A stretch of 64,000 bases of DNA from Vicinamibacterales bacterium (lineage in GTDB: Bacteria; Acidobacteriota; Vicinamibacteria; Vicinamibacterales; Fen-181): NCBI GenBank assembly GCA_036504215.1, contig DASXVO010000028.1, forward strand, positions 1-64,000, in the 5' to 3' direction. Each line of letters begins with the position of its first letter. Positions within the stretch are counted from its first letter, which is position 1. Both the position numbers and the translations under genes were made by a program. A model generated the notes under the pieces. The model saw only the letters and a list, made by a program, of their open reading frames with translations, searched no databases and was not told where the DNA came from. Shown in pieces: positions 1 to 64,000 of the stretch.

Positions 1-666
1 GTCGTGGCGGGTGAGGGGTGGCACCGCGGCGTCATCGGGATCGTGGCGTCCAAACTGGTGGACACGTTCTACCGTCCCGTCGTCGTCATCTCGGTGGAGG
101 GCGGGGTCGGCCACGGATCGTGTCGAAGCATTCCGGCGTTCGACATGCTTGGCGCGCTCGAGGTGTGCGGCCGACACCTCGTGCGGTTCGGCGGCCACCG
201 GCTGGCTGCGGGCCTGACGCTGGAGGCCTCGTCGCTCAACGCGTTTCGCGCCGCCATGCAGGCCCACGGTGATGACCTGCTGGCCCCCGATGACCTTCGT
301 CCGCGCCTGCGGATCGACGCACGCCTCGGACTCGATGAAATCAAGGGGCGGGTGGTCGAGGAAATCGCCTCGCTCGAGCCGTTCGGGCTCGGCAACCCCC
401 GCCCGGTCTTCACCGCCGGCCCCGTCGAGATTGTCGATGGCCCCCGCCGGGTCAAGGAACGCCATCTGAAGATGGCGGTGCGGCAGCGCGGTCGAGTCTT
501 CCGGGCGATGGCCTGGCGCTCGGCGGAACGTGAACCCTTCCTCCTCGAGCACCGGGGGGCACTGGACCTGGCGTTCTCTCTCGCAGAGAATACATTCAAC
601 GGTGAGACGCACATCGAGCTGAACCTGGCCGACGTGCGCGCCTCCGAACCCGTGCTGGTCACCTGA
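1..666 (+). CDS. recJ: Single-stranded-DNA-specific exonuclease RecJ, C-terminal part (5' truncated by window)
   Basis: Only the last 222 codons are present; the reading frame is open from base 1, so the gene starts upstream. The fragment begins in the DHHA1 nucleic-acid-binding domain: the motifs GWHRGVIGIVASKL and, about 50 residues later, FGGHRLAAGL are typical of RecJ. The rest matches the RecJ OB-fold region that closes the ring around single-stranded DNA. RecJ is a 5'-3' ssDNA exonuclease of RecF-pathway recombination and mismatch repair. The catalytic DHH domain would lie outside the window. The stop is five bases before the next start, so the two genes are probably co-transcribed. Confidence 0.93.
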   Translation, partial: VVAGEGWHRGVIGIVASKLVDTFYRPVVVISVEGGVGHGSCRSIPAFDMLGALEVCGRHLVRFGGHRLAAGLTLEASSLNAFRAAMQAHGDDLLAPDDLRPRLRIDARLGLDEIKGRVVEEIASLEPFGLGNPRPVFTAGPVEIVDGPRRVKERHLKMAVRQRGRVFRAMAWRSAEREPFLLEHRGALDLAFSLAENTFNGETHIELNLADVRASEPVLVT

Positions 667-671
667 ATTCG

Positions 672-2912
672 ATGACTCCCTGGCAGCGCCGCCTTCGCGT
701 TGGACTTGGCCTCTTCGTCATCGCCTTCGCGGCGATCCTCTTCGTGTCGATCCGGAGACCGGTCGGGCCGGCGCATCCGGACAAGACACGCCGCAACGAT
801 CCGAAGGCGGTGACCGAGCAGATCAAGGGCACCATTCTCCTGGCCAAAGGGACGAGTCCCGACTACAAGCTCGATTTCGAGCGCCTCGTGCAGTACGCGG
901 ATGGCCGCAGCACGCTCCTCGGCGTGAAAGCGCGGGTCCCGCAGCGAGGCGGCCGTGACTTTCTCGTCACGGCGAAGGAAGGCGAGGTCGTCGGTGAGCA
1001 GCCCAAGGTCAATGTGAAGTTGCACGGTTCGGTCGAGTTGACGACGAGCGACGGACTCAAGCTGAACACCGAAGATGCGTCGTATCTCGATGCCGAGGGT
1101 GTGGTGCAGATGCCGGGGCCGGTCACCTTCTCGCGCAACCGCATGAGCGGGTCGGCGGTTGGGCTGTCATACGACAAGAACCGGGATACGTTGTGGCTAC
1201 TCGACAAGGCTGTCATCCAGATCGCGCCGGATGAGAACGGGAAGGACAGTGCGCATGTCGAGGCCGGCGCCGCCGGCCATGCGCGCAGGGACAAGTACAT
1301 CCGGTTCGAGCGCCACGTGAAGGTTGACCGCGACGGCCAGACGATCGAGGCGGAGGGCGCGGTGGCCTTCCTGACGCCCGACGAGAAGCGGATCCAGATG
1401 GTGGAACTCCGGGGAGCGTCGCGTGTCACGGGGAAGGGCGACACGAGTGGCGGGATGAAAGGAATGACGGCCCGCGACATGAATCTGACCTACGGGCCCG
1501 ATGGAAAGCAGTTGCAGCGGGCGCTGCTCAACGGCGACGGCGTCATCGAACTCGGTGGCGTCGCGGGTCGCGCTGGGCGCCGCCTCGCCGGGCAGTTCGT
1601 GGACGTGGCGCTTGGTCCGGACGGCACCACGGTGACCGGGTTGAGCGCGCGGGATCGGGTGCAACTCGACCTGCCTGCCGATGCAGGCACACCTGCGCGA
1701 CGCATTCGCGGAGGAGCCCTGCAGGCGGCCGGCCAGCCCGGCGTGGGCCTGACGCGGGCGGAGTTCAGCGAGGACGTGGATTTCCAGGAGTCGTCGGCAG
1801 CGCCAAAGGCCGGCACCCCGACCGTCGATCCGACACGGGTCGGGAGGGGTGTGTGTTTTCGGGAACCGGCGCCGCCCGCCGGCGTGCGCGTGGCCCGATC
1901 CGGGACGCTCGATCTGGCGCTCAAGAACGGCTTCACGACCATCGAGTCGGCGCGCTTCGGGAGGGGCGCGTGCTTCCAGGACTCGGCAATCGTCGGAACC
2001 GCGCGCGAGGCACGCTACGGCATGGCCGCCGGATCGCTCAACCTGTCCGGGGCCGACGAGAAGACCGGCCGGCCGCCTCAGGTCAGCGACGAACACGCGA
2101 CCATCGAGGCCAGCCGAATCGAGATCCTGCTCGATGCGAAGAAGATCACCGCCATCGACTCGGTCAAGAGCGACATGCGCGCCACGAAGCCGGCAACGCC
2201 GACAGCCGGTGCGGCACGCGCACAACCGGCCCCGCCTGGCGGCAACGCCCAGACGCACCTGCCGTCGATCCTCAAGGAGGATCAGCCGGTGTCGGCGACC
2301 GCCGACAGCTTGGTCTACGACAGCAGCGCGTCACATGCCGTGTACACCGGCCACGCGCAGCTGTGGCAGGGGGACGTGACGATCAAAGCCGATACGATCG
2401 TGCTCGACGACCAGAAGGGTGACCTGTCGGCCAGCGGCGCTGTCGTCTCGAAGATGCTCCTCGAACAGGTGAACGACAAGACCAAGGCCAAGGAGCGGGT
2501 GCACTCAGTGGCCACCGCGAAGGCCCTCGCCTACGACGACAAGTTGCGGCGCGCGACCTACACGGGTGCGGCCCACCTCACGGGTCCGCAGGGCGACCTC
2601 ACGGCCGACAGGATCGAACTGTTCCTGAAGGAGAGTGGAAACGAGGTCGATCGGCTCGAGGCGTATGTGAACGTCGCCATGCGGACCCCGGACAATCGGA
2701 AGGCGAGCGGCGCGAGACTGACGTACCTGTCCGCCGAGGAGCGGTACGACATGACCGGCCTGCCGGTGCGGATCGAGGAAGAATGTCGCGAAACTATTGG
2801 GAAATCTTTGACTTTCTTCAAATCGGCTGATAGGATCATCGTCGACGGCAACGAGGAGAGACGTACCGAAACCAAGGGCGGCGGAAAGTGCCCGGGGCCT
2901 CGCTTCGACTGA
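672..2912 (+). CDS. lptC: LptC-type protein extended with LptA/OstA-like repeats (LPS transport bridge)
   Basis: The protein has 746 residues, whereas ordinary LptC or LptA proteins have roughly 180-200. Residues about 8-27 form one N-terminal membrane segment without a clear signal-peptidase site, as in LptC. The next 150 residues resemble the LptC periplasmic beta-jellyroll (for example YKLDFERLVQYADGR). Later segments repeat the OstA/LptA pattern, such as SLVYDSSASHAVYTGHAQLWQGDVTIKADTIVLDD around residues 545-580 in two adjoining pieces, and a similar block near 620-660. The protein probably carries LPS across the periplasm as part of the Lpt bridge. It directly precedes lptB. The start ATG follows recJ by five bases. 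Family assignment is good; the exact number of jellyroll modules was judged by eye. Confidence 0.82.
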   Translation: MTPWQRRLRVGLGLFVIAFAAILFVSIRRPVGPAHPDKTRRNDPKAVTEQIKGTILLAKGTSPDYKLDFERLVQYADGRSTLLGVKARVPQRGGRDFLVTAKEGEVVGEQPKVNVKLHGSVELTTSDGLKLNTEDASYLDAEGVVQMPGPVTFSRNRMSGSAVGLSYDKNRDTLWLLDKAVIQIAPDENGKDSAHVEAGAAGHARRDKYIRFERHVKVDRDGQTIEAEGAVAFLTPDEKRIQMVELRGASRVTGKGDTSGGMKGMTARDMNLTYGPDGKQLQRALLNGDGVIELGGVAGRAGRRLAGQFVDVALGPDGTTVTGLSARDRVQLDLPADAGTPARRIRGGALQAAGQPGVGLTRAEFSEDVDFQESSAAPKAGTPTVDPTRVGRGVCFREPAPPAGVRVARSGTLDLALKNGFTTIESARFGRGACFQDSAIVGTAREARYGMAAGSLNLSGADEKTGRPPQVSDEHATIEASRIEILLDAKKITAIDSVKSDMRATKPATPTAGAARAQPAPPGGNAQTHLPSILKEDQPVSATADSLVYDSSASHAVYTGHAQLWQGDVTIKADTIVLDDQKGDLSASGAVVSKMLLEQVNDKTKAKERVHSVATAKALAYDDKLRRATYTGAAHLTGPQGDLTADRIELFLKESGNEVDRLEAYVNVAMRTPDNRKASGARLTYLSAEERYDMTGLPVRIEEECRETIGKSLTFFKSADRIIVDGNEERRTETKGGGKCPGPRFD
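2808..2836 (+). promoter_or_regulatory. Candidate internal sigma-70 promoter for lptB-rpoN
   Basis: TTGACT (2808-2813) and TAGGAT (2831-2836) are separated by exactly 17 bases. They lie in a short AT-rich patch at the 3' end of the LptC-like gene, whose surroundings are strongly GC-rich. The expected start would be about 70 bases before the lptB ATG. It would let lptB, rpoN and the downstream genes be transcribed independently of recJ. Confidence 0.45.
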
Positions 2913-3638
2913 ATGGCCACGCTGCGGACGCTCGAACTCACGAAGTCTTATGGCGGCCGCACAGTCGTCCGCGGCGTGAGCCTTGACGTTGCGTCCGGCG
3001 AGGTGGTCGGCCTGCTCGGCCCGAACGGCGCGGGCAAGACCACCACGTTCTACATGACCGTTGGACTCACGGCGCCCGACGCCGGGCGCGTGCTGCTCGA
3101 CGGCAAGGACGTCACGGACGACCCGATGTACCTGCGGGCGCGGAAGGGGATTGGGTACCTCCCGCAGGAACCTTCGATCTTCCGAGGCCTCACGGTCGAA
3201 CAGAACATACTCGCGATTCTCGAGACCTTGGCGCTCGACGGCGAGGCGCGCCGCGTCCGCCTCCGGGAACTGCTCGCCGAGTTGAACCTGACCCCGCTGG
3301 CAGGCGCGCCGGCCTATACGCTCTCCGGAGGGGAGCGGCGACGGGTCGAGATCACGCGCGCGCTCGTGATATCCCCGCTCTTCATCCTCCTCGACGAACC
3401 GTTCGCGGGGATTGACCCGATTGCGGTGGCGGATATCCAGAAGATCATCTTCCATCTGAAGGACCGGGGCATCGGAGTGTTGATCACCGACCACAACGTA
3501 CGCGAGACGCTGCGCATCACCGACCGGGCGTACATCGTGCACGACGGGGCTATCTTCCGCAGCGGGACCCCGGACAGCCTGGCCGGCGACGAAGACGTGC
3601 GGAGGATTTACCTCGGGACCGACTTCAGGTTGGACTAA
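2913..3638 (+). CDS. lptB: LPS export ABC transporter ATP-binding protein LptB
   Basis: A 241-residue ABC ATPase of normal LptB length. Walker A is [10 protein letters not shown] (near residue 36), the Q-loop region is [20 protein letters not shown], the signature is [11 protein letters not shown], Walker B is [12 protein letters not shown] and the switch histidine is in [10 protein letters not shown]. The PSIFR and FAGIDP motifs are typical of LptB. It should power LPS extraction from the inner membrane together with the LptFG fusion encoded at 22031-24391. The ATG immediately follows the stop of the LptC-like gene, which implies translational coupling. Confidence 0.96.
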
Positions 3639-3675
3639 GATGGATTGGACTCGCGTTGCGGCGGACCGCTAGGCC

Positions 3676-5103
3676 ATGGCTATCCAGCAGAGACTCCACA
3701 CCAAGCTCGTCCAGAAGCTGATTCTGACGCCATCGCTGCAGCAGGCCATCAAGCTGCTGCCGATGTCCACCCTCGAGCTCGGCGAACTGCTGACCCAGGA
3801 GATGGTCGAGAATCCGATGCTCGAGGAGGTCCCGACCGAGGACCTGCAGGCCGCCGAGCCAGCCGCCACGCCCGAGAAGGCCGAAGAGCCGCCCAAGGAG
3901 CAGAAGACCGACGCGTGGGACGACCAGGACTACGAGTACTTCTTCGGTGACTACCTGGACGAGGGGTACCGGCCCCGCGCGCAGCAGGAGATCAAGGAGC
4001 TGCCGCCGATCGAGAACACGCTCTCGACCACGACGTCGCTCTCGGATCACCTGCTCTGGCAACTCTCGATCAAGTCGGACGACGACGCGGTGCGCGAGAT
4101 CGGCACGGCCATCATCGGGAACCTCGATGACGACGGATATCTGGTGGCCTCGGTCGACGAGATCGCGGCCATGGGAAGCTGGCCGGTGACCGACGTCGAG
4201 AACGCCCTGACGCTCGTGCAGGGCTTCGACCCGATTGGTGTGGCGGCGCGCGATCTGCAGGAGTGTCTCTGGCTGCAGCTTCGACACCTGGGACTCGAAG
4301 GCACGCCAACCGAGAAGATCGTCACCGAGCATCTGCGGCTCCTGCAGAACCACCAGGTTCCGGAACTCGCCCGCAAGCTGAGCCTGTCGGTCGAGGAGCT
4401 CAAACAGCACATCGCGATCATCCAGCATCTCGACCCGAAGCCGGGCAGCCGGTACAACCGGCCGCAGTCGCAATACGTCACCCCGGACGTGACGGTTGTG
4501 AAGGTCGAGGATCAGTACGTGGTCCTGCTCAACGAAGAGGGGCTGCCTCAGCTGCGGATCAGCCCGGCCTACCGCCGCCTCCTCGAGAAGGGATCCGAGA
4601 ACAGCGACGAGACGCGCGCCTACGTCAAGGACAAGTTCCGATCGGCGTTGTGGCTCATCAAGTCGGTCGAGCAGCGCCAGAAGACGATCTACAAGGTCGC
4701 CACGAGCATCATCAACTTCCAGCACGACTTCCTCGACCATGGCATCGAGCACCTTCGCCCGCTGGTGCTGCGCGACGTGGCCAACGACATCGGGATGCAC
4801 GAGTCGACGGTCAGCCGCGTGGTGACGAACAAGTACATGCACACGCCGCAAGGCGTGTTCGAGATGAAGTTCTTCTTCCACAGCGGCATCAGCAGTTCGT
4901 ACGGAGAGAGCGTCTCGTCGGTCACGATCAAGCAGCGCATCCGGAAGATCATCGAGAACGAAGACGCGCACAAGCCGCTGAGTGACTCGAAGATCGTGAG
5001 CCTGTTGCAGAAGGAAGGGCTCGTCCTGGCTCGTCGCACGATCGCGAAATACCGCGAGGAGCTGAAGATTCCTACTTCCAACCAGCGCAAGGTGCTGTAC
5101 TGA
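3676..5103 (+). CDS. rpoN: RNA polymerase sigma-54 factor RpoN
   Basis: 475 residues, the usual size. The N-terminal Gln-rich region I (QQRLHTKLVQKLILTPSLQQ) contacts activators and core enzyme. An acidic region II follows (about residues 50-90). The core-binding and DNA-binding regions come next. The RpoN box near the C-terminus reads ARRTIAKYREELKIP, a slight variant of ARRTVAKYRE. Sigma-54 reads -24/-12 promoters and needs AAA+ activators, none of which is encoded in this window. The position between lptB and hpf is the conserved neighbourhood in many diderms. Confidence 0.97.
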   Translation: MAIQQRLHTKLVQKLILTPSLQQAIKLLPMSTLELGELLTQEMVENPMLEEVPTEDLQAAEPAATPEKAEEPPKEQKTDAWDDQDYEYFFGDYLDEGYRPRAQQEIKELPPIENTLSTTTSLSDHLLWQLSIKSDDDAVREIGTAIIGNLDDDGYLVASVDEIAAMGSWPVTDVENALTLVQGFDPIGVAARDLQECLWLQLRHLGLEGTPTEKIVTEHLRLLQNHQVPELARKLSLSVEELKQHIAIIQHLDPKPGSRYNRPQSQYVTPDVTVVKVEDQYVVLLNEEGLPQLRISPAYRRLLEKGSENSDETRAYVKDKFRSALWLIKSVEQRQKTIYKVATSIINFQHDFLDHGIEHLRPLVLRDVANDIGMHESTVSRVVTNKYMHTPQGVFEMKFFFHSGISSSYGESVSSVTIKQRIRKIIENEDAHKPLSDSKIVSLLQKEGLVLARRTIAKYREELKIPTSNQRKVLY

Positions 5104-5112
5104 CGGCTGCCT

Positions 5113-5661
5113 ATGCGACTCGAACTGACCGGCCGACACGTCGACATCACTCCGGACCTGCGCAAGCAGGTGGAGAAGAAACTCGCCAAGGTCGATCGTC
5201 TGATGAAGGACGGGATTGTCTCCGTCCAGGCGGTACTCGCGCTCGAGCGGTATCGTCACAAGTCGGAAATCACAGTGCACACCAGGGGCGAGCACTTCCT
5301 GCACGGCATCGGGGACACCAACAGTTGGGACACGTCGATCAGCGATGCGATCGAGAGGATCACCCAGCAAATCGTCAAAGTGAAGAGCAAGTACCAGGAG
5401 CGCAAGCGCCGCGCCACGTCGGCCCGAGTCATGCCGGCCGACGGGGAGCCGGCGCCTACCCGGCCTGCGGGCGCCAAGACGCGCCGGGTGCGTCGCGTGC
5501 CGCGATATCCGGTGAAGCCGATGACCGTGGATGAAGCCGCGATGAGCGTGGATTCGGGCGATGACTCGTTCCTCGTCTTCCGCAACGCGACCACCGACTC
5601 GATCAACGTCGTGTACCGCCGCAAGGACGGACATCTGGGGCTGATCGAGCCGGAGGGCTGA
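5113..5661 (+). CDS. hpf: Ribosome hibernation-promoting factor, long form
   Basis: 182 residues. The N-terminal domain (1-100) has the HPF/RaiA fold signature (MRLELTGRHVDITPDLR, then KVDRLM). The C-terminal domain (about 125-182) matches the dimerisation domain of long HPF: PRYPVKPMTVDEAAM, then FLVFRNATTDSINVVYRRKDG. Long HPF dimerises 70S ribosomes into inactive 100S particles in stationary phase. It starts nine bases after the rpoN stop and lies in the same transcription unit. Confidence 0.95.
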   Translation: MRLELTGRHVDITPDLRKQVEKKLAKVDRLMKDGIVSVQAVLALERYRHKSEITVHTRGEHFLHGIGDTNSWDTSISDAIERITQQIVKVKSKYQERKRRATSARVMPADGEPAPTRPAGAKTRRVRRVPRYPVKPMTVDEAAMSVDSGDDSFLVFRNATTDSINVVYRRKDGHLGLIEPEG

Positions 5662-5681
5662 TCCCGGCTGGCCGCCACCCG

Positions 5682-6689
5682 ATGGCCACCGCGATCTCCG
5701 GCGTCAGCGTCGGCGCGCTCCTGCGCAGCCGCTCCGAGGCCCTCGGGCTGCCACTCGAGCTCCTCGCGGGCGGCGCGGGCATCGATCGCCGCATCACCAG
5801 TCCCCACATCCAGAAGACCGGTCTTGCCCTGGCCGGGTTCGATGCCTACCTGTCGGCGGGGCGCATCTTGATCTTCGGTGAGAGCGAGATCCGGTATCTC
5901 GAGAGCCTCGTGTCCTCGTCGCGCGTGGACGCGTTGCGCCGCACGTTCGCGCATGGCATCCCGGCCGTGATGGTCACGGGCGGGTTTGCCGCGCCGGCCG
6001 AGCTCGAAATCGAAGCCGAACGGGCCGGCGTCCCGCTGCTGAGCACGCCGGTCCCCACTCCGCTCGCCATCGCCAAGGTGAGCGCGATCCTCGAGGACTC
6101 GCTCGCGGAACGGACCATCATGCACGCCGTGCTGATGGACATCCTCGGCCTCGGCGTGCTCATCGTGGGCGAGAGCGGCATCGGCAAGAGCGAGTGCGCC
6201 CTGGATCTGATCGTCCGCGGACACCGGCTCGTCGCCGACGACACGGTCGAGATCCGGCGACGGGCGGAGAGCGTGCTCATCGGGACCTGTCCCGAGCTCA
6301 CGCGCAATCACATGGAGGTCCGCGGCCTCGGCCTCATCAACATCAAGGATCTGTTCGGGGTGGCATCGACCCGCGCATCCAAGCGCGTCGAACTCGTCGT
6401 CCAGCTGGAGCGGTGGGAAGTCGGCCGCGAGTACGACCGCCTCGGCCTGGATGTGGCCCACTACGAGATCCTGGGCCTTCCCGTGCCGCTGCTCAGGATG
6501 CCCGTCGCGCCCGGGCGCAATGTGTCGATCCTGGTCGAGGTGGCGGCGCGGAACCAGTTGCTGGTATCCAAGGGGCACCACGCGGCGCGCAAGCTGGCCG
6601 AGCGTCTCGACCGCCAACTGCTCGACCCGGACCATGAGGACGAGGATGGCGAGCCCGACACCGACGACCGCGCGGAGGGAGAGTCGTGA
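5682..6689 (+). CDS. hprK: HPr kinase/phosphorylase
   Basis: 335 residues. The N-terminal domain (1-130) is followed by the kinase domain with Walker A GESGIGKS at residues 163-170 and the HprK signature EVRGLGLINIKDLFG. The enzyme phosphorylates and dephosphorylates Ser46 of HPr, and such a serine is present in the HPr encoded at 8187-8465. In Gram-negative bacteria HprK usually belongs to a regulatory PTS without sugar transport. The stop overlaps the rapZ GTG start by four bases (GTGA). Confidence 0.96.
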   Translation: MATAISGVSVGALLRSRSEALGLPLELLAGGAGIDRRITSPHIQKTGLALAGFDAYLSAGRILIFGESEIRYLESLVSSSRVDALRRTFAHGIPAVMVTGGFAAPAELEIEAERAGVPLLSTPVPTPLAIAKVSAILEDSLAERTIMHAVLMDILGLGVLIVGESGIGKSECALDLIVRGHRLVADDTVEIRRRAESVLIGTCPELTRNHMEVRGLGLINIKDLFGVASTRASKRVELVVQLERWEVGREYDRLGLDVAHYEILGLPVPLLRMPVAPGRNVSILVEVAARNQLLVSKGHHAARKLAERLDRQLLDPDHEDEDGEPDTDDRAEGES

Positions 6690-7603
6690 CTGCCGCGATC
6701 CGAAAGCACGATGCCGGCCGCACGAGCGGAAGCCGGTTCGTGGTGCTCACCGGCCTGTCCGGCGCGGGCAAGTCGCAGGCGATCCGGGCGCTCGAGGATC
6801 TCGGCTACTTCTGCGTGGACAACCTGCCCATCACGTTGATTCCCACGCTCGCCGAGCTGTCCCACCGCGCGGAGAGCGAAATCCCGAAGGTCGCCATCGT
6901 CGTGGACGTGCGGGAAGGCGCTTTCCTCTCGCGCTTCCCGAAAGTGCTTCGGAAGCTCCGGTCGAAACGCGGCCTGAAGCCGGCGCTGATCTTCCTCGAG
7001 GCCAGCGACAAGGCGTTGGTGCGGCGGTTCAGCGAGACGCGCCGTCCGCACCCGCTGGCCCATGACCGGCCGATCGTCGATGGCATCCGCGAAGAGCGGG
7101 AACGCCTCGGTCCGATCCGTGCGCTCGCCGATGTGACCATCGATACGTCCGATCTGACCGTGCACGAGCTGCGCGAAGTCTTCATGACGCTGTCGCGCGG
7201 GCGGGAACCGAGGAGCCGGCGGCTCCTGATCACCCTCCTCAGCTTCGGCTTCAAGCACGGGGTGCCAGCGGAGGCAGACCTGGTGTTCGACGTCCGGTGC
7301 CTGCCAAATCCGCACTTCGTGCCGGGCCTGCGGGCGCGGACCGGGCGGGATCGCCGCGTCGTGCGCTACATGGAGGAACACGAGGTCACGGTCGACTTCC
7401 GGTCGAAGCTGACGGAGTTCCTGCGGTTCGTCGTGCCGCACTACGTAGCGGAAGGGAAGAGCTATCTCACCGTCGCGATTGGCTGCACGGGAGGTCGTCA
7501 TCGGTCGGTCATGATGGCGGAGGCGCTCAAGCGGGGCCTGGCGGACATGGAAGACGTTCGCCTGCGCGTCCGTCACCGGGACATCGACATCGTCAACGAG
7601 TGA
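6686..7603 (+). CDS. rapZ: RNase adapter protein RapZ / YvcJ-family nucleotide-binding protein
   Basis: 305 residues. Walker A is GLSGAGKS at residues 23-30. The C-terminal domain contains VAIGCTGGRHRSV, the family hallmark. In E. coli RapZ guides small RNA GlmZ to RNase E and senses glucosamine-6-phosphate; in Firmicutes YvcJ is linked to cell-wall metabolism. The start is GTG at 6686, chosen because it overlaps the hprK stop as GTGA. Its position between hprK and PTS genes matches the conserved rpoN-hpf-rapZ cluster. Confidence 0.95.
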   Translation: MTAAIRKHDAGRTSGSRFVVLTGLSGAGKSQAIRALEDLGYFCVDNLPITLIPTLAELSHRAESEIPKVAIVVDVREGAFLSRFPKVLRKLRSKRGLKPALIFLEASDKALVRRFSETRRPHPLAHDRPIVDGIREERERLGPIRALADVTIDTSDLTVHELREVFMTLSRGREPRSRRLLITLLSFGFKHGVPAEADLVFDVRCLPNPHFVPGLRARTGRDRRVVRYMEEHEVTVDFRSKLTEFLRFVVPHYVAEGKSYLTVAIGCTGGRHRSVMMAEALKRGLADMEDVRLRVRHRDIDIVNE

Positions 7604-7672
7604 GGTTGCCGGCGCGACGTGGCCGTCCGCGTGCGGCGCGGGGCCGCCTGCGGAGAAGCAGAGGAGCAAGCC

Positions 7673-8104
7673 ATGATTGGTGTGGTCGTCGTCACGCACG
7701 GACAACTGGCGACCGAGCTGGTCAATGCGGCCGAGACGATTGTCGGCGATCTGCCGCAGTTCGCGGCGGTGTCGATCGGCTGGCACGACGATGTGGATGA
7801 CGCCCGCGAGGAGATCAAGCAGACCATCGCACGGGTGCAAGGGCCGGAAGGCGTGCTGATCCTGACCGACATGTTCGGCGGGACACCGGCGAACCTGGGT
7901 CTGACCTTCCTCGAGACCGATCGCGTGGAGATCATCACCGGCGTGAACCTGCCGATGCTCATCAAGCTCGCCGGCGTGCAGAAACCTGCAACACTGCTCG
8001 GCGTCGCCCGCGAGATGCGCGAGCACGGCCGAAACGCCATCTGGGTGGCATCCGACCTCCTCCATTCGGAGAGCCGGACAGCGGACGACAAGACGGAGAA
8101 GTGA
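7673..8104 (+). CDS. PTS EIIA component, mannose/fructose (ManX) family
   Basis: 143 residues from the ATG at 7673, which has a strong ribosome-binding site (GAGGAG, 7661-7666). An upstream in-frame GTG at 7619 is less likely. The fold signature VVVVTHGQLATELV contains the phosphorylatable histidine at residue 9, and LTDMFGGTPANL is the conserved second motif. It accepts phosphate from HPr. No EIIB, EIIC or EIID gene is next to it, so it may act in regulation rather than sugar uptake. Confidence 0.92.
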   Translation: MIGVVVVTHGQLATELVNAAETIVGDLPQFAAVSIGWHDDVDDAREEIKQTIARVQGPEGVLILTDMFGGTPANLGLTFLETDRVEIITGVNLPMLIKLAGVQKPATLLGVAREMREHGRNAIWVASDLLHSESRTADDKTEK

Positions 8105-8186
8105 ATGGCCAGGAGCCGGACGTGCGAATCGAGAAGTGAGTCGCGAGAAGTGAGACGGACGGGGCAGGAAACGAGGTGCTGCCCGT

Positions 8187-8465
8187 ATGGTGTCGCGTAG
8201 TGTGACGGTTCGCAATCAATTGGGAATGCACGCGCGGGCCGCGGCGCGATTCGTTCATGCGGCGAGCGCCTTCGAGGCCCGTATCCGCGTCGGGCGGGGC
8301 ACGCGCGTGGTGGACGGCAAGAGCATCATGGGCGTCCTGCTGCTGGCGGCCGCCTGCGGATCCGACATTACCATCTCCGCCGAGGGGGCCGACGAGAGGG
8401 CGGCCGTCGAGGCGCTCTGTCTGCTCGTCGAGTCGGGCTTTGGCGAGGGGCCGTGCGCCGCCTGA
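8187..8465 (+). CDS. ptsH: Phosphocarrier protein HPr
   Basis: 92 residues, normal length. The phosphorylatable histidine is His15 in GMHARAAARFV, and the HprK target Ser46 lies in GKSIMG. The usual HARPA is HARAA here, so the conserved proline after the active-site arginine is missing. HPr passes phosphate from enzyme I to EIIA, and Ser46 phosphorylation by HprK would control this. It overlaps the enzyme I start by 13 bases. The 82 bases before it hold a short repeated motif (CGAGAAGTGAG twice) and no obvious promoter. Confidence 0.94.
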   Translation: MVSRSVTVRNQLGMHARAAARFVHAASAFEARIRVGRGTRVVDGKSIMGVLLLAAACGSDITISAEGADERAAVEALCLLVESGFGEGPCAA

Positions 8466-10282
8466 CCGGTATCGCCGTCTCGCCAGGGATCGTGGTCGGA
8501 CGCGCGGTGCTCCTCAAGCAGAACCCACTGGTCATCCGCTTTCCGATCGGCACCGATCGTGTCGAGGAGGAGATCGCACGCCTCGAGGAGGCGCGCGATC
8601 GATCGCGACGCCAACTCCACCAGATCAAGGCTCGAGTGGCAAACGGTCCGGGCGCCGAGCTGAGCTACCTGTTCGAAGCACAGTTGCTCATGATCGACGA
8701 CCCCATGCTCGTGGCGAGGGCCAGAGATCTCATCGCCTCCGAGCGCGTGAACGCCGAGTGGGCGGTGCAGCATGCGTTCGAGGACCTCTCGCGGATCTTC
8801 GACGGGGTCGAGGATGCCTACCTGCGCGAACGCAAGGGTGATGTCGCCGACGTGGTGGGGCGCCTCCGCATGAACCTCGGCCGCGGCCGAGGTCGGGGTC
8901 TGGAGCTGTTCCGCGACGTGGACGCCGCATCGGTGCTCATCGCCGACGAACTCACCCCCTCGATGGCCGTCCAGGTGGACTGGCAGAAGATTCTCGGGTT
9001 TGCCAGCGACACCGGGAGCCGCACGCACCACACCGCGATCCTCGCCAGGTCCCTGCACGTACCGGCGGTGGTTGGTCTCGGCCAGGCGAGCCAGGCGGTG
9101 AAGCCCGGGGTCATGGTCATCATCGACGGCACGGCGGGCGAGATCGTCATCGATCCTCCAGCCGGGATGGTGGAGGCGGTGCGGACACGGGTCGCGGCGG
9201 TGTCGGGACTCGCCGGGGCCAGGACCTCGGCGCGGCTGCCGGCCTCGACCGAAACTGCCGACGGGACGCCCATCGGGCTGCAGGCCAATATCGAGTTGCC
9301 GGACGATATCGCCACCGCTCGCGCCTACGGCGCCCGGGGCATTGGCCTGTTCCGATCCGAGTTCCTGCTCGCGATGACGCCCGCGGACACGCTGACCGAG
9401 GACATCCAGTACGAAGCCTACCGCACGCTGGTCGCGGGCATGGCTCCCGGCGTGGTGACCGTCCGCACGTTCGACGTGGAGGAGGACCAACTCCTGGCGT
9501 GGCCTCGTAGCGGGGGTGTCGGCGACCGTTCGGGAGGCAGGGCGCCGGGGCCCTCGCGCGGCCCGATGGGACTGCGCGCCATCAGGCTGAGCCTGGATCG
9601 GCGCGACGTCTTCAAGAACCAGCTGCGCGCGCTCCTTCGTGCGAGCCGCCACGGGCGCCTGCGGATCATCTTCCCGTTCGTGTCGGGCGTCGAGGAACTG
9701 CGCGAGGCGCGCGCCTTCCTGGTGGAGGCCGCCGAGGAACTGCGGGCACGGGGCGAGGCGCCTGCGGCCCTGCCGCCAGTGGGCGTGATGATCGAGATTC
9801 CGTCCGCCGCGATCACCGCCGATGTGCTGGCACGCGAGGCGGACTTCTTCAGCATCGGCACCAACGATCTCATCCAGTATTTGCTGGCCGTGGACCGCAC
9901 CGATGCCCGCGTGTCACACTTGTACGAACCGCTGCACCCGGCGGTGCTTCGCACGCTGCGAATGATCGTCCGGGCCGCCGCGCGGCACCACCTCCCGGTG
10001 TCGTTGTGCGGCGAGATGGCGTCCGATCCGGCGGTGCTGCCGCTGCTCGTCGGAATGGGCCTGACCGACTTCAGCATGAGCCCGGCGGCGTTGCCGCTGG
10101 CCCGACAGGTCATCGGTGGCCTCCGCCTCGCCGACGCCCGTCGCCTCGTGGCGCGCGTGATGCGCCTCACGACTGGGGCGGAGATCGAGCGATATCTTGC
10201 GCGCGCCAGGGGCGGGATGCCGGCCCGCCCCGTTTCACCGGGCAGCGAGTCCGGTACTGGAGGCTCGGGTGACGACGAGTGA
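8453..10282 (+). CDS. ptsI: Phosphoenolpyruvate-protein phosphotransferase (PTS enzyme I)
   Basis: 609 residues. The phosphohistidine is in GSRTHHTAILARS (the second histidine, His193). The PEP-binding C-terminal barrel has SIGTNDLIQY and the catalytic cysteine in SLCGEMASDP. One stretch departs from the family: the usual RTxDIGGDK reads RTFDVEEDQL, and the usual ENPxLGxRAIR is replaced by a Gly/Pro/Arg-rich insert ending in GPMGLRAIR. The arginines of both motifs remain. The start is GTG at 8453, inside ptsH. Enzyme I would charge HPr from PEP and so link the cluster to carbon state. Confidence 0.94.
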   Translation: MRRLTGIAVSPGIVVGRAVLLKQNPLVIRFPIGTDRVEEEIARLEEARDRSRRQLHQIKARVANGPGAELSYLFEAQLLMIDDPMLVARARDLIASERVNAEWAVQHAFEDLSRIFDGVEDAYLRERKGDVADVVGRLRMNLGRGRGRGLELFRDVDAASVLIADELTPSMAVQVDWQKILGFASDTGSRTHHTAILARSLHVPAVVGLGQASQAVKPGVMVIIDGTAGEIVIDPPAGMVEAVRTRVAAVSGLAGARTSARLPASTETADGTPIGLQANIELPDDIATARAYGARGIGLFRSEFLLAMTPADTLTEDIQYEAYRTLVAGMAPGVVTVRTFDVEEDQLLAWPRSGGVGDRSGGRAPGPSRGPMGLRAIRLSLDRRDVFKNQLRALLRASRHGRLRIIFPFVSGVEELREARAFLVEAAEELRARGEAPAALPPVGVMIEIPSAAITADVLAREADFFSIGTNDLIQYLLAVDRTDARVSHLYEPLHPAVLRTLRMIVRAAARHHLPVSLCGEMASDPAVLPLLVGMGLTDFSMSPAALPLARQVIGGLRLADARRLVARVMRLTTGAEIERYLARARGGMPARPVSPGSESGTGGSGDDE

Positions 10283-10637
10283 CATCACGAAGGTCGACAA
10301 GCCCTGGGGCTACGAGTTGCACTGGGCGAAGACGGATCGCTACGTGGGCAAGATCCTGCACATCACCGCCGGGCACGCGCTCAGCCTCCAGTATCACAAT
10401 CGGAAGGAGGAGACGATTCTGCTGTGGTCGGGCCTGCTGGCCTTCGAGATCGAACGGAACGGATCGCTGATCCGCACCGAGATGAAGCCGGGCGACAGGA
10501 TCCACGTCGCCCCGAAGACGGTTCATCGCATGACCGCCATCGAAGACTGCGATCTCTTCGAGGTCTCGACGCCAGAAATCGACGATGTGGTGAGGTTGGA
10601 GGATCGCTACGGGCGGGAGGATGCGCAGAAAACGTGA
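10269..10637 (+). CDS. Small cupin-fold protein (mannose-6-phosphate isomerase type II-like)
   Basis: 122 residues from the GTG at 10269, which has GGAGG (10259-10263) at good spacing and overlaps the ptsI stop by 14 bases. The motifs KPWGYELHWA, LSLQYHNRKEETILLWSG, GDRIHVAPKTVHRMTA and FEVSTPEIDDVVRLEDRYGR match the single-domain cupins related to the C-terminal half of mannose-1-phosphate guanylyltransferase/phosphomannose isomerase. Probable metal ligands are the histidines in QYHNRKEE and TVHRM and a nearby glutamate. The substrate is unknown. The overlap with ptsI implies coupled expression and perhaps a sugar-phosphate role. Confidence 0.85.
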   Translation: MTTSDITKVDKPWGYELHWAKTDRYVGKILHITAGHALSLQYHNRKEETILLWSGLLAFEIERNGSLIRTEMKPGDRIHVAPKTVHRMTAIEDCDLFEVSTPEIDDVVRLEDRYGREDAQKT

Positions 10638-10706
10638 GCTGGCGCACGTCGAGCACGGCTCGAGCCATGCTCCATCCGGCGATCCAGGGCCCCGGAGAAA
10701 GTGGTC

Positions 10707-10730
10707 GGAGCAGGCCGCGAGACCTGCTCC
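10707..10730. terminator. Candidate bidirectional terminator hairpin between cupin gene and ssb
   Basis: An 8-bp perfect inverted repeat (GGAGCAGG / CCTGCTCC) with an 8-base loop lies between two convergent genes. There is no clear T-tract on either side, so a rho-independent function is only a suggestion. Confidence 0.35.
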
Positions 10731-10822
10731 CCGGCATGGGCACTGGCTCGGTGGCTTCGTCTTCTGAGGTCTCGGCGACCTCTGTGTCGACCGCCAGACA
10801 CTGCGTTGGCAAATCCGACGTT

Positions 10823-11266
10823 CTAGAACGGCACCTCATCGTCCGCCGGCAGCCCGGCACCCAGGTCGGCGCCGGCGCCGGCGCCGGCGTGCTCGTGGGA
10901 CACCTCGCGCTCGCCGGTCTGGCTGCGGCCGCCGCCCCCGCCACCGAGCAGCACCACCCGGTTCGCGATGACCTCGGTCGTCGTCCGTTTGTTGCCTTCC
11001 TTGTCGTCCCAGCTGCGGGTCCGCAGCCGGCCTTCGACGTAGACCTGCTTGCCCTTGCGGAGATACTCGTTCACCGATTCAGCCTGCTTGCCCATCAGGG
11101 ACACGCGATGCCACTCGGTCTCCTCGCGGCGATTGCCGTCCTTGTCCTTGAAGACCTCGGTGGTGGCCAGACTGAAGTTCGCCACGGGCGTGCCGCCACC
11201 GGTATAACGCAGTTCGGCGTCCCTGCCCAGATTGCCCACGAGGATGACCCGGTTCACGGTGCCCAT
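10823..11266 (-). CDS. ssb: Single-stranded DNA-binding protein
   Basis: 147 residues. The OB-fold begins [21 protein letters not shown] and continues through [14 protein letters not shown] and [13 protein letters not shown] Gly/Ala-rich linker leads to the acidic tip DDEVPF, which recruits partner proteins. It follows ybgF by 59 bases in the same orientation, so it may be read with the Tol-Pal operon. Confidence 0.97.
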
Positions 11267-11325
11267 CGCAAAGTCCTTTCGAATGTCGTTTCACGAACGC
11301 CGAGTGGAAGAGCCGCCGTCTGCCG

Positions 11326-12192
11326 TCAGGGCTGGCTGGTTCCGGGTACTCGACGCGTCAACTGCTCGAGTCGCTGCCGGGCCAGTCGCCCGGCGTCCGA
11401 GTTCGGGTAGTTCTTCACCACGAACTCCCAGCTTTCGCGGGCCCGCTCCGTCTGGCCGAGCGCGTTCAGCGCGAGCCCCCGCTTGTAGTACATGTCGGGG
11501 ATCCGCTTGCTGTTCGGATAGTCCGCGACGCCCCGGTCGTACGCCGACGCCGCCTCGCGGAACATGCCTTGCTGATAGTAGCTCTCCCCGATGTAGTACT
11601 GCGCGTCACCCGCCTGCTCGGATCGCGGGAAGGTTCGAATGTAGTTCTCGAATCCGGAGACGGCGAGATTGTACTGACCACCGGCGTAGTCCGCCCAGGC
11701 CATGTCGTAGAGCCGCTGCGGCGAGATGCCGGGGTTCACGGCCTGCGACGGCGGATTCTGCCCGGCAGGCGCCACCTGCCCGCCCGCAGGCGGCTGATCG
11801 CCGGCCGGCGTCACCGTCGGCGTGCCACCTCCACCGGGCATCGCCATCCGCAGCGCCTCGAGTTCCTGCGAGAGCGAGCTGATTCGGACGTTGTTGTCGT
11901 CCACCTTCTCGCGCACGACCCGCACGTCGGTCGAGATCGTGTCCACGAGCAGCTTCTGGTCGGCGAACGCCTTCCGCGTCGTGCCGTTCTGTTCGTCCAG
12001 CTTCGTGGCAATCGTCCGGAGCGCATCAGTGAGCGCCGCGAGCCGTACCTGCAGCAGTTGCGTCTGCTCCTGCAGCATCCGGATGTCCGCCATCATCTGC
12101 TGGTGTTCCTTGTTGGCCGCCAGCGCGGGAAAGGACATCGCCGGAATCAACAGCGCGCCGACGACAACGCGCAGCAAAACGTGTCGAGCCAT
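11326..12192 (-). CDS. ybgF: Tol-Pal system protein YbgF/CpoB
   Basis: 288 residues from the ATG at 12192, which begins a signal peptide (MARHVLLRVVVGALLIPAMS, cleaved near FPALA). Residues about 28-105 are a coiled coil (the trimerisation domain), followed by a Pro/Gln/Gly linker. Three TPR repeats then cover roughly 160-285 (AWADYAGGQYNLAVSGFENY, then AQYYIGESYYQQGMF). CpoB coordinates outer-membrane constriction with peptidoglycan synthesis at division. It is the last tol gene before ssb. A longer reading frame upstream overlaps pal and is not used. Confidence 0.93.
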   Translation of the reverse strand: MARHVLLRVVVGALLIPAMSFPALAANKEHQQMMADIRMLQEQTQLLQVRLAALTDALRTIATKLDEQNGTTRKAFADQKLLVDTISTDVRVVREKVDDNNVRISSLSQELEALRMAMPGGGGTPTVTPAGDQPPAGGQVAPAGQNPPSQAVNPGISPQRLYDMAWADYAGGQYNLAVSGFENYIRTFPRSEQAGDAQYYIGESYYQQGMFREAASAYDRGVADYPNSKRIPDMYYKRGLALNALGQTERARESWEFVVKNYPNSDAGRLARQRLEQLTRRVPGTSQP

Positions 12193-12212
12193 ACGTGTAA
12201 CCCTGATCCGCG

Positions 12213-12806
12213 CTATTTCTGCGTGATCACGAAATGATCCCGTCGGTTCTTCGCCCAGGCGTCTTCCGAGTGCCCGGGATCGAACGGGAACTCCTTGCCA
12301 TAACTCACCGTGCGCAGCCGGTCGGCGGCGATGCCGAGGGACACGAGATACGTCCGCGCCGCCACGGCGCGCCGTTCGCCGAGCGCAAGATTGTACTCCG
12401 CGGTTCCCCGCTCGTCGCAGTGGCCCTCGACCGTGACGATCCATGTCGGGTACTTCTTGAGCAGGTCCGCGTTGCCGTCGAGCCGCTTTTGGCCGTCAGA
12501 CGAGATCTCCGCGCTGTCGTACTCGAAGAAGACGGGCTTGAGCGGGGAGTCCTTGTTCAGATCGTCGAGCGACCGCGACGACATGCTCGCTTCCTTGATG
12601 GGCGAGGGCGCCACGACCGTTGGTTCCGTCACTGGTTCGGGCGGCGCCGGCGGCTTGACCGGGGACGCTGGCACGGCGGTGGCCGGCGGCGGGGGAGGCG
12701 GGACCGGACGGGCGACCGGCGGCACCTTCTTGTGGCACCCACCGGCGGCCAGCATCAGCACGGCCACGAGCACGAGCAAAGCGGGGACGCCCCATCGAGT
12801 TCGCAT
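12213..12806 (-). CDS. pal: Peptidoglycan-associated lipoprotein Pal
   Basis: 197 residues. A lipoprotein signal peptide ends at Cys24 (LAAGGC, a slightly unusual lipobox). A Pro-rich linker follows, then the OmpA-like peptidoglycan-binding domain (about 85-197) with VEGHCDERGTAEYNLALGERRA, the diaminopimelate-binding motif. Pal anchors the outer membrane to peptidoglycan and is released by TolB. It sits 15 bases after tolB. Confidence 0.96.
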   Translation of the reverse strand: MRTRWGVPALLVLVAVLMLAAGGCHKKVPPVARPVPPPPPPATAVPASPVKPPAPPEPVTEPTVVAPSPIKEASMSSRSLDDLNKDSPLKPVFFEYDSAEISSDGQKRLDGNADLLKKYPTWIVTVEGHCDERGTAEYNLALGERRAVAARTYLVSLGIAADRLRTVSYGKEFPFDPGHSEDAWAKNRRDHFVITQK

Positions 12807-12821
12807 GTTCTCTCCTCTAGA

Positions 12822-14195
12822 TTACTGCTTCGACCAGTCCGGCGTCTGGTTGTTTCCGACCTTCGTGACTTGCCTCAGGTCCTTGCCCGTGCGCTCGATC
12901 GTGTAGATCTGGCGCTTGCCTGCTCGGGTGGAGCTGAATGCCAGGTGTCGGCCGTTCGGAGCATAGGCCGGGCTCTCGTTGCTGCCCTCGCCGAAGGTCA
13001 ACTGGCGACGCTCGCCGCTGGCCAGGTCCAACACCTTGATGTCGTATCCCGGGCCGGTCCGCGAGGAATACGCAATCTCGTTGTAGGGTGCCGGCGACCA
13101 GGTGGGACGGTCGCAATACGATTCCGACGTCTTCCTCACCAGGTTCAGGCCGTCCACGCCAACCACGTAGATCTGCGGCGAACCGGAGCGGTCGGACGTG
13201 AAGGCGATCTGCGTGCCTGTCGGGGACCAGGTCGGCGTCACGTCGCTCGACGGGTGGTTCGTCAGCCGTCGCACGCCGGATCCGTCACGGTTCATGACGT
13301 AGATCTCGGGGTTGCCGTCGCGGGTCGACATGAACGCAATCCGAGTCCCGTCGGGCGACCAGACCGGCAGGAAGTTCTCTCCCTGCCCCTTGGTCGGGTT
13401 CTCGATCGTTCCCTGGTAGATTGACGACACGAAGATGTCGGGGCTCCCGCGCCGGTACGACGTGTACGCGAGCGCGCGGCTGTCGGGCGACCAGGCCGGA
13501 TTGATGTTCAGACTGCGATTCACGGTCACGCGCCGCTGGTTGGCTCCGTCGTAATCAGCGATGTAGATCTCCTTCACGCTGCGGGGCTCGACCGTGCCGC
13601 CGACGCGCTCACCGTCCCGATCCGACACGAACGCGAGCTTCGTGCGCGCCACGCCCCTCAGGCCAAGCTGCTCCTGGAATACTTCGTCCGCGATCGTGTG
13701 CGCGTAGAGCCGGGGGTTCGCAGCAGACCCCGTGTACTCGCGTCCGAACACGGACTGACGCTCGCGCACCTTGTACATCTTCGCCTCGACCCGGATGGCG
13801 TCGCCCACTTTCTGCACGGTACCGATGATCAGACCATCCGCGCCGAGTTCGCGCCACCGATCGAAGGGCACGTCGGTCAGCGAACGCGCCGCCGGAATCG
13901 TCCCGTAGGTGTCGCGCGGGATCATGTCGAACTCCCGCTCGAAGCTCAGGTCGTCCCAGAGCACCTGGCCCATCGTCTTCGCCGCCTCGACCGTCTCCGC
14001 GTCGGTCGTCAGCGCCACGAAGTCGGGCACCGCAAAGCGCGGGGGCGCCCCTGGCTCGCCGGTGATCTGCACCGCGATCTGGCCTTGCTGCGGCGGCACG
14101 GGATTCTGCGCGGGCGGCTGCTGGGGAACCGCCAGCACAACGGCCGCGCACCCGGCCACGAGGATGAAGAGCGTCGAGAGGTTCTTTCGCAGCAT
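12822..14195 (-). CDS. tolB: Tol-Pal system beta-propeller protein TolB
   Basis: 457 residues with an N-terminal signal peptide. An N-terminal TolB domain (about 40-190) is followed by WD40-like PD40 repeats: AWSPDSRALAYTSYRRG, VWSPDGTRIAFMSTRDG, TWSPTGTQIAFTSDRSG and AYAPNGRHLAFSSTRAG. This periplasmic propeller binds Pal. The ATG overlaps the tolA stop by one base (TGATG), so translation is coupled. Confidence 0.96.
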   Translation of the reverse strand: MLRKNLSTLFILVAGCAAVVLAVPQQPPAQNPVPPQQGQIAVQITGEPGAPPRFAVPDFVALTTDAETVEAAKTMGQVLWDDLSFEREFDMIPRDTYGTIPAARSLTDVPFDRWRELGADGLIIGTVQKVGDAIRVEAKMYKVRERQSVFGREYTGSAANPRLYAHTIADEVFQEQLGLRGVARTKLAFVSDRDGERVGGTVEPRSVKEIYIADYDGANQRRVTVNRSLNINPAWSPDSRALAYTSYRRGSPDIFVSSIYQGTIENPTKGQGENFLPVWSPDGTRIAFMSTRDGNPEIYVMNRDGSGVRRLTNHPSSDVTPTWSPTGTQIAFTSDRSGSPQIYVVGVDGLNLVRKTSESYCDRPTWSPAPYNEIAYSSRTGPGYDIKVLDLASGERRQLTFGEGSNESPAYAPNGRHLAFSSTRAGKRQIYTIERTGKDLRQVTKVGNNQTPDWSKQ

Positions 14196-15007
14196 CAGCG
14201 TCTGTATTTGAACGTCAAGTGAACCGTCAGGGCCGGCTCGGTGTACGCCGCCGGCAGCGGCGGCAGTTGACGCAGCAGTTGCAGCGCCCGCTGCGCCGTC
14301 AGGTCGAGCGCCAGTGAACCGCTCGACTGTTCCGCCTCGATCGACGTGATACGTCCGTCGCGCAAGATCGTGAACCGGATCACGGTGGTGCCCACCACCT
14401 GCTGCTGCGAGTTCCAGTTCTCGCCGACCCGCCGGACCATCGTCTGAATGTAGTCCGGGCAGCAGAAGTTGCCGATGTCGAACCCGCCGCCAGTGCCGCC
14501 GCCGCCCGTCGACAGGCCGATCCCAAGGCCCGCAACGCCCGTGTCCGCAAGGCTCGAGCCGAACTTCTCCTGCGGGCCGGTGACCGGAATCCTTCCTCGC
14601 GCCCCCTCCGGCGCCGTCTTGATCTCCGGCTGCGGCTTCTCTGGCGCCTTGGTCGCCACGGCCTTCGTCTTCACCTTCGGCGACGGCACGGGCAGCGTCA
14701 TCTCCGGCGTCTTCGCCGCAGGCGGGCGCACCGCCTGCGGCCGCGACGGCGGCTCGGACACCGCCGCCTGCACCGGGCGGCCGCCCATCGGATTCGCGCC
14801 GCCGTTCATCGGCCCCATACCGCTGCCCAGGCTGATCGACATCACGACGGCCGGCGTATGCTGCTGCACACGCCCCAGCCAGTGCCCGGGGCCGAACAGC
14901 AGCATCGCGATGATCCCACCGTGCAGCACGAGCGAGAACCCGACCATCCGCGAGAGGCCCCGCGGGTCGTGTTCGCGATCGAGCAGGACGGCGGTCACCG
15001 GTTCCAT
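14195..15007 (-). CDS. tolA: TolA/TonB-family energy-transducing protein
   Basis: 270 residues. One membrane segment near residues 21-39 is preceded by a short cytoplasmic end. A Pro/Lys/Ala/Gly-rich periplasmic stretch follows, and a TonB-type C-terminal domain covers about 185-270 (VVGTTVIRFTILRDGRITSIEAEQ is typical, quoted here over two adjoining pieces). Position between tolR and tolB assigns the TolA role: transmitting proton-motive force to the outer membrane. The family match alone would not separate TolA from TonB. Confidence 0.88.
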   Translation of the reverse strand: MEPVTAVLLDREHDPRGLSRMVGFSLVLHGGIIAMLLFGPGHWLGRVQQHTPAVVMSISLGSGMGPMNGGANPMGGRPVQAAVSEPPSRPQAVRPPAAKTPEMTLPVPSPKVKTKAVATKAPEKPQPEIKTAPEGARGRIPVTGPQEKFGSSLADTGVAGLGIGLSTGGGGTGGGFDIGNFCCPDYIQTMVRRVGENWNSQQQVVGTTVIRFTILRDGRITSIEAEQSSGSLALDLTAQRALQLLRQLPPLPAAYTEPALTVHLTFKYRR

Positions 15008-15017
15008 CGCACGTGCC

Positions 15018-15479
15018 CTACCTTTGATCCGGCCACTTCGCCACGATGCCGACCTTCTCGACGCCGCCTTCCTTCAGCTTGTCCATCACGCTGATCAAGT
15101 CCTGCACGCTCAATCCGGCATCGCTCTGCAGGAAGACCTGATGGTCGGCCTTCCCAACCATCGCCTGGCGGATTCGCTCCTGCAGGATCTCGAGGCGCAC
15201 CGGCTCGTCGCCCAGATGCACGAGGTGATCGTTCCGGAAGGAGAGGGGCACGCTCACGAATATCCGTTGGTCGTTGATCTCCTGTGCACGCCGCGCCGAG
15301 GGAAGGTTCACGTCGAGGCCGCGCTGGAGCATCGGGGCCGTCACCATGAAGATGATCAGCAGCACCAGCATCACGTCCACCAGCGGGACGACGTTGATCT
15401 CGTTCAGTGAGGACACGACCCGCCGCGTCCGTGCCCGCCCGCTGCCGGCGCCGGTCTCGATCGCTTGAACCTTCGGCAT
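15018..15479 (-). CDS. tolR: TolR/ExbD biopolymer transport protein
   Basis: 153 residues. A single membrane helix (about 27-47) contains VVPLVDVMLVLLIIFMVTAP, where the aspartate is the conserved proton-path residue of ExbD/TolR. The periplasmic domain follows. It works with TolQ as the proton-driven motor. It is four bases after tolQ. Confidence 0.96.
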   Translation of the reverse strand: MPKVQAIETGAGSGRARTRRVVSSLNEINVVPLVDVMLVLLIIFMVTAPMLQRGLDVNLPSARRAQEINDQRIFVSVPLSFRNDHLVHLGDEPVRLEILQERIRQAMVGKADHQVFLQSDAGLSVQDLISVMDKLKEGGVEKVGIVAKWPDQR

Positions 15480-15483
15480 CGTC

Positions 15484-16257
15484 CTACGTGAAATTCCGCT
15501 CGGCGATGTTCAGGAACTCGAGCGCGAAGTCGTCCATCTGCGTCGCGAACAGCTTCACGCGGTGCGCGAGGTGATTGTAGAAATAGACGGCGGGAATCGC
15601 GGCGAACAACCCCGCAGCCGTCGCGATCAGCGCTTCGGCAATTCCGGGCGCCACGACCGCGAGGCTCGTCGACGCCGTCTGGCCGATGCTGTCGAACGCG
15701 GAGATGATGCCCCACACCGTGCCGAACAAGCCGATGAACGGCGTGATGCTGGCCGTCGTGGCGAGGAACGGCACCCGGCTCTCGAGCTTGTTGATCTCCA
15801 CGCTCGATGCGCGAAGGAGCGCCCGATCGAGCGCCACGATGCTCTTCAGCGTTGGGCGCGCCGGCGCGCTCCCAGGGGCGAGCGTCTGAGCCGTCACCGA
15901 CACCGAGGGCGGCTGGCGAAGCTGGCTGTTCAACTCCGCGTACCCTGACTGGAAGAGGCCCACGAGCGGACTGTCGCCGAGCGTCTTGCAGACCGCATGC
16001 ACCTCGGAGAACTTGCTGCTCTTGCGGAAGACGTCGAGGAACGTGCCGGACTGGCGCTCGGAGCGCCGGAACGACCACAGCTTGAAGAGGATGATGCCCC
16101 AGGAGGCGATCGAAAAGAGGATCAGGATCAGGAGGACGCCCTGAGCGATCGGACTGGAGCGGGCAACCAGACGGAACACATTCCCGCCCAGGCCGCCCTC
16201 GGGCGCGGCAGCGCCTTGCACCTGGAGTGCAAGCGCCAGGTATCCAAGCGTGCGCAA
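15484..16257 (-). CDS. tolQ: TolQ/MotA/ExbB proton channel protein
   Basis: 257 residues. A first helix lies at about 38-60, and two C-terminal helices carry ITPFIGLFGTVWGIISAF and the conserved PGIAEALIATAAGLFAAIPA. TolQ and TolR form the motor of the Tol-Pal system. The start is TTG at 16257, supported by GGAGG five bases upstream and by the absence of an in-frame ATG or GTG upstream. It is the first gene of the operon. Confidence 0.95.
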   Translation of the reverse strand: MRTLGYLALALQVQGAAAPEGGLGGNVFRLVARSSPIAQGVLLILILFSIASWGIILFKLWSFRRSERQSGTFLDVFRKSSKFSEVHAVCKTLGDSPLVGLFQSGYAELNSQLRQPPSVSVTAQTLAPGSAPARPTLKSIVALDRALLRASSVEINKLESRVPFLATTASITPFIGLFGTVWGIISAFDSIGQTASTSLAVVAPGIAEALIATAAGLFAAIPAVYFYNHLAHRVKLFATQMDDFALEFLNIAERNFT

Positions 16258-16302
16258 GCAGGCCTCCGCTTCATGGTTGACGCGCCGCTGGGACAGCGCA
16301 GA

Positions 16303-16337
16303 TACGCTAGCGTAGCACGCGTCAAAATGGCTGTCAA
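16303..16337 (-). promoter_or_regulatory. Candidate tolQ promoter with a 12-bp palindrome at -10
   Basis: On the - strand TTGACA (16337-16332) and TACGCT (16314-16309) are 17 bases apart. The expected start is about 45 bases before tolQ. The perfect palindrome TACGCTAGCGTA (16303-16314) covers the -10 element and start site and could be an operator. Confidence 0.55.
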
Positions 16338-16340
16338 ATG

Positions 16341-16351
16341 TATGATATCAT
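16341..16351 (+). promoter_or_regulatory. AT-rich TATGAT element and ATGATATCAT palindrome before recN
   Basis: In the divergent tolQ-recN spacer the + strand has TATGAT (16341-16346) within a small AT-rich patch. It overlaps a perfect 10-bp palindrome, ATGATATCAT (16342-16351). No good -35 sits at 17 bases, so this is a weak promoter or operator candidate for recN. Confidence 0.3.
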
Positions 16352-16393
16352 TGCGGTTCCCGGCTTTTCTCCCTGGTCCTCGCGGGGACACGC

Positions 16394-18106
16394 ATGCTCC
16401 GATTCCTCGACATCCGCAACCTGGCCGTCATCGAGGCGGTCGAGATCGAGTTCGGCGAGGGACTCAACGTCCTCACCGGCGAAACCGGCGCTGGCAAGTC
16501 CATCCTCATCGAGGCGGTCGGCCTGCTCCTCGGCGAGCGCGCCTCGCCCGATCTGGTCAGAACCGGAGAAGACTGCGCCACAGTCCAGGCGGTCTTCGAC
16601 GGCGAGGATGGCGATGACCTGATCATCAGACGCGAGGTGACCACCCAAGGCCGGAGCCGCGCGTTCGTCAACGGAAGCCTGGTCACCGCCGCCGCCCTGC
16701 GCGAACTGGGCGCTCGCCTGGTGGACCTCCACGGTCAGCACGAGCACCAGGCGCTCCTCGATCCGGAGTGCCACCTCGATCTGCTCGACCGGTTCGGCGC
16801 CGTCGAGTCCCAACGGCGCGAGACCGAGGAGGCGTTCGCCCGGCTCCAGGCCGCACGCTCCACGCTCAACGAAGCCAGGCAACAGGAACGGCAGCGGGCG
16901 TCCCGTCTCGAGCTGATCGACTTCCAGCTCAACGAGCTCGAGCGCATTCAGCCGAAGCCGGGCGAGGACGACGAATTGTCCGCGCTTCGAATGCTGCTGT
17001 CCAGCGCCGAGCGCGTTCGACGCCTGGCCGACGAGAGCTACGCCATCCTCTACGATCGCGACGACGCGGTCCTGGCGGGGCTCGGCCAGGTGTGGCGCCG
17101 GGTGGGTGAGTTGGCGTCGCTCGATGCCCGGTTCGCTCCGTATGTCGAGAGCCGCGACAGCATCAAGTCACAGTTGGACGATCTGGCGACGTTCCTGCGC
17201 GGGTACGCGGCCAGCATCGATACCTCGCCGGCAAGACTGCAGGAGGTCGAGGACCGCCTGGCCACCCTCGAGCGGTTGAAGCGAAAGCACGGCCCGACGC
17301 TGTCGGACGCGATCGCGACACAGACGGCCCTGCGGACCGAACGCGCGTTGCTCGAGTCGATCGCGGAACGGATGCCTGAAATTGAGAAGGAAGTGGCAGA
17401 CGCAACCAGCCAATTCAGCGCGACCGCATCGCGCCTTTCCAGCCTCAGGCGGCCGGCCGCGGCGACGTTTGCTCACGATCTGGAGCGACAACTGGCGGAC
17501 CTCGCCATGGAACACACCCGATTCGAGGTGCGGTTCAACCCCCAGCCGCTGGCACAGGATCGATGGGTGAGCCGGGGCATCGACTCCGCCGAGTTCTACG
17601 TCTCACCTAATCCTGGCGAAGACCTCCGTCCCCTCACTCGCATCGTCTCGGGTGGGGAGATGTCGCGTATTATGCTGGGAATAAAGACGTTAGCGTCATT
17701 GGACCAACCGGGGAAGTCGTTGGTGTTCGATGAGGTGGACGCAGGGATCGGGGGAAGGGTCGCGGATGCGGTCGGGAGCAAGCTTCAGGCGCTCGGACAG
17801 GCCTTCCAGGTTCTGTGCATCACCCACTTGCCGCAGATTGCCGCCTATGGCACGCGCCACTTTCGGATCCAGAAAGAGGTCCGCGGCGGACGCACGACGA
17901 CTCGGGTCGAGTCACTCGACGCGGCCGGCCGTGAGGACGAACTGGCTCGGATGATCGGCGGGGTAGCGATCTCCTCTGCGGCACGCCAAAGCGCACGGGA
18001 GTTGCTTCGGACTCGGCAGGTCGGCACCAGAGAGGCGAAAGGCGAAAGCGCAGACCATGCGAAAGGCGAAAGCGAAACCTCACAGGCGAAGGGACGGAGG
18101 CGGTAG
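16394..18106 (+). CDS. recN: DNA repair protein RecN
   Basis: 570 residues. This is an SMC-like ATPase with Walker A GETGAGKS at residues 29-36. LVDLHGQHEHQALLDP and a coiled-coil middle follow. The C-terminal ATPase half has IVSGGEMSRIMLGIKTL (signature) and VFDEVDAGIGGRVA (Walker B). RecN acts at double-strand breaks. The last 30 or so residues are an added low-complexity tail with the repeat AKGES, produced by a 16-bp direct repeat in the DNA. miaB starts five bases later. Confidence 0.96.
   Translation: MLRFLDIRNLAVIEAVEIEFGEGLNVLTGETGAGKSILIEAVGLLLGERASPDLVRTGEDCATVQAVFDGEDGDDLIIRREVTTQGRSRAFVNGSLVTAAALRELGARLVDLHGQHEHQALLDPECHLDLLDRFGAVESQRRETEEAFARLQAARSTLNEARQQERQRASRLELIDFQLNELERIQPKPGEDDELSALRMLLSSAERVRRLADESYAILYDRDDAVLAGLGQVWRRVGELASLDARFAPYVESRDSIKSQLDDLATFLRGYAASIDTSPARLQEVEDRLATLERLKRKHGPTLSDAIATQTALRTERALLESIAERMPEIEKEVADATSQFSATASRLSSLRRPAAATFAHDLERQLADLAMEHTRFEVRFNPQPLAQDRWVSRGIDSAEFYVSPNPGEDLRPLTRIVSGGEMSRIMLGIKTLASLDQPGKSLVFDEVDAGIGGRVADAVGSKLQALGQAFQVLCITHLPQIAAYGTRHFRIQKEVRGGRTTTRVESLDAAGREDELARMIGGVAISSAARQSARELLRTRQVGTREAKGESADHAKGESETSQAKGRRR
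18035..18074 (+). repeat. Two 16-bp direct repeats in the recN 3' end
   Basis: GCGAAAGGCGAAAGCG occurs at 18035-18050 and 18059-18074, 24 bases apart, so both are read in the same frame as AKGES. A partial third copy follows near 18085. Confidence 0.8.
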
Positions 18107-18111
18107 GCAGG

Positions 18112-19455
18112 ATGGCACGCAAGTACCTGATTGAAACGTTTGGCTGCCAGATGAACTTCCACGACTCGGAGCGGATGGCAGGGCTGCTCGAGCAGGCGGG
18201 CTATGAGTCAACCGGCGACGCGCTGGATGCCGATGTCGTCGTGCTGAACACCTGCAGCGTCCGGGAACATGCCGCCGAGAAAATCTTCTCGCGACTCGGC
18301 GAGCTCCGCGTCCAGGGCGAGGAGACGGGCCATCGTCCGCTCATTGCCGTGGCGGGCTGCGTCGCCCAGCAGGAGGGCGAGAGACTGCTGAAGCGCGCAC
18401 CCTACGTGGACGTGATTGTCGGCACCCAGGCGGCCCGACAGTTGCCCGTCCTGGTGGATCGGGCCTCCGTCACGGGCCGGACGGCGATCGACCTCAACCC
18501 CTATGAAGACGTCAGCTTCCCTCTGGGCATCGTCAGGCGATCGGACGCCGTGCGTGCGTGGGTGACCATTCTCGAGGGCTGCAACGACCACTGCAGCTTT
18601 TGCGTGGTGCCGTACACTCGAGGCCAGGAACGGATGCGCCCGAAGGCTGATATCCTGGCCGACATCCGGGAGGCTGTCGAGTCAGGCCACCGGGAGGTTC
18701 AACTCCTCGGGCAGATCGTGAATCACTACCAGGCACCGGACGATCCGACCTGTGACTTCCCGGCACTTCTCGAGGCCGTCAACGACGTGGCCGGCGTCGA
18801 ACGCATCCGGTTCGCCAGCCCGCATCCGCGCCACGTCTCGCCCCGACTCATCGACGCCATCAGGGACCTGCCGAAGGTCTGCAAGCACCTGCATCTCCCC
18901 GTGCAGTCGGGCTCGACACGAATGCTCGAAGCGATGCGTCGGCGCCACACCCGCGACCAGTACCTCGAACTCGTCGCTAGGGTCCGGCAAGCAATCCCTC
19001 GGATCGCCTTGTCCACGGACGTGATCGTCGGATTCCCCGGGGAAACCGATCGTGATTTCGACGACACCCTGATGCTGGCCGAGGAAGTCAGGTTCCACTC
19101 GATGTTCGCCTTCAAATACTCCGAACGGCCGAACACGCTCGCCGCCAAGCGCATGAAAGACGATGTGTCGGAGGCGGAGAAGGGGAGGCGATTGACCGCC
19201 ATCCTGGATCTCCAGCGGCGGATACAGTCAACGCTGCACGAAGCGATGGTCGGCACGACGTGCGACGTGCTGGTTGACTCGAGGAGCCGGCGACGCAGTC
19301 ATGAGTTGGCGGGTCGCACCAGCGGCAATACGGTCGTCAATTTTCCGGGCCAGGCCGACTGGGTGGGGCGGACCCTTCCGGTGACGATCCTCAGAGCGGG
19401 GCCCAACAGTCTCTGGGGTGAAGTGACGATATCCCCTGACGGGCAGTTCGCATGA
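18112..19455 (+). CDS. miaB: tRNA-2-methylthio-N6-dimethylallyladenosine synthase MiaB
   Basis: 447 residues. The N-terminal UPF0004 domain has cysteines in TFGCQMN, LNTCSVRE and VAGCVAQQ that bind one [4Fe-4S] cluster. The radical-SAM motif is EGCNDHCSFC (CxxxCxxC), and a C-terminal TRAM domain follows. The enzyme adds the methylthio group to i6A37 in tRNA. The usual LLGQNVN is LLGQIVN here, a small variation. Confidence 0.96.
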   Translation: MARKYLIETFGCQMNFHDSERMAGLLEQAGYESTGDALDADVVVLNTCSVREHAAEKIFSRLGELRVQGEETGHRPLIAVAGCVAQQEGERLLKRAPYVDVIVGTQAARQLPVLVDRASVTGRTAIDLNPYEDVSFPLGIVRRSDAVRAWVTILEGCNDHCSFCVVPYTRGQERMRPKADILADIREAVESGHREVQLLGQIVNHYQAPDDPTCDFPALLEAVNDVAGVERIRFASPHPRHVSPRLIDAIRDLPKVCKHLHLPVQSGSTRMLEAMRRRHTRDQYLELVARVRQAIPRIALSTDVIVGFPGETDRDFDDTLMLAEEVRFHSMFAFKYSERPNTLAAKRMKDDVSEAEKGRRLTAILDLQRRIQSTLHEAMVGTTCDVLVDSRSRRRSHELAGRTSGNTVVNFPGQADWVGRTLPVTILRAGPNSLWGEVTISPDGQFA

Positions 19456-19456
19456 C

Positions 19457-19475
19457 ACGCTGCTCGAAGCAGCGT
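19457..19475 (+). terminator. Small hairpin after miaB
   Basis: ACGCTGC / GCAGCGT form a perfect 7-bp stem with a TCGAA loop immediately after the miaB stop. No T-tract follows, so it is a possible terminator or an RNA 3'-end stabiliser. Confidence 0.35.
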
Positions 19476-19503
19476 TGACAGCGCCGCGACTGGCGCCTAC
19501 GTT
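19475..19503 (+). promoter_or_regulatory. Sigma-70 promoter candidate for the BFN-domain gene
   Basis: TTGACA (19475-19480) and TACGTT (19498-19503) are 17 bases apart, placing transcription start about 38 bases before the ATG at 19548. Confidence 0.6.
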
Positions 19504-19547
19504 GTACGCGCCTGAGACGCGACGCCGGCTGGGCCTTTGGAGACTCC

Positions 19548-20033
19548 ATGCAGATCGAGATGACCATCAAGGGGCTCATGGTTGACCCCATCACGAACAT
19601 GCCGATCATCATCCTCCGGGACGGAGACGGGCAGCGGGTTCTGCCGATTTGGGTCGGCATCTTCGAGGCGAATGCGATCGCGCTTCAGATGGAGAACGTG
19701 GCAACGCCGAGGCCGATGACCCACGATCTGCTTCGAAACATCATCCAGGATCTGAACGGGAACGTCACGAAGATCGTGGTGTCCGACCTGCGCGACAATA
19801 CGTTTTACGCGCTGATCTACGTTCAGAACGGCAGCGACACGGTCGCCATCGACGCCCGCCCGAGCGACGCGATTGCCCTGGCGCTTCGAACGCAGGCTCC
19901 TATCTTCGTCGAGGAAACCGTGATCGACAATGCGAAGGGCATCGACTTCAGCACGGACAAGGGCGACACCGAGCGCCTGCAAAAGTGGCTCGAGAGCCTG
20001 GACCCCGAGGAACTGGGCAAGTACAAGATGTAG
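19548..20033 (+). CDS. Bifunctional nuclease (BFN, DUF151) domain protein
   Basis: 161 residues, the usual length. The BFN domain covers most of the protein: PIIILRDGDGQRVLPIWVG, EANAIALQMENV, RPMTHDL and the signature RPSDAIALALR. Plant and bacterial members have been reported to have nuclease activity, but the physiological role in bacteria is unsettled. It has its own candidate promoter and precedes parAB. Confidence 0.9.
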   Translation: MQIEMTIKGLMVDPITNMPIIILRDGDGQRVLPIWVGIFEANAIALQMENVATPRPMTHDLLRNIIQDLNGNVTKIVVSDLRDNTFYALIYVQNGSDTVAIDARPSDAIALALRTQAPIFVEETVIDNAKGIDFSTDKGDTERLQKWLESLDPEELGKYKM

Positions 20034-20110
20034 AAGGTCTTCGGCCCCGAGTTGTCCGCCCGGCGCGGCCGGTGGCGTGGGTGTGCGCCGCCGCACCTTA
20101 CGTATTGCAA

Positions 20111-20139
20111 TTGACAGTTCAGCTCCCCGTTCCTAGAAT
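20111..20139 (+). promoter_or_regulatory. Strong sigma-70 promoter for parA-parB
   Basis: A perfect TTGACA (20111-20116) is 17 bases from TAGAAT (20134-20139), in an AT-richer stretch. Transcription would start about 46 bases before the parA ATG. Confidence 0.75.
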
Positions 20140-20192
20140 AGCGAAGCCCACCGGGTCCTCGACTGCGCACACCCGTCTACTGAACGCCACCC

Positions 20193-20948
20193 ATGATCCT
20201 TGCGATTGCAAACCAGAAGGGCGGGGTCGGAAAGACCACGACCGCAATCAATCTCAGCGCGGCGCTGTCGCTGCGCGGCTACAAGACGCTTCTCGTCGAC
20301 CTCGATCCGCAGGCCAACAGCACGATGTCCTACCTCGACATCAGGGGCGTCTCGCGGAGCCTGTATGACGCGCTCGTCGAGGACAACTGTGCCATCGCCG
20401 ACATCATCCTCCCGTCTCCCGTCGAGAAACTATCAATCCTTCCGTCGCGCATCGGACTGGCCAAGTTGGAGGCGAAGCTGGTGGGGGAGATGGATGCGCA
20501 TTTCCGGTTGAAGGACAGGCTCGAGCCTGTGACCAAGACACAGGACATCATTGTCATCGACTGTCCGCCGGCACTCGGCCTCCTGACCGTCAACGCGCTC
20601 GTTGCCGCGACGCATTTAGTGATCCCCATTCAGTCATCGTATTTTGCCCTGGAGGGTACTGACGATCTGCTCGAGACGGTGGAAAAGGTGCGCAGTCGTG
20701 CGAATCCGGCGCTCGAAATCATGGGGGTTCTGATCACGATGCACGACAAGCGGACGTCCCTGGCGCGCGACATCCGGGCGCAGATCCAGAAGGTCTTCGG
20801 CGCCAAGGTATTCAATACCGTGATTACCAAGAGCGTTCGGCTCGAAGAGAGTCCGGCGTACAAGGAATCCATCTTCACCTTCGCGCCTGACTCCAGCGGC
20901 GCGACCGAGTATTACACGCTGTCCGAGGAGGTAATGGATCGTGTCTAG
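20193..20948 (+). CDS. parA: ParA/Soj-family chromosome partitioning ATPase
   Basis: 251 residues. The deviant Walker A is KGGVGKTTTAIN near residue 10, Walker A' is LLVDLDPQANST and Walker B is IIVIDCPPALG. ParA moves ParB-origin complexes along the nucleoid. It overlaps parB by eight bases. Confidence 0.95.
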   Translation: MILAIANQKGGVGKTTTAINLSAALSLRGYKTLLVDLDPQANSTMSYLDIRGVSRSLYDALVEDNCAIADIILPSPVEKLSILPSRIGLAKLEAKLVGEMDAHFRLKDRLEPVTKTQDIIVIDCPPALGLLTVNALVAATHLVIPIQSSYFALEGTDDLLETVEKVRSRANPALEIMGVLITMHDKRTSLARDIRAQIQKVFGAKVFNTVITKSVRLEESPAYKESIFTFAPDSSGATEYYTLSEEVMDRV

Positions 20949-21768
20949 GCGAGGGCTCCCTGAAACGGTACGCATGCGTCACGATGAGCACTACGTCGAG
21001 ACGCTGACCGCGTCTGCCGGATCTCCCATTGGACGGGTCGTCGCCATCGAGCAGATCGATCCCAACCCCTCGCAGCCCAGGCAGATGATGGGCGATCTCT
21101 CCGAGCTCATCGCCTCGATTTCCGAGAAGGGGATCCTCGAACCGTTACTGGTCAGGCAGAGAGGGGATCGCTATCAAATCGTGGCGGGTGAGCGTCGATA
21201 CCAGGCCGCGGTCCAGGCTGGCCTCAACGAGCTCCCGGTCGTCCTGCGCGACGCCGATGACACCGAGGTGATCGAGTTGGCCCTGGTCGAGAACCTCCAG
21301 AGGAAGGACCTGACGGCGTTCGAGGAGGCGGACGCGCTTCAGGGACTCGTGCAGGGCTGCGCCTACACGCACGAAGACCTTGCCAGGCGCCTGAGCCGTT
21401 CGCGAACCTCGATTACCGAGTCGCTCTCACTCACGAAGATGCCAGAGGATGTGCGAAACCTTTGTCGGCTGGCCGACATTTCGTCTAAGTCTTTGCTTCT
21501 AGAGATAGTTAGGCAATCAGACCATCAGAAAATGATGGCGTTGGTCGAGCGAATCGCCTCGAGGCAATCCACCCGCGAGGACGTGCGGAGGGAGACGGCC
21601 AAGCCGAAGGCTGCGCGTCCAGGCAGACCCGCCCCGTTCACATTCAACTACAAGCCACCAACGAAGGCCTTTTCGCTACAACTCAGGTTCCGCAAGGGTT
21701 CGGTTGAGCGGCAGGAGATTATTGAGACCCTCGAGAACATCCTGCTCGAGCTGCGCCAGGCGGAGTAG
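20941..21768 (+). CDS. parB: ParB/Spo0J-family partition protein
   Basis: 275 residues from the GTG at 20941. The ParB/Srx CTP-binding domain has GERRYQAAV (family: GERRYRA) and LALVENLQRKDLTAFEEA. A helix-turn-helix follows (YTHEDLARRLSRSRTSITESL), then a short C-terminal dimerisation end. I did not find a full parS site nearby. The codons at about 21475-21530 are AT-rich compared with the rest of the gene. A 22-bp tandem repeat spans the stop codon. Confidence 0.94.
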   Translation: MSRRGLPETVRMRHDEHYVETLTASAGSPIGRVVAIEQIDPNPSQPRQMMGDLSELIASISEKGILEPLLVRQRGDRYQIVAGERRYQAAVQAGLNELPVVLRDADDTEVIELALVENLQRKDLTAFEEADALQGLVQGCAYTHEDLARRLSRSRTSITESLSLTKMPEDVRNLCRLADISSKSLLLEIVRQSDHQKMMALVERIASRQSTREDVRRETAKPKAARPGRPAPFTFNYKPPTKAFSLQLRFRKGSVERQEIIETLENILLELRQAE

Positions 21769-21791
21769 CGAGCTGCGCCAGACGGAGCAGC
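21748..21791 (+). repeat. 22-bp tandem duplication across the parB stop codon
   Basis: Copy 1 (21748-21769) contains the parB stop TAG. Copy 2 (21770-21791) follows with no gap and differs at two bases, one of which turns the TAG into CAG. It seems to be a recent local duplication. Confidence 0.85.
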
Positions 21792-21835
21792 GGATGGAGT
21801 CCATCGGCCCCAGACCGAAGCGTCTCGTGGCCTCC

Positions 21836-21890
21836 TTGGTATCGCAAGTTAACATAACATACATTATCAGACACGATTTAAAACACGCCC
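21836..21890 (+). promoter_or_regulatory. AT-rich island upstream of the lptF-lptG fusion
   Basis: About 55 bases (GTTAACATAACATACATTAT and an adjoining TTTAAAA) are very AT-rich in a GC-rich spacer of 262 bases between parB and the permease gene. TTGGTA (21836-21841) is 17 bases from ATACAT (21859-21864). This is probably the promoter region for the permease, but the exact elements are uncertain. Confidence 0.4.
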
Positions 21891-22030
21891 AGATTGCCCC
21901 TGTGCATATCTTGCGGATCCTTCACCCTCACCGTCCGCCCCAATCCTCACCTGATTCCAGCCCCGCCCGCCGCCATCCATAACGCGCCGGCGCCCGTGCC
22001 CGGCGACTGTGTTATCGTGTTCCCGCGCTC

Positions 22031-24391
22031 ATGTTCCGGATCATCGACCGCTACGTCGTCCGCGAAATCCTGCCGCCCACGCTCCTGGCGCTCCTCGTCT
22101 TCACCTTCATGCTGATGATGGGGCCCATCGACCGCGTCGCCCAGGCCCTCCTCGCCAAGGGCGTCGCCGTCCCCGTCATCGGCCGCATGCTCCTGCTGCT
22201 GGTCCCGCAGGCCCTCGCCGTCACCATCCCGATGGCGTTCCTCCTGGGACTCCTCGTCGCATTCGGCCGTCTGTCCGGCGACAGCGAATGGACCGCCATG
22301 CAGGCGTGCGGCGTGAACCTCGCAAAGCTGCTCCAGCCCGTCCTGGCACTCGGGCTGGTCTGCTGGGCGGCCACGCAGTGGGTCCTCGTCGTGGCGGTTC
22401 CCTGGTGCAACCAATCGTTCCGCGAGCTGGAATACGGAGTCGTCGCCGCCCGCGTGGAAAGCGAAATCAAGCCGCGTGTCTTCTTCGAGGACTTCCCCGG
22501 CCTGGTCCTGTACGCCCGCGACGTCGCACAGGGGGTCCCTGGTTGGATCGATGTGTTCGTTGCCGAAACCGGTCAGCCTGGGCCGCCCGTCGTCTCGGTC
22601 GCCCGCCATGGCCGGATGCTCATCGACCGCGAGCATCGGAAGATCGAAATGGTGCTGGAGGATGGCATCAGTCACAAGCTCGGCACCGATGCGACCGGCC
22701 AGGACCGTTACGACGCCAACAGCTTCCAGAGCCTCATCCGGGACCTGGACCCCAAGCAGGTGTTCCCTCAGGACCGCCCGCAGAAGGGCGAGGCCGAGAT
22801 GACCGTCGCGGAACTGCGCAAGATGGCGGCAGAACTTCGTCGCGAGGGACGCCCGGCCGATCGGCCCGAGATCTACATCCACCAGAAATTCTCGATTCCA
22901 GTTGCCTGCCTGGTGTTCGCCTTCATGGGCCTCGGTCTCGGCGTGAGCACGAGCCGCGGTGGCAAGCTGGCGGCGTTCGCCCTCGGAACGGGAGTGATCT
23001 TCGCCTACTACGTGGTGATGTATGCGGGGCGTGCAATGTCCATCGGCGGATTGATGCCGGGCTGGCTTGCCGCATGGCTGCCCAACATCGTGCTCGGCCC
23101 CCTGGCCCTTCTCATCGTCGTCGGGCGCACCCGCTCCTCCGGGCGAGGCCTGCGGTTCTCCCTCCCGTCTGCCGCGCGCCCCAACGACGAGAACGACCGC
23201 CCGGCGGTTGCTCACTCCCCTGCGGGCCAGGCGGCGGCGCGGGTCATCCTCGTCGTGAAGGTGCCTCAGCTGGGCCTGCCGCGCCCCGGCATTCTCGATC
23301 GCTACCTCTCGAAGATGTATCTCCGCGTCCAGGCGCTGACGTTCGTCAGCCTGCTCGGGATCTTCTACATCTCGACGTTCATCGACCTGTCCGACAAGCT
23401 GTTCAAGGGCAAGACCACGGCGGACGTGATGCTGCGGTACTTCTATTTCCAGACGCCGCAGTTCATCTACTACGTCCTGCCCATTTCGGTCCTTCTCGCC
23501 AGTCTGGTCACCATTGGCGCGATCACCAGGAGCAGCGAGCTGGTGGTCATGAAGGCCTGCGGGATCAGTCTCTATCGCATCGCGGTGCCGCTCCTGGCGT
23601 TTGGCGCGGCCGCGAGCGTGCTGCTGTTTGCGCTCGAGGAGCATCTGCTCGCCCACTCGAATCGCCAGGCGCAGGAACTCGAGCACCTGATTCGCATCGG
23701 CACCGTGCGAAGTTCGGGGATGCTGAACCGTCGATGGGTCGTCGGGCGCAACGGCGAGATCTACCACTACCTGTTCTTCGACGCGCGCCGGGCCGAGCTC
23801 CGCGAGTTGTCCAAGTTCGAATTCGACCGAAAGACCTGGCGGCTGTCTCGCGTCACCTACGTCAGCGCAGCCCGATTCGTGCCCTCGTCTGCGGTGGCGG
23901 ACGGGAGCGTCGGGACCTGGATCGCCGACCGCGGTTCAGTCCGGGAGCTCGATGCCCGCGGCGACCCCCGGACGTTCTCAGCTTTCACGCACCGCTCGCT
24001 GACGATGGAGCCGCCCGACTACTTCGGGACCGAGCAGCCGGAGGCGGACAGGATGACCTACGGTGAGCTGAGGCAGTACATCGAGGAGATGCGGTCGGCC
24101 GGCCTCAATGTCGTTCAACCGCTCGTCGGCCTCCACCGGAAACTGTCCTTTCCCTTCGTCACCATCATCATGACGCTGCTGGCGGTCCCCTTTGCCGTGA
24201 CGACTGGCCGGCGCGGCGCCCTCTACGGCGTGGGCGTCGGCATCGTGCTGGCTCTCGTGTATTGGACCGCCAACAACATGTTCGGCGTCGTCGGAGTCGC
24301 GGGGATGATCTCGCCCGCCCTGGCCGCGTGGGCTCCAAATCTGCTGTTCGGCGCGAGCGCCGCCTACCTGCTGCTGACTGTCAGAACATAG
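22031..24391 (+). CDS. lptFG: LptF-LptG fused LPS export permease
   Basis: 786 residues, about twice the length of one LptF or LptG. The first half (1 to about 375) is a YjgP/YjgQ permease: an N-terminal helix after MFRIIDRYVVREILPPTLLA, further helices, a periplasmic jellyroll, then C-terminal helices (VACLVFAFMGLGLGVSTSRG). After a linker, the second half restarts with ILDRYLSKMYLRVQALTFVS and repeats the layout to the end. LptF and LptG normally form a heterodimer that extracts LPS with LptB. Here both are in one chain. I see no frameshift that would explain the fusion. Confidence 0.93.
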   Translation: MFRIIDRYVVREILPPTLLALLVFTFMLMMGPIDRVAQALLAKGVAVPVIGRMLLLLVPQALAVTIPMAFLLGLLVAFGRLSGDSEWTAMQACGVNLAKLLQPVLALGLVCWAATQWVLVVAVPWCNQSFRELEYGVVAARVESEIKPRVFFEDFPGLVLYARDVAQGVPGWIDVFVAETGQPGPPVVSVARHGRMLIDREHRKIEMVLEDGISHKLGTDATGQDRYDANSFQSLIRDLDPKQVFPQDRPQKGEAEMTVAELRKMAAELRREGRPADRPEIYIHQKFSIPVACLVFAFMGLGLGVSTSRGGKLAAFALGTGVIFAYYVVMYAGRAMSIGGLMPGWLAAWLPNIVLGPLALLIVVGRTRSSGRGLRFSLPSAARPNDENDRPAVAHSPAGQAAARVILVVKVPQLGLPRPGILDRYLSKMYLRVQALTFVSLLGIFYISTFIDLSDKLFKGKTTADVMLRYFYFQTPQFIYYVLPISVLLASLVTIGAITRSSELVVMKACGISLYRIAVPLLAFGAAASVLLFALEEHLLAHSNRQAQELEHLIRIGTVRSSGMLNRRWVVGRNGEIYHYLFFDARRAELRELSKFEFDRKTWRLSRVTYVSAARFVPSSAVADGSVGTWIADRGSVRELDARGDPRTFSAFTHRSLTMEPPDYFGTEQPEADRMTYGELRQYIEEMRSAGLNVVQPLVGLHRKLSFPFVTIIMTLLAVPFAVTTGRRGALYGVGVGIVLALVYWTANNMFGVVGVAGMISPALAAWAPNLLFGASAAYLLLTVRT

Positions 24392-24446
24392 CCTGCCGTG
24401 GTGGCGTCCCCGAGGGGCCTGCGGAGGTGCGGGCGTCGCCGGTTAA

Positions 24447-24486
24447 TACGAAGCGCTTCGTAGAAAGCAGTACGAACTGTTTCGTA
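24447..24486. promoter_or_regulatory. Twin TACGAA-N4-TTCGTA palindromes
   Basis: Two perfect 6-4-6 inverted repeats lie at 24447-24462 (spacer GCGC) and 24471-24486 (spacer CTGT), with centres 24 bases apart. They lie between the convergent permease and PHP genes, 56 and 73 bases from their stops. They look like paired repressor operators, but no promoter or start codon is next to them. Alternatives are a pair of hairpins ending both transcripts, or the remains of a lost regulated gene. Confidence 0.55.
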
Positions 24487-24558
24487 TGTCTTTCCCTGAA
24501 GGTTTCTGCGAGTGTGCCGCGACGATTCCGACCCTGAATTTTGCGCGGGAGCGCCCGG

Positions 24559-26253
24559 CTACCGGGAGGCCTGGGCGCCGAGGAGCCTGACGTTCGATAC
24601 CGTGAACGAGCCACTGGCGCCGGGGCCGGCGTTCACCGTGTCCACGACGAACAGGAGGCTGTCTACCGCGGCGAGTGCGGGCAAGCGCCTGGACGTGGCG
24701 CCGACCGGCGTCATCTCGACAAGAGGAATGACGATCTCTCGGGGCGCGAGATCGAGGTACACGGAGCGGTGCCACCGCTCCCCCTCCCCGCCGGCCGGCT
24801 TGCGCAGCTGGACGGAGACACGCATCGGGCGGTCGGCGACGGCATGGAACGTAAGGAAGGACGCCCCAGCCGGCACGGCGATGCCGGCAATGAGGGCGGC
24901 ATACGGGGCGACCGTTCCAGAGGGTCCCAGGCGGTACGTGAGTCGAACGTCATCACCGAGTCGCCCCACATCTCCGGCAGACACGCCGTCGCGCTCCATG
25001 TGCCACGCACCCGCCGGGGTGACCTTCGCCACAACCTCCCCGGCGGCAATTGGATCACGAGCAGGCGTCCGGGGTCTCGTGCCCACGTAGATGGGATTGC
25101 CCACGATCCACGGAACCGGGACGGCGCGCGTTCCGGCTGACAGCCAGACCTCAGCCCGATACCCGCCCGGACGGTCGGTCGCGTAGGTCAACTCCTGCGC
25201 CCGGACCCGGTGTACCTCCACTCCGTCCCGGAAGAGCACGATGCGCCCTCCGGCGGGTACATTGGCGCGGACGCGGATGACGGCGGGGTCCGTCAGAGCG
25301 AGCGTCTCCCCTTCCCTCGCCGCCGCTGGCCCGCTGCGTGCACTGAATTCGAACACCGCCGGCCCCGCGCGCCCATCGAGGACGCTGTGCACGCGGCCCG
25401 CGCGAATCCCGTCGAGAACAGCTGCGGCATCCTCGGCCGGCTGGCCGCTCAGTCCATGCAGGAGCAGGACCTGCAGGGATGATGTCCGAAACGACGCTTC
25501 ATAGGACGGCAGCCTGACGAACGCGTGGTCTTCGTACGGGTCCGGTCGGTGTCGCCAACCGACCCGCGCGTGCGCATCGGTTCCCGCCAGCGCAACGATC
25601 GGGCGCTGGACCGCAAGGCGGCTCCACCGTTCGAGCGTGGCCGGCCGCGAGATCAACGCGGCGAGCGTACCAACCGGCTGCAGCGGGTACGTCGCGATCG
25701 CTCGGATGAGCCGGGGGGCCGAGGCGTCGCGCCACTGGCTGTCGCCGTTCAGCCACTCCACCGCGTCGAACGGCAGTTCCCACTCGGGCCATGCAAGTGC
25801 GGCTTTCGGAGAATCCGGGTGAGTGACGACGCCAAAGCCGCCGAAGCGGTGCACGTCCTCCACGACGTCTCGCGGTTCCCCGCCGAGCGGGTACGGGGTC
25901 CGTCCAAGCCCGAGTGCGGCGTAGTGACCACCGGTCGTGCTGATCTCGACGCCATCGATCACCAGGACGCCCGCCCGGTAGGCGGGCCGATCCGGTTGAC
26001 GCGACCCGTCCCCGTGGTCGGTGATGATGACGAAATCCAGTCCGGCCCGGGCCGCGGCCGCCGCCACCTCATCGACGGTGCCGGTTCCATCCGATCGTTG
26101 TGTGTGGATGTGGAAGACGCCCCGCGCGGTGGTCTGGGGTTGCCACGATGGCGGAACCAGCCTCGCCGGCGCGGGGGGCATGAGGACGAGAACAGCGAGG
26201 AGCGCCACGGCCAGCACGACCCCGGCGCCCCTCAGCACGCGAATTCCGGACAT
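24559..26253 (-). CDS. Secreted or membrane-anchored PHP-domain metallohydrolase
   Basis: 564 residues from the ATG at 26253 (a GTG precedes it by one codon). An N-terminal hydrophobic segment lies at about 9-27. The PHP phosphoesterase domain follows (about 45-265), with metal-binding motifs FHIHTQRSDGTG, IITDHGDG, GVEISTTGGHY, VVTHPDSP and LAGTDAH. The C-terminal 250 residues look beta-rich, with no recognised enzyme motif. PHP proteins hydrolyse phosphoesters using three metal ions; the substrate here is unknown. The gene stands alone between convergent lptFG and metK. Confidence 0.85.
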   Translation of the reverse strand: MSGIRVLRGAGVVLAVALLAVLVLMPPAPARLVPPSWQPQTTARGVFHIHTQRSDGTGTVDEVAAAAARAGLDFVIITDHGDGSRQPDRPAYRAGVLVIDGVEISTTGGHYAALGLGRTPYPLGGEPRDVVEDVHRFGGFGVVTHPDSPKAALAWPEWELPFDAVEWLNGDSQWRDASAPRLIRAIATYPLQPVGTLAALISRPATLERWSRLAVQRPIVALAGTDAHARVGWRHRPDPYEDHAFVRLPSYEASFRTSSLQVLLLHGLSGQPAEDAAAVLDGIRAGRVHSVLDGRAGPAVFEFSARSGPAAAREGETLALTDPAVIRVRANVPAGGRIVLFRDGVEVHRVRAQELTYATDRPGGYRAEVWLSAGTRAVPVPWIVGNPIYVGTRPRTPARDPIAAGEVVAKVTPAGAWHMERDGVSAGDVGRLGDDVRLTYRLGPSGTVAPYAALIAGIAVPAGASFLTFHAVADRPMRVSVQLRKPAGGEGERWHRSVYLDLAPREIVIPLVEMTPVGATSRRLPALAAVDSLLFVVDTVNAGPGASGSFTVSNVRLLGAQASR

Positions 26254-26284
26254 CACGATCTCGATCTGGCCTCGGGCTATCGGC

Positions 26285-27439
<1,155 letters not shown>

Positions 27440-27471
27440 TCGTCGAGTCCTCCGCACTAGCGGCAGTTGGT

Positions 27472-27519
27472 GGAGACGCGCGGCGCGGCCTGTACGCGAC
27501 AGCCGCGTGGTCTGTCTCC
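27472..27519 (-). promoter_or_regulatory. Structured metK leader hairpin
   Basis: On the - strand GGAGAC pairs with GTCTCC to close a long hairpin. Inside it CGCGGCTGT pairs with ACAGGCCGCG around a CGCGT loop, with one bulge. Just outside lie CAGTTAGCGG and AACTGCCGCT, whose 5-base halves are complementary in swapped order, so two alternative closing stems are possible. The element ends about 33 bases before the metK start. It does not match a SAM riboswitch class I can recognise. It could also be the xerD terminator. Confidence 0.45.
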
Positions 27520-27528
27520 GATCCGCTA

Positions 27529-27558
27529 ACTGTATCTGTCGGCGCGGCTTCCGGTCAA
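27529..27558 (-). promoter_or_regulatory. Candidate metK promoter
   Basis: On the - strand TTGACC (27558-27553) and TACAGT (27534-27529) are 18 bases apart. This gives a start near 27522 and a leader of about 80 bases that includes the hairpin. Confidence 0.45.
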
Positions 27559-27574
27559 GAGACCCGGCGGGCGT

Positions 27575-28474
27575 TCAGCGCCGCGGATGGAACTGTTCGT
27601 AGATCGTCTTCAGGCGGGCGTCGAGGACGTGCGTGTAGATCTGGGTCGTCGACAGATCGGCGTGGCCGAGCATCATCTGGATGGCCCGAAGGTCGGCACC
27701 GTGGTCGAGCAGGTGCGTGGCGAACGAGTGCCGCAGCACGTGCGGACTGAGGTCGCGCGGCAGGCCGGTGGTCCGGCCATGGCCCTTGAGGATCTTCCAG
27801 AAGCCGACTCGGGAGAGCGGTCCACCGCGCCCGTTCACGAACAGGCGCGGTGAGGGGCGGTTCTTGAGAATCGCCGGCCGGCCATCGCGGACGTAGCGCT
27901 GCACCCACGCGATCGCCTGGTCCCCCATCGGCACGAGGCGTTGCTTGTCGCCCTTCCCCGTGCACGTCAGGTACCCGCCCTCGAGGTTGAGGTCCACCGG
28001 GCGAAGCCCGACGAGTTCCGACACGCGCAGGCCCGTGGCATACAGGAGTTCGATCATCGCACGGTCGCGCAGACCGCGCGGCGTCGACACGTCCGGGGCG
28101 GCGATCAGCCGATCGACCTCGTCCTCTGTCAGGAACCGTGGCAACGCGGGCCAGGCCCGCGGGGCGCGCAGGTCGTCGGCGGGGCTCGACTCCAGGCGCC
28201 GGTCGAGCACGAGGAACCGGTAGAAGCCTCGGACGCACGCAACGGTCCGGGCGGTCGAGCGGGGTGAAAGTCCGGCCGACATCATGGCGCGTACGAACGC
28301 CTCGAGGTCCTGGCGCGTGAACGCGGTGGCAGGAACCCCGGTCTCCTCAGCGTACCGGCCGAGGGCGGCCAGGTCGCGACTGTAGCTCTCGAGGGTGTTC
28401 GCGGCCAGCCGGCGCTCGACGCGCAGATGATCGAGAAAGGCGTCGATGACATCCGAGGAATCCGTCGTCGGCAT
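27575..28474 (-). CDS. xerD: Tyrosine recombinase XerD
   Basis: 299 residues, normal size. The N-terminal SAM-like core-binding domain (about 8-95) is followed by the catalytic domain with ATGLRVSEL (first Arg), GKGDKQRLVP (Lys), SPHVLRHSFATHLL (His, Arg), LGHADLSTTQIYTHV (His and nucleophilic Tyr). XerC/XerD resolve chromosome dimers at dif. XerC would have to be elsewhere. Much longer reading frames upstream in this frame are discarded because they run through murQ. Confidence 0.93.
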   Translation of the reverse strand: MPTTDSSDVIDAFLDHLRVERRLAANTLESYSRDLAALGRYAEETGVPATAFTRQDLEAFVRAMMSAGLSPRSTARTVACVRGFYRFLVLDRRLESSPADDLRAPRAWPALPRFLTEDEVDRLIAAPDVSTPRGLRDRAMIELLYATGLRVSELVGLRPVDLNLEGGYLTCTGKGDKQRLVPMGDQAIAWVQRYVRDGRPAILKNRPSPRLFVNGRGGPLSRVGFWKILKGHGRTTGLPRDLSPHVLRHSFATHLLDHGADLRAIQMMLGHADLSTTQIYTHVLDARLKTIYEQFHPRR

Positions 28475-28552
28475 TCGCGCACTAGCTTCGACCGGGTGCG
28501 ACGCCAAGTCAAGCGGGCCGCCTCGAAGAGGTTCTGTGGCGACTTCCGGCGT

Positions 28553-28581
28553 TTGACAGGCCTGCACCCGAGGACTAGTAT
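28553..28581 (+). promoter_or_regulatory. Sigma-70 promoter for murQ
   Basis: TTGACA (28553-28558) is 17 bases from TAGTAT (28576-28581). The -35 context GTTTGACAGG is identical to that of the promoter at 30647. Transcription would start about 25 bases before the ATG. Confidence 0.7.
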
Positions 28582-28612
28582 TTCGGCTTCCCTCGGGGCA
28601 CCGGCTGAAACC

Positions 28613-29587
28613 ATGTCTACCCAATCCAAGTGGCAACAACTGCCCACCGAAGCCATCAATCCGGCCAGTCTGGGCATCGACAAGCTCTCCCCAACGGCGA
28701 TCATCGACCTCATGGTTGACGAGGACCGCAAGATCCTGGTGGCGCTGACCCGCGAGAAGGAACGCATCGCCCTCGGCGTCGAACTCATCAGCCAGTCGCT
28801 GCGCAAAGGCGGCCGGCTGGTGTTCGTGGGTGCCGGCACGAGCGGACGGCTGGGCGTGCTCGAAGCGGCAGAGATCCCGCCGACGTTCGGGACGGACCCG
28901 TCGCTCGTCCGGGCGATCATGGCTGGCGGCACCAAGGCGCTCGTCCGCGCCCGAGAAGGCGTCGAGGACAACTTCGAGCAGGGATCGCGGTCGGTGGCGC
29001 GGCTTCGGCCCAGCGCCAAGGACGTGTTCGTCGGCGTCTCGGCGAGCGGCATCACGCCCTTCGTGCGCGGCGCGCTCAACCGGGCGCGCAACGCCAACGC
29101 GAAGATCATCTTCGTCACCTGCTATCCGGGGACCGAACTCCAGACCTTCGTGGATCTCACGATCGCCCCGAGCGTCGGGCCGGAAGTCATCGCCGGATCC
29201 ACGCGCCTCAAGGCCGGCACGGTGACGAAGATGGTGCTGAACATGCTCACGACCGGCGCGATGGTCCGGATCGGCAAGACCTACGGCAACCTGATGGTGG
29301 ACGTGCGGACCGGCTCGGAGAAGCTCAAGGACCGAGCCCGACGGATCCTGACGATCGTGAGCGGCATCGACTACGACAGCGCCGACCGCGTGCTGCGTCG
29401 CGCGCACTGGAACGTGAAGACGGCGATCGTCATGCAGAAGACCGGCTTGCCGTACCGGAAGGCTCAGTCCAAGCTGCGGAAGGCCGACGACCTCGTGCGC
29501 GAAGCGATCGGCGAGGACATCGAACCGCGCCTGCGCGAACTGCTCGACGCGGCCGAGAAGCCAAGGCACGCGCCCGTTCCCCTATAG
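28613..29587 (+). CDS. murQ: N-acetylmuramic acid 6-phosphate etherase
   Basis: 324 residues from the ATG at 28613. The SIS sugar-isomerase domain has GAGTSGRLGVLEAAEIPPTF and SASGITPFVRGAL, and STRLKAGTVTKMVLNML is the MurQ hallmark. The enzyme splits MurNAc-6-phosphate into GlcNAc-6-phosphate and lactate in peptidoglycan recycling. It converges on a BadF-type kinase with seven bases between the stops. An upstream in-frame extension covers the promoter and is not used. Confidence 0.96.
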   Translation: MSTQSKWQQLPTEAINPASLGIDKLSPTAIIDLMVDEDRKILVALTREKERIALGVELISQSLRKGGRLVFVGAGTSGRLGVLEAAEIPPTFGTDPSLVRAIMAGGTKALVRAREGVEDNFEQGSRSVARLRPSAKDVFVGVSASGITPFVRGALNRARNANAKIIFVTCYPGTELQTFVDLTIAPSVGPEVIAGSTRLKAGTVTKMVLNMLTTGAMVRIGKTYGNLMVDVRTGSEKLKDRARRILTIVSGIDYDSADRVLRRAHWNVKTAIVMQKTGLPYRKAQSKLRKADDLVREAIGEDIEPRLRELLDAAEKPRHAPVPL

Positions 29588-29594
29588 GCCGGTC

Positions 29595-30533
29595 CTAGAC
29601 GTAGGCCGGCACCTTCGCCCCGCCCCCCAACTCCGCCAGGGCCAGATGGACCGCTCCCATCGCCGGGGGCTCCTCGAGTCGCTGCACGTCGGCACCGGGC
29701 GCAATCACGGACATCCGGCGCGCGGCCTCATTCGCCAGCCAGGGAATGCCGCCGAGGATCCCCCCGGACAGCAGGAACGGGAAGCTGGTGTCGGCCATGT
29801 CGAGCCGGCGGACGACGGAAGACGCCGCCTGGATCAGTTCGTCGGCTGCCTCGGCGAGAATGCACGCGGCCACGGCATCCCCTTCCTCGCGCGCCCGATC
29901 GACCATGGGCGCAATGGCCGCGATCGAAGCCAGCGCGAGTTCCTTGTAGTACACCAACTGCACGAGGTCGGTCGCCTTCTCGAGCCGCCAGTGCTGCAGG
30001 ACTGCCTCGGTCAGCGCGGTGCGGGGTCCGCGGCCGTCAGCCTGCCGCATCACCGCACTGAGCGCGCGCCGGCCGATCCAGTAGCCGCTGCCCTCGTCGG
30101 CGAGCACGTGTCCCCATCCACCCGAACGGGCCGCTCGATTCTGCGCGTTGCGTCCGTAGACGATCGACCCGGTTCCCGCGATCAGCACGACTCCCGGTCC
30201 GGCGCCGGCGCCGGCGACGAGCGCGATGAGCGCGTCGTTGACGACCAGGGCCCGGGCCCTGAACCCAATCCGCCGCAGAATGCCCAGGCCAATCTGGCTG
30301 TCAGACGGGCGGTCGGCTCCCGCGAGCCCCAGGCAGATCGCCGACGGCACGATGTCGCGGTCTCCGATGGCGTCCTCCATCACCTGGTGCAACGCCTTTT
30401 CGACGGCCAGCTCTCCGGCGGTGCTGAGGTTCGCGCCCCCGGCCCGCGCGTGAGAAATGACCTCTCCGTTCTCATCCGCCAGCAGACAGACCGTCTTCGT
30501 ACCGCCCGCGTCGATTCCGACCACGTACTTCAT
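29595..30533 (-). CDS. BadF/BadG-family amino-sugar kinase (GlcNAc/MurNAc kinase-like)
   Basis: 312 residues from the ATG at 30533, with GGGAG five bases upstream. The actin-like ATPase motifs are VGIDAGGTKTVCLLAD (phosphate 1), LGLAGADRP, VLIAGTGSIVYGRN and GGWGHVLADEGSGYWIGRRAL. This is the eukaryote-type N-acetylglucosamine kinase family, which includes the MurNAc/GlcNAc kinase MurK of Clostridium. Its position next to murQ suggests it makes MurNAc-6-P or GlcNAc-6-P from internalised sugar. Confidence 0.88.
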   Translation of the reverse strand: MKYVVGIDAGGTKTVCLLADENGEVISHARAGGANLSTAGELAVEKALHQVMEDAIGDRDIVPSAICLGLAGADRPSDSQIGLGILRRIGFRARALVVNDALIALVAGAGAGPGVVLIAGTGSIVYGRNAQNRAARSGGWGHVLADEGSGYWIGRRALSAVMRQADGRGPRTALTEAVLQHWRLEKATDLVQLVYYKELALASIAAIAPMVDRAREEGDAVAACILAEAADELIQAASSVVRRLDMADTSFPFLLSGGILGGIPWLANEAARRMSVIAPGADVQRLEEPPAMGAVHLALAELGGGAKVPAYV

Positions 30534-30646
30534 GGGCACTCCCGAGGACATTCGGACGACAGACCTCATGCGACCGGTCGGAGGATACGGAGAGGCTGGC
30601 GCCGTGTCAACCGGCGGCGCGTGTGCGCGTCGCGTGTGTGCCGCGT

Positions 30647-30675
30647 TTGACAGGAGGCGCACCCCCTGATAAATT
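30647..30675 (+). promoter_or_regulatory. Sigma-70 promoter for the GHL10 gene
   Basis: TTGACA (30647-30652) and TAAATT (30670-30675) are 17 bases apart; the -35 context is GTTTGACAGG as at 28552. The leader would be very short (about 5-10 bases) before the ATG at 30687. Confidence 0.6.
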
Positions 30676-30686
30676 CGATCGGTTCT

Positions 30687-31955
30687 ATGCACTTTTGCTT
30701 CGGTTCCCATGTCGGGCGCGCGGCGGCCCGATCGATCGGTGTCACGTGCACGGCGGTGCTGACCGTTCTCCTGCTCGCGCCGGCCAGTGCCGCGCCGGCC
30801 CGCCCCACCGACGATCGGGAGGTCCGAGCCTTGTGGGTGGTGCGCACGTCGCTCACCAGCCCGGCGGCCGTCGCCGAGATGGTCCGGCGCGCGCAGGCGG
30901 GCCAGTTCAACACGCTCCTGGTCCAGGTGCGGGGACGCGGAGACGCGTACTTCAACGACGGCCTCGAACCGCGCGCGGCGGCCCTCGCGGGCCAGCCCGA
31001 CTCGTTCGATCCCCTGGCGGCCACCTTGAAGCTCGCGCACGCCCAGGGCATCCGGGTTCACGCGTGGATCAACATCGCGCTCGTGGCGAGCGCCATCGAC
31101 GCGCCGGCCTCGCGCGGTCACATGGTCTACGCTCACCCCGAATGGCTGATGGTGCCGCGTCCGCTGGCCCGCGACATGGTCCTCCTCGACGCGCACAGCC
31201 AACTCTATCTCGACAAGCTGATGCGCTGGGCCCGGTCGCAGTCCGGCGAAGTCGAGGGCCTCTACGCCTCCCCTATCCCGCAGGAAGCTGCGGACGCCAC
31301 GGTGGCCATTGTTGCCGACATCGTCTCCCGTTATCCGGTCGACGGCGTGCACCTGGACTACATTCGATATCCGAACGACGAGTTCGACTACAGCCGCGAG
31401 GCACTCCAGGCATTCAAGGCGAGCGTGGTGCAGAGCCTCGACGAGTCCGAGCGGAGACAACGGGAACGCGCCCTCGGACCGGATCTCGTGGGATGGGCCG
31501 ATGCCTTTCCGGACCGGTGGCGCGAGTTCAGGCGCGACCGGTTGACGACGCTGGTGACACGGCTTCGTGAGAGCGTCAAGACGCGACGGCCCGAGGCGCT
31601 CTTCTCGGCCGCCGTCCTGCCTGACGCCGCCGAAGCGTCGTCGCGCCGACTGCAGGACTGGGGCACGTGGCTCCAGCAGCAACTCCTCGACGTGGTCTGC
31701 CCGATGGCCTATGCGACGGATGCCGCGGCATTCACCGCTCAGGTTGCCAGTACCCGCCAGGCGGCCGGATCGCGGCAGGTGTGGGCCGGCATCGGCGCCT
31801 ACCGCCTGTCGTCGTCGCAGACCATTGAGAACATCCAGATCGCGCGCCGCCTCGGCGTGAGCGGCGTCGTCCTCTTCTCCTACGACAGTCTCATCAGCCT
31901 GCCCAAGGGCGTGGAATACCTCGCCCAGGTCGCACGCGCCGCCTTCTCCAAGTAG
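30687..31955 (+). CDS. Glycosyl-hydrolase-like 10 family protein (peptidoglycan glycosidase, DigH-like)
   Basis: 422 residues with a signal peptide (hydrophobic 16-33, then SAAPA). The GHL10 domain begins REVRALWVVRTSLTSP and contains FNTLLVQVRGRGDAYF, IRVHAWINIAL, the family motif YPVDGVHLDYIRYP (probable catalytic aspartates), VCPMAYA and VLFSYDSL. E. coli DigH of this family cleaves peptide-free glycan strands. It would release sugars for the adjacent murQ/kinase pathway. The next gene starts six bases after its stop. Confidence 0.88.
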   Translation: MHFCFGSHVGRAAARSIGVTCTAVLTVLLLAPASAAPARPTDDREVRALWVVRTSLTSPAAVAEMVRRAQAGQFNTLLVQVRGRGDAYFNDGLEPRAAALAGQPDSFDPLAATLKLAHAQGIRVHAWINIALVASAIDAPASRGHMVYAHPEWLMVPRPLARDMVLLDAHSQLYLDKLMRWARSQSGEVEGLYASPIPQEAADATVAIVADIVSRYPVDGVHLDYIRYPNDEFDYSREALQAFKASVVQSLDESERRQRERALGPDLVGWADAFPDRWREFRRDRLTTLVTRLRESVKTRRPEALFSAAVLPDAAEASSRRLQDWGTWLQQQLLDVVCPMAYATDAAAFTAQVASTRQAAGSRQVWAGIGAYRLSSSQTIENIQIARRLGVSGVVLFSYDSLISLPKGVEYLAQVARAAFSK

Positions 31956-31961
31956 CACGCC

Positions 31962-33065
31962 ATGGCAGGCTTCGACGCGGCGCGGCAAATCCTCGACAAG
32001 GCCGTGGCCGAACGCGTCTTCCCTGCGGCCGCTGTGGAAGTGGGCCGGACGTCCGGCTGGGTCTGGCGCGAAGGCCTCGGACGGCTCGACTACTCGGCGC
32101 AGGCCTCGCCCACCACCCCCGACACGCTGTTCGACCTTGCTTCACTGACGAAGGTCCTCGCCACGACGACGCTGGCCATGACGCTCGTGGACAGCGGGGC
32201 CATCGACCTGGACGGGCCGGTGAACCGGTGGCTCCCGGCGTGGCGCGGGGACGGACGCGACGATGTGCGAGTCATCGATCTCCTGGAACACGCGTCCGGG
32301 CTGCCTGGCGTGCGGCCGCTCTACCAGTCGTCGTCTGGTCGCGCAGCGTTTGAAGCGGCGATCTGCCGAGAAGAGCTGGAATACCCGCCCAGGTCACGTT
32401 CCGTCTACAGCGATCTCGGGTTCATCCTCCTCGGATTCCTGGTCGAGTCGGCCGGCGGCGCGGCGCTCGACGAGCAGTTTGATGGCGTGCTGCGGAACGC
32501 CGGTCACGCCGCGACGGTATGCGGACGCCCGGTCCCCGACGCGGGTTCGCTCGACCTGACATTCCATCCCCGGAACGAATGGCTGAGGCGAATGGCGCCC
32601 ACCCGCAGCGACCCGACGACGGGCCGCTCGAGACCTGGCACCGTGGACGACCCGAACGCGGCGGCGCTCGGTGGCGTGGCCGGACACGCTGGACTGTTCG
32701 GAACCGCCCCGGCGGTCGGCTGGTGTGCCCGTGAGATTCTTGGCGCGCGGCTGCGCCGTGACGGATTCGCCATCGCACCACCCGCGATCGTCGAGCGCTT
32801 CACCCGCCGGACCACTCGCGTGCCCGGCAGCTCCCGCGCGCTCGGATGGGACACGATGCTGCCCGCCTCGTCATGCGGCACGCACATGTCGCCGCAGGCC
32901 TTCGGCCACACGGGATTCACTGGAACCTCACTGTGGATCGATCCGGTGGCCGACATCTACGTGGTGCTGCTCACCAACCGCGTTCATCCCGAAGCCGGCC
33001 CGGGCGAACCGATGACCGCCGTCCGGCGTGCGTTCCACGACGCCGTCATGAACGCGGTTTCATAG
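31962..33065 (+). CDS. Class C beta-lactamase-like serine hydrolase
   Basis: 367 residues. The catalytic motifs are DLASLTKVLATT (SxxK), YSDLGF (the YxN position has Asp instead of Asn) and FGHTGFTGTS (HxG in place of KTG). This suggests a peptidase or esterase rather than a beta-lactamase. I see no signal peptide, so the protein may be cytoplasmic. Beta-lactamase-family genes also occur in the MurNAc-utilisation cluster of Bacillus (ybbE), which supports a role in muropeptide salvage. It is probably co-transcribed with the GHL10 gene. Confidence 0.87.
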   Translation: MAGFDAARQILDKAVAERVFPAAAVEVGRTSGWVWREGLGRLDYSAQASPTTPDTLFDLASLTKVLATTTLAMTLVDSGAIDLDGPVNRWLPAWRGDGRDDVRVIDLLEHASGLPGVRPLYQSSSGRAAFEAAICREELEYPPRSRSVYSDLGFILLGFLVESAGGAALDEQFDGVLRNAGHAATVCGRPVPDAGSLDLTFHPRNEWLRRMAPTRSDPTTGRSRPGTVDDPNAAALGGVAGHAGLFGTAPAVGWCAREILGARLRRDGFAIAPPAIVERFTRRTTRVPGSSRALGWDTMLPASSCGTHMSPQAFGHTGFTGTSLWIDPVADIYVVLLTNRVHPEAGPGEPMTAVRRAFHDAVMNAVS

Positions 33066-33129
33066 GCGGACAAATCCAACCAGGGTCTCGCGTGCCACGT
33101 CCACACCGAAGATGGTGTCGCGTCGAACG

Positions 33130-33340
33130 CCAGAAACAACGTGGGCAGCGAAGCGAGTTCGGCGGTTTGAGGCGAAGCGTCGCTAGACATCTTCCAGGGG
33201 TCAGAGCGTGACGAATGAAGCACGTTCTCGCGCCGCGCTTCCGCCCCTGGAAGATGTCGATGACGACGCCGGAGGCGTCGTCCAGAAACAACGTGGGCTA
33301 GCGAAGCGAGTTCGGCGGTTTGAGGCGAAGCTTCGCTAGC
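33130..33340. repeat. Composite repeat: two 58-59-bp copies flanking inverted repeats
   Basis: Copy 1 (33130-33187) and copy 2 (33282-33340) start CCAGAAACAACGTGGGC and share the core AGCGAAGCGAGTTCGGCGG. They differ by one inserted base and one substitution in the core, and again at the outer edge. Copy 2 has perfect 10-bp ends (GCTAGCGAAG 33297-33306, CTTCGCTAGC 33331-33340). Between the copies are a perfect 14-bp inverted repeat (ACATCTTCCAGGGG 33187-33200 / 33244-33257) and a 9-bp hairpin (GACGACGCC / GGCGTCGTC, 33262-33282). Copy 2 supplies the stop of the neighbouring pseudopilin. It looks like a REP-type or MITE-like element; the rest of the 270-base spacer holds nothing else I recognise. 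Confidence 0.8.
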
Positions 33341-34109
33341 CGCCCGGCTTCCGTGGACGAGGTGGTGGCTGGGGAGCGTCACCGGAACCGCCCCGCGGAC
33401 CGCTGCCCGGTCCAGAGAGACCGCCGCCGATCCCGATGCCCGGTTGAAAGCCCCCGCCCGGCGGCACGCCCTGGCCGGGCTGGCCCCGCGGACCACCGGG
33501 GCGGATCTGTCCAGGGCCAAAGCGGTTTGGCGTGTAGGTGAAGTCCCACTCGTTGTAGTGGGTATGCCCGTTGTACGTGCGGATGGAGGCCTCTGTGCTG
33601 GTGCTCGCCACGCCGACGATGCCACCGCGCGGACCAACGCCTGGGCGTCCCTGATCCCTCGACTGGGCATCGAACGACGTCGTCGGCTGGCGTCCCGCGT
33701 CTCCCGACTGTCCGCCTCCCAGCGCTCCACGCTGACCGCCAGGCTGGGTTCCCTGACCGCCGCCGGGCCTGGCCTGCTGGGATCCGGGCGGCGGTTCGCC
33801 GAACCGCACGAATCGGAACTCGCCGGTCTCGACCATGGGATCGCCGTATTTCTTGCGGAGGAACTTCTGCTTGAGCAGCGTGTCGACGTCGGGCGGATAG
33901 GCGCCGGCGTACTTCCGCTGGTACAGGGCAATCGAGCGCTTGTATTGCTCGCCGCGGAAGACCAGTTCGGCCTCCTTCTCGCGGCGCACCAACTGGCGCC
34001 AGGTCGGCATCGCCACGGTCATCGCGACGGCCATGATCGCCAGCATGACGAGCAGTGCGGCCATTGCGTAGCCGCGCTCGCCGATCCGCGCTTGACCCGG
34101 TGTTTTCAT
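33336..34109 (-). CDS. Pseudopilin-like protein with a long Gly/Pro-rich C-terminus
   Basis: 257 residues. The N-terminus GERGYAMAALLVMLAIMAVAM resembles a prepilin leader cut after Gly with a hydrophobic helix, but the residue at +5 is Ala where major pilins have Glu. Next come REKEAELVFRGEQYKRSIAL and YPPDVDTLLKQKFLRKKYGDPM, typical of acidobacterial type II secretion pseudopilins. The second half is low complexity (Gly, Pro, Gln), interrupted by SIRTYNGHTHYNEWDFTYTP. It probably assembles with the secretion system encoded at 35602-44900, but is split off by an opposed gene. Start ATG at 34109; a longer upstream frame is not used. Confidence 0.75.
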   Translation of the reverse strand: MKTPGQARIGERGYAMAALLVMLAIMAVAMTVAMPTWRQLVRREKEAELVFRGEQYKRSIALYQRKYAGAYPPDVDTLLKQKFLRKKYGDPMVETGEFRFVRFGEPPPGSQQARPGGGQGTQPGGQRGALGGGQSGDAGRQPTTSFDAQSRDQGRPGVGPRGGIVGVASTSTEASIRTYNGHTHYNEWDFTYTPNRFGPGQIRPGGPRGQPGQGVPPGGGFQPGIGIGGGLSGPGSGPRGGSGDAPQPPPRPRKPGG

Positions 34110-34133
34110 GTAGTACACTGCTAGGTAAACCCC

Positions 34134-35387
34134 ATGATACCAGACCTCAGTTCGACCGATTTCCGGGGCGTGGCGAGGCGAAAGGCCGCGCGCGGTCGCA
34201 TCGTCCCGGCCCTGGCTGTCTGCGGCCTCGCGCTCGTCGCCGCCTGCGAGAAGGTGCCGCTGTTCGCGCCGACCGGGACGACCATCACGCTGTACTCGAA
34301 CGCGCAGGTGGTGGCACTCAACGGCACCGCGCAGATATCGGCCAGCATCGTCGAGAGCGGCGGCAACCCGGTCCAGAACGGCACGCTCATCACATTCACG
34401 ACGTCGCTCGGAACCCTGAGTCCGGCCGAGGCACGGACGAACGACGGCAAGGCCACTGTCGCGTTGAACGCCGGGACCCAATCGGGCACGGCTGAGATCA
34501 ACGCATTCTCCGGTTCGAACTCGGCCAAGTCCACGGTCAAGATCCTGATTGGATCGGCGGCCGTCACCGCCGTCACCGCGACGGCGTCGCCGTCGAGCGT
34601 GCCCTCCACGGGAGGCACGTCGACGATCACGGCGACGGTCGTGGACACCAACAGCAATCCGTTGCCGGGCGTGCCGGTCACCTTCACGACGGACCTGGGA
34701 ACCGTGACGCCAGGCATCGCCACGACGAACTCGGGCGGCCAGGCCTCCTGCACCCTCTCGACGAGCCAGTCGTCCACGGTTACGGTCACCGCGGGATCGA
34801 AGGTGACGACGACGGTGAAGGTCGTCGCGATCGACGCGCCGACCGTCACGCTCACCGGCCCGGGCACAACACCCTCCGTCGGTCTCAGCACGACATTTAC
34901 GGTGAACGTCACGAAGGGGGCGAGTTCCGGGGCGCCAATCCGGAGCGCCACCATCGACTTCGGCGACAGCAGCGGTCTACTGAACTTGGGGGCCCTGACC
35001 GGATCCGCGTCGATTCCGCACATCTATCTGAAATCTGGAACGTTCACGGTTACCGCGACCGCTACCGACGCCAACTTCCTGTCGAACTCCGTGTCGATAC
35101 CGGTCAACGTCTTCCCCGCCGTGCCGTTCACGCTGACGGTGACGGCGCCGTCGGCAAGGGTCGGCACAGCCGTGACGATTTCCGCTACGCCCAGTGCGGG
35201 TGCGCCGGCCATCACGAGCTACAGATGGGACTTCGGCGATGGGACGTCCACGACCACGACTGTCGGTTCGGCTTCAAAGGTCTACTTCGTGGTGCCGGTT
35301 GGCAATCAGGTAGTCGTCAGCGTCACAGCTACGGGCTCAGACGGGCGCATTGGTGTAGGAAGCACCGTCGTGTTCATCACGCTGTAG
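34134..35387 (+). CDS. Lipoprotein with bacterial Ig-like and PKD domains
   Basis: 417 residues. A basic N-terminus and hydrophobic segment end in LALVAAC, so Cys38 is the likely lipidated residue. Two Big_1/invasin-type Ig domains follow (about 45-135 and 140-235), each with the pattern VTFTTDLGTVTPGIATTNSG. Two PKD-like domains follow (about 240-325 and 330-417), with ATIDFGDSS and YRWDFGDGTS. It is probably a surface or periplasmic adhesion or scaffold lipoprotein. It reads opposite to the secretion genes on both sides, so it may be a partner or substrate. Thr/Ser/Val-rich composition is normal for such proteins. Confidence 0.8.
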   Translation: MIPDLSSTDFRGVARRKAARGRIVPALAVCGLALVAACEKVPLFAPTGTTITLYSNAQVVALNGTAQISASIVESGGNPVQNGTLITFTTSLGTLSPAEARTNDGKATVALNAGTQSGTAEINAFSGSNSAKSTVKILIGSAAVTAVTATASPSSVPSTGGTSTITATVVDTNSNPLPGVPVTFTTDLGTVTPGIATTNSGGQASCTLSTSQSSTVTVTAGSKVTTTVKVVAIDAPTVTLTGPGTTPSVGLSTTFTVNVTKGASSGAPIRSATIDFGDSSGLLNLGALTGSASIPHIYLKSGTFTVTATATDANFLSNSVSIPVNVFPAVPFTLTVTAPSARVGTAVTISATPSAGAPAITSYRWDFGDGTSTTTTVGSASKVYFVVPVGNQVVVSVTATGSDGRIGVGSTVVFITL

Positions 35388-35415
35388 ACGCCCACTGACG
35401 CCCCAAACCGCGCAG

Positions 35416-35455
35416 AGGCCGGGGATTTCCATTTTCACCTGGAGGTTCCCGGCCT
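35416..35455. terminator. Candidate terminator after the Ig/PKD lipoprotein gene
   Basis: AGGCCGGG (35416-35423) pairs with CCCGGCCT (35448-35455), extended by two weaker pairs, with a 22-base loop, shortly after the stop at 35387. There is no long T-tract. Confidence 0.4.
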
Positions 35456-35476
35456 TCGTCAGTATTGGCTTCCCCG

Positions 35477-35552
35477 CACGGGCGGGACGCCCGTGCCACT
35501 CCAGCGTGCCACTCCACTCGTCACCTACACGGGCGGGACGCCCGTGCCACTC
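35477..35552. repeat. Two copies of a CACGGGCGGGACGCCCGTG hairpin repeat
   Basis: The 19-base unit, followed by CCACTC, occurs at 35477-35501 and 35528-35552. Each copy is a perfect 7-bp stem (CACGGGC / GCCCGTG) with a GGGAC loop. Similar GGGACGCCCGTGCCAC units are, to my knowledge, dispersed in genomes of several phyla, including Acidobacteriota, and often mis-translated as HGRDARAT. Confidence 0.8.
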
Positions 35553-35556
35553 TCCT

Positions 35557-35612
35557 CATCACCACTCTCCGCATCACCACTCTCCGCATCACCACTCCGC
35601 ATCACCACTCCG
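35557..35612. repeat. Short tandem repeat CATCACCACTCTCCG
   Basis: Four head-to-tail units: two of 15 bases (35557-35571, 35572-35586) and two of 13 bases (35587-35599, 35600-35612). The last unit contains the stop codon of the - strand pseudopilin gene. Confidence 0.85.
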
Positions 35613-36021
35613 CGTAGGCGGTGCCCTCGAGCGACGTGCCCTCTGCCCCGCTCTTCACATCGAAGACGCCGGCTTCGGCCGTCGGATTGCCGGGGTCGGG
35701 TTCCGAGGGGATCGGCTGCCACGTGTCGGTGGACTCGGTCATCGGGTCCTTCGGGAGCTGCCGCATGTAGCCGTCCGACACGAGCGCGTCGAGGCTGGCG
35801 GGGTACTTTCCCTTGTCAGCATAGTACTGGTCGATGGCGTCGCGCATCCGGAAGAGGTCTTCCTTCAGCACGCCTTCCCTGGTGCGGAGGACGCCGTTGC
35901 GGTACTGCACGACGCCCATGCCGGCCAGCACCGCGACCAGCGCGACCACGACCATCAATTCGATCAGCGTGAATCCGGATTCAGCGCCAAGCCGACGCCG
36001 AAACCCTCGGAGTGTCAGCAT
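35602..36021 (-). CDS. gspG: Type II secretion major pseudopilin, GspG-like
   Basis: 139 residues. The prepilin signal is ideal: a basic leader, cleavage after Gly in ESGFTLIELMVVVALVAVLA, and Glu at +5. Downstream are LFRMRDAIDQYYADKGKYPASLDAL and DPMTESTDTW, as in GspG. Pseudopilins form the piston-like filament of the type II system. Last gene of the operon; its 3' end runs into a tandem repeat. Confidence 0.88.
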   Translation of the reverse strand: MLTLRGFRRRLGAESGFTLIELMVVVALVAVLAGMGVVQYRNGVLRTREGVLKEDLFRMRDAIDQYYADKGKYPASLDALVSDGYMRQLPKDPMTESTDTWQPIPSEPDPGNPTAEAGVFDVKSGAEGTSLEGTAYAEW

Positions 36022-36027
36022 GGTGAG

Positions 36028-36543
36028 CTACCAGTCCTTGTACTTCGTCCCATCGAGTGCCGTGCCGGCGCTCTTCGTGAAGACGTCGAAGACGTTCTGC
36101 CCGCCCCAACTCGTCGAGTCGGCATCGTCCTGATAGGACCGCATGCCCCACTCGGTGCTCTTGGTCATCGGATCGATCGGAATCCGCCGGAGGAACTTCA
36201 GCTTCCGGCCCGACGCGTCGTTGGCGACCTTGACGCCCTCGACGAGCGTGTCCAGGTCGGGCGGGTATCCCTCGGACCCCAGGCGGACGTCGGTCGAACC
36301 GATCATGCCCTGGTCCACGGCGTCCTTGTACTTGTCGATCGCCACGCGCATCTCGCGCAGCGTGCGGCGCAGTTCCGCTTCGCGCTGCCGCTGCATCGTC
36401 ACCTTCGCCAGCGGCAGGATCGCCGAGGCCAGGATGAGCAGCATCGTGCCAACGACGACGAGTTCGACGAACGTATACCCTGCGCTCGCATCACGGAGCT
36501 GCGCGAGGCGCCGAACGATCGATCGATGGCTTCTCGTGTCCAT
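36028..36543 (-). CDS. Second type II secretion pseudopilin
   Basis: 171 residues. The prepilin site is SAGYTFVELVVVGTMLL, with Glu at +5. The body resembles the gspG product: LREMRVAIDKYKDAVDQG, YPPDLDTLVEGV and RIPIDPMTKSTEWG, ending DGTKYKDW. It is probably a paralogue serving as a minor or alternative pseudopilin. It lies six bases from gspG and 13 from the secretin gene. Confidence 0.87.
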   Translation of the reverse strand: MDTRSHRSIVRRLAQLRDASAGYTFVELVVVGTMLLILASAILPLAKVTMQRQREAELRRTLREMRVAIDKYKDAVDQGMIGSTDVRLGSEGYPPDLDTLVEGVKVANDASGRKLKFLRRIPIDPMTKSTEWGMRSYQDDADSTSWGGQNVFDVFTKSAGTALDGTKYKDW

Positions 36544-36556
36544 TCCTCGGTTCGTC

Positions 36557-39154
36557 CTACTTCACCGTCACGGATGCCGGCGCGAACTGCAGGCTGATGA
36601 CCCCCGACGGCCCGTTCGCCACGCCGCTGATCCTGAAGTTCACCGCTCCCGGCGCGATCGCATCGAACACGACTGCCGCGAGCATTCCGTCACCCGTCGC
36701 GCCGACGATGTCGCCGGTGCGCGTGATCGTGATGTCAACACGCCCGTTGGCGGAGTCCACCTGCTGGGCGAACGCGGTCGTCGCGTTCCCCTGTTTCATG
36801 AACCCCCCTTCCTGTACCGTCCGCACGCGCAGCGCCGTCGGGCTGTAGGTGAGCGTGAGGCTGAGCGTGGACGCGCGATTCATCGCGGAGCCCGACAGCG
36901 CCACTGTGTAGGGGCCACCGCCCACGCGGAGCTCGGTGCCCGGCGGCGTGACGGTGATCACCGCCGGCGGCAGGGGCGCCGCCCGCGGTGGAGTCGCTGC
37001 CGCTGCCGGCGCGCCGGCGGGAGGCGGTGGGGCCGCTGGCTGGAGAATGGCCGGCGACGGCGCCGACACCTGGCCGGCTGGCTGCGCAGTCGGTAGTGGC
37101 GGCTGGACGGCCGGCATCGTCGGCGGCGCCACTGGCTGAGCCTGCGGCTGCTGTTGGGCCGGCGGCATCATCACCGTCCCAGGGACCGGTGAACTCCCCG
37201 GCGGAATGACCGGCGTTCCCTGCTGCGTCTGGCGGCCGACGGGTGCGCCACCCACCGGTGCGGCGCCAGGCGTCCCGTACGGCTGCGTCGTGATGGGAGG
37301 TGCCGGAGTCTGTGCCGGTGCTGCAGTGGGCTGCCCCGCGGGCTGATCCGTGGTCGTGTCGGTTCCGGCCACGCCGAGCAGCGGCGGTGTTCCGCCGAGC
37401 GTGGGGTTCTGTGACGTGCCGATGTAGACCGGCTGGAAGTCCCTGTCGGTCAGGCCGTGGGTCCGGATGATGTGCGGCGTCAGCAGCATCACGATATCGG
37501 TCTGCGAGATCTGGCTCTCGTTCGCCGAGAACAACTGCTTGATCACCGGCACGTGGATCCCGCCCGGGAACCCGTTCAGCGACTTCCGTTCGTCATCGCG
37601 CAGCAGGCCGGCCAGCATGTTCGATTCGCCGTCGCGCAGGCGCATCTTCGTGGTGACCTTGCGTGAGCCGAACGACGGCAGGTTCTGGCCCGCCACGTTC
37701 ACGTCGGCGGCCTTCGTGCTGCTCTCCACCATCAGGTCGAGGATGATATCGCCGTCGTACGTCACGCGGGGCGTGACCTCGAGGTTGACGCCGACCGACC
37801 GGTAGCTGAACGACGTCATCGGGTTGAACGCCGTGCCTCCGGTGACGAGCGGGCTGAATGTCGTGGACGGCACCGGGATCTCGTCGCCGAGGTTCGCGGT
37901 GAGCTTCGTGCCTTCCTGACCGCGCAGCGACGGCTTGGCGATCAGCTTGGTCTGGGAATCCGACTCGAGGAACTTGATGGTGGCCGACGGCACCTGCAGG
38001 TAGAAGTCCGCGGTGTTGATGCCGTGCACGACCGTGTTGAGGTTGAACGAACCGCCGGACGTCGTCGCCGTGGCGCCGGCTCCCGGCGTACTCCCGCTGC
38101 TCCCGCTCGGTGGCGCTTCGGGCGAGAAGTTCAGGCCGACGGCGTAATTCGACAGGTTCAGGCCGTACGACTTCGCCCGCGTGCGGTTCACCTCGAGGAT
38201 CTCGACATCCACCACCACCTCGGCGCGCGGCTTGTCGTTCATCTCGATCACACGCTCCGCGATGGCGACCATCGCCGAGCTTCCGCGCATCGTGACCGTG
38301 TTCGCGCCCTTGTTCACCGAGATCTGCGGCCGGCTGATCGAGACACCGCCCTGCGGCACGATGATTTGGGTGAGCAGGGTCTGCATCTCCGTGGCGTCCG
38401 CGCTCGACAGGTAGAAGGTACGGATGACCTGGTCCTCGTACTTCTGACGGTTCTGCGGTGAGTCCAGGATGACCAAAATCGTGCGGGCGTTCAGCACCTT
38501 GTAAAAGAAGCCGTTCGACGTGAAGACGAGGTTCAGGGCCTGCTCGAGCGTCACGCCATCGAGCTCCAGCGCGGAGGGGTTCGCCTTGTCCTGCACGGTT
38601 GTGTCGTACATGACGTTGATGCCGCTCGTCTGGGCCAGGAAGTCGAGGATCTGCTTGACCATGACCCCTTGCGCGAACTTGAAGTACAGGGGCTGCCGCG
38701 AGGCGGGATTGAGCTCCGGTACCTGGCTCGTCTGGCGTGCGCGATCCTTCAACTGCTCGATCTGCGGCTTGGGCCTGGCGGCCTCGATCTTGTCGCGGAG
38801 GATCTTCTCGAGCTCGACGGCGCGCGTCGTCGCCCGGCGGTTGCCCGGATCGAACTCCGCCGCCTTCCGGTACTCGCGAATCGCCCCCTCGATGTCGTCC
38901 TTTGCCTCGAGCTGCTGTCCCTTGTCGATGTGGTTGCGCGACGCGGCCAACTGCGCCCGTTCCAACGCAATCTTGTACTCGGCCGAGTTCGGATTCGCCT
39001 GGGTGGCCTGCTGGTAGTAGAGGACGGCCGAGTCCCAGTCGCCGGAGCGCGCCGCCCGTTCACCGTTGCTGAAGGCCCGCCCCGCCGTGCAGCCGGCAGC
39101 GGCGACCGCGATCATCAGGCCCAGCGCTGCTGCTTTCAGAAGTTCCGATCTCAA
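36557..39154 (-). CDS. gspD: Secretin (GspD/PilQ-like) lipoprotein with TPR and cohesin-like domains
   Basis: 865 residues from a TTG at 39154 preceded by GGAGG at five bases; a TTG four codons upstream is the alternative. Domains in order: lipoprotein signal with Cys22 (AVAAAGC); TPR repeats (about 28-115); an STN/N0-like domain (ILDFLAQTSGINVMYD); a NolW/N1 domain; the secretin core (about 370-575, with VGVNLEVTPRVTYDGDIILDL and DIVMLLTPHII); a Pro/Gln/Ala linker of about 130 residues; and a C-terminal cohesin-like beta domain (from LRVGGGPYTVALSGSAMN to the end). Secretins form the outer-membrane gate. The cohesin-like end is not part of classical GspD or PilQ. Confidence 0.9.
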   Translation of the reverse strand: MRSELLKAAALGLMIAVAAAGCTAGRAFSNGERAARSGDWDSAVLYYQQATQANPNSAEYKIALERAQLAASRNHIDKGQQLEAKDDIEGAIREYRKAAEFDPGNRRATTRAVELEKILRDKIEAARPKPQIEQLKDRARQTSQVPELNPASRQPLYFKFAQGVMVKQILDFLAQTSGINVMYDTTVQDKANPSALELDGVTLEQALNLVFTSNGFFYKVLNARTILVILDSPQNRQKYEDQVIRTFYLSSADATEMQTLLTQIIVPQGGVSISRPQISVNKGANTVTMRGSSAMVAIAERVIEMNDKPRAEVVVDVEILEVNRTRAKSYGLNLSNYAVGLNFSPEAPPSGSSGSTPGAGATATTSGGSFNLNTVVHGINTADFYLQVPSATIKFLESDSQTKLIAKPSLRGQEGTKLTANLGDEIPVPSTTFSPLVTGGTAFNPMTSFSYRSVGVNLEVTPRVTYDGDIILDLMVESSTKAADVNVAGQNLPSFGSRKVTTKMRLRDGESNMLAGLLRDDERKSLNGFPGGIHVPVIKQLFSANESQISQTDIVMLLTPHIIRTHGLTDRDFQPVYIGTSQNPTLGGTPPLLGVAGTDTTTDQPAGQPTAAPAQTPAPPITTQPYGTPGAAPVGGAPVGRQTQQGTPVIPPGSSPVPGTVMMPPAQQQPQAQPVAPPTMPAVQPPLPTAQPAGQVSAPSPAILQPAAPPPPAGAPAAAATPPRAAPLPPAVITVTPPGTELRVGGGPYTVALSGSAMNRASTLSLTLTYSPTALRVRTVQEGGFMKQGNATTAFAQQVDSANGRVDITITRTGDIVGATGDGMLAAVVFDAIAPGAVNFRISGVANGPSGVISLQFAPASVTVK

Positions 39155-39250
39155 GCCAGCCTCCAATCGCCAGCAGGTCAGAGAACATAACCGGCCTGCC
39201 AGGTTTCGTTCGGGTCAGAAATCTGCGCGTCGCGACCGTTTCCGCCCGAC

Positions 39251-39808
39251 TCAGCCCGTCAACCGGATAAACTGGGTCCCGCGGCCGTCCACGTACGACA
39301 TCTGGATCGACTCCACGCCAATCTTGATGATCTTGTACCGTCCCTCGATCACCTGTCCCTCGCGGCCATAGAACACGTCGCGGCCGTCGCTGAGCACGGC
39401 GATCGCGCCCCCTTGCCCCTGCACGACGCCGATGAACTTCAGCGGGATCGGCGGGGGCGGTGGCGGGGGCGGCGGCGGCGCGTTCGGGTCCAGCGGGGGT
39501 GGCGCCACGGGCGTCACGACTCGAGGCGGCATTGGCGGCGGTGCCTTCGGCTGTTCACGGAACAGGTTTCGGCCTCTCCCGGCCGGCTCTGGTCTCGCGG
39601 CCGTCAGTTCGGACAGCCGGACGTCGGGTACGGGTTCGATGCGCTCGCCCGCGGCGGCGCCTCGCGCGCTCGCGGCTCGCACGGCGTCCGTGGACTGTGG
39701 CGATGCGGGTGTCTTCCCGCCGCGCCACTGATACGCCACCACGGCTACGAGCGCGAGGGCCAGGCCGGCCAGCGCCACGAGCTGCCGCCTGGACTGGCTA
39801 GCCGGCAT
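39251..39808 (-). CDS. PilP/GspC-like inner-membrane protein
   Basis: 185 residues. One membrane helix (about 9-27) precedes a Pro-rich linker with ten consecutive prolines. A small beta domain (about 125-185) follows: PLKFIGVVQGQGGAIAVLSD and FYGREGQVIEGRYKIIKIG, similar to the HR domain of GspC and to PilP. This part would touch the secretin. It overlaps pilO by 11 bases. The run of prolines implies dependence on elongation factor P. Confidence 0.78.
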   Translation of the reverse strand: MPASQSRRQLVALAGLALALVAVVAYQWRGGKTPASPQSTDAVRAASARGAAAGERIEPVPDVRLSELTAARPEPAGRGRNLFREQPKAPPPMPPRVVTPVAPPPLDPNAPPPPPPPPPPIPLKFIGVVQGQGGAIAVLSDGRDVFYGREGQVIEGRYKIIKIGVESIQMSYVDGRGTQFIRLTG

Positions 39809-40367
39809 TGGCCACGACCCGATAATAGGTCACGAGTTGGAGGGTGAGGGCGAGCGAGCCGCTCGCTTCGTGCCCCTGGTCGATCGCCACCGATTCGATG
39901 GCCACGAACTCCGGCGCCGCCTCCAGGTTGTAGATGAACTGCCGGATGTCCTCGTAGTTCCCCTCGAGGAGAATCACGATGGTGAAGACGTCGAGGCTGC
40001 CACCGCGCACGTGCCCCGGCGTCGCGGTTCGCCGCTGGATGCGAAGATTGCTCTTGCGGGCCAGCTGCGCGAGATTCAGATACGTCAACCGGTGGGCCGC
40101 GCTCAGGTCGCTCGGCAGGATGTCGCGGTAGAACGTCTGGAGTTCGGCCTCCGCCCGTTCCTTCCCCGCGGCAATGCCGCGTGCGGCCTGGTACTCACGC
40201 TGCGCCGCGCGGCGCGTCTCCTCCGCCCTGAACGCGCGGGCATCGGCATCGCCGACGCGGACGGACAGCGGGTAGACCACGGCCGCGTAGACGCCCACGT
40301 TGATCGCGAGCACGATCCCCAGGATCAGGACGAACGTTCGCTGTTCGGTCAGGATGCGGCGCAGCAC
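39798..40367 (-). CDS. pilO: PilO-like assembly protein
   Basis: 189 residues from a GTG at 40367. One N-terminal helix (about 12-33) is followed by a coiled coil and a ferredoxin-like domain: DILPSDLSAAHRLTYLNLAQ and LEGNYEDIRQFIYNLEAAPEFV, a PilO signature. It pairs with PilN to link the cytoplasmic platform to the periplasmic collar. Position after pilN supports the call. Confidence 0.82.
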   Translation of the reverse strand: MLRRILTEQRTFVLILGIVLAINVGVYAAVVYPLSVRVGDADARAFRAEETRRAAQREYQAARGIAAGKERAEAELQTFYRDILPSDLSAAHRLTYLNLAQLARKSNLRIQRRTATPGHVRGGSLDVFTIVILLEGNYEDIRQFIYNLEAAPEFVAIESVAIDQGHEASGSLALTLQLVTYYRVVANAG

Positions 40368-40383
40368 GGTGTCATCCTCATTG

Positions 40384-40986
40384 TCACTTCTTCGGCTTGC
40401 TTCCGGAGCCGGCGGCAGTCGAAAGCTGGCGCGTCACGGGCATGTACCGGCCTTCGAGCGCCACCTCGAGCAGTCCCTGCGGGGTCGTCGTCTCGGTGCG
40501 CGAGAACAGCCCGAGGAACGTGCCCGAACCCTGGAGTGCCTCGACGAACGTCTCCACGTCCTCTGCCCTGCGCGCGAGGACGACGACCGCCACCGTGAGA
40601 TGGCCGTCCCGGTCGGTCGATGGCCGGATCGATTCAATCCGCACGTCAGCCGGAAGCGTGGTTTCGAGGCGGTTCAGTAGTTCGGTCCAGGAGAACGTGC
40701 GCTGGTCGATGAGCGCATTCGCTTCCCGCGCGGCCGTGCCGACCGCTTCGAGTTCCTTCCGATCGATGCTCCGGCGTGCCTGCGCCGCCTGTTCGCGCAG
40801 CTGCACCGCGCGTTCCTCGGACTGTCGGACCCGTCCCACGAGGTCGGCGTGGCGCGCGGACAGGCTGCGCACCTCCACGACGTTGAAGATCGAGAGCGCC
40901 ACGATCAGGGCGCCGGTCGCGAGGAGTGCGACCCGGACGAGCCGCTCGTTGTAGAAAGGCCGCGTCGAGAGGTTGGTGCGCAGCAT
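40384..40986 (-). CDS. pilN: PilN-like assembly protein
   Basis: 200 residues. The start MLRTNLSTRPFYNERLVR resembles the PilM-binding N-terminal motif of PilN. A helix (about 20-41) and a coiled coil follow, then a ferredoxin-like domain (TFSWTELLNRLETTLPADV). It anchors PilM to the inner membrane. Confidence 0.85.
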   Translation of the reverse strand: MLRTNLSTRPFYNERLVRVALLATGALIVALSIFNVVEVRSLSARHADLVGRVRQSEERAVQLREQAAQARRSIDRKELEAVGTAAREANALIDQRTFSWTELLNRLETTLPADVRIESIRPSTDRDGHLTVAVVVLARRAEDVETFVEALQGSGTFLGLFSRTETTTPQGLLEVALEGRYMPVTRQLSTAAGSGSKPKK

Positions 40987-41001
40987 CCGGTCGCTCGCTC
41001 C

Positions 41002-41973
41002 CTACACCCCGGCGCCGGCGCGCGCGAGCACGCCGACGAGCGGTGTCACGATGTTCAGCAGCGCGGGATCGGCGGCAATCCGGTCCGCGAACCTGGCACT
41101 GCGCTGAGGATCGACCGTCTCGGTCTTCACGTTCAGGCGCGTATCGATGAGCCGGCGGGTCGCTTCCAGTCCGGCCGTTGCACCAGACGCCCATCCGTCG
41201 GCACCGCTGCCGGTGACCAGCACCCGCGCGAAACCGCTGCCACCGAGGCGATCTTCGTAGTACATCGCGGTCTGGTGCACGAGGTCGGGCAGCGTGTCCT
41301 CGCTCCCTTCGGCACGGTTGCGGAAGAAGATCAAATCGGCGCCGCGCAGGATCGCAATCGAGCCGTACTCGGGCGTGACGTTGACCAGCAGCCAATCGCC
41401 CGAACTGCCGGCCTCCCCCGCCAGTACCGCGTTCACGACACTGAAGGTGGCCAGGTCCACCAGCCCCGCCTGCGCGCCGGCAACCTCGCACGCGTCCTCG
41501 TACGCCTTCACCACGTCGCGCCTGGCCAGCGCCACCACGAATTCCCGGCCTCCGCCGGGCACGGCGATGCCGGGCGAATAGGTGACCTGGGCCTCGTCGA
41601 TGTGGAACGGCGCGGTCTTCCGCACGTGCCAGCGAATCAGTTGGTCGAGATCCTCCTCCCGCGGCGGCACGGTCTCGAGGCGGATCAGCGACACCTTCGC
41701 GATGCTGTCCGGGAGGACGAGTGCCACCCGCCGGGTCCGGCCTCCGAGCCGCGACAGCACGCGTCCGACCGCCTCACCGAGCGCGGCGGCGTCGCTGACG
41801 TTCTGGCCTGTGAGCGCCGGCGTCACCACGCCGGCCTGCAGCGGCTCGATCGCGTGGCCCGAAATCACGGTGCCACCGGCGGGCCGCGTGACCGCGATCG
41901 CCGACACGACACGTGCGGCGATCTGGACGGCCACCGTCGGCGGCTGTGCGGCGAAGAGCGAGGTCAGAGTCAT
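41002..41973 (-). CDS. pilM: PilM-like actin-fold assembly protein
   Basis: 323 residues. It is an actin-like fold protein of the PilM/GspL-cytoplasmic type: VALVLPDSIAKVSLIRLETV, LIRWHVRKTAPFHID and WLLVNVTPEYGSIAILRG. PilM binds PilN at the cytoplasmic membrane face. It overlaps gspE by four bases (ATGA). The N-terminal nucleotide motif is less canonical than in Pseudomonas PilM. Confidence 0.85.
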   Translation of the reverse strand: MTLTSLFAAQPPTVAVQIAARVVSAIAVTRPAGGTVISGHAIEPLQAGVVTPALTGQNVSDAAALGEAVGRVLSRLGGRTRRVALVLPDSIAKVSLIRLETVPPREEDLDQLIRWHVRKTAPFHIDEAQVTYSPGIAVPGGGREFVVALARRDVVKAYEDACEVAGAQAGLVDLATFSVVNAVLAGEAGSSGDWLLVNVTPEYGSIAILRGADLIFFRNRAEGSEDTLPDLVHQTAMYYEDRLGGSGFARVLVTGSGADGWASGATAGLEATRRLIDTRLNVKTETVDPQRSARFADRIAADPALLNIVTPLVGVLARAGAGV

Positions 41974-43649
41974 TCGACGAAGGTCACCTTGTTGATCTCG
42001 CGGAGCGATGTCACGCCCTGCATCACGCGCTCCACGGCCGACTCGCGCAGGAACCGCATCCCCTCGTCGCGCGCCGCCTTCTTGACTTCCGTGTTGGGAC
42101 GCTTGGCAAGAATCATCTCCCGAATCCGGTCCGAGAGGTCAAGCAATTCGCAGATGGCCTGCCGCCCCTTGTAGCCGGTTCCCCCACACTCGATGCACCC
42201 CTTGCCCTCGTAGAAGACGTGCGTCTGCTCCATCGCCGGATCCAGGCCGGACTCCATGAGCAGCGAGGCGCCGATCTTCACCGGGCGCTTGCAGTGCGGG
42301 CAGATCGTCCGAACCAGCCGCTGCGCGAGCACGCAGTTGAGCGCCGAAATGAACTGGTACGCCTCGACGCCCATGTTGAGGAAGCGGCCCAGGACGTCGA
42401 GCACGTTGTTGGCGTGCACCGTGGTGAACACCAGGTGACCGGTCAACGCGGACTGGATCGCGATCTGTGCGGTCTCCGGGTCGCGGATCTCCCCGACCAT
42501 GATCTTGTCCGGGTCGTGGCGGAGAATCGACCGCAGGCCGCGCGCGAAGGTCAGCCCTTTCTTCTCGTTGATCGGGATCTGCGTGATTCCCTGGAGCTGA
42601 TACTCGACCGGGTCCTCGATCGTGATGATCTTGTCCTCGGGCGACTTGATTTCCGAGAGCGCGGCGTAGAGCGTCGTCGTCTTGCCGCTGCCGGTCGGAC
42701 CGGTGACCAGCACCATCCCGTACGGCTCGGCGATGTACTTCCGGAAGCGTCGCAGCTCGGCCTCGGGGAACCCCAGGATGTCGAGACGCAGCTCCGAGAA
42801 CTGCTCGCTGATCGACTCCTTGTCGAGGATGCGGATGACCGCGTCCTCGCCGTGGACGCTCGGCATGATCGACACGCGGAAGTCGATCGTCTTCCCCGGC
42901 ACGCGCAGCTTGAAGCGGCCGTCCTGCGGGACGCGTTTCTCGGCGATGTCGAGCTCCGCCATGACCTTGATGCGGGAGATGATTGCGCCGTGGAACTGCT
43001 TCGCGATCGGCCTCATCGCCGCCTGCAGGACGCCGTCGATCCGGTACTTCACGTACACCGCATCGTCCTGCGTCTCGATGTGGATGTCGCTCGCCCGGCG
43101 CTGGATCGCCGTGAAGATCGTCGAGTCCACCAGCCGGATGATCGGGCTGATGTCGCTCGTCAGTTTCTCGACCGTCAGGCTCTCGTCGCCGTTCTCCTCC
43201 TCCTTGAGGAGCGTGATCTCGAATCCCTCGGTGGCCTCTTCGAGCACGCGCTGCGAGCTCTCGCTCTTCTTGAGGATCGATTCGATCGCATACCTCGCGC
43301 CGACGGTCACCTTCAGCGGCGCGGCGAGCAGCAGCGCCAGCTCGTCGATCATCGGGAGGTCGGTCGGATCGGAGACCACGATGACGAGGGAGCGGCCGTC
43401 GCGGTGATGCGGCACGAAGCCGTAGCGCAGCATCAGATCGGCGGGAATCGATCGGAACAGGTCGTGATCGATCTGGAACTGTTCCAGGTCCACGAACTCC
43501 AGCCCGTAGCGCTCCGCGAGGCGGCGCGCCTGTGCCGCCTCCTCGGTGCGTTCCTCTCCAACCGGTGCAATGCCGTCCGCATAGAACGGGGCGGCCGTGG
43601 TCGTGGCCGCTCCCCGTGGCGATGCCGTGTTCGGAACCCGTGGATCCAC
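41970..43649 (-). CDS. gspE: GspE/PilB-type secretion ATPase
   Basis: 559 residues from a GTG at 43649 with a purine-rich site upstream. An N-terminal GspE domain (about 35-150) precedes the ATPase domain: Walker A GPTGSGKTTTLYAAL, Asp box ITIEDPVEYQLQGITQ, Walker B IMVGEIRDPETA and His box LTGHLVFTTVHAN. Two CxxC pairs (CPHC, CIEC) bind zinc, as in GspE and PilB. It powers pseudopilus assembly. No retraction ATPase PilT is encoded nearby, which favours secretion over twitching. Confidence 0.95.
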   Translation of the reverse strand: MDPRVPNTASPRGAATTTAAPFYADGIAPVGEERTEEAAQARRLAERYGLEFVDLEQFQIDHDLFRSIPADLMLRYGFVPHHRDGRSLVIVVSDPTDLPMIDELALLLAAPLKVTVGARYAIESILKKSESSQRVLEEATEGFEITLLKEEENGDESLTVEKLTSDISPIIRLVDSTIFTAIQRRASDIHIETQDDAVYVKYRIDGVLQAAMRPIAKQFHGAIISRIKVMAELDIAEKRVPQDGRFKLRVPGKTIDFRVSIMPSVHGEDAVIRILDKESISEQFSELRLDILGFPEAELRRFRKYIAEPYGMVLVTGPTGSGKTTTLYAALSEIKSPEDKIITIEDPVEYQLQGITQIPINEKKGLTFARGLRSILRHDPDKIMVGEIRDPETAQIAIQSALTGHLVFTTVHANNVLDVLGRFLNMGVEAYQFISALNCVLAQRLVRTICPHCKRPVKIGASLLMESGLDPAMEQTHVFYEGKGCIECGGTGYKGRQAICELLDLSDRIREMILAKRPNTEVKKAARDEGMRFLRESAVERVMQGVTSLREINKVTFVE

Positions 43650-43685
43650 GCGCGTCCTCTCTCACCCGACCCTGGAAACCGGCCG

Positions 43686-44900
43686 CTATGCAGGCCCGAC
43701 AACCGACGACAACTGGAACAAGGGCATGTACAGCGCCAGCAGCAGACCTGCGATGACCAGCCCCATGACGACCAGCAAGACGGGCTCGACCAGCGTGACG
43801 AACCGTCCGAGGTCCGTCTCGATTTCCTCGTCGTAGAAGTCCGCCAGGCTGTTGAGCATCTCCTGAAGCGCGCCCGTCGCTTCCCCCACCTCGACCATCT
43901 TGATGGCGACATCCGGAAACACGTGTCGGGCCGCCATGGCGGCGGCGAACGGCTCGCCCTCGCGCACCCGGTGGCCCACCATCTCCAGCGCCGCCGCCAT
44001 CGATCGATTGCCGATGGAGCGGCTCGCAATCTCGATCGCGTTCACGAGCGGGATTCCGCCCCCGAGCAATGTGGCCAGCGTACGCGCCAGTTGAGACGTC
44101 GAGAACCTGCGCACGGTTGGACCAACTGCGGGCAGCCGCAACAGCAGCCGGTCGAACCGCTCGCGCTGTCCGGGACGGTGCAGCCAGGTATTGATGCCGA
44201 GCGCGAGGCCGGCCAGCACGATCAGGATCGGCAGCCACTGCGACCGGATGGCATCCGACAGCGCGACGATGGCCCGCGTGACCAGCGGCAGTTCGTGGCC
44301 GAACTGTCCGTAGAAGTCCGAGAAGGCGGGAACCACACGAATCACGATGATCCCCACGACCGCACACGCCAGCGCGAGCAACACCGTCGGGTAGATGAGG
44401 GCCGACAACGTTCGGCGGCGCACTGCCGAGAGCACCTTCACGTACGCCACATAGCGGCGCAGCACCGCTTCGAGGCTGCCGCTCTTCTCGCCGGCCAGCA
44501 ATGAGGCCGTGTACACGCCCGGGAACAGATCGCCACGCGCGGCAAACGCATCGGACAGGGCGGTGCCGGCACGCACCTCCTCGTGGACCTCGTCGAGCAC
44601 CCTCTTGAGCAGCGGCGAACTGGTCCGCTGGCGAAGGATGTCGAGCGACTGCACGAGCGGCATTCCGGCCTTCAGCAGGGTGGCCAGTTCCTGGTTGAAG
44701 ACCACGAACTCACGGGCCGGTATCGAACGCCGGGCCGGCAGCCGCGGGGACCATCCGCCGATGGCGTGGCGCGGCCGCAAGGCCAGCACGCACAGGCCCT
44801 TCTGCTCGAGGTCGCGGCGCAGCCGCTCCTCGCTATCGGCAGCGTAAATCCCCTCGGAGATCTCGCCGCCCGGAGACGAGAGCCTACAGCGGAATTCCAT
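43686..44900 (-). CDS. gspF: GspF/PilC-type inner-membrane platform protein
   Basis: 404 residues from the ATG at 44900, which matches the usual MEFRCR-type start; a TTG seven codons upstream is the alternative. Two T2SSF domains repeat: FVVFNQELATLLKAGMPLVQ with LLAGEKSGSLEAVLRRY, then FSTSQLARTLATLLGGGIPL with MVEVGEATGALQEMLNSLAD. Three membrane helices follow the standard layout. It is the platform to which GspE docks. It is the first gene of the operon. Confidence 0.94.
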   Translation of the reverse strand: MEFRCRLSSPGGEISEGIYAADSEERLRRDLEQKGLCVLALRPRHAIGGWSPRLPARRSIPAREFVVFNQELATLLKAGMPLVQSLDILRQRTSSPLLKRVLDEVHEEVRAGTALSDAFAARGDLFPGVYTASLLAGEKSGSLEAVLRRYVAYVKVLSAVRRRTLSALIYPTVLLALACAVVGIIVIRVVPAFSDFYGQFGHELPLVTRAIVALSDAIRSQWLPILIVLAGLALGINTWLHRPGQRERFDRLLLRLPAVGPTVRRFSTSQLARTLATLLGGGIPLVNAIEIASRSIGNRSMAAALEMVGHRVREGEPFAAAMAARHVFPDVAIKMVEVGEATGALQEMLNSLADFYDEEIETDLGRFVTLVEPVLLVVMGLVIAGLLLALYMPLFQLSSVVGPA

Positions 44901-44949
44901 CGCAAGCCATTGTGACGTCAATAATTGGCATGACGTTGGTAATGAGTTG

Positions 44950-44958
44950 ATTATACCA
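44950..44958 (-). promoter_or_regulatory. Extended -10 promoter for the gspF operon
   Basis: On the - strand TGGTATAAT (44958-44950) combines a perfect TATAAT with the TGn extension, in an AT-rich patch. The -35 position has no good match. The leader would be about 43 bases. Confidence 0.55.
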
Positions 44959-44963
44959 AGTTT

Positions 44964-44981
44964 CTGCCGGGCTTCCGGCAG
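44964..44981 (-). terminator. Hairpin after the lytic transglycosylase gene
   Basis: CTGCCGG / CCGGCAG form a perfect 7-bp stem with a 4-base loop, 33 bases after the stop of the gene at 45015-45680 and just before the gspF promoter. No T-tract is seen. Confidence 0.4.
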
Positions 44982-45014
44982 GGCGCCCGCGGCCGGCGCC
45001 GCCGATCCCGGCGA

Positions 45015-45680
45015 CTAGCGCGCGGGGAGGCGACCGAGGAGGCCAAGCACCTGGCGCACGTAGTTTTGCGTTTCTGGATAGGGCGGGATGCCACGGAAGC
45101 GTTCGACGGCTGCCTCGCCGGCGTTGTACGCCGCCAGGGCCAGCGAAAGATCGAATCGTGCGAGCAGCGTCTTCAGATGCTTGGTGCCGGCCTCGATGTT
45201 CGCACCAGGATCGTACGGATTCTCCACGGCGTAGCGCTGCGCCGTATCCGGCATGAGTTGCATCAGGCCCATGGCCCCCTTCCGGGAACGCGCCCTGGGC
45301 TGATAGGCCGATTCCACCTGGATGACCGCCCGTACGAGTCTGGGATCAATCCCCTCGCGAGCGGCCGCTCTGTCGATGACCTCCGCGTAGGGTACTGGGA
45401 GCAACGCCTCCGTACCGAGCGCCGGCACCGTTGTCTCCGGCGCTGGATACGGCACTTCGTCGGGGGCAATCCGCTCAACCAGCGCGGACTCGCATGTGAT
45501 CTCCCCGCCCGTCCTGAGCGTCAGCACGATCGACGGACCATCAAGGCGATGCGAGCGGACAGACAGCGTCCGGCCGCTCGAGAGGAAGACCAGTTCGGCC
45601 GCGCACACGCCTCCGGTCGCCTGCCACGCCAGCAGGACGACGCCCGCCGTCCAGAGTGCTCGCCGGAGGGTCTGTCCCAT
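45015..45680 (-). CDS. Lytic transglycosylase (SLT domain)
   Basis: 221 residues with a signal peptide (about 1-28). The first 90 residues form a small beta-rich region. The SLT domain (about 95-215) has the catalytic glutamate in VIQVESAYQPRARS, then KGAMGLMQLMPDTAQRYAV and LALAAYNAGEAAVERFRGIP. It cleaves the MurNAc-GlcNAc bond to form 1,6-anhydro products. Such enzymes often sit beside envelope-spanning machines, and this one lies directly upstream of the secretion operon, so it may open the wall for it. Confidence 0.9.
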   Translation of the reverse strand: MGQTLRRALWTAGVVLLAWQATGGVCAAELVFLSSGRTLSVRSHRLDGPSIVLTLRTGGEITCESALVERIAPDEVPYPAPETTVPALGTEALLPVPYAEVIDRAAAREGIDPRLVRAVIQVESAYQPRARSRKGAMGLMQLMPDTAQRYAVENPYDPGANIEAGTKHLKTLLARFDLSLALAAYNAGEAAVERFRGIPPYPETQNYVRQVLGLLGRLPAR

Positions 45681-45708
45681 GTCCTCCCAGCTTACCGCAT
45701 TCGCACGA

Positions 45709-46581
45709 CTACTTGGGCTGGACGAATGCGTGATAGACGCACAAGCCGAGCTCCCGGTTGTCCGACTGTGCGCCGTTGCTCGCGACGGTCGGCACGAACG
45801 TCTTGTCGGCGTGCAACTTCAACTCGACTTGCTCAGCCTGTCCGAACTGCGCTGCGGTGATGGCGATCTGCCTCAACTCCCGGTTCGGTGCCAGCGTGAA
45901 GGCCGAGATCAGTTGGTCGCCGACGCTCACCGTCACGGCCTGGGGCTCTGCCAGCAGTTTGGGCTGGCCGCCGAGTTCCAGGAAGAAGATCGAGTCCTTC
46001 TTGGGGTTCTTGAAGCTGATCGTCGAATCCTTCTTCGTCCAGTGCCACTCGTTGCCCGGATTGTCCGGCGCCGTTTCCGTCAGGTGCCAGCCGTCCTTGA
46101 ACGTCAGATAGAGGTTCTCGGTCTGGGGCAGGACCTGAATCTTCATCATCCGATATGCGTGCTGCCCCTTGTCGGCGGCCGCCAGTACCAAACGCTTGCC
46201 GCCCTTGTTGTACAGACCAATGTCGATCGTGGCCTCGCCGACATACGGGTAGACGGGAACGAACAGCAGCCGGTTGTATTTAATCGTCTGACCTGGCTTC
46301 CACTGCGTGGTCGGCGTCGGGGGAAAATGGTCGTCGGTCCACATCATCTCGTCGTCCGCATCGACGAAGTGGACGAAGACGCGGTAGTCCTCGGTGAAGG
46401 CCGGGGCGTTCTGCGCCACCTTGAATTCGTAGGTGATGTTGAGCGGGCTGCCGAGCGGCACGCGGAGATGGTCGAGTGCCAGTGTGGGCGTTGCAACGGG
46501 CGGTTCGTTGGCTGACTTGCGGCAGCCGACCGCGACCACGGTCAACGCGATGAGAAACCAGGCGAACACGCGACTCTTCAT
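45709..46581 (-). CDS. Lipoprotein of unknown function
   Basis: 290 residues from the ATG at 46581. The signal peptide ends at Cys20 (VVAVGCRKS). The mature protein is mostly predicted beta, with a first half centred on EDYRVFVHFVDADDEMMWTDDHFPP, which resembles the immunoglobulin-like domains of glycan-processing and GtrA-type glycosyltransferase-associated proteins. The second half (SISFKNPKKDSIFFLELGGQ) is unrecognised. It lies 28 bases upstream of the SLT gene in the same direction, so they may share a transcript. I do not assign a function. Confidence 0.75.
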   Translation of the reverse strand: MKSRVFAWFLIALTVVAVGCRKSANEPPVATPTLALDHLRVPLGSPLNITYEFKVAQNAPAFTEDYRVFVHFVDADDEMMWTDDHFPPTPTTQWKPGQTIKYNRLLFVPVYPYVGEATIDIGLYNKGGKRLVLAAADKGQHAYRMMKIQVLPQTENLYLTFKDGWHLTETAPDNPGNEWHWTKKDSTISFKNPKKDSIFFLELGGQPKLLAEPQAVTVSVGDQLISAFTLAPNRELRQIAITAAQFGQAEQVELKLHADKTFVPTVASNGAQSDNRELGLCVYHAFVQPK

Positions 46582-46720
46582 GGCAACTCCGCTAGATTGC
46601 TGTCGGACCGAGAACCTGTGGCGTCGAATAGACGAAGGCAATTCATGGTAGCCCAGGAGTGGAACTGGAGGCAAACCGAGCTTTACCATTGAGGTGGAAG
46701 GACTTGCAGTCGCGGAATGA

Positions 46721-46750
46721 TTGACCAGCGCTGCGGCCGCATGGTATGGT
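46721..46750 (+). promoter_or_regulatory. Candidate promoter for the LysM transglycosylase gene
   Basis: TTGACC (46721-46726) and TATGGT (46745-46750, preceded by TGG) are 18 bases apart. The start codon at 46902 is about 145 bases further on, so the leader is long. The rest of the 320-base divergent spacer (46582-46901) shows no gene or repeat that I can see. Confidence 0.4.
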
Positions 46751-46901
46751 TCGGTCGCATTGTCACTGCCGCGTTCACGGTGCCCGCCCCCCGGCGCCGC
46801 GCGGTGTCTCCTTGCCCGACCCGAAATCTGCGGCGCGTGTTCAGGCGTCGTCCCGAATTTTCGTCCGATCCCAGCGGGTCGGGCCTGCCGGGGAGTTCTC
46901 A

Positions 46902-48647
46902 ATGGTCTTGCGTGACGCGCGGCCGGTATTTGCAGTGGCCGTGCTTGCCACGACGATCGCAGGGTGTTCGACGCGGTCGCACGCGCGTCTGCCGGTGGTT
47001 GCGCCCCCGCCGGTCGTGGCGCAGCGGGCGCAGCCCACTCCGCCACTCGCAGCGCCCGCCGACCCGATCGCGACGCTCATCCAGTCCTCACAACGGCACT
47101 TCGAGGCGGGACAGCAGGAACTGTCCATCGGCCACCTGGATCGGGCCAAGCAGGAATTCAACCAGGCGGTCGACGTGCTGCTGCAGTCACCCTATGGCGC
47201 GCGGTACGACGCCCGACTCCGGGAGCACTTCGATCGCCTCGTGGATCGGATCAGCGCGTACGAGGTCGTCGCCCTCGCCGAGGGCGACGGGTTCACCGAG
47301 AAACGGTACGAGCCGGCCCCGATCGACACGCTCCTCGATCTGTCGACGACGCCACCGTCATCGCCGTCGGATGCGTTGAAGCAGGCCGTCGCGTCGGACC
47401 TGCGGAGCACGACGCACGACATCGCCATTCCGCTGAACGCCCGGGTGTTGGAGTACATCGAGTTGTTCCAGGGGCGTCTGCGGGAATGGTTCGGGACCGG
47501 CCTCCGACGTGGCGCCCGCTATCTCCCGATGATCCAGCAGGTGTTCAGAGCGGAAGGCCTTCCGCTCGATCTCGCCTACGTCCCCCTCATCGAAAGCGCC
47601 TTCAATCCGAACGCCGTGTCGCGCGCGAAAGCCAAGGGCGTATGGCAGTTCATGGCCGGAACCGCCCTCGAGCACGGGCTCAAGCGCGACTGGTACGTGG
47701 ATGAACGCTCGGATCCCGAAAAAGCCACACGCGCCGCCGCCCGGTACCTGGAAACCCTGGCGACCCTCTTCGACGGCGACTGGCACCTGGCGCTCGCCTC
47801 CTACAACGGCGGACCGGGCCTCGTGCAGCGTGCCGTCAAGCGAACCGGGCTGGTCGATTTCTGGTCGCTGTCTCAGATGCCAAAGGCGCTGCCGCGGGAG
47901 ACGCGAGAGTACGTCCCGATGATCCTCGCAGCGGTCGTCATCGCACGCAATCCCGCCCAATACGGTTTCGACCTGGTCCCGAGTGCGCCTGTCGAGTACG
48001 ACAAGGTGAAGGTGCCGCGCCCCGTGGACTTGCGCCGAATTGCCGAGTGGGCAGGGGTCAACGTGTCGGATATCCAGGAACTCAACCCGGAACTCCGACG
48101 CTGGACGACGCCGGTGCGCTATCCGGACTACGAGGTCAAGGTCCCCCGGGGGACGGCCGGGACCGTCGAGGAACGGCTGGCGGAGCTTGCGCCGACCGAT
48201 CTCGCCGCATTGAAGCGGTACACCGTGAAGAAGGGCGAGACACTGGTTTCGATCGCCAACAAGCTCCGTGTCAGCCGCGTCGATCTGGCCGACGCAAACT
48301 ACCTGTCGACCAAGGCCCGGGTCTCCCCAGGTCAGAACCTGATCATTCCGGTCGAACCCACGCTGCTCCTGGCCGGTCGGCCGGATCGTCCGGCCCCGCT
48401 CGCAGAGTCGCGCCCGGCGGCCTCTTCGGAGAGACTGGTCCTGCAGACGCCGTCAGGCGATCTGTCCGAGCGCGTCAGACTGGTCTACCGGGTGAAGTCC
48501 GGCGACACGTTGTACTCGGTGGCGCGCGTCTACCAGACGAGCGTGGCCTCGCTCAAGCAGTGGAACAGCCTGCGAGACGACCGGCTCGTCCCGGGCGCTC
48601 GCCTGACAATCTTCGCGTCACGCGGCTACCAGGCGCAGCATCACTGA
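46902..48647 (+). CDS. MltD-like lytic transglycosylase with LysM domains
   Basis: 581 residues from the ATG at 46902 (GGGAG upstream), which starts a lipoprotein signal ending at TTIAGC. The SLT domain (about 210-345) has LPLDLAYVPLIESAFNPNA with catalytic Glu, KAKGVWQFMAGTALEHGL and LALASYNGGPGLVQRAV. Two clear LysM peptidoglycan-binding repeats follow, near 435-480 (YTVKKGETLVSIANKL) and 525-570 (YRVKSGDTLYSVARVY). A weaker region between SLT and LysM may be another. It is an outer-membrane-anchored wall hydrolase of the MltD type. Confidence 0.92.
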   Translation: MVLRDARPVFAVAVLATTIAGCSTRSHARLPVVAPPPVVAQRAQPTPPLAAPADPIATLIQSSQRHFEAGQQELSIGHLDRAKQEFNQAVDVLLQSPYGARYDARLREHFDRLVDRISAYEVVALAEGDGFTEKRYEPAPIDTLLDLSTTPPSSPSDALKQAVASDLRSTTHDIAIPLNARVLEYIELFQGRLREWFGTGLRRGARYLPMIQQVFRAEGLPLDLAYVPLIESAFNPNAVSRAKAKGVWQFMAGTALEHGLKRDWYVDERSDPEKATRAAARYLETLATLFDGDWHLALASYNGGPGLVQRAVKRTGLVDFWSLSQMPKALPRETREYVPMILAAVVIARNPAQYGFDLVPSAPVEYDKVKVPRPVDLRRIAEWAGVNVSDIQELNPELRRWTTPVRYPDYEVKVPRGTAGTVEERLAELAPTDLAALKRYTVKKGETLVSIANKLRVSRVDLADANYLSTKARVSPGQNLIIPVEPTLLLAGRPDRPAPLAESRPAASSERLVLQTPSGDLSERVRLVYRVKSGDTLYSVARVYQTSVASLKQWNSLRDDRLVPGARLTIFASRGYQAQHH

Positions 48648-48811
48648 GGGCCTGCTGAACCGAGGCGACCGGGCGGCAGGAACTGCCAGCTTCCACGGCC
48701 CGGAGCCGTGCACTCTCCGCCACGCGTTCGGGTCATGAGGCGCCAACCCCTCTCTTTTCTGAGGATCTCGCACGGTTCGAGGCCGGGCCGCGGCTTGCAT
48801 CGGCTTGCCGC

Positions 48812-50356
48812 GTGCTCGCCTGCCTGCGCACCGCGGCGGTCTTCGGCGTAGACGCCTATCCCGTGCACGTGGAGGTGGACGTCACGTTCGGCCTGCCCTC
48901 GTTCACGATGGTCGGTCTCCCCGACCCGAGCGTCCGCGAGAGCCGCGACCGCGTGCGCAGTGCCATTCGGAACTCCGGATTCGAGTTTCCGCCGCACCGG
49001 ATCACGGTCAACCTGGCCCCGGCCGACGTCCGCAAGGCCGGCTCGTCGTTCGACCTCCCGATCGCCCTGGGTGTACTGGCCGCGAGCGGCGTGGTCGAAC
49101 GGCGCCGTGTCGACGATATCGTCCTGCTCGGTGAACTCTCGCTCGATGGGGGCATCCAGGCAACGCGCGGTGTGCTCCCGATCGCGGCGGCCGCGCGGCG
49201 CGAGGGTCTGAGCGCCATCCTGCTCCCGTCGGGCAACGCCCAGGAAGCGGCCATCGTCCAGCCGTTGCAGGTCATGCCGGTGGACTCGCTGGCGCAGGCC
49301 GTGGAGGCGCTGAACGCCCCGGCGGCCTGGCCCGGACCGCCCTCGACGGTATCGAACGCTCCCGAGGCGCGCGCCGACGCGGTCGATTTCGCCGAGGTGC
49401 GCGGGCAGGCGTTGGCCCGCCGGGCGCTCGAAGTGGCGGCGGCCGGGGGCCACAACGTGTTGCTCATCGGTCCGCCGGGCGCCGGCAAGACGATGATGGC
49501 GAGACGCGTGCCGGGCATCCTGCCGCCGTTGTCGTTCGACGAGGCGATTGAGTCCACATCCATCCACTCCGTGTGCGGGCTGCTGCCTCCGGGCGCCGGC
49601 CTCCTGATCGAACGTCCGTTCCGCGCGCCGCACCACACGATCTCCGACATCGCGCTCGTCGGCGGCGGGTCGCTGCCCCGCCCGGGCGAGATCAGTCTCG
49701 CGCACAACGGCGTGCTGTTCCTCGACGAACTGCCGGAGTTCGACCGCCGGGTCCTGGAGGTCCTGCGCCAGCCGCTCGAGGAAGGCCGGATCGCCGTGGC
49801 GCGCGCGGCGCGGACCGCGGTCTTCCCTGCCAGGTTCATGCTGATCGCGGCGATGAACCCCTGTCCCTGCGGGTTTCTCGGCGACCAGACACGCGTCTGC
49901 CGGTGCACACCGAACGAGATCCAGCGCTACCGCAGCCGCCTGTCGGGTCCGCTGCTCGATCGCCTCGATCTCGTCGTGGAGGTTCCCGCCGTGCCGGCGA
50001 CCGCGCTCGGAGAGGAGGCCGGCGCCGAGTTGTCTGCCGCGATTCGGGCGCGGGTGCTCGACGCGCGGGCGCGACAGGAGGCGCGGAACCTCGTCGCTGG
50101 CGTCCGCGTGAACGCGGCTCTCCAGGGCCGCTGGGTGTTGAGACAGTGTCGGCCGGAGCCGGCCGCGCGCCGCCTGATCGAGCGCGCCGTGCAGCACCTC
50201 GGTCTCAGCGCGCGGGGCTACACGCGGGTGCTCAAGGTGGCCAGGACGATTGCCGACCTCGCCGGCGCGGACACGGTTGCCGCCCAACATGTCGGTGAAG
50301 CGCTGCAGTACCGCACGCAGGAGCCTGATGGACAGGGCCGCCCGTCTTCGAGGTGA
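48812..50356 (+). CDS. YifB/ComM-family Mg-chelatase-like AAA ATPase
   Basis: 514 residues from the GTG at 48812. The N-terminal ChlI-like domain has GLPSFTMVGLPDPSVRESRDRV and ITVNLAPADVRKAGSSFDLP. The AAA core has Walker A GPPGAGKTMMARR, then RPFRAPHHTISD and ELPEFDRRVLEVLRQPLE. A cysteine cluster follows (CPCGFLGDQTRVCRC). ComM is a helicase that promotes branch migration in natural transformation. The 164 bases before it hold nothing that I recognise. Confidence 0.92.
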   Translation: MLACLRTAAVFGVDAYPVHVEVDVTFGLPSFTMVGLPDPSVRESRDRVRSAIRNSGFEFPPHRITVNLAPADVRKAGSSFDLPIALGVLAASGVVERRRVDDIVLLGELSLDGGIQATRGVLPIAAAARREGLSAILLPSGNAQEAAIVQPLQVMPVDSLAQAVEALNAPAAWPGPPSTVSNAPEARADAVDFAEVRGQALARRALEVAAAGGHNVLLIGPPGAGKTMMARRVPGILPPLSFDEAIESTSIHSVCGLLPPGAGLLIERPFRAPHHTISDIALVGGGSLPRPGEISLAHNGVLFLDELPEFDRRVLEVLRQPLEEGRIAVARAARTAVFPARFMLIAAMNPCPCGFLGDQTRVCRCTPNEIQRYRSRLSGPLLDRLDLVVEVPAVPATALGEEAGAELSAAIRARVLDARARQEARNLVAGVRVNAALQGRWVLRQCRPEPAARRLIERAVQHLGLSARGYTRVLKVARTIADLAGADTVAAQHVGEALQYRTQEPDGQGRPSSR

Positions 50357-50445
50357 ACGCCGCGGCGAGGCCACGCGCCACGCCACGCCAAGAGACACCG
50401 CCTGCGTCGATATCCTGTGCCTGCACCGCGCGATGCTGACCATCG

Positions 50446-50484
50446 ATCGCTCCTATTGACATCACACAGGAGCGATGATAGCTT
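50446..50484 (+). promoter_or_regulatory. padR promoter overlapped by a 9-bp inverted repeat
   Basis: TTGACA (50456-50461) and TAGCTT (50479-50484) are 17 bases apart. Perfect arms ATCGCTCCT (50446-50454) and AGGAGCGAT (50468-50476) flank the -35 with a 13-base spacer. A repressor bound there would block the promoter, so PadR autoregulation is likely. The start codon follows the -10 by eight bases, so the transcript may be nearly leaderless. Confidence 0.65.
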
Positions 50485-50491
50485 CTGTGCA

Positions 50492-50857
50492 ATGACCATA
50501 GGAGTACCGGAGTCCAAGAAGTCCGACGTCCTCCAGGGCACCCTCGATCTCATGGTCCTCAAGACCCTCGAGGCCCTGGGACCGCTGCACGGGTACGGTC
50601 TCGCCCGCCGGCTCGAGCAACTGAGTCGCGACGTCCTCCGCCTGAACGAGGGCACCGTCTACACCTCCCTGCTCCGTCTCCAACAGCAGGGCTGGATCGC
50701 CTCCGCGTGGGGCGTCTCCGAGAACAACCGGAAGGCGCGCTTCTACTCCATCACGAGGCGGGGTCGAAAGCAGCTCGTCACCGAAACGGAGAACTGGGAG
50801 CGGATTTCCGGTGTCATCACCCGCCTGCTGCAGCTGGCACCCGGCGGTGACTTCTGA
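50492..50857 (+). CDS. PadR-family transcriptional regulator
   Basis: 121 residues from the ATG at 50492. The winged-helix domain has [32 protein letters not shown] (recognised in pieces) and [24 protein letters not shown]. The C-terminal helices are short, as in PadR-s1 proteins. PadR proteins are usually repressors, often autoregulated. In Acidobacteria such genes frequently precede ADOP permeases, as here; the stop overlaps or abuts the permease start. Confidence 0.93.
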
Positions 50858-50886
50858 TCGCGCGCTTCTCGGCATTCCTGGCCAGA

Positions 50887-53508
50887 GTGCGAGGTCTCTT
50901 CGAGGGCGGCCAAGCGGATCGCGAATTCGACCAGGAAGTCGAGGCCCACATCGGTCTGCTCGCCGAGAGATTCGTGCGTGAGGGCATGACGCCGGACGAG
51001 GGGCGGCACGCGGCGGTCCGCCAGTTCGGCAACGTGACGTTCCTGAAGGAGACGCGTGCCGAACTGCGGAGCTTCGCCCCGCTGCAGGCGCTCGGCCAGG
51101 ACCTCCGATACGGAGCGCGCCTGCTCCGCAGGAGCCCAGGATGGACCGTCGTCGCCGTGATGACGCTGGCGATTGGCATCGCCGCGAATGCCACGATCTT
51201 CAGCCTCGTCCAGGCTGTGCTCCTCGAACCCCTGCCCTATCCGGACTCCGATCGCCTCGTGGTCCCGTGCACGGTGTTCAAGCGGCTCGGAACGGACCGC
51301 GGCAGCGTGGCCTATGCGGACATCATGGACTGGAGGGCCGAGCGCGGCCTGCTCGACATCGTGGCGGCCTACAACCCCAGCCGAGCGGACATTACGGAGG
51401 GGGCGGAGCCAGAGCGCGTTCCTGCCCTCCGCGCCGACGACGTGTATTTCCGCGTGATGGGCATGACGCCGCTGCTCGGCCGGTTTTTCACGCCCGAGGA
51501 AAACCTCCCGAACGGACCACGCGTCATGATTCTGTCTCACAAGCTATGGACGCGCCGGTTTGGCGCCGACCCGGGTGTGATCGGCCGCCTCGTCGAGATC
51601 TTCGGCGTCCCAACCACCGTCGTCGGCGTGGCGCGGCCCGATGGAATCTGGCCGGCCGACGCCGAACTGGTCCGCCCGCTCGGCACGGGGGGGCAGCCCG
51701 ACGCCGACATGCTGCGCCGGGACAATCACGTGTACCGCGCGCTGGCGCGTCTCAAGCCCGGAGTGACGATCGAACAGGCGCAGGCGAAGCTGACCGTCGT
51801 GGCCGCGGTGATCGCCAAGCGCGAGACCAACCGCGCCGAGACGAGCTGGAAGCTCCACTCGATGGACAGCTACATCGTCGGCCCGTCGGCCCGACGGACG
51901 CTGTGGGTGCTGCTTGGCGCGGCGCTGCTGGTGCTCCTCATCGCCTGCGTCAACGTGGCCAACCTGCTGCTCGCCCGGGGCATCGCCCGGGAGCGCGAGA
52001 TCGCCGTTCGCGCGGCACTTGGCGCCGGTCGCCGGCGAATCGCCGTCCAGTTCCTCGCTGAAAGCGCGCTGCTCTCGGCAACCGGAGGGGTGGCCGGTGT
52101 CGTCCTCGCCTACTGGGGGCTGAGGGCGCTGATCCTCGCCGCGCCGCGAGACATCCCGGGCATCGAGCAGGCTCACGTCGATGCGCGGGTGCTCGTGTTC
52201 TCGGTCGGCTTGTGCCTGGCGACCACCGTGCTGGCGGGCCTGGCGCCCGCGCTCCGCGCCGCGCGGATCTCTCCCGCACGGTCCTTCCACGAGGCCGGAC
52301 GCACGGTCTCCGGGACTCTGCGTGGCGGCCGACTGCGCAGCGTGCTCGTCGTGTGTGAACTGGCGCTCGCGATCGTGCTCCTCACCGGCGCCGCGCTCCT
52401 GGTCCGCAGCGTCGGCCGAATCACGACCATCGATCCGGGCGTCTCTCCAGAAGACGTCTTGACCGTCGAGATCACGCTGCCGACGGCGCGCTACGCGAAT
52501 GACCCGCAGATCGCCGACGCATTCGACCGCATCACGGCGGCCGTCCGGCGCGTGCCCGGCGTCGTCACGGCCTCGGCCGCCAGCTCGCTGCCGATCGGCG
52601 GCGGCGGCTTCTACCTCGGTCGTGTCTTTCTCGAGGAGGGACAGCCAGCCCCGCCCGCGTCCACCGACACCGAGGCGGCCTGGAGCGTCGTCCAGCCAGG
52701 CTATTTCGGAGCCATGAAGATCCCGATCCTCGAGGGGCGCGCGTTCACGTCCCACGACGCGGCAACCTCCGCACCGGTCATCATCGTCAGCCAGGCGATG
52801 GCCAGGAAGATGTTTCCAAACCGGAGTCCGATCGGCCAGCGTATCCGATCGTGGCGAGACGAGAACCTCTACCGCGAGATCGTCGGCGTGGCGGGTGACG
52901 TTCGATACTACAGCCTCGCGGGCGACGTCCCGCACAACGTCTACGTCCCGCACACCCAGAATTCCTGGAACGGGCTCTCACTGGTAATCCGAACACGCGT
53001 CGATCCCCTCAGCGCACTGGCGTCGGTTCGCAGCGCGGTCTGGTCCGTCGACAAGAAACTTGCCCTGGCCAACGTCCAGACCATGCAGCAGATCATGGAC
53101 AAGGACATGGCGGAACCCAGGCTGAGCATGTTCCTCCTGGTCCTCTTCGGCCTGACGGCGCTCGCGCTCTCCGCCATCGGCGTCTACGGCATCGTGGCCT
53201 ACGCCGTCACCGAACGGACCCGCGAAATCGGCATCCGGATGGCGCTCGGCGCGGCCAGGCTCCAGGTGGTGGCCATGCTCGTCTGGCGGGCGCTGAGGCT
53301 CGCGGCGGCCGGACTGTTGTTCGGTCTGGCCGCGGCGCTCGCACTCACGCGGACGATCGAATCGCTGCTCTTCGAGGTGAAGGCGACCGATCCCGCGGCG
53401 TTCGGCGCGGCGGCCATGCTCCTGGTCGGGATCGCCGTGACCGCGGCCTGCATCCCCGCTTACCGGGCGTCCCGGGTCGATCCGGTGGCGACGCTGCGAT
53501 CTGAATGA
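50887..53508 (+). CDS. ADOP-family duplicated ABC permease (FtsX/MacB type)
   Basis: 873 residues from the GTG at 50887. The N-terminal ADOP region ([22 protein letters not shown], in pieces, and [10 protein letters not shown]) is cytoplasmic. Two copies follow of MacB-type periplasmic domain plus FtsX membrane domain: [20 protein letters not shown] starts copy one, [20 protein letters not shown] is its FtsX loop, and [20 protein letters not shown] is the loop of copy two. No ATPase gene is adjacent (an orphan). In-frame codons extend upstream to CTG at 50854 ([11 protein letters not shown]), which fits family N-termini, so the true start may be a CTG overlapping the padR stop. Confidence 0.9.
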
Positions 53509-53550
53509 CCGGGAATCGGCTGCCGCATGGTTGAGTCCGCTCGCTCGGCG

Positions 53551-54297
53551 TCAGCCGCTTTGCGGAACCAGAACCGTCGCCAGCCGCTGCGCCAACCGCC
53601 GATGGTGGCTGCCCTCCCAGTAGAGCCGGCCGCAGCCCGGGCACCGCAGGAATCGACGGTATGCATCGCGGCTTCGCGGAGGAACGCGCTCGGCCACGCT
53701 GGCGGCAGTCGCTGGTTCGAGCAGCCGATTGCACCGCGAGCATCGCGTGAACGGGCGGGCCAGGCGGCGAAGGTCGAAGCGCTCGATGACGTCGGCGAAC
53801 TGCCCAATCGGATCGGCCTTGCGGACGTAGAATCCGTGCGTCACAGCGGCCCGTTTGAGCAGCTCCCGATCGCGGGTGAGCAGAATGCGACGCTCCACGG
53901 CGGATATCTCCGCGAGTTCCCTGTCGTCGAAGTCGTTTCGGTACAGGGAATCGAATCCTGCGAAGCGCAACAGCGCGGCCAGGCGGCCGAGATGGGCGTC
54001 GAGCACGAAGGCCGGCTCCCGGAGGGGTTCGGGCCGCACGCGTGTCACGGCGGCGATGTCGAGCGCCTCGAAGACCGGATACACCGCGACCCGGTCGCCG
54101 TCGTGCAGCAGCCGCTCAAAACCGCAGGACTCGCCATTGACCAGAAGGAGATCTACCTCCGTGTGCGGCACGCCCAGGCCCTCGACCAGGTCCTTGACGG
54201 CGACCTGGCCGTCCCACGAGTGCTCGAACGCGATCTGGCGTCGTTCGCGAGGCAGGAAGTCGTTCAGCTCGGCGTAGAACCGCAGCGTCGCATGCAC
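53551..54297 (-). CDS. Mut7-C RNase domain protein with N-terminal ubiquitin-like domain
   Basis: 248 residues. The first 80 residues are a beta-grasp (MoaD/ThiS-like) domain: MHATLRFYAELNDFLP, VKDLVEGLGVPHTEVDLLLV and DGDRVAVYPVFE. A PIN-like Mut7-C domain follows (FVLDAHLGRLAALLRFAGFD, then LLTRDRELLKRA with acidic catalytic residues). A zinc ribbon has CSRC and CPGC. Members are predicted RNases from the fold; the biological role is unknown. It converges with the ADOP gene. Confidence 0.9.
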   Translation of the reverse strand: MHATLRFYAELNDFLPRERRQIAFEHSWDGQVAVKDLVEGLGVPHTEVDLLLVNGESCGFERLLHDGDRVAVYPVFEALDIAAVTRVRPEPLREPAFVLDAHLGRLAALLRFAGFDSLYRNDFDDRELAEISAVERRILLTRDRELLKRAAVTHGFYVRKADPIGQFADVIERFDLRRLARPFTRCSRCNRLLEPATAASVAERVPPRSRDAYRRFLRCPGCGRLYWEGSHHRRLAQRLATVLVPQSG

Positions 54298-54549
54298 GGC
54301 AGATTGAGTCTAGCACCCGGCGGAGTACAAAGCCGATGCCGCCAGGAACCGATAAACGATCCAAGAGACCGAATCGAGGGCAGCCGAGTTGTGTTCGCCT
54401 TGTGTTCGCCGCCTGCAATTTCCGGCTTGGGAATACCTTCGTTCCCGTGATAAAGTCTCGGTTCTGTATCAAAGCTGCTTCTGGCGTCCTTCAGGGGCTG
54501 GCGCCGCAGGACGTCCATTTCTGATATCACTCGAGGAGGCAGCAGCCAG

Positions 54550-55467
54550 GTGACCTCAAGACGCTATACCATCGTGATCGCCGATCGGACGACGGGTGTT
54601 GTGCGTCGTTTCACGATGAGCCTGCGGCCCACGGTGATCGTGGTCGCGATGTTGTTCAGCCTTCCGGTGCTCGTTGGCCTCGGCGCACGGTGGAGTGCGC
54701 TGGCCGAGGTTAGTGGGTTGCGGGCGTCGGCGGCCACGCTCCGCCTCGAGAACGACAGCTACCGCGCGGCCACCAAGGAACTGACCGATCAGATTGAGAG
54801 CGTGCAGGCGGCCGTCACCGACCTCAGTGTGCACGCGCCCCTGGACTCGGACTCCGCCAGGGCACTGGCGAAACTGCCGGGCATCGTCCGATCCCGTGCG
54901 ATGGGCGGTGCGAACCCCGATACGCCGGTCTCCCGGTCGGTGCTCTCCCCCGCGTTCGCGTCTCCGGAAGATACCTTCGGCGTCCTGCGCGAACTGCTGG
55001 GCCGTCTCGGAAGCCGCCTCCAGATCGTCCGCGGTGACGTCGAGAAGCGCACGGCGCTCGTGAACGCGACGCCCTCGATTTGGCCGGCCCACGGCGCGCT
55101 GTCGGCGACGTTCGGTGAACGCGAAGACCCGTTCAACGGCGGCCTGGCCGTGCACACCGGCATCGACATCTCGACCGACAAGGGGCAGCCGGTGTACGCC
55201 ACAGCCGATGGCACGCTGGCATCCGAGGGGTGGAGCGGCGACTACGGCAACATGATCGTCATCGACCACGGCTTCGGCCTGGTGACGCGGTACGCGCACC
55301 TGTCCGGCTTTGCCGCCAAGCCTGGTGCTCACGTCGATCGCGGCGAGGTGATTGGCTACGTCGGCGCGACCGGCCGTGCGACCGGCCCGCACCTGCACTA
55401 CGAGTTGTTGGTCAACGGACAGCTCACCAATCCCCTGCGCCTGCTGACCAGCGCGCACCGTCCGTGA
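54550..55467 (+). CDS. M23-family membrane-anchored peptidoglycan endopeptidase
   Basis: 305 residues from the GTG at 54550, preceded by GAGGAGG. One membrane helix (about 26-46) and a coiled coil (about 55-95) precede a LytM/M23 domain (about 190-300) with zinc ligands in VHTGIDIS (His, Asp) and HLHYE. The NPLRLL end is typical. Such proteins cut cross-links or activate amidases. The 252-base spacer upstream shows a small GGGAA/TTCCC hairpin but no clear promoter. Confidence 0.92.
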   Translation: MTSRRYTIVIADRTTGVVRRFTMSLRPTVIVVAMLFSLPVLVGLGARWSALAEVSGLRASAATLRLENDSYRAATKELTDQIESVQAAVTDLSVHAPLDSDSARALAKLPGIVRSRAMGGANPDTPVSRSVLSPAFASPEDTFGVLRELLGRLGSRLQIVRGDVEKRTALVNATPSIWPAHGALSATFGEREDPFNGGLAVHTGIDISTDKGQPVYATADGTLASEGWSGDYGNMIVIDHGFGLVTRYAHLSGFAAKPGAHVDRGEVIGYVGATGRATGPHLHYELLVNGQLTNPLRLLTSAHRP

Positions 55468-55525
55468 TCCGGACGCGCCAGCCCGTTGGATTTGGGCGTC
55501 CATCGATGGCGCCCGTTTCCTTCCC

Positions 55526-55555
55526 TTGACGACACCCGCAGCCGTTTCCTACAAT
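55526..55555 (+). promoter_or_regulatory. Sigma-70 promoter for secA
   Basis: TTGACG (55526-55531) and TACAAT (55550-55555) are 18 bases apart, giving a leader of about 30 bases before the ATG at 55593. Confidence 0.6.
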
Positions 55556-55592
55556 CGGTCGATACCTCCGTTGTCATGGCATCTCTCCTCAC

Positions 55593-60486
<4,894 letters not shown>

Positions 60487-60493
60487 TGGCGCT

Positions 60494-62059
60494 TCACCCT
60501 TCGCGCTTCGTCGACGCCAGCGCCATGACGGCGTCCCCGATGTGCAGGACGAGGTCGGCTGCGGTCATCGACACTTCACCCTCGTCGTCAGCCGCGAGGT
60601 CGCCGGCCAGTCCGTGCAGATACACCGCGACGACGCAGGCTGACTCGGCATCGCCGAGCTGGGCCAGCCACGCAGCCACCATCCCCGTGAGGACGTCACC
60701 GGTACCCCCGGTGGCCATTCCTGGATTTCCGGTGGGGTTGATGAAGACCCTGCCCTTCGGCGTTGCGATGATCGTGCGGTGTCCCTTGAGCACCACGTAG
60801 AGGCCGTGCGTTGTTGCGAAGTTCCTCGCGATGTCCAGCCGATGCGCCTGGACGTCTTCGGTCGTCACCCCGAGCAGGCGGGCCATCTCTCCTGGGTGCG
60901 GAGTGATGACAATGACCTGGCCGTCGCGCGCCACAAGTTGCCCCGGGGCGCTGGCGCACGCGTTGATGGCGTCCGCATCCAGCACGAGCGGCGCGCGCGT
61001 GCGCTCGACGAGCCCGGTGATGAACTGACCGACCGCGTCGCCCGTGCCGAGCCCCGGCCCCACCGCGATCACACGTCGCCCGGCAGCGAGGACGGCGTCG
61101 AGCGCCGACACGTCGATTGTCCCAAGCGGAGTTTCCGCGAGCGCCTCGGTCATGTACTCGGCACCGAGTGCCGCCACGACCGGCTGGGAGGAAGCGGCAG
61201 TGGCCACGGTGACCAGGCCGGCGCCCGAGCGCAGTGCGCCCATGGCGGCCAGGTGTGCGGCCCCGGTCTTGCCGCGTGAGCCGCCGACGATCATGACATG
61301 CCCGAAATCGCCCTTGTGTGCCTCGCGCGAGCGCTCCGGCACGAGTCCGCTCACGTCGGCCCGCGTGATGAGCCTTGTGTCCGGCCCCTCGAGCGCATCG
61401 ATCACGCCGATCGGAATCCCGATATCCGCCACCACCAGATCTCCGGCCATCCCGCGCGCCGGGGGAAGCGCCAGGGGAATCTTGGGCGCGCCGAGCGTGA
61501 CGGTGAGCATCGCCTCGATGCAGGGACCAATCACCTCGTGGGTGTCGGCCGAAATGCCGCTGGGAAGGTCGATGGAGACGACCGGCACCGGCATGCTGTT
61601 GACGTCCGCCACCACGGTTTCCATCAGCCCCACGAGCGGCGTGCGGAGGCCGGTCCCGAACAGCGCGTCGACGATGACGTCGCAACCGGCAATCTCTGAC
61701 GCGTGCAGCTCCCATTGCTCCTCTCCGGCAATCTCGACGACGGGGAGCGAGAGCCGGCCGAGGATCTCCAGGTTGACCCGCGCGTCGCCGTGCACATCGC
61801 CGATCGAACCAAGCACGAACACCGACACCTCGACTCCGGCCTGCATCAGCGTCCGCGCCACAACGAAACCGTCGCCGCCGTTGTTGCCGCGACCCGCCAG
61901 GATGGCCACCTTGCGCTCCGACAGGTCTTCGAACGTGGCTTGCAGCGTCGTCACGACCTGCCGGCCGGCGTTCTCCATGAGGACAATCGATGGGATGCCG
62001 ATCTCGTCGATCGTCCGGCGATCCGCGTCACGCATCTGGTCCGCGTTCAGGATTCTCAT
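60494..62059 (-). CDS. nnr: Bifunctional NAD(P)HX epimerase/dehydratase
   Basis: 521 residues. The YjeF-N epimerase domain (1 to about 215) has AGRGNNGGDGFVVARTL and DALFGTGL. The YjeF-C dehydratase domain, a ribokinase-like fold (about 235-515), has GGSRGKTGAAHLAAMGALRS and NPGMATGGTGDVLTGM. The protein repairs hydrated NADH and NADPH. Confidence 0.96.
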   Translation of the reverse strand: MRILNADQMRDADRRTIDEIGIPSIVLMENAGRQVVTTLQATFEDLSERKVAILAGRGNNGGDGFVVARTLMQAGVEVSVFVLGSIGDVHGDARVNLEILGRLSLPVVEIAGEEQWELHASEIAGCDVIVDALFGTGLRTPLVGLMETVVADVNSMPVPVVSIDLPSGISADTHEVIGPCIEAMLTVTLGAPKIPLALPPARGMAGDLVVADIGIPIGVIDALEGPDTRLITRADVSGLVPERSREAHKGDFGHVMIVGGSRGKTGAAHLAAMGALRSGAGLVTVATAASSQPVVAALGAEYMTEALAETPLGTIDVSALDAVLAAGRRVIAVGPGLGTGDAVGQFITGLVERTRAPLVLDADAINACASAPGQLVARDGQVIVITPHPGEMARLLGVTTEDVQAHRLDIARNFATTHGLYVVLKGHRTIIATPKGRVFINPTGNPGMATGGTGDVLTGMVAAWLAQLGDAESACVVAVYLHGLAGDLAADDEGEVSMTAADLVLHIGDAVMALASTKREG

Positions 62060-62447
62060 CGCGAGGATCTTCGTCCCGGGTTCGAACCTTTGTCAACCGA
62101 GGTTCGACGGTTGACCGCCGTACGAACGCAGCCGCACGAAGGCTTGCGCCTCCCCATCGTCGCGAAGTACGCTAGTCTCGCGTCGGTCGCGGTCAGCCTT
62201 CGTGGTCCCGCGGCCGTGTGCCGCCACCGCCGCACGCAGCCCCTCGCGACGAGGTTCTCGTGTCCCCAATCGTCTCGTGAGCATCAGTGGCCACACGTCG
62301 GCTGGCGTCTGAAACCTGAGCTCACTTGTGTTGGCCATGCTTCGCGCCCTGCGCACCCTATGAAACGGGCGCTCCCTGCGCGAGACGTTGGTCAACACGA
62401 CTGAGTCGAAGGGTAGCTGCAGGAAACTCATCGCCGGGAGGGCCTGA
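62060..62447. other. 388-base spacer with an 8-bp inverted repeat; no gene seen
   Basis: Between divergent nnr and the aminotransferase gene I find no convincing reading frame, RNA gene or promoter. One perfect inverted repeat, GTCAACCG (62092-62099) / CGGTTGAC (62108-62115), lies 33 bases before the nnr start and could be an operator. The aminotransferase has a good GGGAGG site just before its ATG. Confidence 0.5.
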
Positions 62448-63332
62448 ATGGCAGCCATCATCAATGTGAACGGACGAATCACCACGGATCAGGACGCGGT
62501 CGTCTCGGTGCTCGACCACGGGTTCCTGTACGGAGAGGGCGTGTACGAGGTGGTCCGCACCTACGGACGAAAGCCGTTTCTCTTCGATCGCCACCTGGAC
62601 CGGCTGCGGCGGTCGGCAGCCTTCCTCTCCCTGGCACTCCCGTTCACCGACGTCGAGTTCGAGGCGCGCGTGCGGCAGACGACCGATGCGTTCTTCGCGC
62701 AGCCTGATGCGACCGACGACGTGTACGTGCGGTTCATGGTGACCCGTGGCGTCGGAGAGATGAACTACAACCCCGCGGCGTGCTTGTCGCCGACGGTGGT
62801 GGTCATCGCCAAGCCGTTCACGGCGCTCGCACCCGAGGTGTATGCGCAGGGCGTGCGTGCGGCGCTCGTGCCCGTGCTCCGGAATCACCCGGGCTCGGTC
62901 AGCCCGATGATCAAGTCCAACAACCTGCTCAACAACGCTCTGGCGGCACAGGAAGCGTACCGCCGCGGAGCCTTCGAGGGCATCATGCGGAACTACCGCA
63001 ACGAGATCTCCGAAGGGTCGATCTCGAACATCTTCGTCGTGAAGGGTGGCATCGTCTCGACGCCGCCGCTCGACGCCGGACTCCTCGCCGGCATCACACG
63101 GGCCTTCGTGCTCGAGATCGCCCCGGCTGCCGCAGTCACGATTCGTGAGACCACCATCCACGACAGCGATCTCCTGGACGCGGACGAGTGCTTCCTGACC
63201 AGTTCCACGCAGGAGATCGTGCCGATCGTGAAGGTGGACGACCGGGTCATTGGCGATGGACGCCCGGGGCGCGTGACCAGGCAGCTTCACGCTCAGTACC
63301 AACGCCGTCTTCGCGAGATGCTCTCCGTATGA
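62448..63332 (+). CDS. Class IV PLP aminotransferase (branched-chain or D-amino-acid type)
   Basis: 294 residues. SVLDHGFLYGEGVYEVVRTY is the family opening. The PLP lysine is in MIKSNNLLNN, and NEISEGSISNIFVVKGG holds the PLP-binding glutamate. The C-terminal CFLTSSTQEIVPI completes the fold. Such proteins include IlvE, D-alanine aminotransferase and aminodeoxychorismate lyase, and sequence alone does not decide. The four-base overlap with an Asp/Glu racemase gene favours a D-amino-acid role. Confidence 0.9.
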   Translation: MAAIINVNGRITTDQDAVVSVLDHGFLYGEGVYEVVRTYGRKPFLFDRHLDRLRRSAAFLSLALPFTDVEFEARVRQTTDAFFAQPDATDDVYVRFMVTRGVGEMNYNPAACLSPTVVVIAKPFTALAPEVYAQGVRAALVPVLRNHPGSVSPMIKSNNLLNNALAAQEAYRRGAFEGIMRNYRNEISEGSISNIFVVKGGIVSTPPLDAGLLAGITRAFVLEIAPAAAVTIRETTIHDSDLLDADECFLTSSTQEIVPIVKVDDRVIGDGRPGRVTRQLHAQYQRRLREMLSV

Positions 63333-64000
63333 CCGAGCCCGGAACGCGGAATGCCGCAGCCCCATCGAACCGGTTCCTGGCGGACGGTCAGTGCTGTCTG
63401 CCCGGGATCTACGGAGGCGTGGGACCACTCTCGCACACACAGTTCGAGCAGCAGTTGTTGGCGGCCCGGCATCGACGTGGAGCACGGACCGACCAGGACC
63501 ATCCCGTCTGGCTGCTGGTCAGTGCGTCGTCCACGCCGAATCGGATGGCGAGTCTGGCGGGGACCGGAGAGAACGCTGAACCGTACATCCGGCACTATGC
63601 GCAGGTCATCGAGAAGGCCGGCGCTGACGTGCTATTTGTCATCTGCAATACGGCGCATGCCTATCATTCGGCGGTGCAACGCACGCTGCGGATTCCCTGG
63701 GTCCACCTGATGGACATCACCGTCGGGCATATCCGGGACACCTGGCCTTCGCTTCGGGCGGTCGGTGTTCTTGGAACGGACGGCACGCTGAACACACAGC
63801 TGTACCATCGCGCGCTCCAGAAGCGCGGCCTCGTGGCGATTGCCCCAGGCGTGAGCACGGAGCCCCAGCGGCTGGTCATGGACGCGATCTTCGAACCGAC
63901 GTGGGGCATCAAGGCGACAGGCGCCAACATCTCGGACCGCGCCCGCCGCGGCCTGGCGACGGCTGCTGAGTGGTGCGCCGGGCAGGGCGCGCAGGTGGTG
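63329..64000 (+). CDS. Aspartate/glutamate racemase family protein (3' end outside window)
   Basis: The frame opens with ATG at 63329, overlapping the aminotransferase stop as ATGA, and stays open to the window end (224 codons). Visible motifs are PGIYGGVGPLSHTQFEQQLL, the first catalytic cysteine region VICNTAHAYH, VHLMDITVGHI and VGVLGTDGTLNTQLYHRAL, all typical of aspartate racemase-like enzymes. These enzymes are PLP-independent and use two cysteines; the second should lie beyond the window. Confidence 0.88.
   Translation, partial: MTEPGTRNAAAPSNRFLADGQCCLPGIYGGVGPLSHTQFEQQLLAARHRRGARTDQDHPVWLLVSASSTPNRMASLAGTGENAEPYIRHYAQVIEKAGADVLFVICNTAHAYHSAVQRTLRIPWVHLMDITVGHIRDTWPSLRAVGVLGTDGTLNTQLYHRALQKRGLVAIAPGVSTEPQRLVMDAIFEPTWGIKATGANISDRARRGLATAAEWCAGQGAQVV

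Follow-up and report, generated by a model that had tools for sequence, protein, structure and literature searches.

The locus examined here raises the question of whether LptF and LptG, the two permease subunits of the lipopolysaccharide extractor, are made as a single polypeptide in a Vicinamibacterales bacterium, whether such an arrangement belongs to one genome or to a larger group, and what the joined protein would do. The window, by which we mean the whole 64,000-nucleotide stretch of DNA that was analyzed, contains one uninterrupted open reading frame of 786 codons in which the Pfam family PF03739 (LptF_LptG) is matched twice, with a summed score of 506.4 bits, bearing out the original prediction that both subunits are read in one frame without an internal stop. 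Across the whole 5.9 Mb genome, the only PF03739 matches are these two (265.9 and 242.6 bits), both lying within one 802-codon stop-to-stop frame, and the search of the whole genome with this family found no second LptF/LptG copy outside positions 22031-24391. As argued below, LptF and LptG encoded in one frame represent a real rearrangement of long standing, stably kept, within a machine that is already known; no new machine is involved. The gene very probably encodes a single-chain LptFG of the LptB2FG lipopolysaccharide extractor that arose by the joining of adjacent lptF and lptG genes, and the resulting complex is most likely an LptB2FG extractor of the usual type whose membrane part consists of a single chain. 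The features of the fused gene and of its presumed partners are collected in Table 1.

Table 1. Positions in the window of the lptFG fusion gene, its parts and the presumed partner genes.
Feature	Position	Strand	Details and basis
LptC-LptA fusion gene, presumed partner	672..2912	+	746 codons; Pfam LptC at 16-179; two LptA/LptD_N stretches (Pfam)
lptB-like ATPase gene, presumed partner	2913..3638	+	directly after the LptC-A stop; ABC_tran 119.3 bits
lptFG fusion gene	22031..24391	+	786 codons, ATG to TAG, no internal stops; PF03739 matched twice
LptF-like half, residues 1-370	22031..23140	+	membrane helices and periplasmic beta domain; PF03739 at 7-361; TIGR04407 at 4-362; model 3-372 vs 5x5y_F
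Linker, about residues 371-418, presumably cytoplasmic	23141..23284	+	
LptG-like half, residues 419-786	23285..24388	+	TIGR04408 at 421-783; model 418-785 vs 6mjp_G
Glu86 codon	22286..22288	+	aligned with E. coli LptF Glu84 (coupling helix contacting LptB)
Glu503 codon	23537..23539	+	aligned with E. coli LptG Glu88 (coupling helix)

The AlphaFold2 model of the fused protein (pLDDT 89.0, pTM 0.84) is composed of two helical membrane domains, each bearing a beta domain, and corresponds to the LptF/LptG fold occurring twice. When the two modeled halves were compared with solved structures, the N-terminal half matched 5x5y_F (Z 25.9, rmsd 8.1, 343 residues aligned) and the C-terminal half matched 6mjp_G (Z 28.0, rmsd 4.0, 352 residues aligned). 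Some solved chains prefer the opposite half, with 6s8g_F best matching residues 421-786 and 7efo_G residues 4-368, so the fold has no power to distinguish F from G and was not used for that purpose. Between the halves lies the linker, which is modeled with a pLDDT of 47-71 per ten residues, is variable and rich in Pro, Ala and Arg, and has a mean column identity of 0.37-0.41 compared with 0.64 in either half. It carries a net positive charge in 69 of 72 fused proteins. Its length by alignment ranges from 14 to 74 residues across the proteins measured and is 41 residues here (about 48 when counted as residues 371-418); these lengths exclude three loci in which the wrong half was matched, and one further locus, without a start codon under the rule used, was left out. 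Its variability and positive charge are what one would expect if the linker serves as a cytoplasmic tether and not as a working part of the transporter. Upstream of the fused gene, a gap of approximately 260 bases (positions 21769-22030) separates it from a parB-like gene and includes an AT-rich patch at about 21845-21885 in GC-rich surroundings.

A variable linker of low model confidence would also suit a continuous frame that yields two proteins, either through re-initiation of LptG translation within the linker or through cleavage of the linker by a protease. In keeping with re-initiation, an in-frame ATG, GTG or TTG occurs in the linker region of 64 of the 72 fused genes, and in 12 of these 64 a purine-rich stretch lies upstream of such a codon. 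However, start codons are less frequent among linker codons than in the body of the gene (5.2% versus 7.7%), while upstream purine-rich stretches are about equally frequent in both (5.9% and 5.3%, respectively), a comparison of internal starts that is itself weak, since a purine-rich, ribosome-binding-like stretch precedes only 8 of the 72 presumed real starts, which were of our own choosing. Moreover, the open frame persists in diverged lineages, where two separate products would have no need of it. We therefore regard two proteins from one frame as unlikely, and the single chain is presumably left uncleaved.

If the product is a one-chain LptFG, each half should engage an LptB subunit, and the residues that align with those of the E. 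coli coupling helices are consistent with this expectation. Among the 29 fused proteins aligned, 28 have glutamate at the position of Glu86 and 28 at that of Glu503, and Gly94 and Gly511, also in the coupling helices, are invariant in the 29; in E. coli, the corresponding glutamates, E84 of LptF and E88 of LptG, are described in passages of PMC5082905 as required for assembly and coupling with LptB. The lptB-like gene is found approximately 18 kb upstream of lptFG, in the same window as the LptC-bearing gene, and its translation has a phenylalanine at position 90 and an arginine at position 91, the numbers that LptB groove residues of E. coli carry in the same source (PMC5082905, in part). LptD is matched in a 777-codon frame on a different contig of the genome. 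A genome-wide LptD_N search found no separate LptA, its only further match being a weak one in a receptor-like protein. In 22 of 30 genomes, among them that of the window, matches to LptC and to LptA/LptD_N lie in a common frame. This count omits one genome in which both families match one and the same stretch, and in the other seven the frame lacks a match to one or the other family. The LptC-A fusion is thus also widely shared in the order, and the original expectation that this genome uses fewer, longer Lpt chains holds for both joined pairs. In the mechanism that we propose, the chain would run from LptF through the cytoplasmic linker to LptG, each of the two coupling helices, one per half, would be the binding site of one LptB subunit, and the complex would pull lipopolysaccharide from the inner membrane and deliver it by way of the LptC-A fusion protein to LptD, much as in E. 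coli LptB2FGC.

The residues presumed to contact the lipid fit this picture less closely. Lys34 of LptG, located at the lateral gate and described as highly conserved in passages of PMC5548808, is matched by lysine in none of the 29 fused proteins, which instead hold Thr, Glu, Ala, Ile or Leu at this column (residue 449 here), where the alignment of the helix is loose; in addition, LptG R136 aligns to Glu551 of the window's protein. These mismatches imply either that the lipid contacts differ or that the alignment is off at these positions, and the absence of Lys34 was not treated as defining the family. The unconserved lysine may nonetheless be read as a sign that some lipid different from lipopolysaccharide is the cargo of the fused permease. 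In Borrelia, LptFG-like permeases would belong to a transport route as well. A transport system that links the two membranes has been proposed for that genus, which is without lipopolysaccharide, in the portion of PMC10353723 that treats it. Yet the genome studied here has matches to LptB, LptC-A and LptD, which together make up a route to the outer leaflet, and a different cargo therefore appears quite improbable; export of lipopolysaccharide is the function that we would assign to the single-chain LptFG.

The identity of the two halves was examined by scoring each of them separately. By NCBIfam profiles, the N-terminal half is LptF-like (207.6 bits for LptF versus 128.9 for LptG) and the C-terminal half is LptG-like (224.7 bits for LptG versus 144.5 for LptF). 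Taken singly, both halves score below the NCBI equivalog cut-offs (230 for TIGR04407, LptF, which is still the best family for the N-terminal half, and 240 for TIGR04408, LptG), so the assignment was made to rest on a tree as well; the undivided protein scores above both cut-offs (342.2 bits for TIGR04407 and 332.4 for TIGR04408), probably because each of these scores sums both halves. In the tree, all 17 N-terminal halves group with five of six LptF sequences (support 96/95), the sixth, from Fusobacterium, being placed basally on the LptG side of this branch. The 17 C-terminal halves form one clade (98/95), which groups with all seven LptG sequences and one unassigned Prevotella row (100/99). 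The N-terminal halves are not resolved as a clade relative to proteobacterial LptF, and a single origin is accordingly not proved for this half; several rows were flagged as long-branched or of unusual composition, and the branching among N-terminal halves and proteobacterial LptF was for this reason not relied on. Duplication within one gene, giving an LptF-LptF or LptG-LptG protein, would explain why both halves belong to the same Pfam family and why their folds are similar enough for some solved chains to match the opposite half, but it is disfavored both by the NCBIfam profiles, which assign the halves differently, and by the tree, which parts them into LptF and LptG groups, and we consider it very improbable. 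The same placement of N-terminal halves with LptF and C-terminal halves with LptG indicates that two pre-existing genes were joined, probably once.

The arrangement of lptF and lptG outside the phylum offers a simple starting point for such a joining. Eight outgroup stretches were compared, one from E. coli and seven fetched from a plasmid collection (55 records matched, 40 of them listed), and in six of the eight the two genes are separate neighbors in the same order as in the fusion. The overlap between them is 1 base in E. coli and 4 bases in each of Legionella adelaidensis, Sinorhizobium meliloti and Diaphorobacter, and their frames are adjacent in Aeromonas and Fusobacterium; the Azospirillum and Prevotella stretches contain a single gene and no pair. 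A further 14 control genomes were scored for the presence of a match only, not for its architecture. Where the genes overlap, a minor change of frame suffices to join them. The N- and C-termini of LptF and LptG chains are both cytoplasmic. With this topology, and with the six membrane helices per chain described in passages of PMC5548808, the join requires no added membrane crossing. Between the two halves, pairwise identity values correlate at 0.95 (406 pairs across the phylum) and 0.84 (2,556 pairs nearer the window), which fits descent as one unit, even if shared ancestry alone would also yield a high value. Adjacent lptF and lptG genes would have been joined, most likely once, before the sampled Acidobacteriota lineages split, and the fusion would have been retained since.

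To define how widely the fusion occurs, a phylum sample of 197 distinct genomes was assembled from 60 genomes (that of the window plus relatives) and 149 from Acidobacteriota, with 12 in common. By PF03739 search, 184 of the 197 have a fused gene or a frame long enough for both halves. In 181 of them, a match lies in an open frame of at least 679 codons, although in some of these only one match is listed and the length of the frame stands in for the second; in the other three, parts of both halves share one frame that reaches the contig end. The 46 genomes without a listed match in the first phylum-wide search were searched again, and frames shorter than 675 codons were inspected one by one. 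The remaining 13 genomes are not judgeable: eight have one half per frame, reaching the contig end, four have no PF03739 match, and in one the sole match is a small single-domain paralogue. An intact, separate lptF-lptG pair replacing the fusion was seen in none of the 197 genomes. In one relative, part of the second half is found in a different frame near a contig end.

The fusion is maintained at great sequence distance, with identities to the window's protein of just 21-30% in 17 of 28 rows compared, and such retention of the frame across the phylum excludes chance. It extends to family f37, whose proteins share 22-24% identity with that of the window (four proteins aligned); weak best matches had suggested split or degraded genes in this family, a reading rejected after a closer search, which found single frames of 739-815 codons in 11 of 11 genomes. 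The LptF-LptG fusion is therefore a trait of the phylum and not of one genome, as the original prediction had left to be confirmed in relatives. An independent collection of named assemblies gave the same result: every one of the best 80 among 146 confirmed loci holds the two halves in a single frame, and 71 of the 80 are closed at both ends, with linkers of 14-54 residues (median 40.5). That an assembly or sequencing error deleted a stop/start pair and so merged two normal genes deserves virtually no credence, since no support for it was found, the break in the one relative mentioned above is of the opposite kind, and it is refuted by these independent assemblies together with the 181 genomes recognized by frame length.

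Several individual records deserve separate mention. Of the 80 kept records, 75 have titles that refer to Acidobacteria, Vicinamibacteria or members of these, and five have titles naming other groups. These five (L134, L138, L150, L163 and L173) are titled Acidimicrobiia (three records), Cyanobacteria and Bifidobacterium breve, carry an LptFG of the acidobacterial type with 47-50% identity to the window's protein, and are probably mislabelled metagenome bins. The small single-domain paralogue (L098, 1705-2943, minus strand) matches only the last third of the PF03739 family and apparently has no periplasmic domain. Two genomes contain an unfused frame besides the fused copy: an LptG-like frame of 362 codons in G071 (L104, 3333-4418, minus strand) and an LptF-like frame of 495 codons in G179 (L106, 210-1694, minus strand). 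Both score highest against acidobacterial halves among those compared, and so they are second-copy paralogues or foreign contigs in the assembly. Another genome has two fused copies, in frames of 783 and 781 codons on separate contigs, representing a duplication or a mixed bin.

The closest known system is LptB2FG(C) of E. coli, Klebsiella, Vibrio and Acinetobacter, a type VI ABC transporter with which the fused protein shares the fold of its halves, the F-then-G order, the coupling-helix glutamates and a beta domain in each half, and which is likewise accompanied by lptB and LptC-bearing genes. The arrangement found here differs in that LptF and LptG form one chain instead of two, that LptG Lys34 is absent, and that LptC and LptA are joined. 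In the classification given in the relevant part of PMC8386196, type VI appears only as a "6 + 6 Heterodimer", while type V may be a homodimer, a heterodimer or a "Single chain". The further claim of the original prediction, that a fixed pairing leaves the transporter unable to vary its subunit composition, carries little weight, since the solved LptB2FG complexes described in passages of PMC8386196 and PMC5548808 are already LptF-LptG heterodimers, so that fusion takes away little freedom. The join mainly fixes production at a 1:1 ratio and keeps the halves in proximity. One permease gene per transporter is likewise found in Negativicutes and Halanaerobiales, which have a lone LptF/G homologue according to the pertinent section of PMC5007114; there, identical chains are presumably paired, whereas here two different halves are joined.

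Within Acidobacteriota, the passages of PMC8787282 on LptF/LptG in one acidobacterium make no mention of a fusion, and the gene concerned, which is from the same phylum, is probably the same. In PMC8871954, a paper on how outer membranes originated, section 3.4 describes Acidobacteria as "apparently lacking" lptF and lptG. The present results bear on this printed claim, and the fusion may account for the absence recorded in that census; if so, the acidobacterial gap in lptF and lptG is explained for a study that asks if an outer membrane was already present in the ancestor of bacteria. In the literature searched (titles, abstract openings and passages, with most subscription journals outside its range), no description of an LptF-LptG fusion was recognized. 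Gene fusion is an ordinary event, and what makes this one moderately interesting is its fixity throughout the phylum in combination with that lack of a description. Two-domain proteins of the LptF-LptG kind are visible in public databases.

In practical terms, the fusion provides a clean and easily read marker for nearly all sampled Acidobacteriota, and a natural one-chain LptFG of fixed stoichiometry would be useful where the halves need to be kept together or mutated separately. Together with LptC-A, it hints at an Lpt machine that tolerates covalent joins at two sites. A more far-reaching interpretation, put forward tentatively and falling somewhat short of what we would call probable, is that of a condensed Lpt machine throughout the phylum, in which LptFG is one chain and LptC is joined to LptA; this arrangement would be ancestral and obligatory, would fix the side of the permease that faces LptC, would amount to a naturally occurring type VI ABC transporter made of a single chain, and would explain the census absence. 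Elsewhere in the window, on the minus strand at 11326-16257, lies a group of genes that by eye resemble those for TolQ, TolR, TolA, TolB, Pal and YbgF.

Follow-up and report, generated by a model that had tools for sequence, protein, structure and literature searches.

A predicted TPR-secretin lipoprotein with a cohesin-type C-terminal domain in a conserved T2SS-like operon of Acidobacteriota

The window, i.e., the whole stretch of 64,000 nucleotides that was analyzed (positions 1 to 64,000 of contig DASXVO010000028.1, Vicinamibacterales bacterium, assembly GCA_036504215.1), carries a secretin gene on its minus strand at 36557-39154, stop codon included. The gene starts with a TTG codon at 39154, with GGAGG five bases upstream, and encodes a predicted lipoprotein of 865 amino acids. 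Its N-terminus carries the lipoprotein signal LMIAVAAAGC, a signal peptide with a lipobox, the cysteine of which (Cys22, 39089..39091) is invariant in 22 orthologues. The following TPR region, residues 31-111 (38822..39064), is matched by Pfam TPR_2 and TPR_14 and consists of helices with pLDDT of ~90 or more, which reach residue 126 in an AlphaFold model of the whole protein that was built with 22 orthologues. An N0/STN-like domain at residues ~156-230 was assigned by Pfam and AlphaFold (38468..38680 for residues ~159-229) and precedes the Secretin_N (N1) domain at residues 245-311 (38222..38422; Pfam E 1.2e-10), the fold of which spans residues 242-306 in the model. The secretin domain itself was found at residues 396-564 (37463..37969; PF00263, E 2.1e-31), with the secretin strands modelled at 418-564, and together with the N0/N1 domains it places the protein in the secretin superfamily. 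Beyond this core lies a linker of ~150 residues (~576-729, 36968..37429), which was assigned as disordered by pLDDT and composition; it contains 27% Pro and 18% Ala, residues 576-725 are modelled with pLDDT <50 and lack secondary structure, and in relatives its length is ~50-160 residues. The protein ends with a C-terminal domain at residues 730-865 (36560..36967) to which AF2, Pfam and Foldseek assign a cohesin fold.

The secretin gene belongs to an operon on the same strand. Upstream of it are encoded a PilP-like periplasmic protein (39251..39808), a PilO/GspM-type protein (39798..40367), a PilN-type protein (40384..40986) and a PilM-type protein (41002..41973), a GspE/PilB-type assembly ATPase (41970..43649), a GspF/PilC-type inner-membrane platform protein (43686..44921) and a putative lytic transglycosylase (45015..45680), which was named from its sequence and often heads the conserved cluster. 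The ATPase and the platform protein were assigned by Pfam and NCBIfam and the PilM-, PilN- and PilO-type proteins by Pfam; the PilP-like protein gave no Pfam or NCBIfam match and was assigned from its conserved place in the operon and from its C-terminal part, which is PilP/GspC-like by eye. Downstream of the secretin follow a pseudopilin (36028..36543), recognized by its conserved place and by an NCBIfam GspG match below the cut-off (E 1.3e-4), a GspG-like pseudopilin with N_methyl and GspG matches (35602..36021), and a third pseudopilin-like protein with a Gly/Pro-rich tail in a conserved place (33336..34109). Between the latter two, on the plus strand, a lipoprotein with Big_1/PKD domains is encoded (34134..35387), which by its Pfam matches, conserved lipobox region and neighbourhood is a candidate partner or substrate; its start from the lipid cysteine is conserved as C[DE]KVPLLAPTxSTITL. 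The gene order is near-constant, running from the putative lytic transglycosylase through GspF, GspE, PilM, PilN, PilO and PilP-like genes to the secretin and two pseudopilins, after which the Big_1/PKD lipoprotein, in either orientation, and the third pseudopilin-like gene follow, and this order recurs in most relatives' loci. With an assembly ATPase, a platform protein, pseudopilins and a secretin encoded together, the operon is that of a T2SS-like system of the type IV filament kind. Judged from sequence, the gene is predicted to encode the outer-membrane secretin of a conserved PilM/N/O/P-type T2SS-like machine of Acidobacteriota, for which protein secretion is predicted.

Neither GspD nor PilQ covers this protein. 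It shares with GspD (PulD, EpsD) the N0-N1-secretin core, and the system shares the GspE/GspF partner genes and GspG-like pseudopilins, whereas Pfam detected a single N1 domain, a folded S-domain is not predicted, and the TPR lipoprotein front and the cohesin tail are added. In T2SS secretins the C-terminal S-domain is the place where the pilotin binds. With PilQ it has the secretin core and the PilM/N/O/P-type partner genes in common, but differs by the TPR front end and the cohesin tail, and no AMIN domain was found in it by Pfam. The NCBIfam models for GspD (equivalog TIGR02517, 156.8 bits vs. a cut-off of 351.35) and PilQ (TIGR02515, 125.3 bits vs. 284.35) were both missed, which agrees with the proposal of an earlier note on this DNA that the protein is unlike either. 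T2SS secretins of the HxcQ-type are lipidated and self-piloted, and an own lipid anchor is also predicted here, while the TPR front end and the cohesin tail set the present protein apart from them. TPR lipoproteins are known to act as secretin pilotins: TadD, the fold of which is like that of PilF, binds the C-terminus of the secretin RcpA (PMC10499894). A lipidated N-terminal TPR segment is predicted in the present protein as in these TadD/PilF pilotins; however, TadD is a separate protein, whereas the TPR segment here has fewer repeats and is fused to the secretin. The lipidated TPR part probably serves, by analogy, as a pilotin built into the secretin.

The tail had been described in the earlier note as cohesin-like, and this was borne out by structure prediction, fold comparison and the Pfam score of the domain alone. 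The last 136 residues, modelled by AF2 with 25 orthologous domains, gave a pLDDT of 96.6 and a pTM of 0.89, and the best 50 PDB matches listed by Foldseek for this model were all cohesins (50/50), so that the predicted fold was not refuted. Foldseek placed the non-cellulosomal cohesin 2xdh from Archaeoglobus first (E 4e-10, TM 0.79), which was also the first PDB match of the tail profile; further matches include the CipA cohesin 1aoh (TM 0.84) and the Clostridium perfringens cohesin 2jh2 (E 2e-9). AF2 and Foldseek together identify the fold as the nine-stranded jelly-roll of cohesins. The Pfam Cohesin model (PF00963) scored 26.5 bits with the domain alone, above its cut-off of 24.1, and 22.7 bits, slightly under it, with the whole secretin; it matched 23 of the 25 orthologous domains when these were taken alone. 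As modelled, the secretin tail is a cohesin-type domain and not a chance resemblance. It has the fold in common with the non-cellulosomal cohesins 2xdh and 2jh2; unlike these, it is attached to a secretin, and no dockerin partner was found.

Loss of the domain in most relatives, which would have spoken against the earlier description, was not seen. Among 80 named loci, the titles of which are nearly all Acidobacteria or Vicinamibacteria, the tail is present in 68, six are cut at a contig end before it and six are without it. Across the phylum the domain is present in 158 of 297 genomes, mostly within frames of 700-1000 amino acids, and all 20 of the matches that were inspected, from many families, are C-termini of TPR-secretins. 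Most of the related genomes are metagenome assemblies. The 25 orthologous domains share a mean column identity of 64% and have invariant charged residues, while the linker varies freely; in a wide sampling of 25 domains, Arg812 (Arg83 of the domain) is kept in 21. A contig scan with the single secretin protein as query gave no matches, and a second one gave acidobacterial loci only, the chromosomes of other phyla, e.g., Geobacter and Myxococcus, being outside its scope. Four records titled Bifidobacterium breve, Acidimicrobiia or Cyanobacteria (L071, L091, L097, L139) contain the acidobacterial operon, and their titles look like misassigned metagenome bins.

TPR-secretin-cohesin proteins that score over the Pfam cut-off are furthermore encoded on plasmids of Eleftheria, Janthinobacterium and Paraburkholderia, in the same operon type. 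Two of these Burkholderiales relatives, WP_301260250.1 and WP_070257939.1, are named 'cohesin domain-containing protein' by PGAP/NCBI; they have the TPR-secretin-linker-cohesin layout and the operon type in common with the present protein, but are only ~27% identical to it and the neighbouring exported proteins differ. The homologous Burkholderiales plasmid operons (L196, L197) adjoin genes for very large proteins in which annotation or scoring indicates Ig-like or fn3 domains or FG-GAP/RHS repeats, and which are possible dedicated substrates. A plasmid of Aliiroseovarius encodes a shorter tail that is cohesin-domain-like by eye and fails the profile.

Secretins without the tail were found in two settings. 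In the genome that the window comes from, a lone TPR-secretin lipoprotein paralogue (L151 8795-10567, minus strand; G000:C35) has no cohesin tail and lies outside such an operon, which argues that the tail goes with the machine and not with TPR-secretins generally. This paralogue adjoins a gene that reads like LolA, and many related genomes encode a similar, shorter secretin. In a subclade represented by genomes G044 (L133) and G330 (L124), the secretin has no cohesin domain at its end; the GspF-GspE-PilM-PilN-PilO-pseudopilin cluster remains intact, but the PilP-secretin pair is located elsewhere, at a distance of ~550 kb in G044 (G044:C1:3734785-3743096 and 4289483; L192, L153) and likewise as a split locus in G330 (L193, L124). 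Neither the G044 nor the G330 genome was found to contain a free cohesin domain of this kind. Since this subclade keeps the machine without the tail, the tail is accessory, and the machine seems able to persist without it. In G330 (L124) the Ig/PKD lipoprotein adjoins PilP and the tail-less secretin and thus does not depend on the tail, which weakens its candidacy as an obligate tail partner.

Solved T2SS secretins have only their rim in the membrane, the rest being periplasmic (PMC6532946), for which reason the cohesin modules are expected in the periplasm around the ring. On this position, which is taken from homologous structures, rests the reading that we prefer, with a rough probability of 45%: the tails are docking modules on tethers, which together form a ring in the periplasm and catch a partner near the channel. 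The secretin C-terminus would emerge on the periplasmic side of the ring, and ~12-15 cohesin modules would hang on ~150-residue tethers around the channel mouth. They may act as protein-docking arms for a partner, either an exported protein or a lipoprotein of the envelope, and docking would raise its local concentration at the gate. The neighbouring Ig/PKD lipoprotein would be the first candidate for such a partner.

The tail domain could instead be structural and not a docking site. The main alternative of this kind, which we regard as rather unlikely, is an anchor or assembly aid with peptidoglycan, some other envelope glycan or a component of the outer membrane as its ligand; it would replace AMIN, S-domain or GspB-type contacts, without any choice of substrate. 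Consistent with it, the secretin lacks both a detectable AMIN domain and a predicted folded S-domain after its core, the operon often starts with the gene for a putative lytic transglycosylase, and the most conserved charged residues of the tail show no clustering on its dockerin-equivalent face. Attachment of secretins to the cell wall is, moreover, known from GspB/OutB (PMC9239104). Against such an anchor, the fold matches are protein-binding cohesins and not carbohydrate-binding modules, and one clade has lost the tail while retaining the remainder of the machine.

The earlier note pointed out that cohesins bind dockerins or glycans and suggested that the gate might hold enzymes or other lipoproteins at the outer membrane; its cohesin fold would allow the tail to act as a classical cohesin-dockerin scaffold for dockerin-bearing enzymes. 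This was not supported. In this genome Dockerin_1 (PF00404) gave no match over the cut-off, the best one reaching 14.9 bits, and dockerin-bearing partners as in cohesin-dockerin scaffolds were not found. The dockerin-equivalent face of the domain is not more conserved than the opposite one (0.655 vs. 0.756), and the most conserved charged residues do not gather on it; this comparison is rough, as the faces were assigned by strand alternation and cohesin topology rather than from coordinates. One dockerin-like double repeat was seen by eye in a protein of 3807 amino acids, where it lies between two weak cohesins of the protein itself and is without a clear second copy. Because no dockerin scored over the cut-off, the dockerin-like repeat stands alone and the face is not better conserved, enzyme-holding in its classical form is very unlikely, and surface display of enzymes is unlikely since all but the rim of known secretin structures is in the periplasm. 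That same topology argues against a tail which reaches the cell surface as an adhesin or display module, an idea that is suggested by the long flexible linker and that we consider quite improbable. Many other cohesins are extracellular, which favours such a location; against it, we know of no export route for the C-terminus of a secretin. A neutral, vertically inherited remnant without function, as the loss in a subclade might suggest, is hardly credible in view of the 64% mean column identity and the invariant charged residues next to a freely varying linker, and of the retention of the domain across the phylum and in Burkholderiales.

A wider form of the docking reading can be put forward tentatively and is itself doubtful: Acidobacteriota and Burkholderiales may have in common a distinct T2SS-like branch, in which a crown of 12-15 tethered cohesins at the gate selects and concentrates exported proteins of Ig-like or repeat type by a non-dockerin mode. 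The parts are known, and automated annotation already gives the cohesin name to relatives; no paper on a secretin with a cohesin tail was found in a literature search. Substrate recognition by type II secretion machines is a long-standing open question, and a conserved tethered docking module on the secretin would offer a concrete part for asking whether recognition occurs at the gate itself. The secretin tail also marks a machine type that is found across Acidobacteriota, a phylum in which few secretion systems have been studied.

The protein of 3807 amino acids (L152 5703-17123, minus strand; G000:C54) is of surface type, with SdrD_B/carboxypeptidase-regulatory repeats besides its two weak cohesins, and additionally has a C-terminal three-repeat 'TELR' tail. 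In the same genome, a tail of this repeat, xVKAxHxTELRxxLxxxR, ends seven large proteins and occurs near the end of an eighth (L163-L170). The 'TELR' tail was considered as a partner of the cohesin domain and rejected, because among the 11 genomes (of 297) that have it most lack a cohesin-secretin. It looks like a tail for sorting or anchoring, as yet unnamed, and is sporadic in the phylum.
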